Assembly: GCF_024505045.1 (NCBI RefSeq)
Contig: NZ_JANIBM010000003.1
Span: forward strand, 186,001-250,000
Source of the DNA: Methylomonas aurea
GTDB lineage: Bacteria > Pseudomonadota > Gammaproteobacteria > Methylococcales > Methylomonadaceae
DNA length: 64,000 nucleotides
Reading direction: 5' to 3'
Below are positions 1 to 64,000 of this stretch, one piece after another. Under the pieces are notes generated by a model, which had not been told where the DNA came from, did not search any database, and saw nothing but the letters and a program-made list of their open reading frames with translations. A program made the position numbers and the translations under genes. The number at the start of each line of letters is the position of its first letter. Position 1 is the first letter of the stretch.

Positions 1-73
1 CCCATCGTCTAGCGGCCTAGGACACCGCCCTTTCACGGCGGTAACCGGGGTTCGAACCCCCGTGGGGACGCCA
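1..73 (+). tRNA. tRNA-Glu (UUC), 5' end cut off by the window
   Basis: The first 73 bases match the body of the second tRNA-Glu at 144-219 with one difference in the D-loop. The anticodon stem-loop contains CCCTTTCACGG, giving anticodon UUC. The T-arm GGTTCGAACCCC and an encoded CCA end (71-73) are present. By comparison with the second copy the first three bases (GTC) lie before the window. The 70-base spacer to the next copy contains a short hairpin (CTGGC-TAAA-GCCAG) that could aid processing of a joint transcript. Confidence 0.96.
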
Positions 74-143
74 ATCTGGCTAAAGCCAGTAGCTATCGAC
101 AGCTGCAAATCAAAATAGGCAGAATTTCTGCAAAAAGTCCTGT

Positions 144-219
144 GTCCCCATCGTCTAGTGGCCTAGGACACCGCCCTTTCACGGCGGTAACCGGGGTTCG
201 AACCCCCGTGGGGACGCCA
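144..219 (+). tRNA. tRNA-Glu (UUC)
   Basis: A complete 76-base cloverleaf. The acceptor stem GTCCCCA pairs with TGGGGAC, the anticodon is UUC, the T-arm reads GGTTCGAACCCC and CCA is encoded at 217-219. It is the second of two tandem, almost identical copies and probably shares a precursor transcript with the first. The bases from 220 to 397 carry no gene that I can support. Confidence 0.97.
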
Positions 220-397
220 ATCACTCTTGTTTTTCCGGCAGCAACGTTTGCTTTCTTCTTGTTCGGTGCGCTACTCGGTAGTATAGCTGGGCCAAAGTTG
301 TTGCATTCGCGGCTATTTGATGCGTTAGAGCAACGGTCCTGAGATTATCGTGTTTGCGTATTCCGATGGTTGCTCCTGTCGACGGCTCTATAACGCC

Positions 398-1081
398 CTA
401 AGCTAAGTGCCTAAACGCTTCTGCGAGCTGTCGTTTGGCGTCTGTCCGAATGATTTGGTCGTGCGCCAGCACGACTTGGCGAACATCCCAAGCGAGAATC
501 CGGTCGGCGCAGCGTGCCAGCGCAGCCTTGTCTCGCACCAACTGTTTCATGGTCCGCGACATTGCCAGACGGCGGTAGACACCGAGTACCCAGGCGGCAA
601 CGCGCGCCGCTAAGCTGTTCTCGCTACCGAAGCAAAACAACAGATCGGTTAAAATCAGCGTGCCGCTCTCCTTATGAAACCAAACGGTCTCGTTGATAAC
701 AGGTAGTCCTTCGATGAACAGACTTTCCAATTCCGCCGTCCACGGCGCGTTCTCCGCCGCCGGTAAAAGGGGATAATTTTGCAAGTCCGGGCGCTTTTCA
801 GTCAAACCGGGAGCGATGAAGCCCTGGGCATCGGGGAAGGCCTGCAAAAAAGGCAAGAAAAACAAATGATGGCTTCTGTTCGGCGCAACCACATATTTTA
901 CCGGACCGATCTCGTTGATTTCCCGAACCAATTCGGGCGACGGCTGAATTGGCGAATGCACCCAAATCACGCCGTCGGCCAGTTTGACAAAACTGGCCCG
1001 GCTACGGATGTCGAATATGCCGAACGTCAAGGTTTGTTGGGCGTGCCAGATTTGGCCGGGAACGATTGTTTCTAGCGCCAT
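398..1081 (-). CDS. DUF4336 domain protein (metallo-beta-lactamase-like)
   Basis: A 227-residue protein of the DUF4336 family, which has a metallo-beta-lactamase-like layout but no firm biochemical role that I know of. The start chosen is the ATG at 1081 (MALETIVPGQIW); the frame stays open further upstream, but that part runs into the cysH coding region and looks like a shadow. Possible metal-site residues are the NRSHH segment near residue 68, the Asp in LTDLLF and the His in VLAHDQ near the C-terminus. There is no signal peptide, so it is probably cytoplasmic. It lies 44 bases downstream of cysH in the same direction, so it may be the last gene of a gshA-cysH operon. A role in sulfur or thiol metabolism is only suggested by that position. 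Confidence 0.75.
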   Translation of the reverse strand: MALETIVPGQIWHAQQTLTFGIFDIRSRASFVKLADGVIWVHSPIQPSPELVREINEIGPVKYVVAPNRSHHLFFLPFLQAFPDAQGFIAPGLTEKRPDLQNYPLLPAAENAPWTAELESLFIEGLPVINETVWFHKESGTLILTDLLFCFGSENSLAARVAAWVLGVYRRLAMSRTMKQLVRDKAALARCADRILAWDVRQVVLAHDQIIRTDAKRQLAEAFRHLA

Positions 1082-1125
1082 ACCGTTATCCTCATTCGCA
1101 AGCGGGTAGAACCATCGGCAACAGT

Positions 1126-1848
1126 CTATTGTTTGACATTGCCGCCGTGCAGCCCGCATTCCTTTTTCGCGCTGTCTTCCCACCACCAGCGCCCGGCGCG
1201 TTCGTGTTGGTTGGGCAGCACCGGCCGGGTGCAAGGCTCGCAACCGATGCTGATGTAGCCGTGCTGGTGCAAGTCGTTGTAGGGTACCCGGTATGCTTCG
1301 ATGTAATCCCAGACCTGAGCTGACGACCAGTTCAGCAGCGGATTGAATTTAATCAGTTGTTTCCCCGGGCCGGAGAAGCCGGCGTCGAGCTGCACTTCCG
1401 GAACGTCGCCGCGGGTGTCCAGGCTTTGGTCCTTGCGTTGGCCGGTGATCCAGGCGTCCAGCGTGGCCAGCTTTCGGCGCAACGGTTCGACTTTCCGGAT
1501 CCCGCAACATTGTTGGTGGCCGTCTTCGTAAAAACTGAACAGGCCTTTTTCTTTAACGAAGGCATCCAGCTGTTCGCGGTCGGGGCTCAAAATATCGATG
1601 GCGATGCCGTAATGCTTGCGCACTTTTTCGATGAAGCGGTAGGTTTCCGGATGCAGGCGGCCGGTATCTAAAGAAAACACCTGAATGTCTTTCCGGATGT
1701 TCAGTGCCATATCGATCAACACCACATCCTCGGCGCCACTGAAAGAAATGGCGATGTTATCGAAATGGTTCAGCGCCGCTTTCAGAATGGTGCGCGGATT
1801 TTTGCCTTGCAGTTCGGTTTGGGCGGTGTTCAGATCGAATGTGGTCAT
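1126..1848 (-). CDS. cysH: APS/PAPS reductase, iron-sulfur type
   Basis: A 240-residue assimilatory sulfonucleotide reductase that reduces activated sulfate to sulfite in the cytoplasm. The PP-loop region ([14 protein letters not shown], residues 36-48) and the C-terminal catalytic motif ECGLH (Cys231) are present. It also has CC at 114-115 and CxxC at 203-206, the four ligands of the [4Fe-4S] cluster found in the APS-using form; the E. coli PAPS form lacks these. By family knowledge the preferred substrate should therefore be adenylylsulfate, with no need for APS kinase. The gene begins only three bases after the gshA stop, so cysteine supply and glutathione synthesis appear to be co-transcribed. 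The start is the ATG giving [10 protein letters not shown]; its ribosome site is weak. Confidence 0.93.
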
Positions 1849-1851
1849 AAA

Positions 1852-3438
1852 TTAGTTCTGGGCGAAGTAGCGGGATAAAAATTCGTCGAAGTCGAGTTTG
1901 TCGCCGGCTTCGATTTCGGCTTGTTTCTGCAGCGAGCTGGCGGCCAGCTCTTCGAATTGGCGTTGGCTGTCGGCATCCAACGGTTCGGCGTTGAAATAAT
2001 GTTTGTGCAAGGCCGAGGTGTTGCTGGCAAAGCAGCCGAACTCCTGGCCGTTCTCGCGCATGCAGGCCAGAATGCGCGCCGACGGTGTCAACGCCGGATT
2101 ATCGACCACGGCGAGTTGCTGCTGTAAGGCTAACTGGTATGGACGGTCAAGACTGCCGCGATCGAGTACCGCGCAGATCGGTTGCATCGCGCAGAGTATA
2201 TCGTGCGCCCAGTTTTGCAGTGTGATCGGCGTGCCGTTGCGGTTCAGTTCCAATCCGGGCTGGCGGCCCTGGTTGGCGACCAGCAACTGGTTGCTGTTGT
2301 TGATCTGAAATTCGTCCGGCCCTTGCGGCGGGCTATCGTGCAACAGGCAGTACAGCAAGAATGCTTCGATGAAGCGGGCCGTGCTCTCATCGATACCGAT
2401 CGGATTCAACAGGTTAAGGTCCAGCGAACGCATTTCCACATACAACACGCCGCGTCGCTTCAAGGCCAAAGTCGGTTTCTCGCCGGATTTGGCGATCTGT
2501 TTCGGCCGCATGGTGCTGTAAAACTCGTTTTCGATTTGCAGAATGTTGGTATTGAGCTGTTGATACTCGCCGTCGACCTTGACACCGATCGCTTCGTATT
2601 CCGGGTATGGGGTATTGATCGCCGCGCTCAGGCTTTGCACGTAGCCTTCCAGCGAGTTGTAGTCGATTTTCAAGCCCGCCTGGTTCTTGCTCTTGTAGCC
2701 GATGTCGCTCATCCGTAGCGACGTCGCGTAGGGGTGGTACACGGTGTGGTCGTCGAATTCCTTAAATTGTTGCATCAACTGCGGCCGGCTCTTGAAAAAA
2801 GTCTTGCAGATGGCCGGCGATGCGCCGAACAGGTACAAAATCAGCCAGCCTTGGCGGTGGAAGTTGCGAATCAAGCCGAAATACGATTTGGAAATAAAGT
2901 CTTCCAGCGCCAAGTCGCCGCCGTCGTAACCGTGCAGTGCCGGCCACAACGCTTCCGGTACCGAATAATTGAAATGAATGCCGGCGATCGCCTGCATGGT
3001 GCGGCCGTAACGGTGCCACAAGCCCTTGCGGTAGATGTGTTTCATCTTGCCGATGTTCGAGGTGCCGTATTGGGCGATCGGAATGCTCAGATCGCCGTCG
3101 ATACCGCACGGCATGCTGGTGGCCAGCAACATTTCGTCGCCCAGATGCGGGTAAACGAATTGGTGGATTTGATGCATGAAATGCAGCGTTTGTTTTATGT
3201 CTGGGAACGGCGGCGTGATGAACTCCAGCAGCGCTTCCGAATAATCGGTGGTGATGTGCGGGTGGGTCAAGGCGGAACCCAAGGCGCGCGGGTGAGGCGT
3301 TTGTGCGATCAGGCCCTGTTCGGTGATGCGCAGACTTTCTTTCTCGATGCCTTTCAGACCCTGCTTTAACAGGTATTGCTGGTCGCGGTCGATCAGATAT
3401 TTAAGACGGTCGGGTAGTCGGCAGTAAGTAATAATCAT
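1852..3438 (-). CDS. gshA: glutamate-cysteine ligase
   Basis: A 528-residue enzyme of the proteobacterial GshA family, near the usual length of about 520. It joins glutamate to cysteine with ATP, the first step of glutathione synthesis in the cytoplasm. The N-terminus (GLKGIEKESLRI) and the segments PHITTDYSEALLEFITPP, MPCGIDGD and YVEMRSLDLN are typical of the family. It is the first gene of a minus-strand operon with cysH and the DUF4336 gene. Its start faces recQ across a 245-base divergent region in which I see no clear regulatory site. No glutathione synthetase gene (gshB) is nearby. Confidence 0.95.
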   Translation of the reverse strand: MIITYCRLPDRLKYLIDRDQQYLLKQGLKGIEKESLRITEQGLIAQTPHPRALGSALTHPHITTDYSEALLEFITPPFPDIKQTLHFMHQIHQFVYPHLGDEMLLATSMPCGIDGDLSIPIAQYGTSNIGKMKHIYRKGLWHRYGRTMQAIAGIHFNYSVPEALWPALHGYDGGDLALEDFISKSYFGLIRNFHRQGWLILYLFGASPAICKTFFKSRPQLMQQFKEFDDHTVYHPYATSLRMSDIGYKSKNQAGLKIDYNSLEGYVQSLSAAINTPYPEYEAIGVKVDGEYQQLNTNILQIENEFYSTMRPKQIAKSGEKPTLALKRRGVLYVEMRSLDLNLLNPIGIDESTARFIEAFLLYCLLHDSPPQGPDEFQINNSNQLLVANQGRQPGLELNRNGTPITLQNWAHDILCAMQPICAVLDRGSLDRPYQLALQQQLAVVDNPALTPSARILACMRENGQEFGCFASNTSALHKHYFNAEPLDADSQRQFEELAASSLQKQAEIEAGDKLDFDEFLSRYFAQN

Positions 3439-3683
3439 AGAAGAAAAGGTTGGCGCCCATGGCGTCTTGGGTTAGCGGGCCATTATAAGGGTTGGCGCTC
3501 GGTTTATTGAAATCGGGCGATAGCGACGTTACCAGCAGTGAGGCAACGCCGCCGATCTCAAGCCAGATTTCCGGACTAGCTGAGCGCGAGCCTCCGTGCC
3601 GATGTCCTGTCGCTACAGATGTGGTGTAATAGCCGTTTGACCGGTATCGCGCATTTTCGGCGACAACGCCCAACACCCAGTTC

Positions 3684-5819
3684 ATGACCCAGAATCGAGC
3701 GCTCGACACACTGCGTAACGTATTTGGCTACGACAGTTTTCGTGGCCAGCAGCAAGCCATCATCGAACAACTGATTGCCGGTCGCGACGTATTGGTGCTG
3801 ATGCCGACCGGCGGCGGCAAATCCTTGTGTTACCAGATTCCGGCGTTGGTGATGGACGGAGTCGGCATCGTCATCTCGCCGCTGATTGCCTTGATGCAAG
3901 ACCAGGTCAGCGCCTTGCACCAACTCGGCGTCAGAGCGGCATACCTCAATTCCACTCTGTCTTTGGAGCAAGTGCGCGACATCGAACAGCGATTGCAGAA
4001 CGGCGATTTGGATCTGTTGTATATCGCGCCGGAACGGCTCTCCAATCCCCGGACCCAAGCTCTGTTTGCCCGCTGCAAAATTGCCTTGTTCGCGATCGAC
4101 GAGGCGCATTGCGTATCGCAATGGGGCCACGATTTCCGCGCCGATTATTTGCAATTGTCGGTGTTGCACCAGCAGTTTCCGACGGTGCCACGGATCGCGC
4201 TGACCGCAACCGCCGACGAGCGAACCCGCCAGGAAATTATTAGCCGCTTGGCACTGGAACAAGCCCAAGTCTTCGTCAGCGGTTTCGACCGGCCCAATAT
4301 CCGCTACCGGATCGTGCAGAAGGATAATGCCCGCCAACAATTGCTGAGTTTTATCCGCAGCGAGCATCCCGGCGATACCGGCATCGTTTATTGCCTGTCG
4401 CGCAAAAAAGTTGAAGAAACCGCTGACTGGCTCAACCAAAAGGGCCTGCGGGCGTTGCCTTATCACGCCGGCATGGATCACCAGCAACGCCAGAAAAACC
4501 AACACCAATTTTTGATGGAGGACGGCCTGATCATCGTCGCCACCATCGCCTTTGGTATGGGCATCGACAAACCGAACGTGCGTTTCGTCGCTCATCTGGA
4601 TTTGCCGAAGAGCGTCGAGGCTTATTACCAGGAAACCGGCCGCGCCGGCCGCGACGGCCTGCCGGCCAATGCCTGGATGGCCTATGGTTTGCAGGACGTA
4701 TTGACTTTGCGGCAAATGTTGGGCGCATCCAACGCCGACGCGGCGCATAAACGAGTGGAGCTGCACAAACTCGATGCGATGCTGGCCTTATGCGAAACGG
4801 TCAGTTGCCGGCGCCAGGCCTTGCTCGGCTATTTCGGCGATGTGCTGGAACATGGCTGCGGCAATTGCGATACCTGCCTGGAGCCGGTCGCGACCTGGGA
4901 CGGCAGTCTCGCCGCGCAGCAGGCCTTATCTTGTATCTACCGCACCGGTCAGCGCTTCGGCGTGACCTATTTGATCGACGTCTTGCTCGGCAAGGACGAC
5001 GAACGCATCAAGCAATTCGGCCATGACCGGCAGTCGACCTTCGGCATCGGCAAGGCGCTCGATGAAAAACGCTGGCGCTCGGTATTCCGGCAACTGGTGG
5101 CCAAATCGTTGGTAGAGATCGACTTCGAAGGCCACGGCAGTTTGCGTCTGGCCGACGCCTGCCGGCCGGTGCTGCGCGGCGAGCAAACCTTGATGCTGCG
5201 CAAGGATGTGCAAAGCGCCAAAACCCGCCGGGAGAAATACGAAAAACGCCAGCCGGGCGGCGCGGCGGACACGGCCCTGTGGGACGCGTTGCGGGCCAAG
5301 CGCAAACAGTTGGCCGACGAGCAGGACGTGCCGCCCTATGTGATCTTTCACGACGCGACGTTAATGGCGATGGTGGAGTCCCGGCCGCACAACCACCAGC
5401 AGTTGGGGCTGATTTCCGGCATCGGCCAGCGCAAGCTGGAATTGTACGGCGACGAGTTTCTGGCAGTGTTGGCCGAGTTCGATACCGCGGCGGAGCCCGG
5501 TTCCCGCTCCGATACCGTCACCGAGAGCCTGGATTTGTTTCGCTTGGGCTATAGCGTGGAGCAGGTGGCGCGGCAGCGGAGCTTGACCGAGGATACGGTT
5601 TACAACCATATGGCCAAAGCCCTGGAGTCCGGTTTGGTGGAGGTAGGTGACGTGTTAGCCCTGTCGCCGGCGGAACTGTCCGACATCGAGGCCGCTTTAC
5701 TGGAACTGCCGGATGAGCAACGCAATGCGTTGAAGCCGGTTTACGAACGGTTGGCCGGGGCCTATAGCTACGGCATATTGCGCTGCGTCCGCGCCGCGTT
5801 ACAGCGCCAGACGGCCTAG
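3684..5819 (+). CDS. recQ: ATP-dependent DNA helicase RecQ
   Basis: A 711-residue superfamily 2 DNA helicase that unwinds DNA 3'-5' in recombinational repair and at stalled forks. In order it has the Q-motif region ([13 protein letters not shown]), Walker A PTGGGKS (41-47), DEAH box (139-142), a helicase C lobe with [12 protein letters not shown], the zinc-binding Cys cluster of the RecQ-C domain ([12 protein letters not shown] followed by CGNCDTC), a winged helix, an HRDC domain (about 535-590) and a C-terminal helix-turn-helix extension of about 100 residues ([21 protein letters not shown]). Length and domain set are full. The last bases overlap the stop codon of the convergent DUF1249 gene. 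The gene is transcribed away from gshA and appears monocistronic. Confidence 0.96.
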
Positions 5820-6262
5820 GCTTGAACTGCCTCCGCCAGTTGGAAGCGGTATTCGGTTTTCAGGCAATGGTCTAGCCATTTCTGCAGAAAGTAGTTCAAG
5901 CGCCACTTGTAATCGCGGATTTCCACCAGATTGCCCCGATCCTGATAAACCTGATCGACGTTTGGCCGATCGTTGTCGCGGATCACTTCCGCCAATTGAG
6001 CGTCGAGGTAAATACGGATTCTGACCGCCGGCACCACCAGTTCCGAGCGCTGTTGATTGAAGCAGTGGGTCAATTCTATGGTCAAGGTGTAGGGATTGCG
6101 TTCCAGCACGTCCAAATATAAGGCGGGCTTGTTCTGGGTCAGGCCGATCGCGGATTTATCGAAGGAACGCAAGTTCGGAATTAACTTGAACAATTTCTGG
6201 TAATTGGATTCGCACAGCTTTTCCAGGCAGAACGAGGTATTGACCGGTTGCACCAGGCTCAT
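5816..6262 (-). CDS. DUF1249 family protein
   Basis: A 148-residue protein of the DUF1249 family (the E. coli YqiB type), function unknown. The ATG at 6262 ([12 protein letters not shown]) is preferred over an upstream in-frame start because it sits directly after the stop of the QueD-like gene. The family signature is visible in [13 protein letters not shown] and in YPLDV-like segments ending with a tyrosine- and tryptophan-rich stretch ([17 protein letters not shown]). It is soluble with no signal peptide. Its stop codon lies within the same CTAG tetramer as the recQ stop, so the two genes converge with a four-base overlap. Confidence 0.8.
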
Positions 6263-6264
6263 GC

Positions 6265-6669
6265 TCAGTCTTCCCGGTAGCAGGCGTTGGCACTGGCGGT
6301 TTCCCACAGCACTACTTGATCGACGTTGAAGCCTTGCTGTTTGACGTACTGGTAAATCATTTTGCTGAGTACTTCAGCGGTGGGATGCTCGTCTATCGCC
6401 AGATATCGTTCGTCATTGGCGATCAGCGCCGGAATGATCGGGTCGTCTTTGTGCAGCAGAAAATTATGGTCGAGGATGTCGTCGATAAAACTCTCGACGC
6501 AGGCTTTGACGTCGGAAAAGTCGCAGACCATGCCCTGCGAATTCAGCTGTTCCTGGCGGATCGAAATGCTGGCTTTGACGCTGTGGCCGTGCAAGTTGCG
6601 GCACTTGCCCGGATGATTCATCAGGCGGTGGCCGTAACAAAAGTAAACTTCTTTGGTGATGATATACAT
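6265..6669 (-). CDS. queD: 6-carboxytetrahydropterin synthase-like protein (QueD/PTPS family)
   Basis: A 134-residue member of the 6-pyruvoyl-tetrahydropterin synthase family. Zinc-ligand histidines are visible in YGHRL (about residue 14) and in LHGHS (about 27-31), the catalytic-type cysteine in GKCRNLHGH, and the closing Glu segments EHPTAEVLS and WETASA. In most bacteria this fold makes 6-carboxytetrahydropterin for queuosine and other 7-deazaguanines. No queC, queE or queF is adjacent, so assignment to that pathway rather than to another pterin reaction rests on the family alone. It lies between a PilZ gene and a DUF1249 gene on the same strand, two bases upstream of the latter. Confidence 0.85.
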   Translation of the reverse strand: MYIITKEVYFCYGHRLMNHPGKCRNLHGHSVKASISIRQEQLNSQGMVCDFSDVKACVESFIDDILDHNFLLHKDDPIIPALIANDERYLAIDEHPTAEVLSKMIYQYVKQQGFNVDQVVLWETASANACYRED

Positions 6670-6704
6670 GGCTTGCCACGTCCTTGTCGTTATCGAATGA
6701 GTCC

Positions 6705-7004
6705 TTAATTGCCTTTGATGCTTTTGATCGAGGCGGCGATTTCGTAACTGCCGTCGCTTTGCTTGACGCTGCGCACCACTTCGATGAACGCGGTCATCGG
6801 CGGCGTAATCGGGGTTTTCGGCAGAATGCTGACTTCCAGGGCCAGACCGATATCGAACGGGCGGTTGGCGATAAACGAGACGCCGGCGCCGCTAAGCGTG
6901 GTGCATCTGCCGGTATTGACTTGATCCGAATCGGCGAGCCGGTAGGTAATGTCACAGTCGACATCCATGCGGATGTAATCGCGTTTTTCGTCATGAGTCA
7001 GCAT
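6705..7004 (-). CDS. PilZ domain protein (c-di-GMP receptor)
   Basis: A 99-residue single-domain PilZ protein. An RxxxR-like motif (KRDYIRMD, residues 7-14) and the second conserved strand (TTLSGAGVSF, matching the D/N-x-S-x-x-G pattern with Leu-Ser-Gly) fit cyclic di-GMP binding. It has no membrane segment or output domain, so it probably acts by binding a partner. The start is well supported by GGAGG a few bases upstream of the ATG at 7004. It heads a short operon with the QueD-like and DUF1249 genes. A link to the pilus or polysaccharide genes far downstream is possible but not shown. Confidence 0.88.
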   Translation of the reverse strand: MLTHDEKRDYIRMDVDCDITYRLADSDQVNTGRCTTLSGAGVSFIANRPFDIGLALEVSILPKTPITPPMTAFIEVVRSVKQSDGSYEIAASIKSIKGN

Positions 7005-7368
7005 TGAGTTCCTCCGATTCGAAGTGAGCGTTGTGGGTAAACGAACAATTGGCGGGAGTTTACTATAAAAAAAACCGGTTCAGGGCAGGAAAACGCGGCG
7101 GCTTTGCCCAATCTGCGGGTTTTGTTGGCTGGCTCTGGAATTTCGCTCGCCTGTGCCGGTCCGGCTTGGGATTATGCAAAATTTGTACTACGTGCCGCTG
7201 CGGTGGGAGCGGGTATACTTCAACCCAGAAAAAGCAGTCGAGCCGAAAAAAATCCCGCCCATCCTTCGACAAGCTCAGGACGAACGGCCCGTAACACACG
7301 TCAACGGCTCTTTCTAGGGTCAAGCAGATTGGCCGCGGCGGTAGCTGGGCAGGATGTCCCGAATCCGT
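7005..7368. other. intergenic region without a supported gene
   Basis: A 364-base gap between the start of the PilZ gene and the end of lipA. Open frames here have no recognisable product and no good ribosome site. It holds the upstream region of the PilZ gene (a TATAGT-like -10 on the minus strand near 7060) and a dispersed palindromic repeat unit at 7263-7287. Nothing else stands out. Confidence 0.7.
7263..7287. repeat. REP-like palindromic intergenic element, single copy in the window
   Basis: The 25-base unit starting CCTTCGACAAGCTC and ending GGACGAACGG is an imperfect dyad (TTCG-x-C paired with G-x-CGAA around a CAAGCTCAGG core). Sequences of this kind are, from general experience, widespread as dispersed intergenic elements in many proteobacterial genomes. 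Only one copy occurs here, downstream of lipA, so its repeat nature cannot be shown from this window. Confidence 0.5.
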
Positions 7369-8331
7369 TTATTCGGCCAGGCCGGCGGCCTGCAAATCGG
7401 CGTGGTAAGACGATCTCACCAGCGGTGCGCTGGCCACCTGGCGGAAGCCTAGTTCGCGGGCGATCTCGGCGTAGCGCGTAAATTGGTCCGGATGGATGTA
7501 TTCCCGAACCGGCAGATGGTCCTTGCTCGGTTGCAGATATTGGCCCAGCGTCAGCATGCTGCAACCATGGGCCACCAAGTCCCGCATCACCTGTACCACT
7601 TCGGCCTCGGTTTCGCCGATGCCCAGCATCAGGCCGGATTTGGTCGGTACTTCCGGCAAACGCAGTTGGTGTTGCTCCAGCAATTTGAGGGAGGTCGAAT
7701 AGTCGGCGCCGGGGCGGGCTTGCAGGTACAGGCGCGGCACCGTTTCCAGGTTGTGGTTGAACACGTCGCAAGGTTGGTTTTGCAAAATGTCTAGCGCGCT
7801 ACTCATCCGGCCGCGGAAATCCGGCACCAAAATTTCTATCGTGGTTTGCGGCGACTCGGCTCGGACTTGGGCTATGCAGGCCGCAAAGTGGCCGGCGCCG
7901 CCGTCGCGCAAATCGTCGCGGTTGACCGAGGTGATGACGACGTATTTCAAACCCATCGCCGCAATAGTCGCCGCCAGATTGGCCGGTTCCTCCGGGTCCA
8001 GTGGCTGCGGTTTGCCGTGGGCGACGTCGCAGAACGGGCAGCGCCGGGTGCATAAATCGCCCATGATCATGAAGGTTGCAGTACCGTGGCTGAAACATTC
8101 GCCCAGATTGGGGCAGGCGGCCTCTTCGCAGACGCTATGCAAACGGTGTTCGCGCAGCGATTGCTTGATCTTGTTGACTTGGTCGCCGGTCGGCAGTTTG
8201 ACCCGGATCCAATCCGGCTTGCGCAGCGGCGGTTCTCCGGTCTGTTCCACTTTAACCGGTATCCGCGACAGCTTGTCGGCCTTGCGTTGGTGGGTTTGCG
8301 GAGTGGTTCGGGACGGGGCGTTGAATGTCAT
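7369..8331 (-). CDS. lipA: lipoyl synthase
   Basis: A 320-residue radical SAM enzyme that inserts two sulfurs into the octanoyl chain on lipoyl domains. Both [4Fe-4S] clusters are marked: the auxiliary cluster cysteines C68, C73 and C79 ([12 protein letters not shown]) and the radical SAM CxxxCxxC at C94, C98 and C101 (CTRRCPFC). The C-terminal RSSYHA segment, which in this family supplies a Ser ligand to the auxiliary cluster, is present. The start overlaps the lipB stop by four bases (ATGA), so the two are translationally coupled. It is the last gene of the dacA-dat-ybeD-lipB-lipA operon. Confidence 0.97.
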
Positions 8332-8942
8332 GGTTCGATAGCCTTCAGCAATTGGTGGACCAGCGGTACCGCCAGTTCTTGAGTCGATATGTTAACCCCC
8401 AAATCCGCGAGTTGGGTCACTTGCATTCCGGGGTAGCCGCAGGGATTGATGTCTCGAAACGGGCCAAGATCCATCGCGTTATTGATGCTGATGCCGTGGT
8501 AACAGCAGCCGCGTTTGATCCGCAACCCGAGCGAAGCGATTTTGCGGCCTGCGACGTACACCCCCGGCGCATCGGGTCTTGCCGCTGCCGAGATGCCGTA
8601 TTGGCTCAGCGTGGCGATGGCGGCGTTTTCAAGAATGCTGACCATCTGCCGCGGGCCTAGGTTCAAGCGGCGTAAATCGGCCAACAGGTACACCACCAGC
8701 TGGCCGGGGCCGTGGTAGGTGACTTGGCCGCCGCGGTCGGAATCGACGATGGGTATGCCGGTGTTGCCCAGCAGGTGTTCGCGTTTGCCGTTCAGGCCTA
8801 GCGTGTAGACCGGGGTATGTTCGACGATCCAGATCTGATCCGGACAGTCCGGCGTACGTTCGGCCGTATATTGTTGCATGTCGCGCCAGACTTCTACATA
8901 GTCGCGCAGGCCCAACTGGCGCAGTTCGGTGTTGCCGTTCAC
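8328..8942 (-). CDS. lipB: octanoyltransferase
   Basis: A 204-residue LipB that moves octanoate from acyl carrier protein to lipoyl domains, giving the substrate of LipA. The family motif [12 protein letters not shown] is at 70-81, the catalytic lysine is K134 (GRKIASLG) and the catalytic cysteine is C168 (NPCGYPGM). The order ybeD-lipB-lipA is common in gammaproteobacteria. Only eight bases separate it from ybeD, and it overlaps lipA by four. Confidence 0.97.
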
Positions 8943-8950
8943 GTGCGAGA

Positions 8951-9217
8951 TTAGAGCGCCATCAACACGTCCGGGCAGGCTGTCAGCCCCAGATAGATTG
9001 CGTCCAGTTGTTCGCGGCTAGTGGCTTCGATAATGACCGTAACCGCCGTGTAATTGCCGCCTTTGCTCGGGCGGCTGGTGACGGCGCCCTCGCGGATGTC
9101 CGGTACGTGGCGGCGAATGATTTCGACTACGATCGCGTCGAAATCGTCGCGGCTTCTGCCCATGGCTTTGATCGGAAATTGGCAGGGAAATTCGAGTAAG
9201 GATTCGGATTCGCTCAT
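8951..9217 (-). CDS. ybeD: YbeD/DUF493 family small protein
   Basis: An 88-residue protein of the DUF493 (YbeD) family. It has the usual opening LLEFPCQFPIKAMG and the pattern PSKGGNYTAVTVIIEATSREQLD, an ACT-like alpha/beta fold in solved relatives. Its function is not established; members are almost always linked to lipB, which suggests an accessory or regulatory role in lipoylation. It overlaps dat by four bases at its start and is followed at once by lipB. Confidence 0.92.
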   Translation of the reverse strand: MSESESLLEFPCQFPIKAMGRSRDDFDAIVVEIIRRHVPDIREGAVTSRPSKGGNYTAVTVIIEATSREQLDAIYLGLTACPDVLMAL

Positions 9218-10056
9218 GACAGGGAGTTCTTATAAGCTTGCAGCAATTCGTCCATGCGTTTCCAGAGCGGGCCGGGTTTGCCGTCGCCGATCGCCGCACC
9301 GTCCAGATTTACCACCGGTACGATTTCGCGGGTGGAGCTGACCACCCAGACTTCGCTGGCTTGTTGCAGCGCTTCCAGCGCGATGATGTCTTCCCGGTAC
9401 GGGATTTGGTGCGCTTCCGCCAATTCCAGAATTACGTCGCGGGTGATGCCCGGTAGAATTTCGTGGCCTTTCGGCGGCGTGATCAGTTCGCCGTCGATGG
9501 CGGCAAACACGTTGCTGGCCGCGCCTTCTATGACATAGCCGTTTTTGACCAGTATCGCTTCGGCGCAGCCGCGGTCGACGGCTTCCTGGCGCAGCAGGAT
9601 GTTGGCCAATAGCGTGATGGCTTTGATGTCGCACAATTGCCAGCGGGTATCGTCCAACGTAATCGCTTTGATACCTTCGCTACGGCCGGCGAACGGTTGG
9701 ATATCGGCCGCCATCGCAAACACGGTTGGCGTGGTGTGTTCTGGAAAGGCATGGTCGCGTTTCGGCGCCCAGCCGCGGGTAACTTGCAGGTAAATGTATT
9801 GGTCTCGGCCGTCGGTGGCTAACAACGGCCGGAATATCGCTTCCCATTCGGCCACGCTGCAGTTTAACGGCAAGCGAATGCCGGCCAGGCTGTTGTTCAA
9901 CCGGTTGATATGGTCTTCAAGCCGGAACAGGCGTCCCTTGTAGGCTGGAATCACCTCGTAAACGCCGTCGCCGAATAAAAAGCCGCGGTCCAGCACCGAC
10001 ACTTTAGCCTCTGCCAGCGGCAGATATTCGCCGTTTAGATAGACTTGTTGCGTCAT
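9214..10056 (-). CDS. dat: D-amino acid aminotransferase (PLP fold type IV)
   Basis: A 280-residue class IV aminotransferase. The PLP lysine is K145 (DIKAITLLANIL) and the cofactor-N1 glutamate is E177 (VIEGAASNVF), the same positions as in Bacillus D-amino acid aminotransferase. The beta-strand segment RGFLFGDGVYEV is also typical. D-Ala/D-Glu interconversion is the likely reaction, feeding peptidoglycan synthesis, and this fits its place between dacA and ybeD. Branched-chain aminotransferase or aminodeoxychorismate lyase activity cannot be excluded from sequence alone. The gene overlaps both neighbours by four bases. Confidence 0.88.
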   Translation of the reverse strand: MTQQVYLNGEYLPLAEAKVSVLDRGFLFGDGVYEVIPAYKGRLFRLEDHINRLNNSLAGIRLPLNCSVAEWEAIFRPLLATDGRDQYIYLQVTRGWAPKRDHAFPEHTTPTVFAMAADIQPFAGRSEGIKAITLDDTRWQLCDIKAITLLANILLRQEAVDRGCAEAILVKNGYVIEGAASNVFAAIDGELITPPKGHEILPGITRDVILELAEAHQIPYREDIIALEALQQASEVWVVSSTREIVPVVNLDGAAIGDGKPGPLWKRMDELLQAYKNSLS

Positions 10057-11216
10057 TCTTTCTCCAAAAAGCCGATCGCGGCATCGTATAGGCGGCGGAA
10101 CAAGCCGCCTTCGGCCACGCTGTCCAGGGCGACCAGCGGTTTATTGGCGACGGTCTCGCCGGTCAGCGAGATATTTAGGGTGCCCACCGTATCGCCTTTG
10201 TTGAGCGGGGCAAACACGCCTTTATCGATCTGGGTTTCGGCTTTCAGTTCGTTGAAATGTTTGCGCGGTGCCGTCACATATAAGTCTTCCGCCAGGCCGA
10301 CGGCCAATTTCGATGTCACGCCCTTGCGGATGCGGGTTTCGGCCAAAGGTTTGCCGCCCTCATACAAACGGTGGGTTTCGAAGAAGCGGAAACCGTAATT
10401 CAGCAAAGACTGGCTTTCGTTGGAGCGGGCATTGGCGCTGGCGGTCCCCATCACGACCGAGATCAGACGCATGTCCTCGCGTTTGGCCGAAGCCACCATG
10501 CAATAGCCGGCATCGTCGGTAAAGCCGGTTTTCAGGCCGTCGACCGACGGATCGCGCCACAGCAGCAGATTGCGGTTCTGCTGGGTGATGCCGTTGTAAG
10601 TGAATTCCTTTTGCGAATCCCAACGGTAATACTCTGGAAACTCGCGGATCACCGCCTGCGCCAACAGCGCCAAATCCCGCGCGGAACTGTAATGATTAGG
10701 GCTGGGCAGGCCGGTGGCGTTTTCGAAATGACTGTTGGCCATACCCAGGCGGCTGGCTTGTTCGTTCATCATCGTCGCGAAAGTTTGCTCGCTGCCGGCC
10801 ACGTGTTCGGCCAAGGCTACGCTGGCGTCGTTACCGGACTGGATGATCATGCCCTGCAACAAGTCTTCGACCCGGACCTGCTTGTTGACTTCGACGAACA
10901 TTTTCGAGCCGCCGGTTTCCCAGGCGTTCTGGCTGATGGTGACTTTTTCGTCCAACGTTAAATGTCCGGCTTTCAATTCGCGGAACACGACGTAGGCTGT
11001 CATGATTTTGGTCAAGCTGGCCGGTGCGACGCGCTTGTCGGCATCTTTCTCGGCCAGAATCCGGCTGCTGTCGAAATCCATCAGAAAGTAACTGGAGGCG
11101 GCGACGCTGGGGGCGGCCGGGGTGAAAATCGGGCCGGCGGCTGGCAAAGACAGGCTGGTGAACAGTAACAGCAGCCCGCCAAACAGGCTGAATGTCATGC
11201 GAAGAGGTTGGCTCAT
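10053..11216 (-). CDS. dacA: D-alanyl-D-alanine carboxypeptidase (PBP5/6 type)
   Basis: A 387-residue penicillin-binding protein that trims the terminal D-Ala from peptidoglycan stem peptides in the periplasm. The signal peptide covers about residues 1-27 (hydrophobic FSLFGGLLLLFTSLSLPAAG). Catalytic motifs are SLTK (67-70), SGN (126-128) and KTG (228-230). A PBP5-like C-terminal beta domain follows, and the C-terminus (RRLYDAAIGFLEKE) suits an amphipathic membrane anchor. I chose the ATG at 11216; an in-frame TTG five codons upstream also starts the frame and neither has a clear ribosome site. It is the first gene of the operon through lipA, which links D-alanine handling and lipoylation in one transcript. 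Confidence 0.94.
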   Translation of the reverse strand: MSQPLRMTFSLFGGLLLLFTSLSLPAAGPIFTPAAPSVAASSYFLMDFDSSRILAEKDADKRVAPASLTKIMTAYVVFRELKAGHLTLDEKVTISQNAWETGGSKMFVEVNKQVRVEDLLQGMIIQSGNDASVALAEHVAGSEQTFATMMNEQASRLGMANSHFENATGLPSPNHYSSARDLALLAQAVIREFPEYYRWDSQKEFTYNGITQQNRNLLLWRDPSVDGLKTGFTDDAGYCMVASAKREDMRLISVVMGTASANARSNESQSLLNYGFRFFETHRLYEGGKPLAETRIRKGVTSKLAVGLAEDLYVTAPRKHFNELKAETQIDKGVFAPLNKGDTVGTLNISLTGETVANKPLVALDSVAEGGLFRRLYDAAIGFLEKE

Positions 11217-11340
11217 GATTGCGGTATTCAAAAGTCGTTCGGGAAGCGGCTATTGTAACACCCCCGGCTCCCGCTTAGAAAAACCCGAACGCCGGGGCCG
11301 CAATACGAAAGCGGTGTGCATTCCGGTCGGCGTCCGACCG

Positions 11341-11973
11341 CTAGCGTTCGCCGGCGCAAATCCTGAATCGGCAGGCGCAATCCTGTTGTGCCATACAAGC
11401 CGTTTGTTTGATGGTGCTATCTAGTAACGTGCCGATCAGCACCCGGTCGAATTCGCACAGTTCGGGGATTTGCTGGGCCAAGTCGTGGTAGACGCAGTTC
11501 ACCGCTTTCAGGCTGGTCTGGCCGTCATCGGTTTCCAACTCGGCGCGGTAGCCCAGCGTTTGCATCAATTCGACCAAGGCCAGACGCTTCGCCTGCGGAG
11601 ATTTGCCGCTGAATTGCGGTGCCAACGATTGCGCCAGATTGGCGCCCATCCGCCCCAGCATTTGCCGCAGGGCGGCTTCGCCGAGTTCGGCCTTCAATTC
11701 CGCCAGCAATAACTGGCAGAACCAGCCGTATTGCTTGGGTAAGCGGTTGCGGCCTTGTTCCGTCAATTTGTAGCTGCGCGCCGGCCGCCCGCCAGTGCTG
11801 TTCAAGGCTGCTTCGGCGACCAGTTGTTGTTTTTCCAGCCCCACTAAATGCTGCTTCACCGCATTGCGCGAAATCTGCATTTCGGCGGCCAATTCGTCGA
11901 TGCTGAGCCCGTTTGCCGCCGCTAGCAGCAAATTCAGGATTTGTTCTTGGCGGGTGCCGCTGGGTTGAGTCAT
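11341..11973 (-). CDS. SufR-like iron-sulfur winged-helix regulator
   Basis: A 210-residue transcription factor with an N-terminal winged helix-turn-helix (residues about 8-75; IDELAAEMQISRNAVKQHLVGLE, then the wing GGRPARSYKLTEQG). The C-terminal domain carries cysteines C160, C173, C193, C199, C201 and C206; C160-x12-C173 matches the spacing in cyanobacterial SufR, which binds an Fe-S cluster. The ATG at 11973 is preferred to an upstream in-frame start that would extend into the control region. No suf genes are nearby. The gene is divergent from a truncated globin and a ferredoxin-type reductase, so it may sense redox state, oxygen or nitric oxide. The target is inferred, not shown. Confidence 0.82.
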   Translation of the reverse strand: MTQPSGTRQEQILNLLLAAANGLSIDELAAEMQISRNAVKQHLVGLEKQQLVAEAALNSTGGRPARSYKLTEQGRNRLPKQYGWFCQLLLAELKAELGEAALRQMLGRMGANLAQSLAPQFSGKSPQAKRLALVELMQTLGYRAELETDDGQTSLKAVNCVYHDLAQQIPELCEFDRVLIGTLLDSTIKQTACMAQQDCACRFRICAGER

Positions 11974-12070
11974 GGCAATGCTGCAAATCAAAGGCTGGAG
12001 ATGACGCAATTCTATGCCGGAATCGGTGCTCGGCAAAGTATCGGAAAGGTCGATAGCTAATATAAATAAG

Positions 12071-12094
12071 TTTTATAATACAAATATTGTAAAA
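12071..12094. promoter_or_regulatory. dyad operator candidate in the globin/SufR-like divergent promoter
   Basis: Arms TTTTATAATA and TATTGTAAAA are inverted repeats matching at 9 of 10 positions around the spacer CAAA. Within it, TACAA-ATA-TTGTA is a perfect five-base inverted repeat. A consensus TATAAT (12074-12079) lies in the left arm, so a bound repressor would cover a -10 element for the globin gene. It sits 77 bases before the globin start and about 98 from the regulator start. Confidence 0.6.
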
Positions 12095-12171
12095 GTTGGC
12101 TGATTGGCTTATTCTGCTCCCGGCTTCGACAAGCCGTAACCGATTCATCCACTCCATATAGGCAGAACAAT

Positions 12172-12552
12172 ATGAGCGAAACCACTGCAACTCTGTATGA
12201 ACAACTGGGCGGCGAAGCCGCGGTCAACGCTGCGGTCGATATCTTCTACCGCAAAGTGTTGAGCGACCATCGCATCAACCGCTTTTTCGACAACACCGAT
12301 ATGGATAAACAGGCCGCCAAACAAAAAGCGTTTTTGACGATGGCCTTCGGCGGCCCTAACAATTATTCGGGCGCCGATATGCGCCAAGCCCATGCCCATC
12401 TGGTGAAAAAGCTGGGCCTGGACGATTCCCATTTCGATGCAGTGGTTGAAAATCTGGCGACGACCTTGCAGGAATTGCATGTGCCCCAGGCGCTGATACA
12501 ACAAGTCGCGGCGATTGCCGAAACTACCCGCAACGACGTGCTGGGCCGATAA
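12172..12552 (+). CDS. group 1 truncated haemoglobin
   Basis: A 126-residue 2-on-2 globin. It starts with the conserved LYEQLGGEAAV, has the B9-B10 Phe-Tyr pair (F25-Y26), a CD region FFDNTDM, the segment LTMAFGGPNNYSG, and the proximal histidine at H74 in MRQAHAHL. Such globins bind O2 and NO, and some remove NO when given electrons by a reductase. The next gene, 15 bases on, encodes a plausible partner reductase. The gene is divergent from a SufR-like regulator. The ATG at 12172 is the natural start. Confidence 0.95.
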   Translation: MSETTATLYEQLGGEAAVNAAVDIFYRKVLSDHRINRFFDNTDMDKQAAKQKAFLTMAFGGPNNYSGADMRQAHAHLVKKLGLDDSHFDAVVENLATTLQELHVPQALIQQVAAIAETTRNDVLGR

Positions 12553-12567
12553 GGGGAGATACAGTCC

Positions 12568-13554
12568 ATGCAAACACGCAAGATCAGCGTCGGCCGGCGC
12601 GAGTTGTTTTGCCAGCCGGGCGAATCGGTGTTGGAAGCTTTGCTGCGGGAACAGGTCGAGATTGCTTACGGTTGCCGGCAGGGCTCTTGCCAGAGCTGCA
12701 TCGCCCGCAGCCTGGACGGCGCGCCGCCGGTCGCGGCCCAAGCCGGCTTGAAGGACGTGCTGCGCCATCAGAACCACTTCTTGACCTGTCTGTGCTATCC
12801 GGAACGCGATATGGCGATCGGTATCGGCTCGCCGGAGCAGCGTTTTTGTCATGCCACGGTGACCGGCAAGCAATTGCTCAACGCCGAGACTTTGTTGTTG
12901 ACCTTGCGTACCGACGAAGCGCTGGACTACTACGCCGGCCAGTTCGTCAATTTGAAACGCGGCGACGGTTTGCAGCGCAGTTATTCGATCGCCAACAACC
13001 GGGTCCACGCCCGCAACTTGACCTTACATATTCGCCGGTTGGCCGGCGGCCGCTTCAGCGCATGGGCCCACGACGAACTGAAAGTCGGCGATTCTCTGGA
13101 AGTATCCGATCCGCAAGGCCTGTGTTACTACCTACCGAGCGGCCAGCCGCGCAATTTGTTGTTGATCGGCACCGGCAGCGGCCTGGCGCCGTTGGCGGGT
13201 ATCGTCAGCGAGGCCTTGCACCACGGCCACGCTGGTGAGATCCATCTCTACCACGGTAGCCGGGAAATGGACGGTTTGTATTGGATAGATGAGCTGCGCG
13301 GCCTGGCGGCGCAACATGCCAATTTCCATTACACGCCCTGCGTATCGCGCGGCGATGCCCCGGATGGCGTCGCCGGCGGCCGGGCCAATGACGTGGCGAT
13401 GAAGCAATTGCCGGATTTGAAGGGGTGGAGGGTCTATTTGTGCGGCCATCCGGACATGGTGCAGCAGAGTAAACGCCAGGCTTTCCTGAATGGCGCCAAA
13501 TTCGACGATATTTATGCCGACGCGTTTCATGTGGCGTCGTCCACTTTGGACTAA
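12568..13554 (+). CDS. 2Fe-2S ferredoxin-FAD/NAD reductase
   Basis: A 328-residue fused electron-transfer protein. An N-terminal plant-type ferredoxin domain (about 1-90) has the cluster ligands C36, C41 and C44 plus C74 or C76. A FAD-binding barrel (about 98-190, with RSYSIAN) and a NAD-binding domain (IGTGSGLAPLAGI and the closing YLCGHPDMV) follow. This is the architecture of oxygenase reductases such as BenC and MmoC. No oxygenase subunits are near; the only partner in its operon is the truncated globin, 15 bases upstream, so it probably keeps the globin haem reduced. GGGGAG lies before the ATG. Its stop overlaps the stop of the convergent LysR gene. Confidence 0.9.
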   Translation: MQTRKISVGRRELFCQPGESVLEALLREQVEIAYGCRQGSCQSCIARSLDGAPPVAAQAGLKDVLRHQNHFLTCLCYPERDMAIGIGSPEQRFCHATVTGKQLLNAETLLLTLRTDEALDYYAGQFVNLKRGDGLQRSYSIANNRVHARNLTLHIRRLAGGRFSAWAHDELKVGDSLEVSDPQGLCYYLPSGQPRNLLLIGTGSGLAPLAGIVSEALHHGHAGEIHLYHGSREMDGLYWIDELRGLAAQHANFHYTPCVSRGDAPDGVAGGRANDVAMKQLPDLKGWRVYLCGHPDMVQQSKRQAFLNGAKFDDIYADAFHVASSTLD

Positions 13555-14426
13555 CCGCCGAGCGCCGAATAATCCCGTTGCCGTTCGGCGGCGGCCAGGC
13601 CGCGCAGTTGAGCCAGCACTTGTCGCAGCACCGCCGAGTCGTTGTCGCGGCCGGACACTATGTAAGCCGGCAACGTGAAACGTGGGCTATCCGCCACCAG
13701 ATGCAAGCGGCCGGATTGCAGCAACGGTGCCGCCAGGCGGATGGGCAGAAAACAGGAGCCGCTGTTTTGCGCCAGGATCAATTGCAGCGCCATCCAGCCG
13801 ATGTTAACCACTTGCGCCGAGCGTTCCAGGTTCGGAAAGGCGTTGCTGTGCTGGGCGTAAAAACCCGGCGCCCAATCGACGTAGATGTAGTCGTCGTTGG
13901 GCCAGGGCCGGTCCGGATCCGTGCTCAGCAGCAGCAGGGTTTCGTCGAATATGTGCTCCACCAGCAGGCCCGGGCTGTGCTGCGGCGTATACATCATGCC
14001 GATGTCCAGCGCGCCGGAAATCAGGCTGCGCATCAAGTCTTCCTCGAAGCCGATATCGGTGCGGATCGAAACATCCGGCATTTGCCGGCGAATCGCACTT
14101 ATCCATTCCGGCAGCAAGCCTTCGCACAAGGCGATGCGGGCACCGATGCTGACGCTGTCGCGGAAGCGGCTGGGCAAGCCGATATCGTGGCGGGCCTGTT
14201 CCAGCGTTAGCAACAAGGCCTTGGCGTGGCGTAAAAAGCGTTGGCCGGGCTGGGTCAGGCTGGCGCCGGCCCGGTTGCGCACGAACAAGGTGACGCCCAA
14301 ATAGGCTTCCAGGCGTTGAATCCGGGTGCTGACCGTCGATTGGGTCACGTACAGGCGGTTGGCGGCTTCCAGAAAACTGCCGTTGGCGGCGACGCTCAAA
14401 AAGGTTCTGATCTGATCGATATCCAT
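13551..14426 (-). CDS. LysR family transcriptional regulator
   Basis: A 291-residue LysR-type regulator. The N-terminal helix-turn-helix (MDIDQIRTFLSVAANGSFLEAANRLYVTQSTVSTRIQRLE) and the periplasmic-binding-like effector domain (about 90-290) are complete. It is transcribed away from the lipoprotein-MFS-OMF-HlyD efflux operon starting at 14547, the classical arrangement for a LysR protein that controls its neighbour. A dyad with LysR spacing lies at 14449-14473. The inducer is unknown. Its stop codon overlaps that of the reductase gene on the other strand. Confidence 0.93.
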   Translation of the reverse strand: MDIDQIRTFLSVAANGSFLEAANRLYVTQSTVSTRIQRLEAYLGVTLFVRNRAGASLTQPGQRFLRHAKALLLTLEQARHDIGLPSRFRDSVSIGARIALCEGLLPEWISAIRRQMPDVSIRTDIGFEEDLMRSLISGALDIGMMYTPQHSPGLLVEHIFDETLLLLSTDPDRPWPNDDYIYVDWAPGFYAQHSNAFPNLERSAQVVNIGWMALQLILAQNSGSCFLPIRLAAPLLQSGRLHLVADSPRFTLPAYIVSGRDNDSAVLRQVLAQLRGLAAAERQRDYSALGG

Positions 14427-14448
14427 AAGGTTTTAGTATTGATGTTTT

Positions 14449-14473
14449 CGATATTAAACTCCAATAAATATCG
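14449..14473. promoter_or_regulatory. LysR-type operator candidate
   Basis: CGATATT and AATATCG form a perfect seven-base inverted repeat separated by exactly 11 bases, the T-N11-A layout of LysR binding sites. It lies 23-47 bases upstream of the LysR gene and about 75 bases before the efflux operon start, within the 120-base divergent region. Confidence 0.6.
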
Positions 14474-14546
14474 TTTGTCTTATAGCAGTTCGGTTTTTAT
14501 AGTAGAGCCGTATCGATTCGATGGTATTTATTAACCGGAGGGCGCG

Positions 14547-15395
14547 ATGAAAACTTTATTCGTTTTGAAAAAAATTGTTGGCGTTAACCCAAATTGGCTG
14601 GCCGGATTGGTTTTGCCGTGGCTGCTGGCTGCGTGCTCGGCGCCGGCCGTCAGGCCGGTGCAAGTCCAAAGCCAGCGGATCGGTTCGGTATTGATAGTGC
14701 CGGTTGCGGCAGCGCCGCTGGAAGTGATTCCGGATTTGCTGGAACAGCGGGATGCGGCCTATCGGCATGCTCAAAATATGGCGATGGGTGTGACGCTGGA
14801 AACTCAGCGCTACCGAACCGCAGGGGGCATCATCGTTGCCGGTAGGGTCGATAACGAAGACGATACCCAGGCGAAGCTGGACGCACTACCGCCTACCGCC
14901 GCCGGACCGGCGGCGAGCGAATCGGTCTGGACGCCGGCGTTAATGGCCGGAGATAGGCTGGCCGATTTGCTGGTCGCCTCAAACCGCAACGCGGTATTGA
15001 GCCGCGAAGAGTACCGCTTGCCGATCGCCGATGACGCCAGTCTGCAACAGTGGCATCGAGCCGTTCAATCCTGGTACGCTCTGGACAGCGCCGCGACCGA
15101 CTACGCTGACCGGGGCCGTTACGATGCGGTGCTGGAACTGGCGGTCGGCCGCTACCGGATCTTCGAAGGCCAAACCTCGTTGCAACTAATGCTGAAGTTG
15201 ATCGATCCGGCCTCGGGCCGGGTGTTGGCCCGTACCCATGCCGAGAGTTTTCGGGTCGACGATGGCGCTTTGGCTTCGCTCGAGTACGACGGCAAGGCAT
15301 TTAGAGAATTGATTGCCGATATGGCGGTACCGCTGTTGCGGCAAACTCTGGGCGATTTGGGGTTGCGCAGTTTGCCAAGCGCGGACCAGAGCTGA
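14547..15395 (+). CDS. putative lipoprotein of an efflux operon
   Basis: A 282-residue protein that I do not recognise as a named family. It has a long n-region, a hydrophobic stretch (WLAGLVLPWLLAACS) and a lipobox LAAC near residue 31, so it should be a lipid-anchored periplasmic protein. The remainder is soluble; the segments GDRLADLLVAS and GQTSLQLMLKLIDPASGRVLARTHAES suggest a beta-rich fold of the kind seen in lipoproteins that assist outer-membrane machines. A good GGAGG precedes the ATG. It is the first gene of an operon with an MFS pump, a NodT-type outer membrane factor and a HlyD-type adaptor, and so may be an extra component of that pump. Function not established. Confidence 0.72.
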   Translation: MKTLFVLKKIVGVNPNWLAGLVLPWLLAACSAPAVRPVQVQSQRIGSVLIVPVAAAPLEVIPDLLEQRDAAYRHAQNMAMGVTLETQRYRTAGGIIVAGRVDNEDDTQAKLDALPPTAAGPAASESVWTPALMAGDRLADLLVASNRNAVLSREEYRLPIADDASLQQWHRAVQSWYALDSAATDYADRGRYDAVLELAVGRYRIFEGQTSLQLMLKLIDPASGRVLARTHAESFRVDDGALASLEYDGKAFRELIADMAVPLLRQTLGDLGLRSLPSADQS

Positions 15396-15413
15396 GGCCG
15401 CGCCGGATCAACG

Positions 15414-16991
15414 ATGAGCGCCGATTATCCGAAACGGCTGCGCGGCTGGCGTTTCAGTTTATTCAACCTGCTGCTCGGCGGCGGCCATGCCTTGGTGATT
15501 TTCAACGCCGGCGCTTATATCGCGATGCTGCCAAGGGTCGCGGCCGGTTTGGGCGTGCCGCCCAGCTTCGGCACCTGGACCCAGACCGACTATATGATCG
15601 CGTTGGCCCTGGCCTTGCCGTTAGGCGGCTGGCTGGGCCGGCGATTCGGCGAATATCGGCCGCTGATCTGGGCGTTTGCCGGTTTTGCGTTGGCCTCTTG
15701 GCTATGTGCGTTGGCCGAGGACTTTCATCTGTATTTGGCGGCGCGGGTGGTACTGGGCTTCTGCGGCGGCCTGACCCTGCCGTTGGCCCAGGCCTTGTTG
15801 CTTAAGGAATATCCGGAAAAACGCAAGTCGCTCGCTATCGGTGTCTGGAGTTTGTTTACCCTGACGCCGTTCACCTTCGGCCCGCCGCTGGGCGGTTGGC
15901 TGGCCGACACGCTGGGTTGGCGCTGGCTGTTTTGGGGCAATATGCCGTTGGCGTTGGCGATTGCCGGCTTGTTGGGCGCCTTGCTGTACGGCCGCGGCGG
16001 GCCGCACCTGCGGCAACGCTTGGATGTTCCGGGTTGCGTCATGGCGATACTGATTTTATTTGGCGTGCAAGCCATTCTGAACCAGGGTAATGACTGGGAC
16101 TGGGCCAATTCCGGCTATATCCTGGCGCTGGCTGTCGGCGTGGCCGCGTTACTGCTGTACTGGCTGATTTGGGAATGGGGTTGCCGCCGGCCGTTTCTGG
16201 ATATTCGTTTGTTCGCCCGACGCAATTTTACGATCGGCGTGATCGGTTTGTGCGTCGGTTTTCTGTGTTTTCAGGGTTTGTTGTCCTTGCTGATCGTGCA
16301 ATTGCAACTGGCGCTGGGTTACTCGTCGTTTCTGGCCGGCCTGGTGTTTTTGCCGATGGCGATTTTCGCCAAACCGATGGCCGGTATTTTTCATGAGGTA
16401 GTCAAACGGGTCGATGCCCGTTTGCTGGCCAGCGCCAATCTGTTGGGTTTTGCCGCCACTTATTTTTGGTTGAGCCGCTTCGACGACCCGGACAGTTTTG
16501 CCCAGTTGTTCTGGCCGAAACTGCTGGAGGGTGCCTGTCTGGGCAGTTTTTTCGTGCCGTTGACGGCGTTGCTGTTGCACGGTATTCCGGCCGAGCGGCA
16601 TTGGCGGGCGCTGGAATTGGCCAATCTGTTGCGTATCGCCGCCGGCGCGATCGGCATTGCCTTGCAAGGCGTGATTTTCTACCGGCGCACGCCGTTGCAT
16701 ATGACCCGTTTCGCCGAAAACCGCGACGCCTGGTCGGATGCCGGTGCGGACGCGCTGCAAACTTTGCTGGCCGGCGGCTTCGAGGCCGATGCCGCGCTGG
16801 CCAAATTCGCCAAACTGGCGGGCAAGGCTCAAGCCATCCGCGGCTTGAACGATGCATTCTGGCTGGCCGGCTGTGTTTTCGTCGCTCTGGCGGCCTTGGT
16901 TTGGTTGGCCGAGCCGACCCGAGCCCCGCTTCGTGCCGCTCCGGCCATGCAGCGCGCGCTGGAAGAAGCGTTAGTAGAGGAGGATGCCTGA
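15414..16991 (+). CDS. MFS multidrug transporter, 14-TM (EmrB/DHA2-like)
   Basis: A 525-residue inner-membrane major facilitator protein with about 14 hydrophobic segments. Typical DHA2 features are WTQTDYMIALALALPLGGWLGRRFGEYRPL (TM2 and the loop 2-3 motif) and the motif C-like GPPLGGWLADTLGWRWLFWGN. It should pump a substrate outward using the proton gradient, delivering it to the HlyD adaptor and outer membrane factor encoded next. The stop overlaps the ATG of the outer membrane factor gene by one base (TGATG). The operon is probably controlled by the divergent LysR regulator. The substrate cannot be told from sequence. Confidence 0.92.
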   Translation: MSADYPKRLRGWRFSLFNLLLGGGHALVIFNAGAYIAMLPRVAAGLGVPPSFGTWTQTDYMIALALALPLGGWLGRRFGEYRPLIWAFAGFALASWLCALAEDFHLYLAARVVLGFCGGLTLPLAQALLLKEYPEKRKSLAIGVWSLFTLTPFTFGPPLGGWLADTLGWRWLFWGNMPLALAIAGLLGALLYGRGGPHLRQRLDVPGCVMAILILFGVQAILNQGNDWDWANSGYILALAVGVAALLLYWLIWEWGCRRPFLDIRLFARRNFTIGVIGLCVGFLCFQGLLSLLIVQLQLALGYSSFLAGLVFLPMAIFAKPMAGIFHEVVKRVDARLLASANLLGFAATYFWLSRFDDPDSFAQLFWPKLLEGACLGSFFVPLTALLLHGIPAERHWRALELANLLRIAAGAIGIALQGVIFYRRTPLHMTRFAENRDAWSDAGADALQTLLAGGFEADAALAKFAKLAGKAQAIRGLNDAFWLAGCVFVALAALVWLAEPTRAPLRAAPAMQRALEEALVEEDA

Positions 16992-18439
16992 TGGCCGTGG
17001 CGCGCCGGTTTGGCTTGGCATTTTTGGCGTTCAGTGTGGGCGGCTGCGCCTTGTTCGGCGAGGACAGCCAGCGCGCCCAACTGGCGCCGATGCCGGCCAC
17101 CGAGCAAACCTTGGCGCGTACCAGCGCCGAGATGGCCGCGCAAGACCGTTGGCCGGAGCAGCGCTGGTGGACGGCTTTCGGCAACGCCACGTTGAACGGC
17201 TTGATCGCAACCGCACTGGCCGGCAATCCCAATCTGAAAGTCGCCGAGGCCCGTTTGCAGCAGGCCGAAACCTTGGCCGATTTCGAAGCCGCCGACCTGT
17301 ACCCGACGATAGACGCCAACGTCAGCTTTGCCGCGCAACGCTTTTCCGCTGACAGCGTGCAGGCCAAATTCGCCGGCCAGCACTTCCGCCACTTGTTGGT
17401 CAACCCGCTGGTGCTGCGCTACCACCTGGATTTTTGGGGGCGCGACCAGGCCAGTTTGCAAAGTGCGGTCGATCGCTCGCTGGCCGCCAGTGCCGAACTG
17501 GCCGACGCCCGGTTGTTACTGGCCGTGGCCGTGGCAGGAGCCTATTTCGATTTGCTGGCAGCCGCCGAAGAGTCAGAATTGGCGGAACATATCGTCGCCG
17601 ACCGGGAGACGCTTTACCGGTTGGAACAGAGCCGCCGCGCCGCCGGTTTGATTGGCGAAACGCCGCTGTGGCAAGCCGAACGCAATCTGCGCGCGGCCCA
17701 ACAGGCGGCGGCCGGTTTGCGCGCCGAACAGGAATTACGCCGTAACCAATTGGCCGCGTTGGCCGGGCAGGGTGCCGATTGGGGAACGCGGATCGGTATC
17801 GACGCCAAGGTCGTTCCGCAAGCGCTGGCCTTGCCGGCTGATCTGCCGTTGCGATTGCTGGCGCGGCGGCCGGATCTGCATGCCGCGCGCTTGCAAGCCG
17901 AGGCCGCCGCCGAGGATATTCATGTCGCCAAAACCGCGTTTTATCCGGATGTCAATTTGCTGGCTTTCACCGGCTTTCACAGCGTCAGCCTGATCGATAT
18001 TGCCTTGCAAGGCTCGAGTCTGGCCTATGCCGTCGGCCCGTCCATCGAGTTGCCGATTTTCGAGGGCGGCCGCTTGCGCGCCCAACTCGGTTACCGGGAA
18101 GCCAGCTACGACTTGGCGGTACAGCGCTATAACGCCGGCTTGTTGCGTGCGGTGCAGGATGTTGCCGACGCTTTGAGCCGTTGGCGCGAACTGGCCGTCA
18201 AAGTCGCCGCACAGCAGCAAGCTTTGGCGGCCGCCGAAGCGCAAAGCCGGCTCAGCGACAGCCTGACCCGCAACGGTTTGCACGATCGCGGCAAGCCTGT
18301 GCTGGCGCGGCTCGAAGCCAATCGCGAGCGCCTGCTGCTGGCCGGCTTGGCGGCCGAACAACATAAAATCGCGGTCAGCCTGATCAAAGCCTTGGGCGGC
18401 GGTTACCAAGCAGCCGCCGAATCCGCAAACCAACCCTGA
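16991..18439 (+). CDS. outer membrane efflux lipoprotein, NodT/OprM type
   Basis: A 482-residue TolC-family outer membrane factor. The start is the ATG at 16991 directly after the MFS stop; the same frame stays open 175 codons further upstream inside the MFS gene, which is a shadow. A lipobox VGGC (near residue 19) marks it as a lipoprotein. WWTAFGNATLNGLIATALAGNPNLKVAEARLQQA is the usual first OEP repeat and the second repeat starts near RRPDLHAARLQAEAAAEDIHVAKTAFYPDVNL. It forms the outer-membrane channel of the tripartite pump with the flanking MFS and HlyD proteins. The HlyD gene starts six bases after its stop. Confidence 0.94.
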   Translation: MAVARRFGLAFLAFSVGGCALFGEDSQRAQLAPMPATEQTLARTSAEMAAQDRWPEQRWWTAFGNATLNGLIATALAGNPNLKVAEARLQQAETLADFEAADLYPTIDANVSFAAQRFSADSVQAKFAGQHFRHLLVNPLVLRYHLDFWGRDQASLQSAVDRSLAASAELADARLLLAVAVAGAYFDLLAAAEESELAEHIVADRETLYRLEQSRRAAGLIGETPLWQAERNLRAAQQAAAGLRAEQELRRNQLAALAGQGADWGTRIGIDAKVVPQALALPADLPLRLLARRPDLHAARLQAEAAAEDIHVAKTAFYPDVNLLAFTGFHSVSLIDIALQGSSLAYAVGPSIELPIFEGGRLRAQLGYREASYDLAVQRYNAGLLRAVQDVADALSRWRELAVKVAAQQQALAAAEAQSRLSDSLTRNGLHDRGKPVLARLEANRERLLLAGLAAEQHKIAVSLIKALGGGYQAAAESANQP

Positions 18440-18445
18440 ACCCCT

Positions 18446-19603
18446 ATGCAGAAAACGATTCGCCCGCGCGAGATTCTCCAGCAGCGTCGCCGCCGGCTGC
18501 GCTTTGTCACCATGATGTTGCTGCTGGCCGCGCTTGCTTACGGACTCTATTGGTGGCTCACGCAACGCGATTGGGTAAAGACCGACGATGCCTTCATCGC
18601 TGGGCATTTGATCGGGGTCAAGGCCCAGGTCGACGGCACGGTGGTCGAGATCCTGGCCGAGAATACCCAAGCGGTTAACAAAGGCGATGTGCTGGTGCGG
18701 CTGGACGGCAGCTACGCGCGGGTAGCGGTGCAACAGGCTGAAGCCGAGTTGGCTAAAACCGTGCGCGAGTTTTATGCCTTGAAAGCCCGGCTGGCGAGTT
18801 TGGGACAGCGCCTGGTGGCCAAGCAAGCTGCAGTGACTCAAGTTGAACACGATTTACAGCGCTTTAAAGCCGCGGCCGGCGACGGTGCGGTGTCCGACCA
18901 GCAAGTACAGAATGCCGAAGACAAATTGCGCGAATTGGCGGCGGCGATACGCGAGACCAGCGCCGAGCAGGACGGCGTGGCTGCCCAGTTGCGCGATTCC
19001 GGTGTCGAAGACTATCCGGCGGTGGAACAGGCCAAGAGCCGCTTGCGCCGTGCCTATTTGGATTACCTGCGGCGCGAGGTGCGGGCGCCGGTGGCGGGCT
19101 ATGTCGCCAAGCGCAAGGTGCAGGTCGGCGACAATTTACATGCCGGCGCGGCGTTGATGGTGGTGGTGCCGCTGGAAGAGCTCTGGGTCGAAGCCAATTT
19201 TCTGGAAACCCAGATTGCCGATATTCGACCGGGCCAGGCCGTCGAGATTCGGGTCGATGCCTTCGGCGGCGAACGTTTGTACCACGGCCGGGTACAGGGC
19301 TTGAATCCCGGTTCCGGCAGCAGTTTCGCGCTGTTGCCGACCGATAACGCCACCGGCAATTTCATTCACATCGCCGAGCGGGTGCAGGTACGGATTGCGC
19401 TGGCGCCGGAAGAATTGCGCGCCGCGCCGTTGCAGCCGGGTTTGTCGACATTGACCCGGGTGCGTATTGCGGACACCGGTACATCGGCGTTGGCATCGGA
19501 GGTGAGACTGGCCGGAGCCGCCTACCGCACCGATATTTACGACCACGAACTGGACGGCGTCGAGGACAAAATCCGCGAGATTATCGCAGCCAACCGCTCC
19601 TGA
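18446..19603 (+). CDS. HlyD/EmrA-type membrane fusion protein
   Basis: A 385-residue periplasmic adaptor anchored by one N-terminal membrane helix (about 21-40, MMLLLAALAYGLYWWL). The biotinyl-lipoyl half motifs (VKAQVDGTVVEILAENTQAVNKGDVLVRLD and the later VRAPVAGYVAKRKVQVGDNLHAG) flank an alpha hairpin (about 85-200). It links the MFS pump to the outer membrane factor. It is the last gene of the efflux operon. The 160 bases after it contain short dyads but no convincing terminator. Confidence 0.94.
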   Translation: MQKTIRPREILQQRRRRLRFVTMMLLLAALAYGLYWWLTQRDWVKTDDAFIAGHLIGVKAQVDGTVVEILAENTQAVNKGDVLVRLDGSYARVAVQQAEAELAKTVREFYALKARLASLGQRLVAKQAAVTQVEHDLQRFKAAAGDGAVSDQQVQNAEDKLRELAAAIRETSAEQDGVAAQLRDSGVEDYPAVEQAKSRLRRAYLDYLRREVRAPVAGYVAKRKVQVGDNLHAGAALMVVVPLEELWVEANFLETQIADIRPGQAVEIRVDAFGGERLYHGRVQGLNPGSGSSFALLPTDNATGNFIHIAERVQVRIALAPEELRAAPLQPGLSTLTRVRIADTGTSALASEVRLAGAAYRTDIYDHELDGVEDKIREIIAANRS

Positions 19604-19764
19604 CCGAATCCGCTGCCGCAGGGCAATGGAATAACCGTAAAAAATGCTGCAATTCGCGGTCTGTCCGTGTATCTTCTCCGGCTGGTTAATATAACCATAA
19701 CAACAAATTTAACCGCCAGCCCGATAGGGGCGGCTTTCTCGAATGTTTAGCTCACGGATTAACC

Positions 19765-20499
19765 ATGTGTTTTAGCGCCAATATGTCTCTGGGATTGGGG
19801 GTGGCCGGCTTGGTCGCGTCCAGCGTCACTTTTCTGGATAAGGACGAAACCTTCTGGGTCAGACTGGCCCGGGCCTATGCGATTTTCCATTTCTCGCTGA
19901 TGGAGTTCATTCAGTATTTCGCCTACCCGGTCGCCGACCAGTGCGGCTACGGCACTAATTTATTGCTCAGCGAATTGTCGTCGGTGCACATCAGCTTGCA
20001 GGCTTTTGCGATCATGCCGGCTTTGGCGACTTATTCGACCGATCGCAATGCCTTACGCAAAGCCTTTTTCGTCGGTTCCAGTCTGAGCGGCTTGTTCTTG
20101 ATTCTGACCCGCTTGCCCAACGATTGGCAGTTGTTCGCTATCGATCCCAATTTCATCGGCCGCATGCAGTCCTGCCTGTTCATGGGCATTTACCATATCG
20201 GCTATGCGATCTCCAGCGCGTTTGGCTTGCTGGTTACCCACGGCTCGTTGTTTGCGTTGGCGTTCAGCGCTTTCGTCTGGAAAAACAATTGGCGGATCGG
20301 CACCTACCATTGCTTCGGCGCTCTGATGACCTTGTTCGTGCCGCAGTGGCTGTTCGGCGTGTCGACCGGCGAAGCGGCGGCGATGTACTGCTTTTATTCG
20401 ATTCCGATCACGGCCAGCTTCATGCCGCAATTCAAAAAGATTTTCATTGGCAGGGACGTTAACTCGGCCGATGGTGTGCCGGCGCGGCAGGAGTCTTAG
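19765..20499 (+). CDS. multi-pass membrane protein, DUF5765-like
   Basis: A 244-residue integral membrane protein with about seven hydrophobic helices. The N-terminus MCFSANMSLGLGVAGLV resembles the MCxSA opening of DUF5765 proteins; the assignment is from memory and moderate. Conserved-looking polar residues within the membrane region (HFSLMEFIQYF, NDWQLF, YHIGYAI) may mark a functional site. It has its own start 161 bases after the efflux operon and converges with the sugar kinase gene. Its role is unknown. Confidence 0.6.
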   Translation: MCFSANMSLGLGVAGLVASSVTFLDKDETFWVRLARAYAIFHFSLMEFIQYFAYPVADQCGYGTNLLLSELSSVHISLQAFAIMPALATYSTDRNALRKAFFVGSSLSGLFLILTRLPNDWQLFAIDPNFIGRMQSCLFMGIYHIGYAISSAFGLLVTHGSLFALAFSAFVWKNNWRIGTYHCFGALMTLFVPQWLFGVSTGEAAAMYCFYSIPITASFMPQFKKIFIGRDVNSADGVPARQES

Positions 20500-20503
20500 C
20501 CGG

Positions 20504-21385
20504 TCAATGCCAGGCTTCTCTGAACCGCCGGTAAAATTCGGGGTCGCGTACCGTGGCCCCGCGCTGTCCGACGATGGCCGAGGCGAAATCTTGGGCGCGT
20601 TCCAGCGCCAGCGCTAGCGGCCAGCCGTGGGCTATCCCCAACAACAACACCGCGGCAAAGGCGTCGCCGGCACCGACCGTATCGACTACGGCCACGCTGG
20701 TGGCCGGCTCCACTTCGACAAATTCGCCGCGATCGGTCAGCGCTAGTGCGCCATGCTCGCCGCGAGTTACCACCACGCCCAGCAAATCGTAGCGTTGTTG
20801 CAATAGCTGCAGCTTGCTGTCGATGGCATGGCCCTCCGGCAGCAATAAAGCCAGTTCTTCGTCGTTCAGCTTCAACCAGTCGGCACCGGCTATCCATTTG
20901 TGAATGTCGTCCGCATCCCACCACGGCGCACGCAGATTGACGTCGAAAAACACCGGGCCGCGCCAGTTGCGTTTCATCTGATCAAATGTTGCGCGGGATA
21001 CGCCATGCCGCAGCGCCAGGCTACCGTGGTAGAGCAGGCCAAGTTCGGTGCTGGCGGACACTTCCGCGGCGGCAATGTAATCGTAGGCTTGTTGTTCCAG
21101 AATATGATAAGTCGGTTGGCCGTTGTCGATACTAACCGCGACACTGCCGGTCGGTCGGTCGGCGTCTACCTCCACCCCATTTTGGCGCATGCCCTGGTTT
21201 TGCATGGCCGCCAACAATTCCGAACCGGCCGTATCCCGGCCGATGCGGCTGACGAATAAGGGGGCGGCGCCCAAGCCTTGCAAATGCCAGGCAACGTTGA
21301 ACGGCGCGCCGCCGAGAATCCGGCTGCCGTCCGGAAAACAGTCGAACAGCGCTTCGCCGAAAATGGTTATCGAATCTGCCGGCAT
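20504..21385 (-). CDS. PfkB family carbohydrate kinase (fructokinase-like)
   Basis: A 293-residue ribokinase-fold sugar kinase. The start at the ATG of 21385 (MPADSITIFGEALFDCFPDG) fits the family; 41 more codons are open upstream but lack typical sequence. The substrate-side motif GGAPFNVAWHLQGLG and the ATP-side catalytic signature DTVGAGDAFAA (with the base Asp) are intact. The closest style is that of fructokinases, which phosphorylate fructose; in methanotrophs such kinases act in sucrose turnover, but no sucrose genes are adjacent. The substrate is therefore inferred. Confidence 0.85.
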   Translation of the reverse strand: MPADSITIFGEALFDCFPDGSRILGGAPFNVAWHLQGLGAAPLFVSRIGRDTAGSELLAAMQNQGMRQNGVEVDADRPTGSVAVSIDNGQPTYHILEQQAYDYIAAAEVSASTELGLLYHGSLALRHGVSRATFDQMKRNWRGPVFFDVNLRAPWWDADDIHKWIAGADWLKLNDEELALLLPEGHAIDSKLQLLQQRYDLLGVVVTRGEHGALALTDRGEFVEVEPATSVAVVDTVGAGDAFAAVLLLGIAHGWPLALALERAQDFASAIVGQRGATVRDPEFYRRFREAWH

Positions 21386-21609
21386 GGTGTCAGCCTCATA
21401 TAGGTGTGGGGCGGCAACCTTAGCCAATCGGCCGGAAAATGGCAATCCGTTGCGGTTAGCAAACGGGCTGACGGTCGTTTTAAGGGCGGCTGTTGGCGTC
21501 TTTCGCACCGGATTGGTGCATTCGTTTCGGGTTGTGTTCCGACGCCTATTTAACCGGCTGATAAATCAGTATTAATTTGTTTGGCATGTGGTTTGCTGTG
21601 GGTTAAGTC

Positions 21610-23037
21610 ATGAATACACAAAATATTTTCGATGAAATGCGGGCCGGAGACGGCCAGGTGCGGCTGCTGTATCAACCGTTTTCGGAATGGCTGAAAGGCG
21701 TCGATCATGCTCAACTGATGCAGAAATCCCGCGAAGCGGAAATGCTGTTCCGGCGGGTTGGTATCACGTTCAACGTTTACGGTGAGGAAGCCGGTGCCGA
21801 ACGCTTGATTCCATTCGACGTCATTCCGCGCATTCTGGCGGCTAACGAATGGCGCCAGCTTTCCGCCGGCGTGATTCAACGCGTCGCGGCTTTGAACGCC
21901 TTCCTGAACGACTTGTACCACGACCAGGAAATTATCAAGGCCGGCATCGTGCCGGCGAGCATCCTGGAAAACGAAATGTATCGGCCGGAAATGCAGGGCG
22001 TTGACGTACCGGGCGGCATCTACGCCCATATCGCCGGTATCGATATCGTCCGCACCGCGGAAAACCAGTTTTACGTGTTGGAAGACAACCTACGCACGCC
22101 GTCCGGCGTATCCTACATGCTGGAAAACCGCAAAATGATGATGCGGCTGTTTCCGGAATTGTTCCGCCGTTACGCGGTGGCGCCGGTCGAACACTACCCG
22201 CAGGTGTTGTTGAACAACTTGCGCGCCGTGGCGCAGCCTGGTGTGCACGATCCGGTGGTGGTGTTGTTGACGCCGGGCGCCTATAACAGCGCTTATTTCG
22301 AGCACGCATTTTTGGCGCAACAAATGGGTATCGAATTGGTGGAGGGTCAGGACTTGTTCTGTAGGGACAATGCCGTGTTCATGCGTACCACCGAGGGGCC
22401 GAAACGGGTCGACGTGATTTACCGCCGGATCGACGACGACTTTCTCGACCCGTTGGCGTTCCGCGAAGATTCCATGCTCGGCGTACCTGGGTTGGTTTCG
22501 GTCTATCGCAACGGCGGCGTCACCTTGGCCAATGCGATCGGTGCCGGCGTCGCCGACGATAAATCGACTTATACCTATGTACCGGAAATGGTGCGTTTTT
22601 ACTTGGGGGAGGAGCCGATATTGTCCAATGTGCCGACCTACAAACTGGAAAATCCGGACGACTTGAAATACGTACTCGAGCATCTGGCCGAACTGGTCGT
22701 GAAAGAGGTGCAGGGCTCCGGCGGTTACGGCATGCTGGTCGGCCCGACTGCGTCCAAGCAGCAAATCGAAGATTTCCGGGCCCGGATTCTGGCCGAACCG
22801 GACAATTACATCGCCCAGCCCACCTTGGCCTTGTCGACCTGTCCTACCTTGGTCGAGCAAGGTGTGGCGCCGCGCCACGTCGATCTGCGGCCGTTTGTGT
22901 TGTCCGGCAAAACCGTAACGCTGGTGCCGGGCGGATTGTGCCGGGTGGCGATGCGGGAAGGTTCGCTGGTGGTCAATTCTTCGCAAGGCGGCGGTACCAA
23001 GGACACCTGGGTGTTGAACGGAGATAAACCATGCTGA
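21610..23037 (+). CDS. circularly permuted ATP-grasp protein
   Basis: A 475-residue protein of the circularly permuted ATP-grasp type 2 family. Recognisable segments are YVLEDNLRTPSGVSYMLENR, KRVDVIYRRIDDDFLDP and VKEVQGSGGYGMLVGP. ATP-grasp enzymes make acyl-phosphates and join them to amines, so this is a probable peptide-bond or amide ligase. In many bacteria it is encoded with an alpha-E protein and transglutaminase-like proteins, as here; the product of the cluster is unknown. The stop overlaps the alpha-E gene by seven bases, indicating coupling. Confidence 0.93.
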   Translation: MNTQNIFDEMRAGDGQVRLLYQPFSEWLKGVDHAQLMQKSREAEMLFRRVGITFNVYGEEAGAERLIPFDVIPRILAANEWRQLSAGVIQRVAALNAFLNDLYHDQEIIKAGIVPASILENEMYRPEMQGVDVPGGIYAHIAGIDIVRTAENQFYVLEDNLRTPSGVSYMLENRKMMMRLFPELFRRYAVAPVEHYPQVLLNNLRAVAQPGVHDPVVVLLTPGAYNSAYFEHAFLAQQMGIELVEGQDLFCRDNAVFMRTTEGPKRVDVIYRRIDDDFLDPLAFREDSMLGVPGLVSVYRNGGVTLANAIGAGVADDKSTYTYVPEMVRFYLGEEPILSNVPTYKLENPDDLKYVLEHLAELVVKEVQGSGGYGMLVGPTASKQQIEDFRARILAEPDNYIAQPTLALSTCPTLVEQGVAPRHVDLRPFVLSGKTVTLVPGGLCRVAMREGSLVVNSSQGGGTKDTWVLNGDKPC

Positions 23038-23972
23038 GCCGTACCGCCGATCATTTATATTGGATGGCGCGCTATATCGAGCGTGCCGAAAACATGGCTC
23101 GGGTGCTGGATGTGACCGACCGCATGTCGCTGGTCGCCAACAGCGCCTACGACGAAGCGGCGCGCTGGAAACCGCCGGTCTTGATTGCCGACGACGTTGC
23201 CGTATTCGAACGCGATTACGGCAGTTACACGGCGGAGAACGTGATGCATTACATGGCCCTGGACGAACGCAATCCATCCAGCATCGTCAGCGCGCTCAAC
23301 TCTGCCCGGGAGAATGCCAGGGCGGTGCGGGTGGCGATGTCGTCGGAGATGTGGGAAACGGTCAATGCCCTCTGGCTGGAATTACGGCAACGTATCCGGC
23401 TCGGTCTGCGCGAAGCCGATATCGGCGAGTTCTGCGATTGGGTCAAATCGCGCTCGCACCTGTTCCGCGGCGTGACCTTCGGGACCATGTTGCGCGACGA
23501 CGGCTATAAATTCGTGCGGCTGGGCAGTTTCGTCGAACGCGCCGACAATACCGCGCGGCTGCTGGATGCCAAGTTTCAGTTGCTGCTGCCCAACGAAGAT
23601 CCGGCCGCCGAGGTGGATTACTACGAATGGAGTTCGTTGTTGCGCTCGGTGTCGGCGTTCGAGGCCTATCAAAAAGTTTACCGGGATACGATAGAACCGA
23701 CCAAAGTCGCCGAATTGTTGGTGCTACGTGACGACATGCCGCGTTCGCTGCATGCTTGTTATGACGAGTTGGAGCCGATACTGGAGCAACTTTGCCGTCA
23801 GCCCGGCTGCGAATGTTTGCGTCTGGCCGGCGAGAACCATGCCCGGCTGCATTTCGGCCGGATTACCCACATCTTCAATAGCGGATTGCACGAGTTCTTG
23901 CAGGATTTTATCGCCCGCAACAACGCACTCGGTATCGAGATCCAGCGCGCGTTTTTGAACAGCCCGGACTGA
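23031..23972 (+). CDS. alpha-E domain protein
   Basis: A 313-residue, almost all-helical protein of the alpha-E family. The opening MLSRTADHLYWMARYIERAENMARVLDVTDRMSL is characteristic, and a similar pattern returns at FVRLGSFVERADNTARLLDAKF. Function is not known; it accompanies the ATP-grasp ligase and transglutaminase in a conserved genome neighbourhood and may be a structural or substrate-binding partner. It overlaps the ATP-grasp gene and is followed after 102 bases by the HPPD-like gene. Confidence 0.92.
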   Translation: MLSRTADHLYWMARYIERAENMARVLDVTDRMSLVANSAYDEAARWKPPVLIADDVAVFERDYGSYTAENVMHYMALDERNPSSIVSALNSARENARAVRVAMSSEMWETVNALWLELRQRIRLGLREADIGEFCDWVKSRSHLFRGVTFGTMLRDDGYKFVRLGSFVERADNTARLLDAKFQLLLPNEDPAAEVDYYEWSSLLRSVSAFEAYQKVYRDTIEPTKVAELLVLRDDMPRSLHACYDELEPILEQLCRQPGCECLRLAGENHARLHFGRITHIFNSGLHEFLQDFIARNNALGIEIQRAFLNSPD

Positions 23973-24074
23973 ACTGTCGGGTTACGACGGCCGACGCAAT
24001 GCCTCGGTGCAAGCGAGTCGCGGAAGATGTCTGCAATAAATGCGAAACGGACAACAAGTGTTAGAGGAAACAGG

Positions 24075-25331
24075 ATGGTTAATTCATTGATTCACCCCAA
24101 GCAGGGCGATAAGGCCAACTCGGCTTGGTTCGACGAGTTTCTGGTTGGCTTGTTGGAAAACCGCGACCGCACCGGATTGACCGAAATGATTCGCGAGATC
24201 GATGCGTTGATGATTACAGTCGAGCCGGGCTGTTCGGCGGCTTACGTCAGCGAGTTGGCCTTGATGACGCCCTACCATTATCTGGTGACGTTGGAGTCGG
24301 AGTCGCACTGGACCCATATCCTGCGCATCGATATGGAGTCGCCGGACTTGCTGGTGCGGGAAGTGCGCGATCCGGGGCGAGGCGATATTTTTCGCAGTCT
24401 GAACGAGGTCTATCCGATAGGGGCGCACAAACCCAACTCGCGCTATATGGGCGAGATTTTCCGGGTCAGCAATCTGCACGAAGTGGTGGAGCAGCAAAAA
24501 AGCCGGGAAATCCGTTTTTTCAATCAGGATCAGATTCGTAAACTGGAACTGCCCGGTAATATGGCGATCGTCAAGCCGTCGCCGTACACGCATAACATCG
24601 TCGCCTATTGGGAGCGGCCGCCGGAAGACATTCGGGTTTACGCCCTGGGCAACAGTGTGATCCTGGATGAGGTCAATCGCGGTTATCACGAGGCCAAAGC
24701 CATTCAGGAAGAATTGGGGCTGGATAAGCTGATCAGGCCGATCGATCATTTGGCGACGCGGGTCTATAGCCAGAACCGGGAAGTGGCTATCCTGGAATAT
24801 CTGACGTTGTCCAGTTATTACTATTGGGGTTCGTACGATATCGTCAACCAGAATTCGTCGACCAACGTCACCAAGAGCATCCATTATGCCGACGAGCGCA
24901 TCAGTCCGGCCAAGGTGTTCACGGCGGCAAACCAGCCGTATTTCGTCAACCATTTGGTGGGATTGCCGTCGCCGACCGAAAACTTCGTACGCAATTACGG
25001 GCCGCGTCTGCACCACTTAGCGCTGGCGGTCGCCGACGGCGAGACCGGCAACCGGGCCAATATCGATTACGTGGTGGATGCGATTCGGGCCCGAGGCAAG
25101 GATTTCCTGCTCGACGTGATCGGCTCGCGGGAAGAAGGGTTGAAGCAGATTTTTTCCAGCGCTTCCGAGCATTCGTCGTTGATTATCGAATATGTGCAGC
25201 GGTTCGGCGATTTCGACGGTTTCTTTACCAAGCAGAATGTTGCCGAATTGACCCATGCCGCCGGCGTGGAGGAAAACTTGCGTCTATTACAGGCTGAAAG
25301 CGAAGCCGCCAATCCATTGGTGAATGCATGA
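24075..25331 (+). CDS. HPPD-like VOC-fold metalloprotein
   Basis: A 418-residue protein. The start at 24075 is chosen because AGAGGAAACAGG lies just before it. The C-terminal half resembles the catalytic half of 4-hydroxyphenylpyruvate dioxygenase: PIDHLATRVYS, LHHLALAVADG, IDYVVDAIRARGKDFL and LIIEYVQRFGDFDGFF. The facial triad can be read as H225, H313 or H314, and E372, so an iron(II) site looks intact. The N-terminal half is less clear. True HPPD is about 350 residues and sits with tyrosine catabolism genes; here it lies between an alpha-E gene and a transglutaminase gene whose start overlaps its stop (ATGA). It may therefore oxidise another substrate. The link to HPPD is my own pattern match. 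Confidence 0.6.
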   Translation: MVNSLIHPKQGDKANSAWFDEFLVGLLENRDRTGLTEMIREIDALMITVEPGCSAAYVSELALMTPYHYLVTLESESHWTHILRIDMESPDLLVREVRDPGRGDIFRSLNEVYPIGAHKPNSRYMGEIFRVSNLHEVVEQQKSREIRFFNQDQIRKLELPGNMAIVKPSPYTHNIVAYWERPPEDIRVYALGNSVILDEVNRGYHEAKAIQEELGLDKLIRPIDHLATRVYSQNREVAILEYLTLSSYYYWGSYDIVNQNSSTNVTKSIHYADERISPAKVFTAANQPYFVNHLVGLPSPTENFVRNYGPRLHHLALAVADGETGNRANIDYVVDAIRARGKDFLLDVIGSREEGLKQIFSSASEHSSLIIEYVQRFGDFDGFFTKQNVAELTHAAGVEENLRLLQAESEAANPLVNA

Positions 25332-28300
25332 GTATTCGGGTCGCGATAAACCACAAGACCAGTTATTTCTACGACAAGCCGGTGCAACTTACGCCGCACG
25401 TGTTGCGCCTGCGGCCGGCCGTGCATTCGCGGACGCCGATTTCGGCTTATTCGCTGCGGGTCAAACCGGAAAAACACTTTATCAATTGGCAGCAGGATCC
25501 GTTCGGCAACTATTTGGCCCGGTTGGTGTTTCCGGAAAAAACCCGGGAACTGTCGATTGAGGTGGATTTGATCGCCGAAATGACCGTGATCAATCCGTTC
25601 GATTTTTTCCTGGAGGAATACGCCGAGAAATATCCGTTCAAGTATCCGGAGCAACTGGCCAAGGAACTGGCACCTTATCTGGAAATTCGCGAACAAGGTC
25701 CGTTATTGATCGATTTTCTGAAAACTTTGCCGCGTAACGAACAAGGGGTGGTGGATTTTCTGGTTGCGGCGAACCGGGCGGTCAATCAGGCGGTGGCTTA
25801 CTCGATCCGGATGGAGCCGGGTGTGCAAAGTTGCGAGGAGACTTTGCAAAAGAAACTGGGCTCCTGCCGCGACTCCGGTTGGTTGTTGGTGCAAGTGCTG
25901 CGACACATGGGCTTGGCGGCGCGCTTTGTGTCCGGTTATTTGGTGCAACTGGTCGCCGACGTCAAAGCGCTGGACGGGCCGTCCGGTACCGACCACGATT
26001 TCACCGACCTGCATGCCTGGGCCGAAGTCTACATTCCGGGCGCCGGCTGGATCGGTATGGATCCGACTTCGGGGTTGTTTGCCGGCGAAGGGCACATACC
26101 GTTGGCCTGTACCGCCGATTACGTCAGTGCGGCGCCGGTCAGCGGCGGATTTACCGGAGAGGCGCAGACGCGCTTCGAATTTGCCAACCGCGTCAGCCGG
26201 ATTCATGAAGATCCGCGCGTCACCAAACCCTACACCGAACGGCAATGGGCCGAGATCGATGCTCTGGGCGAGAAAGTCGACGCCGAATTGCTGGCCGGAG
26301 ACGTGAGGCTGACGATGGGCGGCGAGCCGACTTTCGTCTCGATCGACAACATGGATGCGCCGGAATGGAATACGGCTGCCGACGGCTTGGAAAAACGTAA
26401 GCTGGCGGGCAAATTGATTCGGCGATTGCGCGAGAGTTTTGCACCGGGCGGTTTGTTGTACTTCGGCCAAGGCAAATGGTATCCGGGCGAAGCGTTACCG
26501 CGCTGGCAGCTGGCTTGTTTCTGGCGCAAGGACGGCGTACCGGTCTGGAAAAATCCGGGATTGCTGGCCGACGAAAGCCGGGATTACGGATTCGCGACGT
26601 TACAAGCCGAGTCGTTCATGCGCGAGTTGATCAAGCGTTTGGGCTTGAAGGCCAACTGTATCGTTGCCGGTTACGAAGATCCTTTACATTATTTGCACCA
26701 GGAAAGCCTGTTGCCGGCCAATCTGGACCCGAAACAGGCGGACCTGACCGACGACCTGGAGCGGCAGCGTCTGGCCAGGGTCTTGAGTGGTAATTTAGGA
26801 GCTCCGGTCGGCTTCGCGTTACCATTGCATTGGAGTTACAAGAATCGATCCTGGAGCAGCGCGCTCTGGTCTTTCCGTCGCGGGGAGATGTATCTGTTGC
26901 CAGGCGATTCGGCGATGGGTTTGCGCTTGCCGTTGAACAGTTTGCCGTGGGTACCCTTCGAGCGCCGGGAGCAACCGGTCGAGCGCAGTTTGTACGATTC
27001 GGTCGAACCTTTAGGCGATATCGACTCGGAAGTCAGCCGGCGCTATAGCCAGACGGCGAAGCAAGAATGGCATCCGCCTGAAATGGATGCAGTGGACAAG
27101 CGCGACTCGAACGACCCTCTCTGGATACCGCATACCGCACTGGTGGTGGAGAGCAGGGAAGGGCGGTTGTATGTGTTCCTGCCGCCGACCAACGAGTTGG
27201 AGCACTATCTGGATTTGATCGCCTCGGTGGAAGCCACCGCCGCGGCCTTGAAACTGCCGGTGGTGATCGAAGGCTACCAGCCGCCGCACGACTTGCGTTT
27301 GATCCGCTTGCCGGTGACGCCCGATCCGGGGGTGATAGAGGTCAATATTCATCCCGCCGGCAGTTGGCGAGAATTGGTCGAAAATACGACAACGCTTTAC
27401 GAAGATGCGCGCTTGACCCGCTTGAGTACCGAAAAATTTATGTTGGACGGTCGCCACACCGGTACCGGTGGCGGCAACCATGTCACGCTGGGCGGAATCA
27501 CCCCGGCAGACAGTCCAATTCTGCGCCGTCCGGACTTGTTGCGTAGTTTGGTCACCTATTGGCAGCACCATCCGGCTTTATCTTATCTATTTTCCGGGTT
27601 GTTCATCGGTCCGACTAGCCAAGCGCCGCGGGTTGATGAGGCTCGTAACGACAGCTTGTACGAACTGGAAATAGCGTTCCAACAGATGCCGGAGGGGGAG
27701 GTGCCGGCGCCATGGTTGGTGGACCGGCTGTTGCGCAATCTGTTAGTCGATATGACCGGTAATACCCACCGCGCCGAGTTTTGCATCGACAAGCTTTACG
27801 CGCCCGGTAGCGACTCGGGGCGATTGGGTCTATTGGAATTGCGCGCTTTCGAAATGCCGCCGCACGCCCGGATGAGTCTGGTGCAGATGTTGTTACTCAG
27901 AACATTGGTCGCGTGGTTTTGGCGTCAGCCATACCGGAAACCTTTGGTGCGCTGGGGCACGCAATTGCATGACAAATATATGCTGCCACATTTCATTGCC
28001 AGCGACATAAAGAATGTCGTGCTCGATCTGCAGACGGCCGGCTACGATTTCAAAAGCGAATGGTTTGCGCCGTTTCTGGAGTTCCGGTTTCCGCACATTG
28101 GTAGTTTGCGGGTAGGCGATTTGCAGCTGGATTTGCATCAGGCAATCGAACCTTGGCATGTGTTGGGCGAGGAAATCACTAGTGGCGGCACCGCACGTTA
28201 TGTCGACTCTTCTGTCGAGCGTCTGCAAGTTTCGCTGAATGGCGCGATGGGCGAGCGTTATCTACTAAGTTGTAATGGACGGCGTGTGCCGCTGCAGCCC

Positions 28301-28639
28301 ACGGCAAAGCAAGGCGAGATGGTGGCCGGCATTCGTTACCGGGCCTGGAATCCGCCGTCGGCCTTGCATCCGACCATCGGTGTACAGGCCCCCTTGGTAT
28401 TCGACTTGATAGATACCTGGAACGGGCGTTCGGTGGGTGGTTGCACGTACTACGTCAGTCATCCCGGAGGGCGCAACTACGATACCTTGCCGGTGAACGC
28501 CTATGAAGCCGAAGGCCGGCGGGTTAGCCGGTTTTTGCGGCACGGTTACACGCCGAGTACCGGAGCGGTGGAAGTGCCTGCCGAAGAGCTAAATCGGGAT
28601 TATCCGTTGACTCTGGATTTGCGCTGGAATGCCCGCTAG
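25328..28639 (+). CDS. transglutaminase-like protein with DUF2126 domain
   Basis: An 1103-residue protein. The N-terminal transglutaminase-like part (about 1-290) has a bacterial transglutaminase N-domain (VAINHKTSYFYDKPVQLTPHVLRLRP) and an intact triad: Cys in GSCRDSGWLLV, His in DLHAWAEVY and Asp in GMDPTSG. The rest (about 300-1103) is the DUF2126 region, with LTMGGEPTFVSIDN, GTGGGNHVTLGG and PHARMSLVQMLLLR, which looks related to glutamine-synthetase/ATP-grasp type ligase folds. Full length for the fused family. It is the last gene of the ATP-grasp/alpha-E/HPPD-like cluster and should act with it, perhaps making or cutting isopeptide bonds. Cytoplasmic, no signal peptide. Confidence 0.92.
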   Translation: MSIRVAINHKTSYFYDKPVQLTPHVLRLRPAVHSRTPISAYSLRVKPEKHFINWQQDPFGNYLARLVFPEKTRELSIEVDLIAEMTVINPFDFFLEEYAEKYPFKYPEQLAKELAPYLEIREQGPLLIDFLKTLPRNEQGVVDFLVAANRAVNQAVAYSIRMEPGVQSCEETLQKKLGSCRDSGWLLVQVLRHMGLAARFVSGYLVQLVADVKALDGPSGTDHDFTDLHAWAEVYIPGAGWIGMDPTSGLFAGEGHIPLACTADYVSAAPVSGGFTGEAQTRFEFANRVSRIHEDPRVTKPYTERQWAEIDALGEKVDAELLAGDVRLTMGGEPTFVSIDNMDAPEWNTAADGLEKRKLAGKLIRRLRESFAPGGLLYFGQGKWYPGEALPRWQLACFWRKDGVPVWKNPGLLADESRDYGFATLQAESFMRELIKRLGLKANCIVAGYEDPLHYLHQESLLPANLDPKQADLTDDLERQRLARVLSGNLGAPVGFALPLHWSYKNRSWSSALWSFRRGEMYLLPGDSAMGLRLPLNSLPWVPFERREQPVERSLYDSVEPLGDIDSEVSRRYSQTAKQEWHPPEMDAVDKRDSNDPLWIPHTALVVESREGRLYVFLPPTNELEHYLDLIASVEATAAALKLPVVIEGYQPPHDLRLIRLPVTPDPGVIEVNIHPAGSWRELVENTTTLYEDARLTRLSTEKFMLDGRHTGTGGGNHVTLGGITPADSPILRRPDLLRSLVTYWQHHPALSYLFSGLFIGPTSQAPRVDEARNDSLYELEIAFQQMPEGEVPAPWLVDRLLRNLLVDMTGNTHRAEFCIDKLYAPGSDSGRLGLLELRAFEMPPHARMSLVQMLLLRTLVAWFWRQPYRKPLVRWGTQLHDKYMLPHFIASDIKNVVLDLQTAGYDFKSEWFAPFLEFRFPHIGSLRVGDLQLDLHQAIEPWHVLGEEITSGGTARYVDSSVERLQVSLNGAMGERYLLSCNGRRVPLQPTAKQGEMVAGIRYRAWNPPSALHPTIGVQAPLVFDLIDTWNGRSVGGCTYYVSHPGGRNYDTLPVNAYEAEGRRVSRFLRHGYTPSTGAVEVPAEELNRDYPLTLDLRWNAR

Positions 28640-28773
28640 CTAACTTGCCATCTCGGCGGCGGTGAAGGTTTTTTGTCAAGCGGTTTTAAAATTAATAGAA
28701 TTGATATACCATCTTGAAATAGCTTGTGAAAAAGTTTCCATAGTTATTTGAACTTGTTAAACAAATTTATTAA

Positions 28774-29559
28774 GTGTGGTGCCGCGTGACTCATAATCCG
28801 CCTACTTTTGACGGCTGTTTCGAGGTTTTTTTAGCCGATACGCCTGAGGCAAAAGAAATCCATTACCGCATCCGCTACCGAGTCTATTGCGATGAGATGG
28901 GCTTCGAAGACAAGCAGCTTTTCCCGGACGGACTCGAACGCGACGAGTGGGACGCTTACTCGGTACATTTCTTAGTCAGGCATAAATTTAGTGGGGAATG
29001 GCTAGGAGCGTTACGGCTGGTCAAGCCGGATCGGCGACGTTTCCCTTTCGAGGAGCATTGCACGCCTTATCGCAGTCTTTCCAAGGCCTGTTACGGTCAG
29101 GCCGTAGAAATTTCTCGGCTCTGTGTGGTTAAAGAGGCCAGGCGTTTTGCGCTACGAAAAACTCATTCCCAGTTTGAGGCTAAGCCGGGAAATATCAGTT
29201 TTTTACATGATTACCGAAACCTGAATAGAAGCATCATGTGGGGGCTTTACCGGGCGGCGACGGTATACTCGGCGCGAAACGGCATTGACGATTGGTTTAT
29301 TTTCGTAACGCCGGCGCTGGCGTATTTTGTCAATAAGGAAGGTTTTCGGATGCGTCAAATCGGCGACGCTTGCGATCACCGCGGACAGCGCACGCCCTAC
29401 CGTTTGAGTGTCCAGCACATTTTGCAAAACCCGCTATGGCTACAAGATTATAAACAAGATTACCGCTTGTATTCGGAATTGGCTGAGACGCGTGCGGTTC
29501 GCTACGGCGGCCGGGACTTGCGGCAAATCGGGGTCGTATCTTTCGTGTCCCGTGCTTGA
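28774..29559 (+). CDS. XrtA/PEP-CTERM-associated acyltransferase (copy 1)
   Basis: A 261-residue protein of the exosortase-system N-acyl amino acid synthase-like family (GNAT fold). Landmarks are IHYRIRYRVYCDEMGFE, a WLGALRLV beta strand and EISRLCVVKEARRF. The family is related to autoinducer-type acyl transferases, and its product in exosortase loci is unproven. The first possible start is the GTG at 28774; another GTG at 28786 is as likely, and neither has a good ribosome site. It is separated from the previous gene by 134 AT-rich bases and converges with prsR. A second, diverged copy lies at 33625-34362. Confidence 0.85.
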   Translation: MWCRVTHNPPTFDGCFEVFLADTPEAKEIHYRIRYRVYCDEMGFEDKQLFPDGLERDEWDAYSVHFLVRHKFSGEWLGALRLVKPDRRRFPFEEHCTPYRSLSKACYGQAVEISRLCVVKEARRFALRKTHSQFEAKPGNISFLHDYRNLNRSIMWGLYRAATVYSARNGIDDWFIFVTPALAYFVNKEGFRMRQIGDACDHRGQRTPYRLSVQHILQNPLWLQDYKQDYRLYSELAETRAVRYGGRDLRQIGVVSFVSRA

Positions 29560-29580
29560 TTGCTTGCTGAGAATGCGAGG

Positions 29581-30948
29581 TTAATCTTCGGAATGGTTTC
29601 GGACCAGCCCTTGTAAGCCGTATTTTTCGAACAGACCATACAGCGTGGGTCTGGTTATTCCCAGCAGTTTAGCTGCTTCAGATACGTTGTTATCGGCATA
29701 ATTCAGGGCGCGTTTGATGGCTACGGTTTCGGCGGCTTCCCTAACCGATTTCAGGTTAAGCGGCATGGTATTTTCAGCCGGGAGTCCGATCTCCAAGTCG
29801 GCGGCGGTGACGAAGTTGCCGTCGGACAATATTGTCGCCCGTTTGATTTTGTTTTCCATCTCCCTGATATTCCCGGGCCAGTGATAGGCTTCCATCGCTT
29901 GTGCGGCATCATGGGAAAAATGTTTTTCCTTCATGTTGTTTTCCCGACAGTAGCGTTGCAGTAAAGCATTGGCGATGGTGGTAATGTCGCCCTCGCGTTC
30001 GCGCAGAGGCGGAATATCCACGACGATTTCGCTCAGCCTGTAATACAAGTCGCCGCGGAAAGTGCCTTGATCGATCAGGTCGGGTAATTTTCGGTGGGTC
30101 GCGCAGATGATTCGGACATCGATCGGGATTTCCTTGCGGCCGCCCAGTCTTTCTATTACGCGTTCCTGTATGAAACGAAGCAATTTGGCTTGTAACGCGA
30201 AAGGTAGGTCGCCGATTTCGTCCAGAAAAAAGGTGCCTCCCTGGGCGTATTCGATTTTGCCTTTGGTTTGAGCCACCGCGCCGGTAAACGCTCCTTTTTC
30301 GTAGCCGAACAATTCGCTTTCCAGCAGGGTTTCAGGTATCGCCGCGCAATTAACGGCGACAAACGGCTGATCGGCCCGGGAACTGAGCCGGTGCAGCGCT
30401 TTGGCCAGCAGTTCTTTACCGGTGCCGCTTTCGCCAAGCAGTAGAACCGTGGCTTGGGTTGGGGCAATTTTCTCGACCATCCGCATTACCGCCTGCATTT
30501 GCGGGCTGGTGGCAATTACCCCGTGTAGCGGCTTCTGCAATTGTAGGTTTTGATAGTCGCGTTCCAACGCATCCAATTGAAAGGCGCGTTCGATTATCAA
30601 ACCGAGAATGTCTGGGTCGATCGGTTTTTGGTAAAAATCGTAGGCGCCCAGTGCTACAGCGTGAATCGCGTTGGCGCGGTCGTCGTTGCCGGTAACGACA
30701 ATTATCTTGGTGGCTGGGGCCAGTGCCAGAATTTCCCGTAATGTAGCCAGGCCTTCGCTGGCATTGGTCGGATCCGGCGGCAATCCCAAATCCAGAGTAA
30801 CAACGCTGGGCGTATACCTTCTGATTGCGGCAATGGCTTCGTTCCGGTTACCAGCAACGACGACTTCGTAGTTTTCGAAGCTCCATTTCAACTGTTTTTG
30901 CAAGCCCGGGTCGTCTTCGACAACGAGCAATAGTCTCGATTGGGTCAT
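29581..30948 (-). CDS. prsR: PrsR, sigma-54-dependent response regulator of the PEP-CTERM system
   Basis: A 455-residue response regulator. It has a receiver domain with phosphoacceptor D53 (TLDLGLPP), a sigma-54 interaction AAA+ domain with Walker A GESGTGKE, the GAFTGA loop (KGAFTGAVAQ) and the arginine-finger region, and a Fis-type helix-turn-helix (VSEAAKLLGITRPTLYGLFEKYGL). The layout matches the PEP-CTERM-box response regulator family, which in known systems switches on exopolysaccharide or PEP-CTERM genes together with RpoN. It overlaps the stop of prsK by one base and must be co-transcribed with it. Target promoters in this window are not certain. Confidence 0.94.
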   Translation of the reverse strand: MTQSRLLLVVEDDPGLQKQLKWSFENYEVVVAGNRNEAIAAIRRYTPSVVTLDLGLPPDPTNASEGLATLREILALAPATKIIVVTGNDDRANAIHAVALGAYDFYQKPIDPDILGLIIERAFQLDALERDYQNLQLQKPLHGVIATSPQMQAVMRMVEKIAPTQATVLLLGESGTGKELLAKALHRLSSRADQPFVAVNCAAIPETLLESELFGYEKGAFTGAVAQTKGKIEYAQGGTFFLDEIGDLPFALQAKLLRFIQERVIERLGGRKEIPIDVRIICATHRKLPDLIDQGTFRGDLYYRLSEIVVDIPPLREREGDITTIANALLQRYCRENNMKEKHFSHDAAQAMEAYHWPGNIREMENKIKRATILSDGNFVTAADLEIGLPAENTMPLNLKSVREAAETVAIKRALNYADNNVSEAAKLLGITRPTLYGLFEKYGLQGLVRNHSED

Positions 30949-33041
30949 TAATTCCTTAATTCCTTGGGGGTATCGGAAATGCGTTTCGCTAATGGAAGCT
31001 GTATTGTGAATGTAGTGCCCATGCCCGGTTTACTGTCGACACGAATGTGGCCCGAGTTTTTGATTATATAGTCCCGAGCTTCGTAAGCGCCTATTCCCAT
31101 GCCGGCGTTACCTTTAGTGGTGTCGAACGGTTTGAACAGGCGTTCCGATATGAATTGCTGGTTCATGCCTACGCCGTTATCCATGATTTTGATTTGAGCA
31201 TAGTCTTGGTTTTTTGTTAATTCAAGCTTAACCCAGCCGTCGCTGTTTCGCGTTGCGTCCTGGGCGTTTTGTACCAGGTTGGTAAGTATATTGGTCAGTT
31301 TGATTTTGTCCGCCGATACAGGGCATTCGTCGAGATTGGTGTCCAGTGTCACCGGCGGCGATCCCAAGTGCTGCTGAGCAATAGAGCGGACAATGGTGGC
31401 TAGGTTGACTACGCTATTGGTTGCGGCTTGCGGTTCTCCCTGTTTCAATTGTTCCACAATGTGGTGCATTTTTTTGACGACGTTATTTAGCGTGTCGATC
31501 GTATCGTCGAAAAAGTCCGGATTATGTTTGTGTTTTTCCGCGTTTCTGACAATCAATGAGATTTGCGCGACTAAATTTTTCAAATCGTGCACCAGGAATG
31601 CGGATAACCGATGGTAGGTTTCGAATTGACGGTTGTTGGCCAATTCCTCACTAGCGCGGTTCAGGGCCAACGCGTTGGCGAGTTGCATGCCTACGGTTTT
31701 CAATAAGTCGTGGTCTTCCCAATTCAGCTTTCTGGGGACCCTGGCTTGGGTCAGTACCACGAACGCTTCCAGCTTGTTCAGGTGGAATAACGGTACTATC
31801 AGCCAGACTTGGCTATCTTCGTAGCACCAAGGCGAAAGGTCGATGTCATCGTAAACCTCGGGGGCATGAGATAGTTCAAAGAAGTCTATAACCCACTGTT
31901 TGTTGGCCAAATAGAGAGGGAGGTCGCCGACGTTGTGCAGGTAATCGATTTCCTGCGGCGTTAATCTCAGATTTTGTTCGGCGGCCAGGAAAAACCTACC
32001 TTGATCGTTTTTTAGCCACAATCCGCCGCCCGTGCTTTCCACTAAATCGGTCAACGTACTGATGATGAAACCTTTCAATTCTTCCAGGGACTCCAGTTTT
32101 GCCAAGGCTTTGCTGATTTTGAGCCATTCCTCGCGGTAGTCGTAACTGTAATGAAAAAAATGCTTGCTAAAGTAGACTTTGGTCAAGGCCCTGATCTTGC
32201 CTGATGTGAACGGTACGATCAATAACAACAAAGCGAGAAATATGAACACGGCCTGCGCCGTCTCTCCCCATTCAGTATTGGCGCGTTTGATGTAAAACCC
32301 TGCAAATGACATCAAAATTAGGTATACGCCACACCCGAATAGAATTGTGGTGTAAAAAATAGTTTTACGGGGTGTTGTCAGTTCCGTGCCCCCGCTGTTA
32401 AGCTTAAGCCGGGTAGATGTAATTGCCAAAAATGGGGTTATCAGGGCATTTGTGATGCCCCGTGACTGCCAAAGTGCAAAGTCCAGATGGTTGAACAATA
32501 AAGATTTGCTGTAAACCAGCAAGTCAACGGCAAAAACCGCTCCGAGGCTTACACAGAGGAATTTTAGGTTCCACCGCTGTTTTAATGGGGTGCTTCGGTA
32601 AAGTTGCTCAACCAGAATTAATCCAAGAACCGCAAAGACGACATGTCCGGCAAATCTAGGATCGGTATCCATGATGCTTGTAGCCAATTTCAACGATTGC
32701 GGGAATGATTCCAAACTTAGAATTATCAAAACCAATGCTGTGATCGCTATACTGGTTCGACCTAAGAATAATTGCTTGTAATTGTTGTAACGTTGCTTGG
32801 AAAGCAAGGCTCCTAACAAAAAAAACCAAGATCCATTGCGTATGGTTTCATGAGCTAGCGTGTCGGCAAAAAAGTGGTGGCTACTTTTCGTAGCAAACGT
32901 CACGCTCGTTGACCATATGGCCGAGCAGAGAACTGCTATTATGAAAGGGTAATGCCGGTTTTTGTTGAAGATAACGAAAACCAATAAGAGTCCATACGCG
33001 ACGCTGGCGGTCAAGTAGCTGTAATAAATGTAGTTTTCCAT
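30948..33041 (-). CDS. prsK: PrsK, membrane sensor histidine kinase of the PEP-CTERM system
   Basis: A 697-residue sensor kinase, partner of PrsR. The ATG at 33041 (MENYIYYSYLTASVAYGLLL) is preferred to an upstream start that would overlap the divergent gene. About nine membrane helices fill residues 1-300, then a GAF-like region (about 330-480), a dimerisation helix with the unusual H-box FLVHDLKNLVAQ, and an ATPase domain with N-box NLVQNAQDAT, DNGVGM and GMGIGAYEARDYI. This is the architecture of the PrsK family found in exosortase loci. The signal sensed is unknown. It is divergent from the cyclic-nucleotide-binding protein gene. Confidence 0.94.
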   Translation of the reverse strand: MENYIYYSYLTASVAYGLLLVFVIFNKNRHYPFIIAVLCSAIWSTSVTFATKSSHHFFADTLAHETIRNGSWFFLLGALLSKQRYNNYKQLFLGRTSIAITALVLIILSLESFPQSLKLATSIMDTDPRFAGHVVFAVLGLILVEQLYRSTPLKQRWNLKFLCVSLGAVFAVDLLVYSKSLLFNHLDFALWQSRGITNALITPFLAITSTRLKLNSGGTELTTPRKTIFYTTILFGCGVYLILMSFAGFYIKRANTEWGETAQAVFIFLALLLLIVPFTSGKIRALTKVYFSKHFFHYSYDYREEWLKISKALAKLESLEELKGFIISTLTDLVESTGGGLWLKNDQGRFFLAAEQNLRLTPQEIDYLHNVGDLPLYLANKQWVIDFFELSHAPEVYDDIDLSPWCYEDSQVWLIVPLFHLNKLEAFVVLTQARVPRKLNWEDHDLLKTVGMQLANALALNRASEELANNRQFETYHRLSAFLVHDLKNLVAQISLIVRNAEKHKHNPDFFDDTIDTLNNVVKKMHHIVEQLKQGEPQAATNSVVNLATIVRSIAQQHLGSPPVTLDTNLDECPVSADKIKLTNILTNLVQNAQDATRNSDGWVKLELTKNQDYAQIKIMDNGVGMNQQFISERLFKPFDTTKGNAGMGIGAYEARDYIIKNSGHIRVDSKPGMGTTFTIQLPLAKRISDTPKELRN

Positions 33042-33118
33042 CTGCCGGTCGTTGGTGGTTCCACTCTTCCTTGGCAATTATAACCAGCGAGCCAGCGTTA
33101 TTGATATGGTTTCATCCG

Positions 33119-33592
33119 ATGATAGAGATACTTAGTGACGTGCTTAAGAATCCGTTGTTTAAAGAGGGTTGCGCTTGGAGGCGATACAGGCTCGGTGCGG
33201 GCGCCACTATTGTCAAGAAAGGTGATCGAGGAAAAACTTTGTTTTACTTGGAAGAAGGCCTTGTCAGGGTTTTGGGTGGAGCGGAACTGGACGGTAATAA
33301 ACGGGTAAGCCCCGGTTTGTGCGATCTGGAAGCCGGAGCGGTTTTCGGGGACGTATGTCTTTATGAATCGAGGGAACGTACGGCATCGGTTATTTCTGTG
33401 ACTGACGTTCAGTTGCTGGAAATTCGGAGCGACATGTTGAGCGTTTACATGGACGACCATCCTGTTGAGGGATATTTGTTTCTGAAAGAGTTGTTTCAAA
33501 CAATGTCGAGGCGGTTGGGTTTGGCAAACGATCGTATCGAGCATTTATTGGCGTGGGGCATTAAAGCTCATGATATCGATAAATATTTGTAG
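33119..33592 (+). CDS. solo cyclic nucleotide-binding domain protein
   Basis: A 157-residue protein with a Crp-like beta-barrel: the glycine motifs RLGAGATIVKKGDRGKTLFYLEEGLVRVL and LEAGAVFGDVCLYESRERTASVISVTDVQLLEI. It ends in a helix (FLKELFQTMSRRLGLANDRIEHL) with no DNA-binding helix-turn-helix, so it is unlikely to be a transcription factor on its own. The ATG at 33119 (MIEILSDVL) is preferred; the frame runs upstream to a TTG at 33071. It sits between the divergent prsK and acyltransferase copy 2 and may pass a nucleotide signal to one of them. Whether it binds cAMP or c-di-GMP cannot be read. Confidence 0.8.
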   Translation: MIEILSDVLKNPLFKEGCAWRRYRLGAGATIVKKGDRGKTLFYLEEGLVRVLGGAELDGNKRVSPGLCDLEAGAVFGDVCLYESRERTASVISVTDVQLLEIRSDMLSVYMDDHPVEGYLFLKELFQTMSRRLGLANDRIEHLLAWGIKAHDIDKYL

Positions 33593-33624
33593 TCGATAGC
33601 CGAACTATTTAGAGAGCGCGTAGA

Positions 33625-34362
33625 ATGGACGTTGCACAAAAGCTGTCATTAGCCGAAAGCTTTAGTCGCTATTTTAAGGTTTCCTTAGCGGAAACCGTTG
33701 CTCAAAAACAGCAAGTCTTTCGAATAAGATACAGAGTGTATTGCGAAGAATTTAAGTATGAATCGCAGGAGCATTTTATAGACCAACTCGAGGTTGACGA
33801 GTACGATCAAATTTCCCGCCATTGTTTGATTACGCACGTCCAAACCGGCTTGCCCGCCGGTTGCGTCAGGTTGGTTCCCGCATTGGGCGCTGAATCCGAA
33901 GCTCCGTTGCCATTGGAAAAATACTGCGGCAAAAGCTTGGACCGCAATGCGCTGGGCAAACTTGAGCTTGACAGGAGCACGGTGTGCGAAATTTCCAGAT
34001 TGGCGGTCGATGGGGCTTTTCGCAGAAGGACGGGTGAGAGCTTGACTCGTTTCGGCGAAATTAATGGGTTGCATTTCTCCGCGCAAGAACAGAGGACTTT
34101 TTCGAGTATTGCGGTCGCGTGTTTTTTTGCTGCAACCGTTTTGACAGAAATCGATAGGCGAACCAACGTGTTTGCTATGATGGAGCCGTTTTTACCGAGA
34201 ATGATGCATCGGTCAGGTATTGATTTTCAGCGGGTCGGTAGAGACATTGACTATCATGGCATTCGCGCACCCTACTTTATTACAACGCAATCGGTGTTGG
34301 CAAACATGCATGCGGAGTTGCGCGAGCTGTATACATGGATCAAACAAAACATCGCTGAATGA
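33625..34362 (+). CDS. XrtA/PEP-CTERM-associated acyltransferase (copy 2)
   Basis: A 245-residue protein of the same family as the product at 28774-29559, with QQVFRIRYRVYCEEFKYE near residue 30, PAGCVRLVPAL and CEISRLAVDGAFRRR. The two copies share the family pattern but differ widely, so they are not a recent duplication. It has a fair purine-rich ribosome site before the ATG. It lies 32 bases after the cyclic-nucleotide-binding gene and 40 before prsT. Acyl-CoA or acyl-ACP dependent N-acylation is the family-level guess. Confidence 0.87.
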   Translation: MDVAQKLSLAESFSRYFKVSLAETVAQKQQVFRIRYRVYCEEFKYESQEHFIDQLEVDEYDQISRHCLITHVQTGLPAGCVRLVPALGAESEAPLPLEKYCGKSLDRNALGKLELDRSTVCEISRLAVDGAFRRRTGESLTRFGEINGLHFSAQEQRTFSSIAVACFFAATVLTEIDRRTNVFAMMEPFLPRMMHRSGIDFQRVGRDIDYHGIRAPYFITTQSVLANMHAELRELYTWIKQNIAE

Positions 34363-34402
34363 TGTACTGGAAATTGTAATTGTATTTTTGGAGTACTGGT
34401 AA

Positions 34403-36823
34403 GTGGTGATAAGAAAATATAAGGATAATGTCGATAAAAGTTTGGCGTTGATCTGTGCCCTGCTTTTGTTCGGGTGTAATTCGCCGGTTGAAACTGCCGA
34501 CAGCCATCTGCAAAAAGGGAAAGACTTCATCGAGAAAGGGGAGTTGGATAAAGCTTTCCTGGAGTTGAAAAGCGCTAACCAAAGTGACGACAAAAGAGGA
34601 GAAACTTACTATTACATGGCTTTGCTGGATGAGAAGGCCAACAATTACAAGGCTATGAAGCAAAATTTGATTAGAGCTCTCGAATTGGACGAGAGCCTAG
34701 TTGATGCCAAAATAAAGCTGGGAAAGCTGCACGTTTTGTTTGGCGATTTGGAGAAAGCTTTAGAGCAGGCGAAAGCGGTAATGGCTAAGGACTCCGATAA
34801 TTTGGAAGCGCGTATCATTGAAGCTTCTGTTTATGTCAAGCAGGAGAAAGCCGATCAAGCCGAAAAAATTGTACAGCAACTTTTGAAGAATAACCAAGAC
34901 AACGTCGATGTATTGTCTTTAGCGGCGGCTTTGGCTTACAAAGCAAATCGGACAGCCGAGGCTTTGAATTTAATCGAGAAAGGCTTAAGTAAAGATGGTA
35001 AGAATATAGCTTTACGTTTGTTTAGGGTAAAAATAAATGCAGCTAACAGTGATGTTGATAAAGTAATTGAAGATTATAAGAGTCTCGTCGGGTTATACCC
35101 GGATAACAATAATTTCAAGCTGAGTCTGGCTTCTATTTATTCCATGACGGACAAGTTGGATTCGGCAGAATCCTTACTTCGCGATGTTATCGATAAGGAA
35201 GGTTATAAGCCCGATTCTGAAATTACTTTGCTAGAGTTTCTTAATGCCAAAGCCAAAGATAGAGTGCCTGTAGAGTATGAGTCTATGGTAAATCGTCATC
35301 AGCGTCAAACTGCTCCGATTGTCGAGTTATCGAAGTGGATGATGGCAAACGGGTTTATAGACGCCGCCAAAAATGGATTGGAGAAGGTCGTTGCGTTTGA
35401 AGGGAATAGCGATTTGGGGTTAACGGCACAAGTTTTAATAGCGGAAACCTCCATGCTAGCCAAGCAATACGATGGTACAAAAGGTATTGTTGATCAAATG
35501 CTTGCGTCGAATCCGGAATTTGTTCCGGCCAAGCTCTTGAGAGCAAGGCTATTGTTGGTGGAAAACAATCCTGACGAGGCTGTCACGTTACTCAACAAGC
35601 TCGTCTGGGACAAAGCAAATTTAGACGAGGTATACGCTCTTTTAGGGCAGGCATACCAAGTTAAAAAAGATCGCAAGACTGCTGATAAATATTTCAAGCA
35701 AGCGCTGGAAGTTAATCCGGTAAACTTAGTCGCTTTTACCAATACCTTTAGTTCATATATTCTGGCTGGGCAAAGAGACATTGCGAGGCAAGTCTTGGAT
35801 AAAGCTCTAAAATTAAAACCAAATCAAATTAATTTCCTTATCAGCCAGGCAGAGCTCGATATTATAGAAAAACGCTGGGATCAGGCACAGGATGTCGTGC
35901 ATAAAATAGCGCTATTTTCCAAAGAAAAAGCGGTGCCGATTTATCTTCAAGCAAATGTTTTGCAAGGTAGAGGGAAATACACCGATGCAATTGGATTATA
36001 CGAAAAGATACTGCAAGAGTTTCCAGGGCATATCAACTCTCTGATAAACCTAGCGCGAAGCTATGATGCGTCCGGACAGAAGGAAAAGGCAGTTTTCTAT
36101 TTGGAAAAGCACCATGAAAAGTATCCGGATAGTTCTGCAATTGTTGGCGTTTTGACCGACGTTTATTTGGGTAATAAAGATTACAAAAAAGCCCAAAAAC
36201 TACTCACCGGGCAAATCGATAGATTCCCTAAATCGGTTTCCAGTTATTTGGCCTTGGCTAAGGTCCAAGTCTTATCTGGTGAAAACGGTGAATCCGTCAG
36301 ACAAACATATTTAAAAGGTTTACAAGTCAATCCGGACGATTTGCAGTTAGCTTTGGCGTTGGCAGGGTTCTACGAGCAAGCCAACGAAAAGCTGAATGCA
36401 AAGAAAATATACGAGGAATTGCTTGATAGGCATCCTGATGTCGACGTTGCTATCAATAATTTGTCGTCTTTACTTTTAGAATCGGATAATCAAGATGATT
36501 TGGGCAAAGGTATGACCTTGGCCGAGAGGATTAAAGACTCCGATAACCCCTATTTTCAAGATACTTATGCTTGGGCTCTTGTGCGATCCGGTAAAGTTGC
36601 AGAGGGACTAAAGTTACTGGAAGAACTCGTCATTAAAGAGCCGAAATTACCTGAGGTTAGGTACCATTTAGGTATTGCTCACTTCCATAGTGGCAACAAA
36701 GCAACTGCGGTATCCGAATTAAAGCAAGCTATCGCTTTATCAGATAGGCAGAAGAAAGGCTTTTCCGGACAGGATCTTGCCAAGAAGATGCTGATCGAGA
36801 TTGAACATTCCGTAACTAAATAA
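34403..36823 (+). CDS. prsT: PrsT-like TPR lipoprotein of the XrtA system
   Basis: An 806-residue periplasmic or outer-membrane lipoprotein. The lipobox LLFGC is near residue 25. The rest is made of some twenty tetratricopeptide repeats, for example GDLEKALEQAKAVMAKDSDN and AGKYTDAIGLYEKILQEFPGH-type helices. The family length is usually somewhat over 900 residues, so this is a shorter version. The GTG at 34403 is chosen because GGAG lies nine bases upstream. TPR lipoproteins in such loci are thought to organise the polysaccharide export complex. The gene is AT-rich compared with the first 28 kb. Confidence 0.88.
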   Translation: MVIRKYKDNVDKSLALICALLLFGCNSPVETADSHLQKGKDFIEKGELDKAFLELKSANQSDDKRGETYYYMALLDEKANNYKAMKQNLIRALELDESLVDAKIKLGKLHVLFGDLEKALEQAKAVMAKDSDNLEARIIEASVYVKQEKADQAEKIVQQLLKNNQDNVDVLSLAAALAYKANRTAEALNLIEKGLSKDGKNIALRLFRVKINAANSDVDKVIEDYKSLVGLYPDNNNFKLSLASIYSMTDKLDSAESLLRDVIDKEGYKPDSEITLLEFLNAKAKDRVPVEYESMVNRHQRQTAPIVELSKWMMANGFIDAAKNGLEKVVAFEGNSDLGLTAQVLIAETSMLAKQYDGTKGIVDQMLASNPEFVPAKLLRARLLLVENNPDEAVTLLNKLVWDKANLDEVYALLGQAYQVKKDRKTADKYFKQALEVNPVNLVAFTNTFSSYILAGQRDIARQVLDKALKLKPNQINFLISQAELDIIEKRWDQAQDVVHKIALFSKEKAVPIYLQANVLQGRGKYTDAIGLYEKILQEFPGHINSLINLARSYDASGQKEKAVFYLEKHHEKYPDSSAIVGVLTDVYLGNKDYKKAQKLLTGQIDRFPKSVSSYLALAKVQVLSGENGESVRQTYLKGLQVNPDDLQLALALAGFYEQANEKLNAKKIYEELLDRHPDVDVAINNLSSLLLESDNQDDLGKGMTLAERIKDSDNPYFQDTYAWALVRSGKVAEGLKLLEELVIKEPKLPEVRYHLGIAHFHSGNKATAVSELKQAIALSDRQKKGFSGQDLAKKMLIEIEHSVTK

Positions 36824-36844
36824 ATTAGACATTCATAGTAGGCC

Positions 36845-37516
36845 ATGTTGATAATTTTCAAAAAGTTCTTTGTTGCTTGGGGTGTAGTGCTAGCTTGCGC
36901 GTTTTTTTTCGGATGTGCACAGCCATTGCTTGAAGACATACAGCAAGCTTCCGACTACACCTATCGAATCGGGCCCGGAGATAGTGTCAACATATTCGTA
37001 TGGGGAAATCCTGAACTATCGACGTCGGCAGCCGTAAGGCCTGATGGAAAAATAACAGTTCCTTTGGTCGAGGAGCTTTTGGCGAGTGGTAAAACGCCTT
37101 TCGAATTGGCGAGGGATATTGAAAAGGTACTGTCTACCTATGTTAAAAGTCCTCAGGTCGTAGTTATGGTTGGAGGTTTCAAAGGTGTTAGGGATCAGCA
37201 GATTAGAATCATCGGTAGAATCGGCGGCGGAGCTGGCGGCGGCGGTGGCGCTGGAGGGGCTGGTGGCGGCGGGATTGGTCGCTACCAGGGGAAGTCAATA
37301 CCTTACGAAAGAGGTATGACTTTGTTGGATGTAATTATTCAAATCGGACTCGATCAGTATGCCGATGGAAACAGGGCCAGTGTTATACGCAATATCAACG
37401 GGGAGCTTAAGTCTTATGCGGTGCGAATTAATGATCTTATTGATAATGCTGATTTGACGGCTAATGCCTTGATGATGCCTGGGGATATTTTGATTATTCC
37501 CGATGCTTATTTTTAA
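36845..37516 (+). CDS. XrtA system polysaccharide export lipoprotein (Wza/EpsE-like)
   Basis: A 223-residue Wza-type export protein. The lipobox FFGC places the lipid on C24. The polysaccharide export domain (YRIGPGDSVNIFVWGNPELSTSAAVRPDGKITVPLV) and a soluble ligand-binding beta-grasp domain (about 118-200, with ERGMTLLDVIIQIG) are present. It should form the outer-membrane outlet for the polymer. An odd feature is a pure Gly/Ala run of 17 residues (127-143, bases 37223-37273) placed at the start of the second domain, where related proteins have a short loop. The family's usual VVG-E motif there reads IIGRIGG. Confidence 0.92.
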   Translation: MLIIFKKFFVAWGVVLACAFFFGCAQPLLEDIQQASDYTYRIGPGDSVNIFVWGNPELSTSAAVRPDGKITVPLVEELLASGKTPFELARDIEKVLSTYVKSPQVVVMVGGFKGVRDQQIRIIGRIGGGAGGGGGAGGAGGGGIGRYQGKSIPYERGMTLLDVIIQIGLDQYADGNRASVIRNINGELKSYAVRINDLIDNADLTANALMMPGDILIIPDAYF

Positions 37517-37574
37517 TATATTTTTCGGGGCGTTGGGTCATATTAATTTTGAATAAGTTTAAGGTCTTTTAGTT

Positions 37575-39128
37575 ATGCAGCAAGATCTCTCCGAAATTTA
37601 CTTTTATTTAAAAGGTACGCTTAAATATAAACGAGTGGCCCTTATATTTGCTCTAGCAGTTTGCATAGGTGCTTGGACTTATATTTTTATGATACCAGAT
37701 AGGTTTGAATCTAAAGCAAAAGTTCATATAGATTCAGCAACTGTGATTAGGCCTCTAATGAGAGGTATGGTAATTGAGCCAGATATATCTTCTTTAATAC
37801 GAATAATTCAGCAGTTGATGTTTACTCGGCCGAATTTAGAAAAAATCATCGAGTTGTCACAGTTGAGTCGAATTCAAGAAGAATTTGGTGGAAAATCGGA
37901 TTTAATTGAGAGGCTTAAAAAAGATATTACTATCGCTGGTGGTCGGGGAGATATATTCGACATAGCATTCAGTTCCAGAGATCCTGAAGTTGCCAGGAGT
38001 GTCGTTCAAGCAGTGTTAACGGTGTTTTCAGAACAAACTGAAGGTAAAGCTTTGGCGGATGCCAGCGACGCGCAAAGATTCATCGAACAACAAATTCGGG
38101 ATTATGAAATCAGGCTGCAGGATGCGGAAAAGGCAAAGGAGGAGTTTAAACGAACTAATATGGATTTATTGAACGATACTGACCAATTTCAGGCGTTACA
38201 GAAGATGAAAGAGCAGTATCAGGATGCTAATACCGCGCTTCAACAAGCGATCTCTCGCAGAGATGTGCTGGCAGAACAGGTAGCGGAAGTGCGCGACTCG
38301 GACGAGGACTGGGGTATTCCCACCGCATCGCAAGAAGTCTCTTCTGCTGATAATGCGAGAATTGAATCGCTAAAGGACAAGCGAACAGAATTATTGTTGA
38401 AATATACCGAAAAACATCCATCTATCATAGAAATCGATAAATTGATAAACACTTTGAAGGGGCAAGAAGAGCAGGAATTGGCAAGTAAACAAGCGTTGGC
38501 GAATAAGGAAAGCAAAAGCGAAGACCAGTCTTCGATAGCGCCGGCCAAAATGACGAACCCTTACGTCCAGGCGCTTAAAATGGGCTTCGATAATGCCCAG
38601 GCCGAAGTTGCTTCAAATGAAGCGCTGGTAGAGTCTATCCGCCAAAGAATTGCCAAACTAGAGGAGGGTTTGAATGAAAGGTTGACTATCGAGACAGAAA
38701 TGAAAAATTTAAATCGGGATTATGAAACGATTAGTGGCAAGTATTCAGAGTTGTTAGAAAGAAGGGAGCAGGCCCATATCACCGAACGGGTGGATGATCA
38801 AACTTCAAGATTGAAATTCAAAATCGCCGATCCGCCGAGTAAACCGGATAAGCCTAGCTTCCCTAACAGAAAGTTATTTTATTCATTAGCGTTATTAGTT
38901 AGCGTTGTAATAGGGTTTTGCGTTGCTTTTTTAATTTATTTTATTCGTCCGGTATTCATGTCAGCGCGACAAGTGAGAGTTGTGACGGGGCTCCCTTCTT
39001 TAGGGAGTATTTCTTTGACTTCCCAGGGCATAAGTAAATCAACAAATATAGACTGGATAATGGTCTCGACTTTGCTGTTGTTGGTCGCCGGATACATTGG
39101 ATTTATGGCGCTAGAAATACTAAAGTAA
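37575..39128 (+). CDS. XrtA system chain-length determinant (Wzz-like)
   Basis: A 517-residue polysaccharide co-polymerase. Two membrane helices (about 17-37 and 434-454) flank a periplasmic coiled-coil region (about 150-400). The N-terminal Wzz domain (LKGTLKYKRVALIFALAVCIGAW) and the Pro-rich motif before the second helix (IADPPSKPDKPSFPNRKLF) are visible. A further helix ends the protein. It sets polymer length together with the tyrosine kinase encoded ten bases downstream. AAGG lies upstream of the ATG with a rather long spacer. Confidence 0.93.
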   Translation: MQQDLSEIYFYLKGTLKYKRVALIFALAVCIGAWTYIFMIPDRFESKAKVHIDSATVIRPLMRGMVIEPDISSLIRIIQQLMFTRPNLEKIIELSQLSRIQEEFGGKSDLIERLKKDITIAGGRGDIFDIAFSSRDPEVARSVVQAVLTVFSEQTEGKALADASDAQRFIEQQIRDYEIRLQDAEKAKEEFKRTNMDLLNDTDQFQALQKMKEQYQDANTALQQAISRRDVLAEQVAEVRDSDEDWGIPTASQEVSSADNARIESLKDKRTELLLKYTEKHPSIIEIDKLINTLKGQEEQELASKQALANKESKSEDQSSIAPAKMTNPYVQALKMGFDNAQAEVASNEALVESIRQRIAKLEEGLNERLTIETEMKNLNRDYETISGKYSELLERREQAHITERVDDQTSRLKFKIADPPSKPDKPSFPNRKLFYSLALLVSVVIGFCVAFLIYFIRPVFMSARQVRVVTGLPSLGSISLTSQGISKSTNIDWIMVSTLLLLVAGYIGFMALEILK

Positions 39129-39138
39129 GGCGTAAATC

Positions 39139-40047
39139 ATGAGTATTATTGAAAACGCGCTGAAGAAGGCCGCCAAGCAAGGTCTGGTAATAGATAGCCA
39201 GTCGGCCGAGACGGTCAAATTGGATGTCGCTAATGGTCAAGGGGTGTCTGAGCCCAGTTTATTTGCATCAGGTGCTCCGAATGTCGAAGTAGAGAACAAG
39301 GTTGTTACAGATAGGTTGGTCAATATCGATTGGCAGGCGCTTTCAGAAAATGGTTTCATTGATAGTAATAATGCCAAGTCTCAACTTGCTGAAGAGTTTA
39401 GGGTGGTTAAGCGACCTTTGGTTAACAATATACAAGGGTCTGAAAATAATGGTATTAATCGCTCGAATTTGATTTTGATATGTAGTAGTTTGCCCGGAGA
39501 GGGTAAAACATTTGTTTCAATTAATTTGGCATTGAGTATTGCCAATGAAAGAGATAAGAGTGTTCTCCTCATTGATGCCGATGTTGAAAAACCTAATGTT
39601 GCTAAACAGCTTGGAATTGATAATTCTCGTGGTTTAATAGAATATTTGGAAGATGATACGGTTAATTTTTCCGATATTCTGTTGAAAACTGATTTGCCCA
39701 ATTTAAGTATTATTACTGCGGGCAAGCGGCATAAATTTTCAACTGAGTTGTTGTCCAGTCAAAGAATGTACTTGTTCGCCGAGGAAGTTAGCCGCCGCTA
39801 TAGAGATCGAATCGTAATTTTCGATTCGCCTCCTTTGTTGGTTGCGACGCAGGCACAGATTTTGGCTGAACTTGTTGGTCAGGTTGTGCTTGTTATAGCC
39901 GCAGAAGTTACTCCGCAAAGCGTGGTTAATGAAGCGGTTTCCAAGTTGAGTAACTGCGATGTGGTTATGACGCTTCTAAATAAAACACGAAAAGAAATCG
40001 ACATATATGGTCATAATTACAGTTATGGTAAATATGGGCATTTTTGA
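39139..40047 (+). CDS. XrtA-associated tyrosine autokinase (CpsD/BY-kinase)
   Basis: A 302-residue cytoplasmic BY-kinase. It has the opening SIIENALKKAAKQG found in exosortase-linked kinases, Walker A SSLPGEGKTFVSINLA, Walker A' VLLIDADVEKPNVAKQLG and a Walker B-like VIFDSPPLL. The tail HNYSYGKYGHF carries three tyrosines, which would be the autophosphorylation cluster. It works with the separate chain-length protein encoded just upstream. The end of the gene overlaps the first possible start codons of the outer-membrane gene. Confidence 0.93.
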   Translation: MSIIENALKKAAKQGLVIDSQSAETVKLDVANGQGVSEPSLFASGAPNVEVENKVVTDRLVNIDWQALSENGFIDSNNAKSQLAEEFRVVKRPLVNNIQGSENNGINRSNLILICSSLPGEGKTFVSINLALSIANERDKSVLLIDADVEKPNVAKQLGIDNSRGLIEYLEDDTVNFSDILLKTDLPNLSIITAGKRHKFSTELLSSQRMYLFAEEVSRRYRDRIVIFDSPPLLVATQAQILAELVGQVVLVIAAEVTPQSVVNEAVSKLSNCDVVMTLLNKTRKEIDIYGHNYSYGKYGHF

Positions 40048-41701
40048 TTTCCCTTATTCACGACTTCGGGCAGCTTATGGCGGGAGAGTTTTTGCTGGTT
40101 TTCTAGTTTGTTTTTGCCATTCTGGTGGCAGTTACGGAATCGAATGGCGTCTTAATCCAAGTTTATCTGCTAGTGAGACTTTTACTGATAATATAAATCT
40201 TTCAAATGTCGACAAAAAAAGTGGATTTGTCACGGAGGTCGCTCCCGGGCTTGCCATAAACGGTTCGTCGCCATGGAGCAATTTTAATTTAAATTACAGG
40301 TTGCAAAGCTTGCACAATGCTGGTGGTCGTGATGAATTGGATTTTAATCATCAACTGAATATGAACTCTTTGTATCAGGCGGTCAGAAATACTCTGTTTT
40401 TACAGACTACAAGTTCAATAAGTCAGCAAAATATAAGTAATGCTTTTGTTGCCGCCGACAATATTTCCGGAGCCGGCGGCCGGGTCGAGAATCAAAATTT
40501 TAGCATATCGCCATACTGGACGCCTCGTTTTGGTCAGTTTGGAAATGGATTGTTCAAAGTCGGATACAGTCGGTCGTCATTCGACAATACTGGTGGCTCT
40601 CAGGTTGCGAATGTCGTTCCGGACAATTTTGTAACGGACTCAGACACTATTACGCGCCAAGCTCGGTTATCGAGTGGATCTTTTTTTAGTAGTATGAATT
40701 GGGCATTGAATTATTCATCGACTGAACAAACCAGGGGAACAGGGCAGGATGTTCGGTTTGAACAATATCAAGGAGATATGCGTTATTTCTTGAATAGAAA
40801 GTTTAGTGTTTTCGGGCAGGCTGGATTCGAAAATAATGATTATCAGACAACCCAGAATAGTATTCGAAACGGTTTTTTCTACACTTTGGGGGGGCGTTGG
40901 AATCCTAGCCGTTGGTATTCTTTGGAAGTGGGTTTGGGTAATAACAAACACGCCACGCTGCAATTTAATCCGTCAAGCAATTTGAGTTCTACGATTACCT
41001 ACCGTAATAAAGACATAGGGCTTAATACCGGTGACTCTTGGGATGCCAATCTTAGATACCAATTTAAGCAAGCTAATATTGGGTTTAATTATAACCAGGA
41101 GACCACCACTACTCAGCAATTATTGACTGAACAGGGATACTTTATCAGGGATGCATCAGGAAACTTGAGTCAGGTGATAAATACTCAGGATTTGATAGCC
41201 CAGGGTTTTTTGATGGTCGACCCATCCGATCCGACTGGAGCTCGGTTAATTCCCGGTCCTAATTTTAACAATTCTCGACTTGTTTCGAACCCCTTCGATC
41301 TAGTGAACGATGTAATCATTAGGAGAAGAGGTGCTCTTTCATTCGGTTATCAGACCGGTAAAAGCACATACAGTGCTTCGATTTATAACGAAAGGCGGTC
41401 TTACGAACTTCGAGCAGGAGAAGATATGTCTTACGGTATATCTGGAGGGTGGCAGTGGCAAGTTGAGCCAAGACTGGATTTTTATCTCAGGCCTTCATGG
41501 CAGCATAATGAAGGCCAGTTGGCTGACAACACCAGATACGATGTCGCGTTGGGCCTGACTCGTGCAATTCCTATCAATTTAGGGCGACCGCTGTTAATGA
41601 ACACCCGCGTGGAACTTCGTCACATCAACCAAAGTTCGAATACTTCAACTTTCGATTATACTGAAAACCGCGCTACAGCTAACTTCAACGTTCGTTTCTG
41701 A
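40034..41701 (+). CDS. XrtA/PEP-CTERM-associated outer membrane beta-barrel protein
   Basis: About 555 residues with a signal peptide (GRVFAGFLVCFCHSGGSYG) and a long series of amphipathic strands closing with aromatic residues, ending in TANFNVRF as outer-membrane barrels do. It fits the TIGR03016-type outer-membrane family found in exosortase loci. The start is uncertain: ATGs at 40007, 40025 and 40034 are all in frame, and the first two overlap the kinase gene; I chose 40034 (MGIFDFPYSR). The opening WRLNPSLSASETFTDNINLS is typical. It probably forms or stabilises the polymer outlet. Asn- and Ser-rich and AT-rich. Confidence 0.85.
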   Translation: MGIFDFPYSRLRAAYGGRVFAGFLVCFCHSGGSYGIEWRLNPSLSASETFTDNINLSNVDKKSGFVTEVAPGLAINGSSPWSNFNLNYRLQSLHNAGGRDELDFNHQLNMNSLYQAVRNTLFLQTTSSISQQNISNAFVAADNISGAGGRVENQNFSISPYWTPRFGQFGNGLFKVGYSRSSFDNTGGSQVANVVPDNFVTDSDTITRQARLSSGSFFSSMNWALNYSSTEQTRGTGQDVRFEQYQGDMRYFLNRKFSVFGQAGFENNDYQTTQNSIRNGFFYTLGGRWNPSRWYSLEVGLGNNKHATLQFNPSSNLSSTITYRNKDIGLNTGDSWDANLRYQFKQANIGFNYNQETTTTQQLLTEQGYFIRDASGNLSQVINTQDLIAQGFLMVDPSDPTGARLIPGPNFNNSRLVSNPFDLVNDVIIRRRGALSFGYQTGKSTYSASIYNERRSYELRAGEDMSYGISGGWQWQVEPRLDFYLRPSWQHNEGQLADNTRYDVALGLTRAIPINLGRPLLMNTRVELRHINQSSNTSTFDYTENRATANFNVRF

Positions 41702-41712
41702 ATAATTCGACA

Positions 41713-42741
41713 ATGTACGACGGTTTTTACAATCTCACGCAAAAGCCTTTTCAGCTTAGCGCAGATCCTGATTTCTTTTTTCAAAGTTCTGTTCACAAGC
41801 GCGCGTTGGCTTATATGCATTATGGTTTAACGCAAGGTGAAGGCTTTGTGTTGGTCATCGGGTCGCCTGGTACTGGTAAGACGATGCTGGTAAAAAGTTT
41901 GATCAAGAATTTGAATAAGGACAAATTGCTGATCGGCGTAATGATGACTTCGCAGGTCGGACCTGAAGATACGTTGAGGATGGCAGCCTCGACCTTCGGT
42001 TTCACCTTCTCGTTAACGGATAAGGCCAGTTTACTCTCGGGCTTTGAAAAATTTATAGTCGAAAAAGCGCGGGAAGGACGGCGATTGTTGTTGATCGTCG
42101 ATGAAGCGCAAAACTTACCGAAGCAATCGCTGGAAGAACTTCGGATGCTAACTAACCTGGATGTAAACGGTAATCCAGTATTTCAGGTATTTTTGGTTGG
42201 TCAAACGGAACTGAAGAGAACCATTTATGCGGCTGACATGGAACAGTTAAAGCAACGTATAGTTTCTACATTCCAACTCGATCCCCTGGATCTGGAAGAG
42301 ACCAAAGAATATATTTTATTCAGGCTCCAGACGGCCGGTTGGCGCGGAACGCCGGAATTCGCGCCGGGAGTGTTCGATTCAATTCATGAATTTACTGGCG
42401 GCATTCCGCGGCGAATTAACTCGCTGTGCGATCGTTTATTGCTGTTCGGTTATCTGGAAGAATTGGCGCTGTTGAACGAAGAAGCCGTCAGAAAAGTGAT
42501 TGTTGAGGTCAAAGAAGAAATGCTGCTTGAGTCTGGAGAGGAAGACGCACATTTGCCTTCCTCAACTTCCAGTCGTATTTTGAACGCCGATGCTAGTTTT
42601 GAGCAGAGATTGGATCGGTTGGAAACGATCGTAGAGAACCTGAGAAATAACGTAAGCAAAGAGAAAGCCCTGCTCAGAAAGGCGATCCTGTTGCAGTTGG
42701 ACATGGACAGCGTTTACGGCGAAACGACGGATTCTCAATAG
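41713..42741 (+). CDS. XrtA-associated AAA ATPase (ExeA-like)
   Basis: A 342-residue P-loop ATPase of the ExeA/TIGR03015 family. It begins MYDGFYNLTQKPFQLSADPDFFF, a hallmark of the group, with Walker A GSPGTGKTM (about 50-58), Walker B LLLIVDEAQNL and sensor segment FLVGQTE. The C-terminal 60 residues form a charged coiled coil. Related ATPases help assemble secretion complexes; this one is a constant member of exosortase-A polysaccharide loci. Its exact task is not known. Confidence 0.93.
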   Translation: MYDGFYNLTQKPFQLSADPDFFFQSSVHKRALAYMHYGLTQGEGFVLVIGSPGTGKTMLVKSLIKNLNKDKLLIGVMMTSQVGPEDTLRMAASTFGFTFSLTDKASLLSGFEKFIVEKAREGRRLLLIVDEAQNLPKQSLEELRMLTNLDVNGNPVFQVFLVGQTELKRTIYAADMEQLKQRIVSTFQLDPLDLEETKEYILFRLQTAGWRGTPEFAPGVFDSIHEFTGGIPRRINSLCDRLLLFGYLEELALLNEEAVRKVIVEVKEEMLLESGEEDAHLPSSTSSRILNADASFEQRLDRLETIVENLRNNVSKEKALLRKAILLQLDMDSVYGETTDSQ

Positions 42742-42748
42742 GTTCTCA

Positions 42749-43867
42749 ATGATGCCGAAAACTATCGTTTGTGTCGTTGGCGCCCGGCCGAATTTTATGA
42801 AGATGGCGCCGATTATCCGGCAATTGCTTTTAGCGAAAGATCGGGTTGTACCTTATTTAGTTCATACCGGTCAGCATTACGACCAGTCGATGAAGGACAC
42901 ATTTTTCCGGCAATTGGGTATTCCGGAGCCTGATCGCGATTTGGGGGTGGGTTCCGGGAGTCACGCCGTGCAAACCGCGAATGTTATGATACGTTTCGAA
43001 CCGGTTCTGGACGAAGTCAAGCCAATTGCGGTCCTGGTGGTCGGCGACGTTAACTCTACCGTCGCATGCGGCTTAGTGGCCGTCAAAAAAAACATTCCCG
43101 TGATTCACGTTGAAGCAGGATTGCGTAGTTTTGATCGCGATATGCCTGAAGAAATCAACCGCGTGCTAACAGATCAGATTTCCGATTTATTGTTTACAAC
43201 TGAACGGGCGGCGCAAGCCAATCTAGTCAGAGAAGGAATAGCTCCTGAACGTATCAAGTTCAGCGGTAATGTCATGATCGATTCGTTGCTGGCGAATTGT
43301 CAGCAGGCCGATTCTTTAGAACAAATTTTGCAACGTTACGGTGTCGAATTACCAATCTGCAAAAAAAGATATGCGTTGCTAACGATGCACAGGCCGTCCA
43401 ATGTCGACGATCCTGAGATTCTGTCCCGCTTGGTCTCGGTAATCACGAATATCAGCCGTAAATTGCCGGTGGTGTTCCCTGTACATCCGCGGACGCAGCA
43501 AAAGCTCAATGAAGCCGGTTTGTTATCCGAGTTGTCGAGTCAGGAAATTGTGTTGCTTCCGCCAGTTGGGTACCTGGAGATATTGGGATTAATGCAGTCT
43601 GCCCAATTAGTCCTGACCGATTCAGGTGGGTTGCAGGAAGAAACGACCGCTTTGGGTGTGCCGTGCGTTACCTTGCGGGAGAATACCGAGCGACCTATAA
43701 CGGTGACTGAAGGCACCAATACTATTGTGGGAAGTGATCCGGATAAGATCATGGAATGTGTTGCCGATATTTTGGCTACTGGCGGTAAAACCGGTCGAGT
43801 CCCCGAATACTGGGACGGGCGGGCGGCTGTCAGAATAGTCGATGAAATTTTGCGACATTATCTGTAG
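42749..43867 (+). CDS. wecB: UDP-N-acetylglucosamine 2-epimerase (non-hydrolysing)
   Basis: A 372-residue GT-B fold epimerase that makes UDP-ManNAc from UDP-GlcNAc. Visible signatures are VVGARPNFMKMAPI, HTGQHYD, VHGDVNSTVA-like VVGDVNSTVACGL, HVEAGLRSFDRDMPEEINR and TDSGGLQEETTALGVPCVTLRENTERP. It supplies a precursor for the exopolysaccharide; no UDP-ManNAc dehydrogenase (wecC) is present, so the sugar may be used as ManNAc. Two ATGs are adjacent (42749 and 42752). Confidence 0.95.
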   Translation: MMPKTIVCVVGARPNFMKMAPIIRQLLLAKDRVVPYLVHTGQHYDQSMKDTFFRQLGIPEPDRDLGVGSGSHAVQTANVMIRFEPVLDEVKPIAVLVVGDVNSTVACGLVAVKKNIPVIHVEAGLRSFDRDMPEEINRVLTDQISDLLFTTERAAQANLVREGIAPERIKFSGNVMIDSLLANCQQADSLEQILQRYGVELPICKKRYALLTMHRPSNVDDPEILSRLVSVITNISRKLPVVFPVHPRTQQKLNEAGLLSELSSQEIVLLPPVGYLEILGLMQSAQLVLTDSGGLQEETTALGVPCVTLRENTERPITVTEGTNTIVGSDPDKIMECVADILATGGKTGRVPEYWDGRAAVRIVDEILRHYL

Positions 43868-43883
43868 GCAGGCTAGTAAACCG

Positions 43884-44747
43884 ATGAACGTAGCGATAAA
43901 GCCAATCAACGCGATGACGGTGGACGTTGAAGATTATTTCCAGGTTTCGGCATTCGAACCGTATATCGCCCGCGATCGGTGGGATACTCTGCCGCATCGA
44001 GTTGAGCAAAATACTCATCGTATCCTCGATTTATTTCAACAGCGACAAGTCAAAGCCACATTTTTCACTTTGGGTTGGGTTGGTGAGAGGTATCCTGGCC
44101 TTGTACGCAGAATTGTCGCCGACGGACACGAGCTTGCGTCGCACGGTTATCAGCACACCAGGGTGACTGAACAGACGCCGGAACAGTTTCGAGAAGACCT
44201 GCGCCTGAGTAAACGGATTCTGGAGGATGTGTCTGGTCAAGCCGTGATAGGCTACCGTGCCGCTAGTTATTCTATAGGCGCGAAAAATTTATGGGCTTTG
44301 GAAGTTTTGCAGGAAGAAGGATTTGCCTATAGTTCCAGCATCTATCCGGTAAAACACGATTTGTATGGTATGCCGGATGCCCCGCGTTTCGCTTACCGGC
44401 CCAAGAATGCTCCCGGATTGTTGGAAATTCCGATAACGACTTTGCATCTGTTCCAACGGAATATTCCGTGCGGGGGCGGTGGGTTCTTTCGGTTATATCC
44501 CTACTCATTCTCGAAGTGGGCCTACTTCTTTATCAATAACAGAGAAAAACAAGCTGGCATTTTCTATTTTCATCCCTGGGAAATTGATCCTGAACAACCC
44601 AAACAACAGGGATTATCGTTCAAGACTCGCTTCAGACATTATCTGAATCTCGGCAAAATGCACGACAGGTTGGATAACCTGTTAGCCGATTTTGCGTGGG
44701 ATACGATGCGCAATGTATTTCTAACCAAATCTGACTGTCCGCATTAA
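43884..44747 (+). CDS. XrtA system polysaccharide deacetylase
   Basis: A 287-residue NodB-fold deacetylase. The start at 43884 (MNVAIKPINAMTVDVEDYFQVSAFE) is chosen over a frame extension into wecB. The motif TVDVEDYF holds the catalytic and metal Asp, and HGYQHTRVTEQ holds the two metal histidines; RAASYSIG and FYFHPWEID complete the active site. It lacks a signal peptide, as is usual for the exosortase-linked branch, so it may act on lipid-linked sugars on the cytoplasmic side. It would remove N-acetyl groups, perhaps from residues supplied by WecB. Confidence 0.93.
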   Translation: MNVAIKPINAMTVDVEDYFQVSAFEPYIARDRWDTLPHRVEQNTHRILDLFQQRQVKATFFTLGWVGERYPGLVRRIVADGHELASHGYQHTRVTEQTPEQFREDLRLSKRILEDVSGQAVIGYRAASYSIGAKNLWALEVLQEEGFAYSSSIYPVKHDLYGMPDAPRFAYRPKNAPGLLEIPITTLHLFQRNIPCGGGGFFRLYPYSFSKWAYFFINNREKQAGIFYFHPWEIDPEQPKQQGLSFKTRFRHYLNLGKMHDRLDNLLADFAWDTMRNVFLTKSDCPH

Positions 44748-44749
44748 CC

Positions 44750-45769
44750 ATGATCAAATTGCTAGAGCCCGCCCAAGCAGAGGTTTGGGATAACTATGTC
44801 ATGGCGGCAGCCGGCGGTAGTTTTTTTCACTTGGCGGCTTGGCAGCAAGTAATAAAGCGGGCGTTCGGACATCCGACTTATTACTATTACTGCGAGCAGG
44901 ATGGCCAGGTAACCGGGGTCTTGCCATTAACGCATATCAAAAGTGTACTGTTTGGCAACAGCTTGGTTTCTAATGCCTTTTGTGTTTACGGCGGTATCCT
45001 GGCGAGTAACGACCAAGCGTTTCAGGCTTTACAGGCCCAAGCTCAGCAATTAGCCCGCGATTTAGGTGTCGATTGTTTGGAGATGAGAAACCGCCAACAG
45101 GCGCATCCCGATTGGCCGCATAAAGAACTATACGTCACATTCAGAAAGGAGCTCGATCCTGACGTTGAAAAGAATCTAAATGCGATCCCGCGTAAACAGC
45201 GGGCAATGGTCAGAGCAGGTATCAAGGCCGGTCTGGGTAGTGTGATCGACGATAATGTCGATCGCCTTTACGCTGCCTATTCGGAAAGTGTCAGAAATCT
45301 GGGTACGCCGGTTTTTCCGAAAAAATATTTTCAAATATTGAAAGATGTTTTTGGCAAAGATTGCGAAATTCTGACCGTTGAACATGAAGGACGCTTGATT
45401 GCCAGTGTCATGAGTTTTTATTTCATGGACGAAGTATTGCCGTATTACGGTGGAGGCGTGGACGCTGCCCGCGATTTAAAAGGTAACGATTTTATGTATT
45501 GGGAAGTCATGCGGCGTGCGGTGGAAAAAGGCTGCAAGATTTTCGATTACGGCCGGAGCAAAATCGGTACCGGATCCTATCGGTTCAAAAAACATTGGGG
45601 TTTCGAACCCGAGCCACTGTTCTACGAAATCGATTTGGTAGCCGCAAAACAAATTCCTGAAATCAATCCGCTGAATCCAAAATACCAACTTTTTATAGCC
45701 GCCTGGAAAAAGTTGCCGCTTCCAATAAGCCAATTGATTGGACCTTGGTTGGCCAAAGACTTGGGTTAA
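44750..45769 (+). CDS. FemAB-like protein of the XrtA system
   Basis: A 339-residue protein with tandem GNAT-like folds of the FemAB family (TIGR03019 type). It begins IKLLEPAQAEVWDNYVMAAAGGSFFHLAAWQQVI and contains RKQRAMVRAGIKAGL and KGCKIFDYGRSKIGTGSYRFKKHWGFEP. FemAB proteins move aminoacyl groups from tRNA to an amine; in exosortase loci an aminoacyl or acyl decoration of the polymer is thought possible. It starts two bases after the deacetylase stop, so a deacetylated amine could be its acceptor; that is inference. Confidence 0.92.
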   Translation: MIKLLEPAQAEVWDNYVMAAAGGSFFHLAAWQQVIKRAFGHPTYYYYCEQDGQVTGVLPLTHIKSVLFGNSLVSNAFCVYGGILASNDQAFQALQAQAQQLARDLGVDCLEMRNRQQAHPDWPHKELYVTFRKELDPDVEKNLNAIPRKQRAMVRAGIKAGLGSVIDDNVDRLYAAYSESVRNLGTPVFPKKYFQILKDVFGKDCEILTVEHEGRLIASVMSFYFMDEVLPYYGGGVDAARDLKGNDFMYWEVMRRAVEKGCKIFDYGRSKIGTGSYRFKKHWGFEPEPLFYEIDLVAAKQIPEINPLNPKYQLFIAAWKKLPLPISQLIGPWLAKDLG

Positions 45770-45771
45770 AC

Positions 45772-46968
45772 ATGAAGCCCAAATTACTCTATTTAGTCCA
45801 CCGGATTCCTTATCCGCCTAATAAGGGCGACAAGATTCGTTCCTTCCATTTTTTACAAGCTTTGGTAGCCGAATATGAGGTTTATCTGGGTACGTTTATA
45901 GACGACCCTGATGATCTCCAACATATCGAAACCTTGTCCGGTATTTGCAAAAAGATCTGTTGTATCGATCTGAATCCGCGTCTGGCGAAAATCCATAGCT
46001 TGGCAGGGCTGGTTACCAATGAAGCCTTGAGTTTGCCTTATTACCGTGATGCCAGGTTGCAGGCTTGGGTTGACGATACTATCCGGGAGCAGTCCATCGA
46101 CCGGGCTCTGATATTTTCATCGCCTATGGCGCAGTACGTTCAAAAATATACTTCGCTGACTGTTGTCGCCGATTTTGTCGATGTCGATTCCGATAAGTGG
46201 CGCCAATATGCCCTTAGCAAGACTTGGCCGGCTAGCTGGGTTTATCGGCGGGAAGCGGCGAAATTATTGGAATACGAGCGCAGAACTGCCGCTCGTGCGG
46301 AAGCCACTCTATTCGTGTCGGAACAGGAAGCTGATTTATTTAAAACTTTGGCCCCTGAATCCGTCCCGAAAATTACGTTTGTCAATAACGGGGTCGATAC
46401 GGAGCGCTTTAACCCTGCACTTGATTACCAACTTCCGTTTTCTTCGGAAAGCAAGTCCATAGTCTTCACCGGGGCAATGGATTATTGGGCCAACGTTGAT
46501 GCAGTCAAATGGTTTGCGGAGCAGGTTTTACCCTTAATTGCAGCGAAATGCCCGGAAGTACGTTTTTATATCGTGGGTTCCAAACCGGCCAGAGAAATTC
46601 TGCAACTGGCTGAGAACGATTCAGCGGTGGTCGTGACCGGCCGCGTCGACGATGTCCGCCCTTATTTGGCTTACGCCGATGTAGTTGTTGCGCCGTTAAG
46701 GATTGCCAGAGGCATACAAAATAAGGTTTTGGAAGCTTTGGCGATGAACAAGCCTGTCGTCGCATCGTCAGCGGCAATGGAAGGCATTCCCCCGGATCAG
46801 GATTTGCAATTGGTGATAGCGGATACCCCTGAAGATTACGCTGAGTGCGTTTTAGCATTGCTGGTAAACCGCTGCGCCCAGAGCGAAGCTAACCGCCGCT
46901 ACGTTCGACAACACTTCGGTTGGGCGGAAAATGGTCGTCGGTTGCAGCATATGCTGTCTGGAGAATAA
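45772..46968 (+). CDS. XrtA-associated glycosyltransferase, stp1 type (TIGR03087)
   Basis: A 398-residue GT-B glycosyltransferase. It begins MKPKLLYLVHRIPYPPNKGDKIRSFHFLQAL, the known opening of the exosortase-linked stp1 family, and ends with the donor-binding segment RIARGIQNKVLEALAMNKPVVASSAAMEGI. The ATG at 45772 directly follows the femAB stop; a longer frame overlaps that gene. It should add one sugar to the lipid-linked repeat unit on the cytoplasmic face. Donor unknown. Confidence 0.93.
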   Translation: MKPKLLYLVHRIPYPPNKGDKIRSFHFLQALVAEYEVYLGTFIDDPDDLQHIETLSGICKKICCIDLNPRLAKIHSLAGLVTNEALSLPYYRDARLQAWVDDTIREQSIDRALIFSSPMAQYVQKYTSLTVVADFVDVDSDKWRQYALSKTWPASWVYRREAAKLLEYERRTAARAEATLFVSEQEADLFKTLAPESVPKITFVNNGVDTERFNPALDYQLPFSSESKSIVFTGAMDYWANVDAVKWFAEQVLPLIAAKCPEVRFYIVGSKPAREILQLAENDSAVVVTGRVDDVRPYLAYADVVVAPLRIARGIQNKVLEALAMNKPVVASSAAMEGIPPDQDLQLVIADTPEDYAECVLALLVNRCAQSEANRRYVRQHFGWAENGRRLQHMLSGE

Positions 46969-46972
46969 CGGG

Positions 46973-48109
46973 ATGGGCGAAGCGAAGCCGCGTTTGATTG
47001 TGCATATTATTTACCGATTGGGAGTTGGCGGGCTCGAGAACGGCTTGGTTAATATCATTAACAAGTTGCCGGCACAAAGTTATCGCCACGCTATTATCTG
47101 TTTGACCGAAAGTACCGATTTCAGCCAACGTATCGGTAGGGCCGACGTCGAAATCTTTCAATTGCATAAACGGCCCGGCCAGGACTGGCGCTCGTTCTAT
47201 ACTGTTTATCGGTTGTTGAAACAATTGCGCCCGGCGGTCGTGCACACCCGGAATTTAGCAGCCATCGAATACCAGGTCTGTGCTTTATTAGCGGATGTTC
47301 GTTATCGGATTCATGGCGAGCACGGATGGGATGTGTTCGATCCCGATGGCAGTAACGTTAAATATCAGTGGTTGCGCAGAATCATTGGCAGGATTATCCA
47401 TCGCTTTATTCCATTGTCCCGGCATTTGCAGGATTACTTGCGGGATAGGGTGGGGATTCCGGCGCACAAGATTACGCGCATTTGTAATGGGGTTGACACA
47501 ACCGTATTTTATCCTGCCGTTGGCGAGAAAGTTGTTCCCGATGGTTGTGGTTTGGACTTGAACGATAAACTGGTAATCGGTACCGTTGGCCGGATGCATG
47601 GGGTCAAAGATCAAATGACCTTGGTTCGTGCCTTTATCAATAGTTGCCAACAATCGCTCGAATTCGCCGCACGTTGCCGCTTGTTTCTTATCGGCGATGG
47701 TCCGTTGAGAGCTGAGGCTATGGATTTGCTGGCTGCCGCAAATTTGGCGGATAGCGTGTGGGCGCCGGGTGAGAGAAGCGACATTCCGACTATACTGCGT
47801 GCCATGGATATATTCGTTTTGCCTTCGGCGGCCGAGGGCATCTCTAACACCATTCTGGAGGCGATGGCTAGCGGTTTGCCGGTCATCGCCACCCGAGTCG
47901 GCGGCAATCCCGAACTTGTCGTCGATGGTGAGACCGGGCGATTGGTTCCCGCCCGGGATGCCGCGAGATTATCTTCGGCGCTGAATGAGTTGGCATTGGA
48001 CGAACGCCGCCGCCGCCGTTTTGGTGAGGCTTCGCTAAAACGGGTTCTGGCCGAGTTTTCTATCGACAGTATGGTGGTTCGCTACCAGCAAGTGTATGAC
48101 CGACAATAA
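46973..48109 (+). CDS. XrtA-associated glycosyltransferase, stp2 type (TIGR03088)
   Basis: A 378-residue GT-B (family 4) glycosyltransferase. The start at 46973 gives MGEAKPRLIVHIIYRLGVGGLENGLVNIIN, as in the stp2 group. The donor region reads LPSAAEGISNTILEAMASGLPVIATRVGGNPELV. It is four bases downstream of stp1 and 21 bases before the amidotransferase gene. Exosortase A is often encoded beside these genes in other genomes but is missing here. Confidence 0.93.
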   Translation: MGEAKPRLIVHIIYRLGVGGLENGLVNIINKLPAQSYRHAIICLTESTDFSQRIGRADVEIFQLHKRPGQDWRSFYTVYRLLKQLRPAVVHTRNLAAIEYQVCALLADVRYRIHGEHGWDVFDPDGSNVKYQWLRRIIGRIIHRFIPLSRHLQDYLRDRVGIPAHKITRICNGVDTTVFYPAVGEKVVPDGCGLDLNDKLVIGTVGRMHGVKDQMTLVRAFINSCQQSLEFAARCRLFLIGDGPLRAEAMDLLAAANLADSVWAPGERSDIPTILRAMDIFVLPSAAEGISNTILEAMASGLPVIATRVGGNPELVVDGETGRLVPARDAARLSSALNELALDERRRRRFGEASLKRVLAEFSIDSMVVRYQQVYDRQ

Positions 48110-48130
48110 TTTGGGGCGGAGAGATTTTAT

Positions 48131-50023
48131 ATGTGCGGCGTAGTAGGTATTTTCGATATTCGGGGATTGAGCGAAATAGACCGCAGTTTGCTGTCGCGCA
48201 TGAACGAATCCCAGTTCCATCGCGGCCCGGATGAGGGGGGACTGCATACCGAACCAGGCTTGGGATTCGGCCATCGCCGGTTATCGATCATCGACCTGTC
48301 CAGTGGACAGCAACCGATGCACAGCCAGGACGGGAACGTTGTCTTAACCTATAACGGCGAAGTCTACAATTTTCCGGAATTGCGTTTGGAACTTGAAGCG
48401 TTGGGGTATGGCTTTAGAACGCATTGCGATACGGAAGTAATTTTGTATGCTTGGCAGGCTTGGGGAGAAGCTTGTGTCGAACGCTTGCGCGGTATGTTTG
48501 CTTTTGCCATTTGGGACAGAGTCAAGCAAACCTTGTTCCTGGCACGCGATCGCCTTGGCGTCAAGCCGCTGTTTTATGCGGAATTACCGAATGGGCATTT
48601 TATTTTCGGTTCGGAGTTGAAGGCGTTAACCCAACACCCATTGTTGCCGAAAGATCCCGATCCAACAGCGATAGAGGACTATTTCAGTTTTGGCTATATC
48701 CCAGATCCGAAAACTATCTACCGCGGCGTCTACAAATTGGAGCCTGGTTACTGCTTGACCATTAAGCGGGGCGACGTAAATTTTCGACCCAAACAATATT
48801 GGGACGTTACGTTTAAACCGGTTGCTAACGTCAATGCAGTCGAGGCGGGCGAGGAATTAGTTTCCCGCTTACGCGAAGCGGTAAAAATTCGGATGGTTGC
48901 AGATGTGCCGTTGGGAGCGTTTTTATCCGGCGGCGTCGATTCCAGCGGCGTTGTGGCGCTGATGGCGGGTTTGTCGGATGATCCGGTGAATACCTGCTCA
49001 ATTTCGTTTGGTGATCCAAAGTTTAATGAGTCGGAGTTTGCTGCCAGAGTGGCCGAGCGCTACCATACTGCCCATCGCGTAGAGCAGGTCGATCCGGACG
49101 ACTTTAGTTTGATCGAACAGCTTGCCGGTTTATACGACGAACCTTATGCCGACAGCTCTGCTTTGCCGACTTATCGGGTGTGCGAATTAGCCAAAAAGCA
49201 AGTCACGGTAGTGCTGTCGGGTGACGGTGGCGACGAGAATCTTGCCGGATATCGCCGCTACCGTTGGCATACCTACGAAGAACGCATGCGATCGATCTTG
49301 CCGGACGCTTTGCGTATGCCGTTGTTTTCTACACTTGGCAAGGTGTATCCAAAACTGGACTGGGCGCCGAAGGTGTTTCGCGCCAAAACGACGTTGGAAT
49401 CTATCGGCAGGGATTCAATGGCCGGTTATTTCCATAGTGTCTCGGTGTTGCCGAATGCGATGCGAGCGGAATTGTTCAGCGAGCGTTTGAAGCGCGATTT
49501 GCAAGGTTATCAGGCTGTCGAAGTGTTTCATCGTTACCGTGAGACCGCTCCAGACGATCCGTTGTCGATGGTTCAATATCTCGATCTAAAAACTTATTTG
49601 GTTGGGGATATACTGACCAAAGTCGACAGAGCCAGTATGGCGCATGCGCTGGAAGTGCGTGTACCGCTGTTGGATCACAAGTTAGTGGAATGGATGGCTA
49701 CGTTACCGCCGGATTTGAAGTTAAAAGGACGAGAAGGCAAATACGTTTTCAAGAAAGCATTGGAACCCTATTTGCCATATGACATTCTGTACAGACCGAA
49801 AATGGGATTTTCGGTGCCGCTATCCGCTTGGTTCAGGGGGCCTTTAAAACAGCGCGTACGCGATACGTTGCTTGGCGATACGCTACAGAACACCGGTTGG
49901 TTTGACAGTGGTTATTTGCAACACATCGTTAGCCAGCATCAATCTGGATTGCGCGATTACAGTGCGCCCATTTGGTCATTATTGATGTTTGAGGCGTTTC
50001 TGAGGAATAATTTGGTTGGATGA
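48131..50023 (+). CDS. XrtA-associated amidotransferase (asparagine synthase family)
   Basis: A 630-residue class II glutamine amidotransferase. The nucleophile Cys2 is intact (MCGVVGIFD), with HRGPDEGG and YNGEVYNFPELR in the glutaminase domain; the synthase domain has the PP-loop SGGVDSSGV and the SGDGGDENLAGY motif. GGAGAG precedes the ATG. This family (TIGR03108) is standard in exosortase-A loci and probably amidates a uronic acid of the polymer rather than making asparagine. A second, degenerate relative is at 56893-58674. Confidence 0.94.
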   Translation: MCGVVGIFDIRGLSEIDRSLLSRMNESQFHRGPDEGGLHTEPGLGFGHRRLSIIDLSSGQQPMHSQDGNVVLTYNGEVYNFPELRLELEALGYGFRTHCDTEVILYAWQAWGEACVERLRGMFAFAIWDRVKQTLFLARDRLGVKPLFYAELPNGHFIFGSELKALTQHPLLPKDPDPTAIEDYFSFGYIPDPKTIYRGVYKLEPGYCLTIKRGDVNFRPKQYWDVTFKPVANVNAVEAGEELVSRLREAVKIRMVADVPLGAFLSGGVDSSGVVALMAGLSDDPVNTCSISFGDPKFNESEFAARVAERYHTAHRVEQVDPDDFSLIEQLAGLYDEPYADSSALPTYRVCELAKKQVTVVLSGDGGDENLAGYRRYRWHTYEERMRSILPDALRMPLFSTLGKVYPKLDWAPKVFRAKTTLESIGRDSMAGYFHSVSVLPNAMRAELFSERLKRDLQGYQAVEVFHRYRETAPDDPLSMVQYLDLKTYLVGDILTKVDRASMAHALEVRVPLLDHKLVEWMATLPPDLKLKGREGKYVFKKALEPYLPYDILYRPKMGFSVPLSAWFRGPLKQRVRDTLLGDTLQNTGWFDSGYLQHIVSQHQSGLRDYSAPIWSLLMFEAFLRNNLVG

Positions 50024-50110
50024 TTTTTCGGTCTTGTACGAGCGTGCAATAGACACGTTTAGTTCTCTTTGCTAAAGTGTGAAGAGGTTCAAATAATTAG
50101 GGTGATTGAC

Positions 50111-50746
50111 ATGAAATCAAATGACCGAAAACCGGAGCAAGCCACTGATTCAAGCGATGAAAATCGGTCGGTAGTTAAATCCAGACGTTCATTCGCCAAG
50201 GCCGGAATCGTTTCCCCGCTGGTCATGACGCTTATAAGCCGTCCGGCGATGGCCGGAGGCGTCTGTTTTTCTCCGTCCCGTTCATTGTCTAAGAACACAA
50301 GCGTTTCGCAAAATGGGAATTACGGTGAGTGTAACGGTATTTCGCCTGGAAATTACAAAACGCAGACGAATCCGTTGATGCCTTCTTATAATTGGCCTTC
50401 CTCAGTTCCGCCTAGCACGCCATTCCATCCTCTGTTCAAGAGGGGCAGTACTGCTAAAGGCACATTGTTTGAAACGGGGACCGGTCTTAATCTTCGTAGC
50501 CGGACGCTACTAGAAGTGCTTGGCCTAAATGGATCTGGCGATCCTTCCAAACTAGCCTTTCATACCATTGGTGCCTACTTAAATTGCGTAAATGGTTTTA
50601 TTCCAACAAATGTCCTTACCAAAGAAAAAGTTGTATCGATCTGGGAAGAATATGTTACGAACGGTTTTTATGAACCGTTTGCAGGGGTTAAATGGTATGC
50701 AGGGGATATCGTGTCTTATTATCAGACCAATTATATTGCCCCTTAG
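50111..50746 (+). CDS. Tat-exported small protein of the HPr-rel-A neighbourhood
   Basis: A 211-residue protein with no family name that I can give. The start at 50111 is chosen because AGGG lies about nine bases upstream. An acidic N-terminus is followed by a twin-arginine signal, SRRSFAKAGIVSPLVMTLISRPAMA, with cleavage likely after AMA. The mature part has two early cysteines (GGVC and GEC), an SPGNYKTQ segment and a helical C-terminal half (LLEVLGLNG, KLAFHTIGAYLNC). From memory, proteins with an SRR-type Tat signal and a C-x(n)-SPGYWK pattern accompany HprK-related kinase A genes in other polysaccharide loci. It may be the substrate of the next genes. That is inference. Confidence 0.7.
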   Translation: MKSNDRKPEQATDSSDENRSVVKSRRSFAKAGIVSPLVMTLISRPAMAGGVCFSPSRSLSKNTSVSQNGNYGECNGISPGNYKTQTNPLMPSYNWPSSVPPSTPFHPLFKRGSTAKGTLFETGTGLNLRSRTLLEVLGLNGSGDPSKLAFHTIGAYLNCVNGFIPTNVLTKEKVVSIWEEYVTNGFYEPFAGVKWYAGDIVSYYQTNYIAP

Positions 50747-50757
50747 CCGACTCGAGG

Positions 50758-51027
50758 ATGGCCGTTAAAGACCGCTTTGCGGAGCTTAAAGCATATTTTT
50801 TTGAAGATGGCGGTGTAATATTTGATCGCAGCTCGGGGTATACCTACAGATTGGATTCATTAACATTGTCGGTGTTTGCAGCTGTTGAGCGCCTTGCTAG
50901 CGATCTTGAAACTGGGAATGAACAACAACTGGCCGAACGTGTTGCAACTATGCGCTCCGATTATTCAATTGATGATATTACGCAAGCTTTGGCTCAATTG
51001 AAGCGGGTTTCTATTTTGTCAGATTGA
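50758..51027 (+). CDS. PqqD-like peptide-binding protein, HPr-rel-A system
   Basis: An 89-residue protein. The pattern FFEDGGVIFDRSSGYTYRLDSLTLSVFAAVERL is that of PqqD-like domains, the RiPP recognition element fold that binds leader peptides. The ATG at 50758 is chosen; GAGG is directly before it, closer than normal. In the HPr-rel-A set (TIGR04353 type) this small gene always precedes the HprK-related kinase, and here the stop overlaps the possible TTG start of that gene. It may present the Tat-signal protein to the kinase. Confidence 0.8.
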   Translation: MAVKDRFAELKAYFFEDGGVIFDRSSGYTYRLDSLTLSVFAAVERLASDLETGNEQQLAERVATMRSDYSIDDITQALAQLKRVSILSD

Positions 51028-51953
51028 TTATTGTGGCAAATAATATTGGTCGTATCTCGCAACTGACTTTAGCGCAATTTGCTAGTTTTATTAAACAGGG
51101 AAATTTAGCAATTAGAATTGGAGAAATGACTTTTAAGTGTCGCTCGGAGTTTTCCTCCGTAGCGCATTCCCTTCATACCCTTTACACTAACCATCCATTT
51201 CAACTCAATCCTGATTTTGCGGATTTCCATGTGGAAATTTCTGCGCCCAGCAATCTGAGGCGTTGGTTTCGTCGCCAATCGGAATTTGTAATTGATGGCG
51301 AAAAGCCATTTGAGCCACTTCCCCTGAGTCAAGCGCCAGCCTTGCTGGAATGGGGGCTGAATTGGATTATCGTGGCCTCATGTCATCAATGGTTTACGAT
51401 CCACGCAGCGTCTCTTGAACGTAACGGTCAGGCGGTAATTTTTCCAGCACCTCCCGGCACAGGCAAAAGCACGCTATGCGCTGCTCTTGCATTCCGCGGA
51501 TGGCGTTTACTATCAGATGAACTTACCCTGCTGGATTTGGAAACGCTGGAGGCTAAAGCCCTGGCCCGGCCTATCAACCTAAAGAATGCCTCTATCGATA
51601 TTATTCGGGAATTCGTGCCGCAAGCAATTTGGGGACCTGAGGTTTTCGATACAACCAAAGGTCGAGTAACCCATGTTGCACCACCCGAAGAGAGCGTCGT
51701 CAGAATGTTGGAACATGCTGTGCCGCGTTGGATCATTTTTCCTAAGTATGTCGCTGGCGCCGAACCTTGTCTTTCGCCGCGCGATAAGTCGCAAACCTTT
51801 ATTGACTTGGCAGACAATGCTTTCAATTACAGCGCATTGGGAGAAGCGGGTTTCGATTTGGTGGCTAGGCTTGTCGATCGTTGCGATTGCTACGATTTTG
51901 TTTACAGCCAACTCAAAGATGCTATCGATGTTTTTGATTCGCTAACGGGGTAG
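51024..51953 (+). CDS. HprK-related kinase A
   Basis: A protein of up to 309 residues related to the HPr serine kinase/phosphorylase. The C-terminal domain has FTIHAASLERNG, the P-loop PAPPGTGKST (141-150 from the first start) and RLLSDELTLLDLE. The N-terminal 120 residues are unlike HprK proper. The start is uncertain: TTG at 51024 overlaps the PqqD stop, GTG at 51033 would be nine bases shorter at the end; no better signal is seen. It lacks the HPr/PTS partner genes, so the target should be another protein or peptide. Related kinases in lasso-peptide clusters phosphorylate the precursor. Confidence 0.85.
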   Translation: MIIVANNIGRISQLTLAQFASFIKQGNLAIRIGEMTFKCRSEFSSVAHSLHTLYTNHPFQLNPDFADFHVEISAPSNLRRWFRRQSEFVIDGEKPFEPLPLSQAPALLEWGLNWIIVASCHQWFTIHAASLERNGQAVIFPAPPGTGKSTLCAALAFRGWRLLSDELTLLDLETLEAKALARPINLKNASIDIIREFVPQAIWGPEVFDTTKGRVTHVAPPEESVVRMLEHAVPRWIIFPKYVAGAEPCLSPRDKSQTFIDLADNAFNYSALGEAGFDLVARLVDRCDCYDFVYSQLKDAIDVFDSLTG

Positions 51954-51957
51954 TCGA

Positions 51958-53085
51958 ATGGCTCTTACTGCAAAAGCCAACGACTTGACTGGTCGACAAT
52001 TATTAGTCAACGCTCTGCAAAACCCGGTTTGCTTATCTGAGTTACCGCTAGCCAAGTGGGATACTTTAATTAGGCTGGCTAGAGTCAGCAATTTAATCGG
52101 GCGGCTAGCTGAGGCGATCGATACTGTCAAATTAACGTCGCACGTTCCCGATAAAGCCCTCCCTCATCTGGTCTCGGCTCGTTTGTTGGCCAATCACCAG
52201 CGGCAAGCTATTCGCTGGGAAGTGAAGCATTTGGGGGATGCGTTGAATTCTCTGGACGCACCCAAGGTGCTGCTCAAAGGCGCCGCTTACGCAGTGCAAA
52301 GTTTAGAGGCTGCCGGTGGGCGAGTGTTTGGAGATTTGGATCTGTTAGTTCCAAAGACTGCTATTCCTGCGGCAGAGGCTGCCTTGATGTTAAAGGGATG
52401 GGGAGCAGAGGGCGTTGATTCCTATGATCAGCGCTACTATCGCGAGTGGATGCATGAAATCCCTCCAATGGTCCATCGAGGAAGAGGAACTGTGGTTGAT
52501 TTGCATCATAATATTTTGCCCCTCACCGCACGCTACTGCCCAACGATTGAGCTGTTTTTTGCAGACGCCGTGCCTTCCTCTGTACCGGGATTCCAGGTTT
52601 TGTCCCCCGTGGATATGGTGATTCACAGCGCTACCCATTTGTTTTATGAGAGTGAAATGCGTAATGGATTGCGTGATTTATTCGACTTGGATGCTTTGAT
52701 TCGGCAGTTTTCACGCGACCGAACCGAGTTTTGGCCTCTCCTCGCCGAACGTACCGATGCGATTGGCCTCAATTGGCCTGTGTTTCTAGCGCTATCTTGT
52801 TTACGAGATATTTTGGGTGCTTATGTTCCGGAGGAATTTTTTCAACGTATCAGAGTTAATGCCAATTTAGGTTCAATGCCAGAGGTGTTTCTTACCAAGC
52901 TATACTACTGGGCAGTTTGGCCGAAGCATCCTTTGATCGATAATTTGCCATCTCGGTTGAGCCGTTTTTTGGTGTATATAAGAGGGCATTACTTGCGTAT
53001 GCCGCTGCGCTTGCTGCTGCCCCATCTCTCGCGTAAGGCTTTGGGTAGGCTATATAAAAGTGGTAGTGGCTCCGACCATCGATAA
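51958..53085 (+). CDS. nucleotidyltransferase-fold protein (PF14907-like)
   Basis: A 375-residue protein of the NTP_transf_5 type. The signature PKVLLKGAAYAVQSLEAAGGRVFGDLDLLVP contains the two Asp of a polymerase-beta-like GDLDxL metal site, followed by TVVDLHHNI. The remainder is helical (SATHLFYESEMRNGLRDLFDLDAL). Proteins of this kind are often encoded beside HprK-related kinases in polysaccharide and in lasso-peptide loci. It might transfer a nucleotide or a phosphosugar, but the reaction is unknown. The ATG follows the kinase stop by four bases. Confidence 0.85.
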   Translation: MALTAKANDLTGRQLLVNALQNPVCLSELPLAKWDTLIRLARVSNLIGRLAEAIDTVKLTSHVPDKALPHLVSARLLANHQRQAIRWEVKHLGDALNSLDAPKVLLKGAAYAVQSLEAAGGRVFGDLDLLVPKTAIPAAEAALMLKGWGAEGVDSYDQRYYREWMHEIPPMVHRGRGTVVDLHHNILPLTARYCPTIELFFADAVPSSVPGFQVLSPVDMVIHSATHLFYESEMRNGLRDLFDLDALIRQFSRDRTEFWPLLAERTDAIGLNWPVFLALSCLRDILGAYVPEEFFQRIRVNANLGSMPEVFLTKLYYWAVWPKHPLIDNLPSRLSRFLVYIRGHYLRMPLRLLLPHLSRKALGRLYKSGSGSDHR

Positions 53086-53134
53086 AAAGTTCGGAATCAA
53101 TCATGCGGACTGGACTCAACTATAAAACTAGAAC

Positions 53135-54340
53135 ATGAAAATACTGCATATTCTTGACCACTCCATTCCATTGCACAGCGGCTATACCTTCCGGACGCGG
53201 GCTATTTTGGAGCAGCAGCGCAAACTGGGCTGGGACACTTACCATGTGACTTCCGCCAAACATCTGGGCGCCGCTACGGATTTGGAAGAGGTTGACGGTT
53301 TGAGTTTTTACCGTTCGGCTAAGCCTCAGGAGTGGATAGCCAATCTCCCGGTTGTTAACCAGTGGGCTATAGTTGAAAGCCTTTATCGGCGTTTGGATCA
53401 AATCATCCCCCAAATCAAGCCTGATGTTTTACATGCCCACTCGCCGGCGTTGAACGGTTTAGCCGCTTTGAGGCTGGCAAAAAAATATCGATTGCCATTA
53501 GTCTACGAATGCAGAGCGTTTTGGGAAGATGCGGCCGTTGATCACGGTACCACGCAAGAAGCTAGCGTCCGCTACCGCTTGACCCGATATCTGGAAACAT
53601 ATGTATTCAAAAACGCCGATGCGGTGACTACAATTTGCGAGGGCCTGCGGGGAGACATCATTGGGCGCGGTATTGCTGCTGACAAAATTACCGTCATTCC
53701 CAATGCCGTGGATCTCGACAAGTTTAGTTGCGGCGAGTCGGCGGATCCAGATCTGCTGCAGCACTTGGGACTGCGCGATAGAATCGTGTTGGGGTTTATC
53801 GGGTCGTTTTATGCTTACGAGGGTCTGCTGTTATTGCTGGACGCGCTGCCGGAGATTGCCAAGCATCAACCGAACGTGCGTTTACTATTGGTAGGTGGTG
53901 GGCCTCAACAAACTCAAATTGCCGAAAAAATTGCGGCGCTCGGTTTACAGGAATGGGTCGTGATGCCGGGACGGGTGTCGCACGATCAAATTCAGAGTTA
54001 TTACAACTTGGTGGATATTTTTATATACCCTCGATTATCGATGCGGTTAACCGATCTTGTTACGCCGTTAAAGCCTTTAGAAGCAATGGCGCAAGGTCGT
54101 GTAGTGATTGCATCTGATGTAGGGGGGCATAAGGAGCTGATTCTAGACAAGGAAACTGGGTACTTGTTTAGAGCTGGAGACAGCGTAGATCTCGCTAAAA
54201 CAGTAATTAACGTAATCAATCTCGGCAATATTGAGAAAATACGTGCAGACGCCAGAAGCTTTGTCGAACAAGAGCGGAGTTGGAGCAAAAGTGTGGCTCG
54301 GTATTCCGAAGTGTATGGCAGATTTTCGGCAAGCAATTAA
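53135..54340 (+). CDS. exosortase A-associated glycosyltransferase (Daro_2409 family)
   Basis: A 401-residue GT-B family 4 glycosyltransferase. The opening MKILHILDHSIPLHSGYTFRTRAIL and PLVYECRAFWEDAAVDHG are distinctive of the TIGR04063 group linked to exosortase A. The donor site reads TPLKPLEAMAQGRVVIASDVGG. It shows that the HPr-rel-A genes are embedded within the exosortase-type locus and not merely next to it. No clear ribosome site is seen before the ATG. Confidence 0.92.
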   Translation: MKILHILDHSIPLHSGYTFRTRAILEQQRKLGWDTYHVTSAKHLGAATDLEEVDGLSFYRSAKPQEWIANLPVVNQWAIVESLYRRLDQIIPQIKPDVLHAHSPALNGLAALRLAKKYRLPLVYECRAFWEDAAVDHGTTQEASVRYRLTRYLETYVFKNADAVTTICEGLRGDIIGRGIAADKITVIPNAVDLDKFSCGESADPDLLQHLGLRDRIVLGFIGSFYAYEGLLLLLDALPEIAKHQPNVRLLLVGGGPQQTQIAEKIAALGLQEWVVMPGRVSHDQIQSYYNLVDIFIYPRLSMRLTDLVTPLKPLEAMAQGRVVIASDVGGHKELILDKETGYLFRAGDSVDLAKTVINVINLGNIEKIRADARSFVEQERSWSKSVARYSEVYGRFSASN

Positions 54341-54459
54341 ATAGGGTTTTACCGTGTTGTCAGATCGCCTGCGGCTACTAGAACCACCTAGAAATGCTAA
54401 TGACGGGTTGCCTTCGACAAAGCTAACCTCTAATCAATCCCTTTTTAACAATTAACAAT

Positions 54460-55533
54460 ATGCACATCGGATTGATAGGACCTCTGCCCCCCCCTTTCGG
54501 AGGGATGGCAAATCAAACAAAGCAATTAAGTGCCTTGCTAATTTCCGAAGGCTTGAAAGTAACAGTGGTCCGGACTAATGCAGATTATCGATGGTCTTGG
54601 GTGTCGAATTTGAAGGGATTAAGGGCCTTGGCGCGCCTGCTACCTTATGTGCTGGAGCTTTGGCGGTTGGCTGGAAACGTAGATTGTATGCATGTCATGG
54701 CGAATTCTGGATGGTCATGGCAGCTTTACGCAGCGCCAGCAATTTGGATTGGATGGATTAGAAAAGTCCCCGTTGTAGTCAATTATCGCGGTGGAGACGC
54801 AGAACGTTATTTCAAGGCCTCAATGCGCTGGGTGGCTCCCTCTCTGAACAGAGCCTCTGAAATTGTGGTCCCATCAATGTTTCTCGTTAATGTGTTCGAC
54901 CTTTTTGGTTTTAAGGCCAAAATCATACCGAATATTATAAATTTAGAACGGTTTAAATTCAGATCTCGCAATATATCTGATGATAGAAATCTTCGGTTGG
55001 TGGTTACACGCAATTTGGAGAAAATATATGGAATTGATACGGCTATACATGCTGTCGCTATTTTGAAATCAACTTTACCTGATGTAAAAATCGTAATAGC
55101 AGGTTCAGGTCCTTTGCGGGATGAATTGGTAGCTTTGACGGAAGCGCTAGAGTTATCCCATAGTGTTGAGTTTGCCGGAAAATTAGAGCCGGAAGATGTC
55201 GCTAAACTCTACTACGAGGCTGATATAATGTTAAATCCGTCTACCGTAGATAATATGCCAAACTCCGTTTTAGAGGCGTTGGCATGCGGTTTACCTGTGG
55301 TTACAACCAATGTTGGCGGAATACCTTTTATTGTCAAAGATAATGAAAGTGCCTTAATTGTTAAACCTAATAATCCCCAAATGCTGGCGGATGCAATACT
55401 CAAATTAGTTAATAATTCTGATTTATACCATAAGCTGGCTGTTAACGGTTTTGCTGTGGCAAAGCAGTATGGGTGGGTCGCGGTCAAGGAGCAATGGCTT
55501 GGATTGTATAAGGAGTTGATAAATGCAGAATGA
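54460..55533 (+). CDS. glycosyltransferase family 4 protein
   Basis: A 357-residue GT-B glycosyltransferase, starting MHIGLIGPLPPPFGGMANQTKQL and with the donor site NPSTVDNMPNSVLEALACGLPVVTTNVGGIPF. It is clearly more AT-rich than the gene that follows, which may point to separate origin. A 119-base gap without a gene precedes it. The stop overlaps the start of the adenylating enzyme gene by 11 bases, so the two are coupled. The sugar is not known. Confidence 0.9.
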   Translation: MHIGLIGPLPPPFGGMANQTKQLSALLISEGLKVTVVRTNADYRWSWVSNLKGLRALARLLPYVLELWRLAGNVDCMHVMANSGWSWQLYAAPAIWIGWIRKVPVVVNYRGGDAERYFKASMRWVAPSLNRASEIVVPSMFLVNVFDLFGFKAKIIPNIINLERFKFRSRNISDDRNLRLVVTRNLEKIYGIDTAIHAVAILKSTLPDVKIVIAGSGPLRDELVALTEALELSHSVEFAGKLEPEDVAKLYYEADIMLNPSTVDNMPNSVLEALACGLPVVTTNVGGIPFIVKDNESALIVKPNNPQMLADAILKLVNNSDLYHKLAVNGFAVAKQYGWVAVKEQWLGLYKELINAE

Positions 55534-56878
55534 TGGCTACACCTGGCTGTGTTCGAACATTATTTTTCCTGTTCATGAGGCTTTTAAAAGACACAATACC
55601 GTTGCACTGAGAAAACAGATGGAGATTAGCCAGTGGCTAACACCTGATAAAATTAAATATCGGCAACTAGAAAGCCTGCGTCGGTTTTTGAATGATGTCA
55701 ATATTCATGTTCCTTATTACCGTCGTTTGTTCGAACGATTAAGTTTTGATGTTACTAATATCAGCAGTACAGACCAGTTAACGAAATTACCCTTATTGAC
55801 CAAGTCGGATATAAGGACTCATTTAGATGAGCTTAAGGCCGACGATGCAATTGGTTTGGCCAGATTCAACACCGGCGGCTCAAGCGGAGAGCCGCTGATT
55901 TTCTATATCGGCAGGCGCCGCGTCAGCCACGACGTCGCCGCTAAGTGGCGGGCAACTCGCTGGTGGGGCGTCGATATCGGCGATCCGGAGGCGGTGATTT
56001 GGGGTTCGCCGATAGAGTTGGGTGCCCAAGATAAAATTCGTCTGGTGCGAGATAAACTGTTACGGACGCATTTAATTCCCGCATTCGAAATGTCGGCGGA
56101 AAAAGTCGACGGTTTCATTCGCCAATTACAGCGTATCAAACCCAAAATGTTGTTCGGTTACCCTTCGGCTTTGGCCCATATTGCCAGCCGCGCCGAACAA
56201 ACCGGAGTGAGGGTGGATGGTTTGGGTGTGAAGGTGGCCTTTGTTACCTCCGAACGACTTTACGATCACCAGCGGGAAAAAATCGAGAGCGTGTTCGGCT
56301 GTCCGGTGGCAAACGGTTACGGCGGCCGCGATGCCGGTTTCATTGCTCACCAGTGTCCACAGGGCGGCATGCATATTACGGCGGAAGATATAATCGTCGA
56401 GATCGTGGATAAAGACGGCAAGCCCTTGCCTAAAGGCGAATTGGGCGAAATCGTCGTTACCCATTTGGCAACCCGCGACTTTCCTTTCATTCGTTACCGT
56501 ACCGGCGACATGGGGATATTGTCCGAGAAAATTTGCGGATGCGGCCGCGGTTTGCCGCTACTGGAAGAGATCCAGGGGCGCACGACCGACTTCGTGGTCG
56601 CGCTCGACGGCACCATACTGCACGGTTTGGCTTTGATCTATGTCCTTCGCGATCTGGAAGGTGTCGAGGCTTTTAAAATTACCCAAGAAAGTCTGGATAA
56701 AACCACGGTACAAATCGTTAAATCCGCCAATTACCGAGAAGATGCTGAGCATAAAATCGTCGCGGAATTTAAAAAACGCCTCGGCCAGGCGGTGACGGTA
56801 AATATTGAATATACCGATTACATTCCCAAAGAGCGGTCCGGCAAATTTCGGTATGTGATCAGCCACGTAAAACCATAA
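55523..56878 (+). CDS. PaaK/CapK-like adenylate-forming enzyme
   Basis: A 451-residue member of the phenylacetate-CoA ligase-like ANL family. The phosphate loop is FNTGGSSGEPLIF, followed by NGYGGRDAGFIAHQCPQGGMH, FIRYRTGDMG and the C-terminal SGKFRY loop; CGCGRG suggests a metal site seen in many PaaK relatives. Within capsule loci such proteins (CapK) are thought to activate an acyl or amino acid group for polymer decoration. The next gene, a synthetase of the asparagine-synthase family, could use a similar substrate. Base composition changes from AT-rich to GC-richer around 55.85 kb within this gene. Confidence 0.87.
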   Translation: MQNDGYTWLCSNIIFPVHEAFKRHNTVALRKQMEISQWLTPDKIKYRQLESLRRFLNDVNIHVPYYRRLFERLSFDVTNISSTDQLTKLPLLTKSDIRTHLDELKADDAIGLARFNTGGSSGEPLIFYIGRRRVSHDVAAKWRATRWWGVDIGDPEAVIWGSPIELGAQDKIRLVRDKLLRTHLIPAFEMSAEKVDGFIRQLQRIKPKMLFGYPSALAHIASRAEQTGVRVDGLGVKVAFVTSERLYDHQREKIESVFGCPVANGYGGRDAGFIAHQCPQGGMHITAEDIIVEIVDKDGKPLPKGELGEIVVTHLATRDFPFIRYRTGDMGILSEKICGCGRGLPLLEEIQGRTTDFVVALDGTILHGLALIYVLRDLEGVEAFKITQESLDKTTVQIVKSANYREDAEHKIVAEFKKRLGQAVTVNIEYTDYIPKERSGKFRYVISHVKP

Positions 56879-56892
56879 TTTCTACAGCAGCT

Positions 56893-58674
56893 ATGACAAA
56901 ATTTGCGGGATGGATGGGGGCAGTTTCCGAAACGGGGGCGGCGATTGCGACACTTGGGCAAATGGCTGGACAGATTCACGGTGATCCGTGTATTGGGTCG
57001 GGTTACGCTTTGCTGGCGGACTCGGCAAATTGCCGGCGAAGCGGCGACGTGTTATTGCTTGCTTTGCAATCGGCATATCCTTCCGACGGATTGGCGTTAT
57101 TGCTTGACGCCTATCTAAGCCAAGGTATCGATGGCTTGCTGCAAAGGCCTGATGTGATCAATTTAGTAGTGATTGATGAGCGGCAACAAAAAGTGTTTTT
57201 GGTAACCGATCCGATTGGACTAAGCCATATTTACTACGCGGAAACCAAAGATAGGCTGGTGTTTGGATCCAGCGCCGATTTCGTCGTGCGCCACCCTTAC
57301 GTGAGCAATGCAATATTGCCGCAGTCGGTTTTCGATTATGTCTATTTCAACCATTGCCCCAGCCCGAACACCATTTACCGGCAGGTTAAAAAATTAGAGG
57401 GCGGACAGTGTTTACGTTACCACAATAGCCAAATTGAAATCGAACGCTACTGGCAGCCCGAGTTTTCTGAAATTGATTGCGACTTACGCCAATCTGGGCG
57501 GGATTTGCAACAATCTTTGATCGAAGCCGTAAAACAGCGGGTCGGTGCCGAAGAGAATACCGGTGCATTTCTGAGTGGCGGCTTGGACAGTTCTAGCGTT
57601 GCCGGAGCGTTAGCGCGAGTATTCCCGGGCAAGGCCAAGACGTTTTCGATGGGATTTCAAGTCGCTGGATACGATGAAATCGAATACGCCAACATTGCGG
57701 TAGCCGCGTTTAATACCCGCTCCCATGTTTATTATGTTACCCCGGAAGATACCGTTAATGCCGTGCCGGCGATTGCAGCATATTATGACGAGCCGTTCGG
57801 CAATTCATCGGCGCTCGCCGCCTATTACTGCGCGAAGCTGGCAAAAGAGAGTGGTGTGAATCGGCTTTTGGCCGGTGACGGCGGGGACGAAATTTTTGCC
57901 GGCAATGAGCGCTATGCCAAGCAGATGTTGTTCGAGGCTTACCATCGCTTCCCGAAGTTTATGGCAAGAGGATTCGAAGGCATGTTGGGTGGCTTGCCCA
58001 ATGCGATCGCCAAGCAGAAAATTCCATTCAAAATAAAAAGATATGTCGAACAGGCCAATGCGCCGATGCCTGATCGCTTGCAAGATTACAATTTCTTGCA
58101 CCGGCATGCCGCTGCTGATATTTTTCAGGCCGACTTTTTGGCCCAAGTCGATTCCACAGCTCCGTTATTTTCCTTACGGGAAAGTTACTGGCGGCCGGCA
58201 AATGCTAGCACTTTGAACCGCATGCTTTATATGGATTGGAAAACGACGCTGCACGATAACGATCTGGTGAAGGTCAATCGGATGTGCGAAATGGCTGGAG
58301 TCGAAGTTTGTTATCCGTTGCTCGACCAACGCATAATCGACTTATCTTGCCGAATTCCGTCGGCCGACAAACTCCGAGGCCAGAAACTGCGCTGGTTTTA
58401 CAAACAGGCAATGGCCGATTTCTTGCCCGAACCCATCATCAATAAATCCAAACACGGTTTCGGATTGCCGTTCGGCATTTGGCTGAAAGACCACGAGCCT
58501 TTGAAACAAATGGCGTACCAAGCCGTTCGCGATTTGGGAAAGCGGGAGTTTTTTCAGCCGGAATTTCTGGAACACGCAATCAAGATGCATCAAAGTGTTC
58601 ACGCGGCTTATTACGGCGAACTGATATGGATACTGATGATGCTGGAGTTTTGGTTTGTCGGGAAAGGCTACTGA
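56893..58674 (+). CDS. asparagine synthase homologue lacking the glutaminase cysteine
   Basis: A 593-residue asparagine-synthase-family protein. The N-terminus reads MTKFAGWMGAV instead of MCGI, and the upstream codons offer no Cys start, so the nucleophile that releases ammonia from glutamine is absent. The HRGPD-type motif is also lost. The synthase half is intact, with PP-loop SGGLDSSS (228-235) and LLAGDGGDEIFAGNERY. Such proteins adenylate a carboxylate and let an amine attack, as in beta-lactam synthetase or lasso-peptide cyclase. The gene ends the polysaccharide/HPr-rel-A block. An amide or lactam on a sugar or peptide is plausible; no product can be named. Confidence 0.88.
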   Translation: MTKFAGWMGAVSETGAAIATLGQMAGQIHGDPCIGSGYALLADSANCRRSGDVLLLALQSAYPSDGLALLLDAYLSQGIDGLLQRPDVINLVVIDERQQKVFLVTDPIGLSHIYYAETKDRLVFGSSADFVVRHPYVSNAILPQSVFDYVYFNHCPSPNTIYRQVKKLEGGQCLRYHNSQIEIERYWQPEFSEIDCDLRQSGRDLQQSLIEAVKQRVGAEENTGAFLSGGLDSSSVAGALARVFPGKAKTFSMGFQVAGYDEIEYANIAVAAFNTRSHVYYVTPEDTVNAVPAIAAYYDEPFGNSSALAAYYCAKLAKESGVNRLLAGDGGDEIFAGNERYAKQMLFEAYHRFPKFMARGFEGMLGGLPNAIAKQKIPFKIKRYVEQANAPMPDRLQDYNFLHRHAAADIFQADFLAQVDSTAPLFSLRESYWRPANASTLNRMLYMDWKTTLHDNDLVKVNRMCEMAGVEVCYPLLDQRIIDLSCRIPSADKLRGQKLRWFYKQAMADFLPEPIINKSKHGFGLPFGIWLKDHEPLKQMAYQAVRDLGKREFFQPEFLEHAIKMHQSVHAAYYGELIWILMMLEFWFVGKGY

Positions 58675-58809
58675 ACAGAAGTTGCAGGGTGACAAAAAAC
58701 GTCAGTTTTGGCCAAGATTCAGATTGTCGTTTGGGTGTGGCAAATAGCGGACGGGGGCAAGTTGCCGTCTTATCGCCCGAGCCCAGCCAAGTCTGCGGCA
58801 TCAATCGAT

Positions 58810-58826
58810 TTGGCACGTAAATTGTA
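58810..58826 (+). promoter_or_regulatory. sigma-54-type promoter of the pilin gene
   Basis: TTGGCACG-TAAA-TTGTA matches the -24/-12 consensus TTGGCACG-N4-TTGCA with the correct spacing and one change (T for C in the -12 GC). It lies 46 bases before the pilin ATG, giving an untranslated leader of roughly 35 bases. Type IVa pilin genes are usually RpoN/PilR dependent. Confidence 0.75.
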
Positions 58827-58872
58827 TTGTTCTTCCCGAGTTTCAATCCCGTTAACTTTTAAGGAAGTTTTT

Positions 58873-59349
58873 ATGAATATGCAATTACAAAAATCACAAC
58901 AAGGTTTTACCTTGATCGAATTAATGATCGTGGTCGCGATCATTGGTATATTGGCTGCAATCGCCATTCCGGCATATCAAGACTACACGGTTAAATCCAA
59001 AGTCTCCGAAGGTCCAAGTTTGGCGTCTCCGGCGTTGACGGCTGGAGGTGTAGCCTGTAGCGAACAGACTTTGGCCAGTGGGCTTACAAACGGCGACATG
59101 GGATTAAGTACTGCAACAGCAATTACCGGTAAATACGTTAGCGCCGTTACCTTCAGCGGTACAAGTGCTACAGGTGCTACGGTAACAATCCAGTACAAAA
59201 AGATTGGTAGTTCGGTTGACTCTAATGCCACTGTAGTTTACCGGGGTATTTGCACTCCGGGAACAGGCATGGCTTGGTACACCACTACAACGCCGACCTC
59301 GACCACTTTCAATGGTACGGTTTCAGCTAAGTATCAGCCTAAGTCTTAA
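58873..59349 (+). CDS. pilA: type IV major pilin
   Basis: A 158-residue prepilin. The ATG at 58873 follows AAGGAAG; an upstream open frame is not coding. The leader [11 protein letters not shown] ends in the prepilin peptidase site G11|F12, followed by [24 protein letters not shown] with Glu5 of the mature protein. The globular part is Thr/Ser-rich, with two cysteines (C62 and C127) that can form a disulfide, and it ends in Ser (KYQPKS). It is exported and polymerised into pili by a type IV machine encoded elsewhere. A sigma-54-type promoter and a strong terminator frame the gene, so it is monocistronic. Confidence 0.95.
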
Positions 59350-59350
59350 T

Positions 59351-59370
59351 CGATTTAATTCGATTTAATT
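59351..59370. repeat. tandem duplication of a 10-base unit after pilA
   Basis: CGATTTAATT occurs twice without gap directly between the pilA stop codon and the terminator hairpin. It is too short to be a mobile element and may be slippage. Confidence 0.8.
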
Positions 59371-59373
59371 TGT

Positions 59374-59397
59374 AAAGGGGGCATTGCCCCCTTTTTT
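59374..59397 (+). terminator. Rho-independent terminator of pilA
   Basis: AAAGGGGGC and GCCCCCTTT pair perfectly around an ATT loop and run into a TTTTTT tract. It lies 25 bases after the pilA stop. Confidence 0.92.
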
Positions 59398-59437
59398 ATT
59401 TTTCAAAGGTTTTGCAAGTTATAATCGCTGAATTTAA

Positions 59438-61468
59438 ATGAAAGCTTCATTTCAGAGTGATCGGGAAAATATTATTTTATGCATTATGTTGTCATTTGCT
59501 TTAATGGCGGCGGTTTTTGTGGTTTATCTGCCGGGTAAGGATGGCCCCTTTTTGGCAGATGACTTCCCCAATATTCTAGACAACAGTGGCATACAATTAC
59601 ATAGCCTTAGTCTTAATGAGTTGAGTGCTGCTTGGAGCGCAAATAATAGCAGTGGGCCACTGAAGAGGCCTGTGGCTAGCTTGAGTTTTGCACTCAACTA
59701 TTATTTCTCCGATCAGAAGTTTAATCCGATTCCCTTCAGGCTAACTAATATTGCAATTCATGCAGTGAACGGTATTTTGCTGTTCTTTTGCGTTCTGTTT
59801 TTGATTCGCGCATACGATAAATCTGCTCCTGCCAAAATAATAGCGTTCTGGAGTGCGTTAATCTGGTCGTTGCATCCCTTACAATTAACTTCAGTGTTAT
59901 ACGTTGTGCAACGTATGAATAGTTTGGCTTGTCTTTTCATGCTGGTGGGATTTCTTGTGTTTTTGAAAGGCAGGATGAGTCTGAACAAGCCGACTGGTTA
60001 TATCCTTATGTGGGGAGGGGCAATAGGCGGAACTATTTTGGGAGGGTTATGTAAGGAGAATGCACTCTTGTTGCCGCTTCTTATTTTTATTAGTGAAGTA
60101 ACTTTGTTGCCCTCCATTGATTGTAGGAAAACGCGATTACGACTGTTAATCTATTATTCTATTATTGCCATTATCCCTGTTCTGATATTAATTGGATACT
60201 ATACATTTTTTCCAAAATATCTTTTGCAAGGTTATACGGTTCGGAATTTCAATTTGATAGAGCGACTGCTGACCGAAGCTAGGGTCTTGTTTTATTACCT
60301 TAGGTTGCTGTTTTATCCTGATAATACCGAATTAAGTTTGGCGCATGATGATTTTTTGATTAGTAGAGGTTTGTTTTTGCCAAAAACCACTTTTTTTGCA
60401 GTGGTTTGTGTGTTTTTTTTAATTGGTGTTGCGATAAATAGTAATGTGAGAAAAAAATATGCATTTGCTAGTTTTTCGATTTTGTGGTTTCTTGTTGGGC
60501 ATTTAATGGAATCCACTGTTTTTCCGCTTGAGCTAGTGTACGAACATCGTAATTATCTTCCTAGTATTGGCGTTATCATTGGTTTTGTTTTTCTGTCTTA
60601 TAAAACGCTTGAAGCTCGAGCCAGTAAACTGATGGTGAACAGTTTTTATATTTCTATTGCTATTAGCGTGGCTTTCGTAACATATGCACGGGCCGCTGTG
60701 TGGTCAAACACAAATAGCTTTACTTATTTTGAGGTTAGAAATCATCCCGAGTCGATGCGTGCTAATAGTGCATATGCAAAGAATCTTGAACTAAGAGTTG
60801 GCGCTAACCCCGAAAGTTATAGCCACTTAATAAAAGCATCTCAACTCGATATGTTTGAGGTGTCTACATTAATTGATATGTTTATCGAGCTTAATAGCTT
60901 TATCCATTCTCTGGATATCCCTCAAGTAAATGAAAATGTTGTTTTGCCCAGTCGTTACGATGATCCGTTAGTACTCGAGAAAAACTATATCGAGTCTTTA
61001 ATGCAATTGGTTAACGATGAAATAATGAGACGGCTGGCCGATAAGACTTTTTCTCTGCGGACCATGACTTCAATCCGTTCGGCAGCGAATTGCGTAATAG
61101 ATCAACACCATATGTGCCAGGGAATCGGTCCCAGTGTGTTGCAATGGATTGCCGGGGCAATTAACCAACCCGGATTTTCTCATGTGCCGATGATGTATCT
61201 GATTCAAGCCAAGATTAATTTCTTCTTAGGGAACCAGGAACAGGCCTGGGATGGCTTGAATCAGGCTATTTCACTGTATCCAACTTGGATGTATCTGCGT
61301 GCTGAGAAAGCACATTTGTATGTTGTTCTGAACGATTTCGAAAAGGCGGAGCAAACTTTGCAGGAGGCTGAAGCCTTGGGTGTGGCTACTGGGCATGATC
61401 TGAAGGAATTTCAGAAACTTAGAGATGTCATGTCAAGCCTGAAGGCGGGGAATGGGGTTGGCAACTGA
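59438..61468 (+). CDS. GT-C-like membrane glycosyltransferase with C-terminal TPR region
   Basis: A 676-residue integral membrane protein with about ten helices in the first 430 residues, then a soluble region of TPR-like helices (ending EKAHLYVVLNDFEKAEQTLQEAEAL). The acidic pair in the first periplasmic loop (FLADDFPNI) and the segments YVVQRMNSLACLFML and CKENALLLPLLIFISE match the GT-C/TMTC-type mannosyltransferase layout. Its place directly after pilA resembles that of pilin O-glycosyltransferase genes. An O-antigen-polymerase-like role is the alternative. The gene is AT-rich compared with its neighbours. Start ATG at 59438, after the pilA terminator, so it needs its own promoter. Confidence 0.75.
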   Translation: MKASFQSDRENIILCIMLSFALMAAVFVVYLPGKDGPFLADDFPNILDNSGIQLHSLSLNELSAAWSANNSSGPLKRPVASLSFALNYYFSDQKFNPIPFRLTNIAIHAVNGILLFFCVLFLIRAYDKSAPAKIIAFWSALIWSLHPLQLTSVLYVVQRMNSLACLFMLVGFLVFLKGRMSLNKPTGYILMWGGAIGGTILGGLCKENALLLPLLIFISEVTLLPSIDCRKTRLRLLIYYSIIAIIPVLILIGYYTFFPKYLLQGYTVRNFNLIERLLTEARVLFYYLRLLFYPDNTELSLAHDDFLISRGLFLPKTTFFAVVCVFFLIGVAINSNVRKKYAFASFSILWFLVGHLMESTVFPLELVYEHRNYLPSIGVIIGFVFLSYKTLEARASKLMVNSFYISIAISVAFVTYARAAVWSNTNSFTYFEVRNHPESMRANSAYAKNLELRVGANPESYSHLIKASQLDMFEVSTLIDMFIELNSFIHSLDIPQVNENVVLPSRYDDPLVLEKNYIESLMQLVNDEIMRRLADKTFSLRTMTSIRSAANCVIDQHHMCQGIGPSVLQWIAGAINQPGFSHVPMMYLIQAKINFFLGNQEQAWDGLNQAISLYPTWMYLRAEKAHLYVVLNDFEKAEQTLQEAEALGVATGHDLKEFQKLRDVMSSLKAGNGVGN

Positions 61469-61572
61469 TGATGGGTCAAGCAGTGTACAATAATGGCTGT
61501 ACTTGGCTCGATGCATCATTATTGTTAGATGCGATTTCAGTGGAGTCAAAGCCAACATAAAGATCTGGGATC

Positions 61573-64000
61573 ATGCGGATACTCAATATCAACTTCAAAA
61601 ATATCAACTCCCTAGAAGGCGAAGGCCGGATCGATTTCGACCAAGGGCCGATTGCCGACAGCGGCGTGTTTGCGATCACCGGGCCGAACGGTTCCGGCAA
61701 AACCAGTATTCTCGATGTGATCACGCTTGGCTTGTACGGCGAGACTTTTCGCTTGGATAAGCCGGCTGAGCATGTGATGACCAAGCAGACTAACGATAGT
61801 CTTGCGCAAGTCGAATTCACGCTCGGTGCCGAAAAATTCCGCTCCAGTTGGCGCGTTGAACGTGCTGGCGATTCCGTGTTGCAGCCCAACATGGCCCTAG
61901 CCCGATTAGATGGTGAACAGCAGGAGATCTTGGCAGACACGCCGAATTCGGTCAGGAATCGTATTGCAGAATTAACCGGCATGGATTTTCATAAGTTCAG
62001 TAAATCCATGGTACTGCCGCAAGGCGATTTCGCTGCGTTTTTGAACGCCCTGGATAGCGAGCGCATGGACATTCTGGAAAAAATCAGCGGCACGGATATT
62101 TACCAGGAGTATCGGCAACAGGTGGAAGCCAATTACCAATCGGCTCGTGCCGGCTTGGCCCAGTTGCAACAGGATATCGAATCGATTCCGGTGTTGAGCC
62201 CGGAGGCTGTAGAAGCTGCCGAACACGATTTGGACGATTTCAAACAGCAGGCGGAGGAATTTAAAGCACAGCACAATGTGGTCGAAAAACAATTGCGCGA
62301 CGTGAAAAATGTCCGGGTTTTGCAAAATCGGCAAATTCAACTGACGAGCCAGCTTCGCCAAATCGACGATCAGATTCAACAATTACAGATGGCCTTGGAG
62401 GAGATTGCCGGTTTGGAGAATGCGGAGCAATTCCGGGAAGAATTGAATTCGTTGGATGCGAAGCAAATCCAGCTCGAACAGAGTCAAGCCAATCTCGCTG
62501 CTTACCGACAGGAACTTGAAATGTTACGCCGGCAATTGGGGGAGGAAGCGGCCAGCGTCGTCCTTTCGGAGCTGGACGGCAAATCTGTGGCGTCGCAAAA
62601 ACAGGCAATCGATGCGCTGAAATTGAAAATCAGCGACCTGAAGTTAATGCTGCCCAGCGAATCCGAGCTGGCGCAGGCGTTGGAGTCGCAACTGGCCGAA
62701 AAGAAAGCTGCGTTGGCGGAAGTCGAAACCTGGTTGCAACAGCAGAGTCGCGATGCGTTATTGCTGAGCGATTTTCCGGACATTCCGCGTTTGCGTAACC
62801 TTCGTGCGGAGTTGGCCGAGTTGTCCGGCAAGCAGAAGAACCAAGCCAGTTGGAGCAAGACTACGACGACGGCCATGCAAAAGAACAAGTCGGCGTTAAG
62901 TGCTACCAAAGGCGAGATCGCGGAATTAGAAGTCAAGGTCGACGGCGCGAATAAAGCTATGGCCGATCTCGCGCAGGGCAAAAGTTTCGATGAGCTGAAA
63001 GAATTGGCGGTTGAGCAACAGGGGAGGGTTAACGATTTTCGCGAGCTGTTGTCGATAGCCGAAGTCAACGCCAAATTCAGCAAGAAAGGTTTTTTTAATT
63101 GGTTTTCAGGAAGCGGCAAACAAGTGGATTTGCCCGAAACCGATCAGTTAAAAGCGCGTCTGGATGAACTGCGCGAAGAATTAAGCCGGGAAGACAATAT
63201 CGGGAAAGCATTGGAGCAAGCGGTAGCCAACGAAGCTTTGCTGAAAAGATTTGCCGGCGAGCGCAGCAAACTGGTGGAGGGTCAGCCGTGCTATTTGTGT
63301 GGCTCGCTGCATCACCCCTATCTGACCAAACCGCCGGCGCAGACCAATGCCAAAAAAGCCTTGGTTGACCAGCGCGGTAAGATGCAGACCTTAAAAGCCG
63401 CGATCGAAACACTGTCTTCTCAACTGGTAGCGGCGGAAAGGAAGGGAGCGCAAGTTTCCGCTCGAGAACAGCGATTGCAGCAAATGCGTTCCGATTGGCA
63501 GTTGCTGGTCAATCGGCTTAACGTATTCAGCCCGGAGCTGACGATCGAGAATCTTTCATTGCAAAAACGTTTGCTGGCCAACGAGACTGAAGAATCGGAG
63601 AAAATAAAGAATCTGGTCAGCCAACATGCGCAATTACAGCGTAATGTGGCGAAGTGGTCGGCGGAAATCGACACAAAAAAAGTGGCGTTGGAAAAGTTGG
63701 CCGCGTCCGTCCTGCAACTGGAAGAAGCATGGAATAATCGGCCCTCCGAATTTGTGGAAGTGGAACAGCGTTTTGCTGGTTTGAAAGCCGAGGAGAAAGC
63801 GCTAACCGAAAAATTGGAAAAGCAGCTTGAACAGTTGGGTGAAAAGTTTCCTGCTAAAGGTAAGGAAAACCTACTATTCGATAAACTCAACACCCGGCGG
63901 CAGGATTATCAAATTCGTGAGCTGAGACAAAGCGGTTTGTCGGAGGAAATAACAGCACTACAGGAAAAGTTGCGGGCGGCGCAGGCGAAAATCATCGACT
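61573..64000 (+). CDS. sbcC: exonuclease subunit SbcC, 3' part outside the window
   Basis: The first 809 codons of SbcC, the SMC-like ATPase subunit of the SbcCD nuclease that cleaves hairpins and blocked DNA ends. It starts MRILNINFKNINSLEGEGRIDFD at the ATG of 61573, with Walker A GPNGSGKTS (about 38-46), the Q-loop region MVLPQGDFAAFLNA and a long coiled coil. The zinc-hook motif CYLC is at residues 573-576. The second half of the ATPase domain lies beyond 64000. The gene is intact as far as seen. sbcD is not in the window upstream, where it is often found. The 104 bases before the start show no clear promoter. Confidence 0.95.
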   Translation, partial: MRILNINFKNINSLEGEGRIDFDQGPIADSGVFAITGPNGSGKTSILDVITLGLYGETFRLDKPAEHVMTKQTNDSLAQVEFTLGAEKFRSSWRVERAGDSVLQPNMALARLDGEQQEILADTPNSVRNRIAELTGMDFHKFSKSMVLPQGDFAAFLNALDSERMDILEKISGTDIYQEYRQQVEANYQSARAGLAQLQQDIESIPVLSPEAVEAAEHDLDDFKQQAEEFKAQHNVVEKQLRDVKNVRVLQNRQIQLTSQLRQIDDQIQQLQMALEEIAGLENAEQFREELNSLDAKQIQLEQSQANLAAYRQELEMLRRQLGEEAASVVLSELDGKSVASQKQAIDALKLKISDLKLMLPSESELAQALESQLAEKKAALAEVETWLQQQSRDALLLSDFPDIPRLRNLRAELAELSGKQKNQASWSKTTTTAMQKNKSALSATKGEIAELEVKVDGANKAMADLAQGKSFDELKELAVEQQGRVNDFRELLSIAEVNAKFSKKGFFNWFSGSGKQVDLPETDQLKARLDELREELSREDNIGKALEQAVANEALLKRFAGERSKLVEGQPCYLCGSLHHPYLTKPPAQTNAKKALVDQRGKMQTLKAAIETLSSQLVAAERKGAQVSAREQRLQQMRSDWQLLVNRLNVFSPELTIENLSLQKRLLANETEESEKIKNLVSQHAQLQRNVAKWSAEIDTKKVALEKLAASVLQLEEAWNNRPSEFVEVEQRFAGLKAEEKALTEKLEKQLEQLGEKFPAKGKENLLFDKLNTRRQDYQIRELRQSGLSEEITALQEKLRAAQAKIID

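Follow-up and report, generated by a model that had tools for sequence, protein, structure and literature searches.

A putative Tat-type client of an HprK-related kinase cassette in Methylomonas aurea

We analysed a window of 64,000 nucleotides of the Methylomonas aurea genome (contig NZ_JANIBM010000003.1), in which a gene for a protein with a Tat-type leader, hereafter the client, precedes the genes of a PqqD-like protein, an HprK-related kinase and an NTP_transf_5 nucleotidyltransferase. The client is probably a dedicated substrate of this four-gene cassette, its Tat signal doubling as an RRE leader for the phosphorylation or decoration of Ser residues. That the protein is a client of the HPr-rel-A kinase had been proposed in the initial annotation, and comparative genomics (linkage, co-occurrence and leader specificity) strongly supports the proposal. 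The HPr-rel-A kinases, for which we found no target named anywhere, would thereby gain a likely substrate, and Tat export and RRE-guided RiPP tailoring would be joined in one system. More tentatively, the cassette may represent an undescribed, widespread class of modification guided by an N-terminal segment that is Tat signal and RRE leader at once. This segment would direct kinase and nucleotidyltransferase to substrates ranging from ~60-residue peptides to ~280-residue proteins, and the exported products would be phosphoserine-linked and bear a sugar or a nucleotide. The relevant features of the window are as follows.

48131..50023, + strand: XrtA/PEP-CTERM amidotransferase of the asparagine synthase type, upstream (TIGR03108, 1075 bits; context only)
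50111..50746, + strand: client protein, 211 aa, with Tat-type leader, Cys/Ser linker and SPGxxK...LNx domain
50111..50254, + strand: leader, residues 1-48, VKSRRSFAKAGIVSPLVMTLISRPAMA (conservation in 138 leaders, profile specificity)
50264..50302, + strand: linker C52...S56...S60...S64 (C..S...S.N.S), candidate acceptor region
50330..50743, + strand: mature domain, C74 and SPGNYK to the C-terminus; a general SPGYWK...AxLNA domain that also occurs without the cassette
50758..51027, + strand: PqqD-like RRE protein, 89 aa, proposed partner of the client leader (RRE fold, TbiB1/TfuB1 PDB profile matches, travels with the client)
51033..51953, + strand: HprK-related kinase A, GTG start at 51033 (TIGR04352, 383 bits, over the curated cut-off of 200; invariant residues)
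51402-51404, 51465-51467 and 51516-51518, + strand: kinase codons for His, Walker Lys and Asp, respectively (residue conservation)
51958..53085, + strand: NTP_transf_5 nucleotidyltransferase, DxD at residues 126/128 (PF14907, 170 bits, cut-off 31.2)

The client gene had been described as directly preceding the PqqD-like and kinase genes. This is the order seen, with 11 bp between the client stop codon and the PqqD-like ATG at 50758.

The client protein and its leader

The reading frame of the client (ATG at 50111, stop at 50746) codes for a protein that begins MKSND, then VKSRRSFAKAGIVSPLVMTLISRPAMA|GGVCFSPSRSLSKNTSVSQNGNYGECNGISPGNYK. The features of a Tat substrate are present, namely a twin-arginine motif with a conserved RR pair (residues 25-26, in KSRRSFAKAG; codons at 50183-50188), followed by a short hydrophobic stretch with the conserved Thr40, and a signal peptidase site of the AxA type (RPAMA|GGVC), with cleavage predicted after Ala48. 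The client was not matched by any model of Pfam or NCBIfam, those for Tat signals among them, and one relative reached 18.3 bits with PF10518, below the cut-off of 22.7. The 'Tat' label therefore rests on motif conservation, because the curated Tat models miss the protein. In a set of 138 unique leaders the only departures from RR are two KR and one RH, the fourth position of the motif is F or L in 130/137 and the cleavage site has A or G in 132/138. This near-invariance, together with a tatC gene in the same genome, bears out the SRRSFAKA Tat signal predicted in the initial annotation and shows that homologues keep it. A lipoprotein signal was rejected, as the distance between cleavage site and conserved Cys varies.

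A leader profile of 41 positions was built from the kinase neighbours. At E<=1e-3 it matched 51 of 398 phylum-level genomes, comprising 44/61 kinase-positive genomes and 7/337 others; at E<=1e-4 the figures were 41/61 versus 0/337 (Fisher P about 4e-41). The class-level sample gave 37/41 kinase-positive genomes versus 7/328 others (P about 3e-39). These P values overstate the evidence, because the profile derives from kinase neighbours and related genomes do not count as independent. When the profile was run on the whole M. aurea genome, the client scored 52 bits and the next match 17, so that the leader is not a generic Tat signal; given this gap and the near-invariant RR pair, a generic signal or a chance RR pair was rejected.

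Where the initial annotation counted two cysteines, the client has three (C52, C74 and C159), of which only C52 and C74 are conserved. SPGNYK is present at residues 78-83 as had been noted, although SPGxxK turned out not to be the cassette-specific part. The linker Cys and its three Ser are invariant in 26 class A clients (defined below) and have no counterpart in domain-only homologues that lack the cassette. Residues ~80-180 were modelled with AlphaFold2, and Foldseek found no PDB match for the model. Pfam searches of client relatives gave no significant family, and a PDB profile search with client classes A and B found nothing. A tblastn search of plasmids with the client and a search of genome contigs with the window's client protein alone were likewise without match.

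Clients and kinases across genomes

A search with the client protein matched 52 of 201 genomes of its family, and 30 loci were looked at, i.e. that of the window and the best 29 of the rest. One locus (L008) was set aside as untestable, at a contig end. The kinase gene is directly downstream on the same strand in all 29 testable loci. In this close family the N-terminus, VDKSRRSFAKAGxxAPVIMTLxSRPAxG, followed by C..SG..SGN.S..C..G.SPGxW, is much better conserved than the remainder.

We also started from the kinases, in 369 class-level and 398 phylum-level genomes of Pseudomonadota, and took 57 loci above the family cut-off. An RR-leader gene adjoins the kinase gene in 54 of them (53 identified by profile and L043 by eye); in L078, client and PqqD genes stand together, divergent from the kinase gene. 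The three kinase genomes with no adjacent leader gene (G625, G637 and G584) have a leader match on another contig. The recurring unit of the extended neighbourhoods is composed of leader gene, PqqD, kinase and NTP_transf_5, the last in nearly all cassettes. HtrA-like protease genes were found near 13/40 gammaproteobacterial cassettes and GalE-like epimerase genes near 8/40 (loci including L091, L094, L097, L101, L104, L109, L123 and L125). Their products are possible partners in periplasmic processing and sugar-donor supply, but the linkage is loose.

The clients fall into classes. The gammaproteobacterial class A has C..S...SGNxS and the SPGYWK...AxLNA domain, while another large group, class B, has an unrelated part of ~110 aa ending in [ST]CWxS[FL]. 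A third group has ~95 aa with the end GFTCFASLQMP, and further groups differ again. As judged by these alignments, only the leader is constant across lineages and the mature domains vary. Non-A clients often end in [ST]C[WFL]xS and class A begins with C-x(1,3)-S (alignment A4; L115-L119, L130); these may be one Cys-Ser motif shared by both, placed at the start of the mature part in class A and at its end in the others.

The mature domain of class A clients was then traced with two peptide patterns through named genomes, a collection independent of the preceding ones, which yielded 80 loci. These split without exception: 44 have the leader, PqqD and the kinase adjacent, and 36 have none of them. 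Homologues mostly far from HprK-related kinases, or without Tat signals, would have spoken against the initial annotation; instead, all 44 leader-bearing ones lie beside the kinase, as do the 29 of the close family, and RR is near-invariant among the leaders. The other 36 loci belong to Gemmatimonadota, Planctomycetota, Chloroflexota and others, and mostly align only from query residue ~45-55. Thus, SPGxWK is a general domain, and leader and linker mark a protein for the cassette. The absence of the leader from 36/36 kinase-free homologues strengthens the case that the cassette reads the leader. In the putative client, leader and C..SG..SGN.S linker together form the cassette-specific part. 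Proteins that have a C-TPGYWKNH...AALLNA domain and neither leader nor kinase cassette are spread over many phyla (L203, L206-L212, L214-L218, L220-L230, L232, L234-L243 and L245), and this domain has no Pfam match. Our literature search found no paper naming the PGYWKNH motif or TIGR04352/04353.

Partner proteins and proposed modification

The PqqD-like protein of the window scores 23.4 bits with TIGR04353, below the curated cut-off of 35, and 38/38 relatives tested match this model at E<=0.1. Its position, its fold and these 38 relatives support its being a divergent TIGR04353 member. The AlphaFold2 model (pLDDT 86) has a winged-helix fold of three strands and three helices. The 12 best Foldseek matches to it are all RREs (best E 1.3e-3), and a profile of the PqqD family matched the lasso RREs TbiB1 (E 1e-4) and TfuB1 (E 0.009) in the PDB. 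The modelled fold is that of an RRE, closest to lasso B1. In four genomes, client and kinase are on separate contigs (G625, G637, G676 and G817). The unlinked client has its own PqqD-like gene directly downstream in three of the four (L146, L150 and L151), and no PqqD-like neighbour was detected for that of G637 (L153). Neither client nor PqqD accompanies the kinase at the loci examined for G625, G637 and G817. The PqqD-like protein thus appears to belong with the client, with which it is genetically paired.

In 37 kinases, His, Walker A GxGKST, Asp-Glu and other residues are invariant, and a phmmer search of the PDB with the kinase found no HprK at the sequence level. In the NTP_transf_5 family, KG, GR...DxD and a third Asp are kept in all or nearly all of 98 sequences, with catalytic residues in 98/98. 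Judging from these intact catalytic residues, both enzymes look active. In lasso peptide clusters, PadeK phosphorylates a Ser of the precursor, and the annotated nucleotidyltransferase PsmN is required for the attachment of a hexose to phosphoserine (PMC9266682).

We propose that the PqqD-like RRE would bind the client leader in the cytoplasm and present the bound client to the HprK-related kinase, perhaps delaying export. The kinase would phosphorylate a conserved Ser, for which the S56-S60-S64 segment directly behind the signal is the likeliest place. Through NTP_transf_5 the phosphoserine might then receive a group derived from a nucleotide or a sugar, by analogy with the apparent role of PsmN in pseudomycoidin. 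After its release, the modified client would leave the cytoplasm through Tat and be cleaved by signal peptidase. Linkage, co-occurrence, modularity, the RRE fold and the intact catalytic residues, all of them by sequence, speak for such leader guidance, as do the lasso precedent for the three activities and the short RR-leader peptides described below. Counted against it are the Asp-Glu pair of the kinase, the differing Ser sites, the L153 client, the PqqD score below cut-off and the misses by Tat models. The conserved Ser are N-terminal in class A (S56/S60/S64) and C-terminal in class B ([ST]C[WF]xS), and there is thus no evident common modification site. If the proposal is correct, the clients of almost all such kinases in Pseudomonadota can be predicted with the leader profile, and the leader could be used to target phosphorylation or phosphoglycosylation to exported proteins of choice.

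The Tat proofreading chaperones DmsD and TorD each bind a particular Tat signal and withhold their substrate from export until it has fully matured. The existence of such chaperones for other substrates suggests another reading, in which the kinase phosphorylates the Thr/Ser of the signal (T40) as an export switch, the PqqD-like protein proofreads and the mature protein is left unmodified. The hydrophobic stretch does contain Thr or Ser at this position in 135/138 leaders, and no other hydroxyl residue is shared by all client classes. Nevertheless, such a switch leaves no role for NTP_transf_5 despite its presence in nearly all cassettes, the linker Ser of class A are also invariant, and lasso kinases act on the core part of their precursor (PMC9266682). 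We consider it unlikely and rate T40 below the linker Ser as a site.

The genetic context of the window invites a further reading. Client and cassette sit inside an XrtA-type exopolysaccharide cluster, in the window and in relatives, and xrtA is present in the genome (4.8 Mb, with two matches to the AMO (pmoA/amoA) family, thus most likely that of a gammaproteobacterial methanotroph). The cassette might accordingly act on a polysaccharide, a lipid or another protein, with the Tat protein as an accessory exported by the same operon. This is improbable: around most other gammaproteobacterial cassettes the exopolysaccharide genes, including those of asparagine synthase and glycosyltransferases, are missing and the leader gene persists. 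Furthermore, a single leader across unrelated mature domains is not expected of an accessory, and the RRE is kept beside the client when the latter is unlinked from the kinase. The upstream asparagine synthase was rejected as a cassette member, being absent from most of those loci. A second asparagine-synthase-like gene lies downstream in the exopolysaccharide cluster (56893-58674); its product starts MTKFAGW, has no Cys2 and shows a weak N-terminal amidotransferase domain. Directly after the cluster, positions 58708-59349 code for a type IV pilin-like protein.

Slightly less probable still is that the kinase-like protein performs other ATP chemistry on the client (e.g. activation or ligation), with the PqqD-like protein still guiding it: its Asp-Glu differs at one position from the Asp-Asp of the His-Lys-Asp-Asp set that lasso kinases need, and the near-invariant Cys shortly after the cleavage site (134/135) could be the modified residue, but His, Walker Lys and Asp are invariant and the closest characterized relatives phosphorylate Ser (PMC9266682).

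Related systems and short RR-leader peptides

The proposed system closely resembles the tailoring of the lasso peptides paeninodin (PadeK) and pseudomycoidin (PsmK/PsmN), which also involves a PqqD-type RRE (B1), an HprK-like kinase acting on the precursor and a nucleotidyltransferase acting on phosphoserine (PMC9266682). In contrast, the substrates here are proteins of 130-280 aa with a Tat-type signal as leader. A lasso pathway as such was rejected: the core cassette has no cyclase C or B2 protease, the client has 211 aa, and the upstream asparagine synthase is an XrtA-type amidotransferase. SynChlorMet also combines HprK-like (ScmC) and PqqD-like (ScmD) proteins, and the profiles of both matched weakly. 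The scores are nevertheless far below the Scm cut-offs, and the radical SAM partners of that system were not seen in the core gene set here. With DmsD and TorD the analogy is functional only, their fold being unrelated to the RRE fold found here beside a tailoring kinase.

In bufferins and other MNIO-modified RiPPs, an export signal similarly replaces the ordinary leader of the precursor, and a partner protein has been suggested to mask this signal until modification (PMC12452194). They have a Sec signal, an MNIO enzyme and a DUF2063 partner, whereas the client has a Tat-type signal, a kinase and PqqD. In the journals that our literature search covered, we found no paper describing a Tat counterpart of Sec-signal RiPPs. 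The client system would offer a tractable case of keeping a signal-bearing substrate inside the cell until it is modified.

Seven class-level genomes have a leader match and no kinase above the cut-off, and each has a weaker HprK-like kinase match. The leader matches in these genomes are in short frames of 63-153 aa. Several such frames adjoin genes for PqqD (PF05402, lasso-type) and for an HprK-like kinase outside TIGR04352, with NTP_transf_5 in two loci. None of the NCBIfam models matched the short RR-leader peptides tested, which probably form an undescribed RiPP family. These precursors are of RiPP size, have the same leader and lie near related kinases, and would link the clients to RiPPs. 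The short RR-leader peptides are in loci L249-L259. Gly-Ser is found 2-3 residues after the AxA site in 15/15 short sequences, and the Ser of this pair, close behind the cleavage site, is an obvious candidate for the acceptor.

Follow-up and report, generated by a model that had tools for sequence, protein, structure and literature searches.

The protein encoded at positions 56893-58674 of the window, the stretch of 64,000 nucleotides of Methylomonas aurea DNA analyzed here, was found to belong to an AsnB-type family in which the residues of the glutamine pocket have been lost. For this protein and its family the label ASD was coined here. As judged from sequence, ASD combines an intact ATP/synthetase half with a glutaminase half that is predicted to be non-functional, and it is, with a probability of roughly 0.6, an ATP-dependent amide synthetase of the exosortase A (XrtA) exopolysaccharide pathway that uses nitrogen from a source other than glutamine. 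The features of the gene and of its surroundings are collected in Table 1.

Table 1. Features of ASD and of the gene cluster around it (positions in the window).
Feature	Position	Strand	Remarks and basis
ASD, putative glutaminase-dead AsnB-type amide synthetase	56893..58674	+	593 aa; AlphaFold2 model and profile searches
N-terminal Ntn-type domain, residues 1-195	56893..57477	+	fold retained, glutaminase residues gone
C-terminal synthetase domain, residues 200-593	57490..58671	+	PF00733, 265.4 bits; omega 0.045-0.066
PP-loop SGGLDSSS, residues 228-235, ATP pyrophosphate site	57574..57597	+	sequence, alignment
GDGGDEIFAG, residues 328-337	57874..57903	+	aligned with AsnB SGEGSDE motif 346-352
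T-L-x-D-N-D, residues 452-457, ASD-specific, near acceptor site	58246..58263	+	87-row alignment
Lys520, aligned with AsnB chain Lys449	58450..58452	+	K in 87/87 ASD rows
PaaK/CapK-like adenylating enzyme, frequent neighbor	55523..56878	+	profile searches, neighborhood
GT4 glycosyltransferase	54460..55533	+	profile search
TIGR04063 PEP-CTERM/XrtA system glycosyltransferase	53135..54340	+	615 bits, cut-off 442
TIGR03108 XrtA/PEP-CTERM amidotransferase	48131..50023	+	1075 bits, cut-off 816.9; intact MCG, NGE, D; internal control
TIGR03019 FemAB family XrtA-associated protein	44750..45769	+	496.9 bits, cut-off 260
TIGR03694 exosortase-associated acyltransferase, cluster head	33625-34362		226.7 bits
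Four-gene cassette	50069-53085		exported protein, PqqD-like, HprK-related kinase A, NTP_transf_5
Type IV pilin-like gene, then 676-aa putative repeat-bearing membrane protein	58708-61468		directly 3' of ASD

It was initially annotated that Thr instead of Cys follows the initiator Met of ASD and that no alternative start gives an MCG opening, and both observations were confirmed. The open reading frame begins ATG-ACA (MTKFAGWMG), the 28 codons of open frame 5' of this start contain no ATG, GTG or TTG, and none of the start codons examined, as far as codon 40 of the gene, stands directly before a Cys codon. The motifs SGGLDSSS and GDGGDEIFAG are retained, as had been stated. S228, G229, G230, D232, S233 and S234 of the PP-loop (SGGxDSS) are invariant in a 44-row alignment and the GDGGDE-type motif is invariant in 87 rows, which marks ASD as an AsnB-type protein. 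The match to the Pfam profile Asn_synthase (PF00733), with its gathering cut-off of 21 bits, is well beyond chance, while GATase_7 (PF13537) reached 23.2 bits, below its cut-off of 25, and covers residues 90-129 only. In NCBIfam ASD passes no family cut-off: the top match, TIGR03108, has 276.8 bits and thus falls 540 bits short, TIGR01536 (glutamine-hydrolyzing asparagine synthase) has 233.8 bits (cut-off 267.1) and NF033535 (lasso peptide cyclase) 137 bits (cut-off 525). ASD is an unnamed subfamily, without a curated name at present. The genome encodes four substantial asparagine-synthase-type genes, and the paralog at 48131, for which Cys2 had been reported, does keep it: the MCGVVG start, RRLSI, NGE and CDTE are all present.

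Homologs were searched in the source genome and 60 relatives (61 genomes, 36 of the relatives being of the same genus) as well as in a named genome collection, and ASD homologs of 38-91% identity were found in these genomes. Membership was defined by a cut-off of 525 bits, which is our own choice; the next profile matches below the members lie at 360-364 bits, with the exception of L071, a fragment with 470 bits. ASD was found in 54 of 369 genomes of a class sample and in 8 of 398 genomes of a phylum sample, one of the latter lying outside the class. Carriage on plasmids was rejected, as the plasmid collection contained no ASD match at E<=1e-80. Exosortase A was detected over its cut-off in 73 of the 369 genomes, comprising 49 of the 54 ASD carriers and 24 of the 315 non-carriers, which corresponds to an odds ratio of 119 for genomes that are mutually non-independent. 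The carriers without XrtA over the cut-off are G399, G407, G537, G594 and G610, although G594 and G399 do show exosortase matches below it. In the source genome the XrtA gene is not located beside the EPS cluster (33625-58674): the match over the cut-off is on another contig (G000:C2:173482-174255) and a weaker exosortase match is on contig C4.

The catalytic columns, which we take from AsnB to be the residues needed for glutaminase activity, were counted in 87 distinct full-length ASD members and 48 other AsnB-type proteins. For this set identical core sequences were collapsed, ORFs shorter than 520 aa were excluded and two rows lacking an in-range start were dropped (L126_0, an ASD member, and L065_2); starts were assigned automatically, which leaves them uncertain for the most divergent rows. 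Residue 2 of the ASD members is most commonly T (38), followed by S (13), G (7), A (5), P (4), Y (3) and R (3), and more rarely K, V, D or Q (2 each) or H, I, L, N, C or F (1 each). The sole Cys2 belongs to L122, which opens MCLVSK, not MCG, and has an uncertain start call. The column of the Arg-bearing RRL loop is a gap in 87/87 members, N and E of NGE are each kept in 2/87 and the Asp of CDTE in 7/87, whereas the 48 other AsnB-type rows show Cys in 37, Arg in 40, N in 41, E in 41 and Asp in 47. The G of NGE is retained in 59/87 members, which we read as a probably structural role. As a control of sequence quality, the TIGR03108-type proteins of the same genomes open MCGIVG. Homologs with an MCG start were sought as a refutation and none was found among the 87; a wrong start call or a local sequence error that removed Cys was rejected and carries virtually no weight, as there is no upstream start and 86 of the 87 homologs share the same state. 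The proposal of a dead glutaminase domain was thus borne out and extends beyond Cys2, since the entire glutamine pocket is lost in the family and constraint on it is relaxed (see below). This excludes a direct supply of nitrogen from glutamine via the N-domain of ASD itself. As Thr and Ser dominate position 2, they were also considered as Ntn nucleophile replacing Cys; this was rejected because G, A, P, Y, R, K, D and others are found there too and the pocket is gone. In the gammaproteobacterial members L122, L124, L125 and L126 the N-domain is reduced even further (open frames of 524-585 aa), as if the dead domain keeps eroding.

The AlphaFold2 model of ASD, built with the 44-row alignment, has a pLDDT of 92.2 and a pTM of 0.91, and structures were compared also by Foldseek. 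The N-domain keeps the Ntn fold: it aligns from residue 2 with 1ct9 and 7ylz, and glutaminase domains of the 1xff type align over residues 2-189. The best solved match is TsnB9 (7ylz; Z 29.8, 512 residues), a hydroxyamidotransferase that acts in trichostatin biosynthesis and, although the closest structure, is only 21% identical. It is followed by AsnB from E. coli (1ct9; Z 26.7, 438 residues) and human ASNS (Z 25.5-25.9). ASD and AsnB have in common the two-domain fold, the ATP motifs and the Lys449 equivalent, but ASD lacks Cys1 and the glutamine pocket and carries PFGNSS in place of the AsnB segment with Arg325. Beta-lactam synthetase (1jgt, 1m1z; Z 24.8-25.4) and carbapenam synthetase CarA (1q15, 1q19; Z 23.6-24.3) lie below TsnB9 and tie with or fall below AsnB, which indicates a shared fold only, and a shared fold by itself shows no function. 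The glutaminase half of beta-lactam synthetase and CarA is dead, and ASD shows the same combination of an AsnB fold with a degenerate, apparently non-working glutaminase half. However, the identity is low (15-21%) and the pathway is different. The Tyr-Glu dyad of beta-lactam synthetase lies outside the sequence alignment of ASD with 1jgt.

On the acceptor side ASD differs consistently from the XrtA amidotransferases. L453, N456 and D457 are present in 87/87 ASD rows, while the counterpart is Y-L-x-G-D-I in 17/17 XrtA amidotransferases (the 18-row tree clade minus L136). In the same manner, G303, N304, N338, N456, D457, L499, R500 and K518 in all 87 ASD members correspond to A, D, Y, D, I, G, K and R in all 17 XrtA amidotransferases; K520 is present in both. 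The TIGR03108 enzymes (eps_aminotran_1; WbpS/WbqG-like) and ASD thus share the AsnB architecture, the gene clusters, SGG[LV]DSS, GDGGDE and the lysine, but ASD is without the glutaminase pocket, forms a clade of its own and has these acceptor-side residues changed throughout. We read this as an acceptor site that was probably re-set once, for one new reaction.

Given the invariance of its ATP motifs and lysine, the C-terminal domain would adenylate a carboxylate, as AsnB does, and the degenerate N-domain, having lost the pocket for glutamine hydrolysis, probably provides structural support only. From its genomic context, the carboxylate is most likely part of a glycan precursor, e.g., a uronic acid, or of an acyl or amino-acid group that substitutes the polysaccharide. 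The acyl-adenylate would most likely be attacked by an amine on a second substrate, e.g., an amino sugar or an amino acid. Beta-lactam synthetase and lasso cyclases use an amine rather than ammonia. Because of this analogy, the intact paralog next door and the re-set pocket, an amine is favored over free ammonia as presumptive nitrogen donor by about three to one. The alternative is that the same adenylation is followed by attack of free ammonium, so that ASD would be a uronamide synthetase that depends on ammonia and whose glutaminase was lost as ammonium was plentiful. It was reported that AS-like glutamine users accept ammonia in vitro, PesC being such an enzyme (PMC13060819), and the product would match the known WbpS uronamides (PMC7468200). 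However, a glutamine-dependent intact paralog is encoded in the same cluster, all 87 members share the same set of pocket residues distinct from those of this paralog, which suggests another reaction, and ASD spans at least 54 of the 369 class-sample genomes, probably not one ammonium-rich niche; we consider this alternative unlikely, if worth keeping in mind. As to the preferred amine-dependent synthetase, its most specific form remains rather speculative: a glycan-tailoring amide ligase that would join the carboxylate of a sugar or acyl-amino acid to the amine of a second building block, giving the XrtA-linked polysaccharide an amide bridge and possibly forming the compound onto which PEP-CTERM proteins are attached by exosortases.

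The gene order in Methylomonas is TIGR04063 glycosyltransferase, GT4, PaaK and ASD. As had been noted, a PaaK/CapK-like enzyme adjoins ASD, its gene ending 14 bases before the ASD start codon. More distant ASD loci have the TIGR03097 O-ligase, a deacetylase, a sulfotransferase and XrtA-associated hydrolases as neighbors, with varying direct adjacency to ASD, and beyond Methylococcales the ASD gene is frequently alone in its orientation. A close PaaK ortholog was found in 24 of 54 ASD carriers compared to 3 of 24 XrtA genomes without ASD, and a PaaK match at E<=1e-80 in 34 of 54 compared to 4 of 24; the Fisher values of 0.009 and 0.0002 are indicative only, as the genomes are related. At the named genome loci PaaK is present in 19 of 34, several of the remaining loci being on short contigs. 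An obligatory pair was rejected: the close ortholog is missing from 30 of 54 carriers, and therefore ASD and PaaK need not work together. PaaK/CapK is a frequent but dispensable companion of ASD and would act as an accessory activating enzyme, often but not always alongside it.

Upstream of the glycosyltransferases, the cassette at 50069-53085 encodes a 225-aa exported protein without family match and with a Tat-like SRRSFAK signal (our own motif reading), a PqqD-like protein under the cut-off of TIGR04353 (22.6 bits, cut-off 35), an HprK-related kinase A (TIGR04352, 383 bits) and NTP_transf_5. Between Methylomonas strains this separable cassette diverges far faster than its neighbors, which looks like allelic replacement within a conserved operon. 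On the other side of ASD, the pilin-like gene and the gene of the 676-aa protein, which has no Pfam or NCBIfam match, are present at some Methylomonas loci but not at all of them.

In a quick tree of 74 rows, which comprised 26 of the 87 ASD members and six lasso cyclases and left out beta-lactam synthetase and CarA, ASD forms a single clade with 100% SH-aLRT, to which neither the lasso cyclases nor the TIGR03108 proteins belong; some other rows are on long branches and their placement is unsure. The phylogeny that had been suggested as a check thus gave ASD a clade separate from the XrtA amidotransferases and no special kinship with the six lasso cyclases. The initial annotation had compared ASD with beta-lactam synthetase and lasso cyclases, and of this the analogy and the shared fold stand, whereas a special kinship with lasso cyclases found no support. 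The AS family includes both lasso cyclases and beta-lactam synthetase (PMC13060819). ASD and the lasso cyclases are alike in superfamily, and MSG replaces MCG in the six lasso cyclases, but these keep the Asp in the glutamine pocket that ASD has lost. With the separate clades and the NF033535 score, a lasso cyclase identity was rejected. It was also considered whether ASD is a RiPP-type cyclase that would close a lactam or isopeptide bond within a peptide or protein substrate of the cassette at 50069-53085. Although ASD shares its superfamily with lasso cyclases and a PqqD-like protein, an HprK-related kinase A and NTP_transf_5 are encoded a few genes upstream, we regard such a function as highly improbable, as ASD lies outside the lasso clade and the cassette is dispensable, no HprK or NTP5 match being found beside ASD in, e.g., L057, L059, L061, L063, L066 and L069. 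A requirement of ASD for the HprK/PqqD/NTP5 cassette was rejected on the same loci.

Selection acts differently on the two halves of ASD. In six Methylomonas pairs omega is 0.24-0.38 for residues 1-85 (value defined in five pairs) and 0.045-0.066 for residues 200-593 (defined in four), saturated pairs having yielded no value. Among pairs whose synthetase domains are 55-65% identical, the N-domain identity is 33% for ASD members (311 pairs) compared to 56% for the XrtA paralog (62 pairs from the 17 XrtA amidotransferases). Relaxed constraint is confined to residues 1-85, and purifying selection on the synthetase half is strong; the contrast in omega and identity therefore indicates that the glutamine pocket was freed from selection and the synthetase was not. 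A pseudoenzyme that regulates or scaffolds other EPS enzymes and performs no catalysis would fit the loss of catalysis in the N-domain, but every ATP-site motif and Lys520 are invariant and omega of the synthetase domain is about 0.05, which makes such a role very unlikely.

Our literature search found no description of asparagine synthases with a dead glutaminase half from exosortase clusters and no biochemical or genetic evidence for ASD, and the main text of Haft (2006) mentions neither an amidotransferase nor asparagine. For Porphyromonas gingivalis it was reported that the amidotransferase WbpS makes the uronamide of a linking sugar, with a wbpS deletion being tested (PMC7468200). The same paper notes VimA-like proteins, deacetylases and TIGR03108 proteins at exosortase loci. 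An exosortase-type cluster of Rubrivivax contains wbpS (10407), CapK (10410) and one more asparagine synthase (10435), and transposon insertions in each of these were recovered when mutants were screened for loss of autoaggregation (PMC3684757). The asparagine synthases of Rubrivivax gelatinosus psc1 include RGS1_10423 besides RGS1_10435. EPS genetics were reported for Methylomonas sp. LW13 (PMC11072679 and PMC5874918), and a study of polysaccharide bands in this strain disrupted the gene of an exosortase-type N-acyl amino acid synthase (PMC11072679). The ASD relative of this strain (L041) is 72% identical and is encoded in the same cluster. With such a close relative and working polysaccharide genetics (PMC11072679), the prediction is directly testable.

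Exosortase-linked systems are common among environmental bacteria and among organisms that form flocs and biofilms, yet little of the chemistry of their polysaccharides has been worked out. The intact paralog at 48131 would use glutamine to make an ordinary uronamide. A conserved synthetase that is incapable of using glutamine beside this glutamine-capable paralog predicts that ASD makes a second, different amide in these polymers, which would concern the slime and EPS clusters bearing ASD in methane-eating Methylomonas and in many related bacteria.
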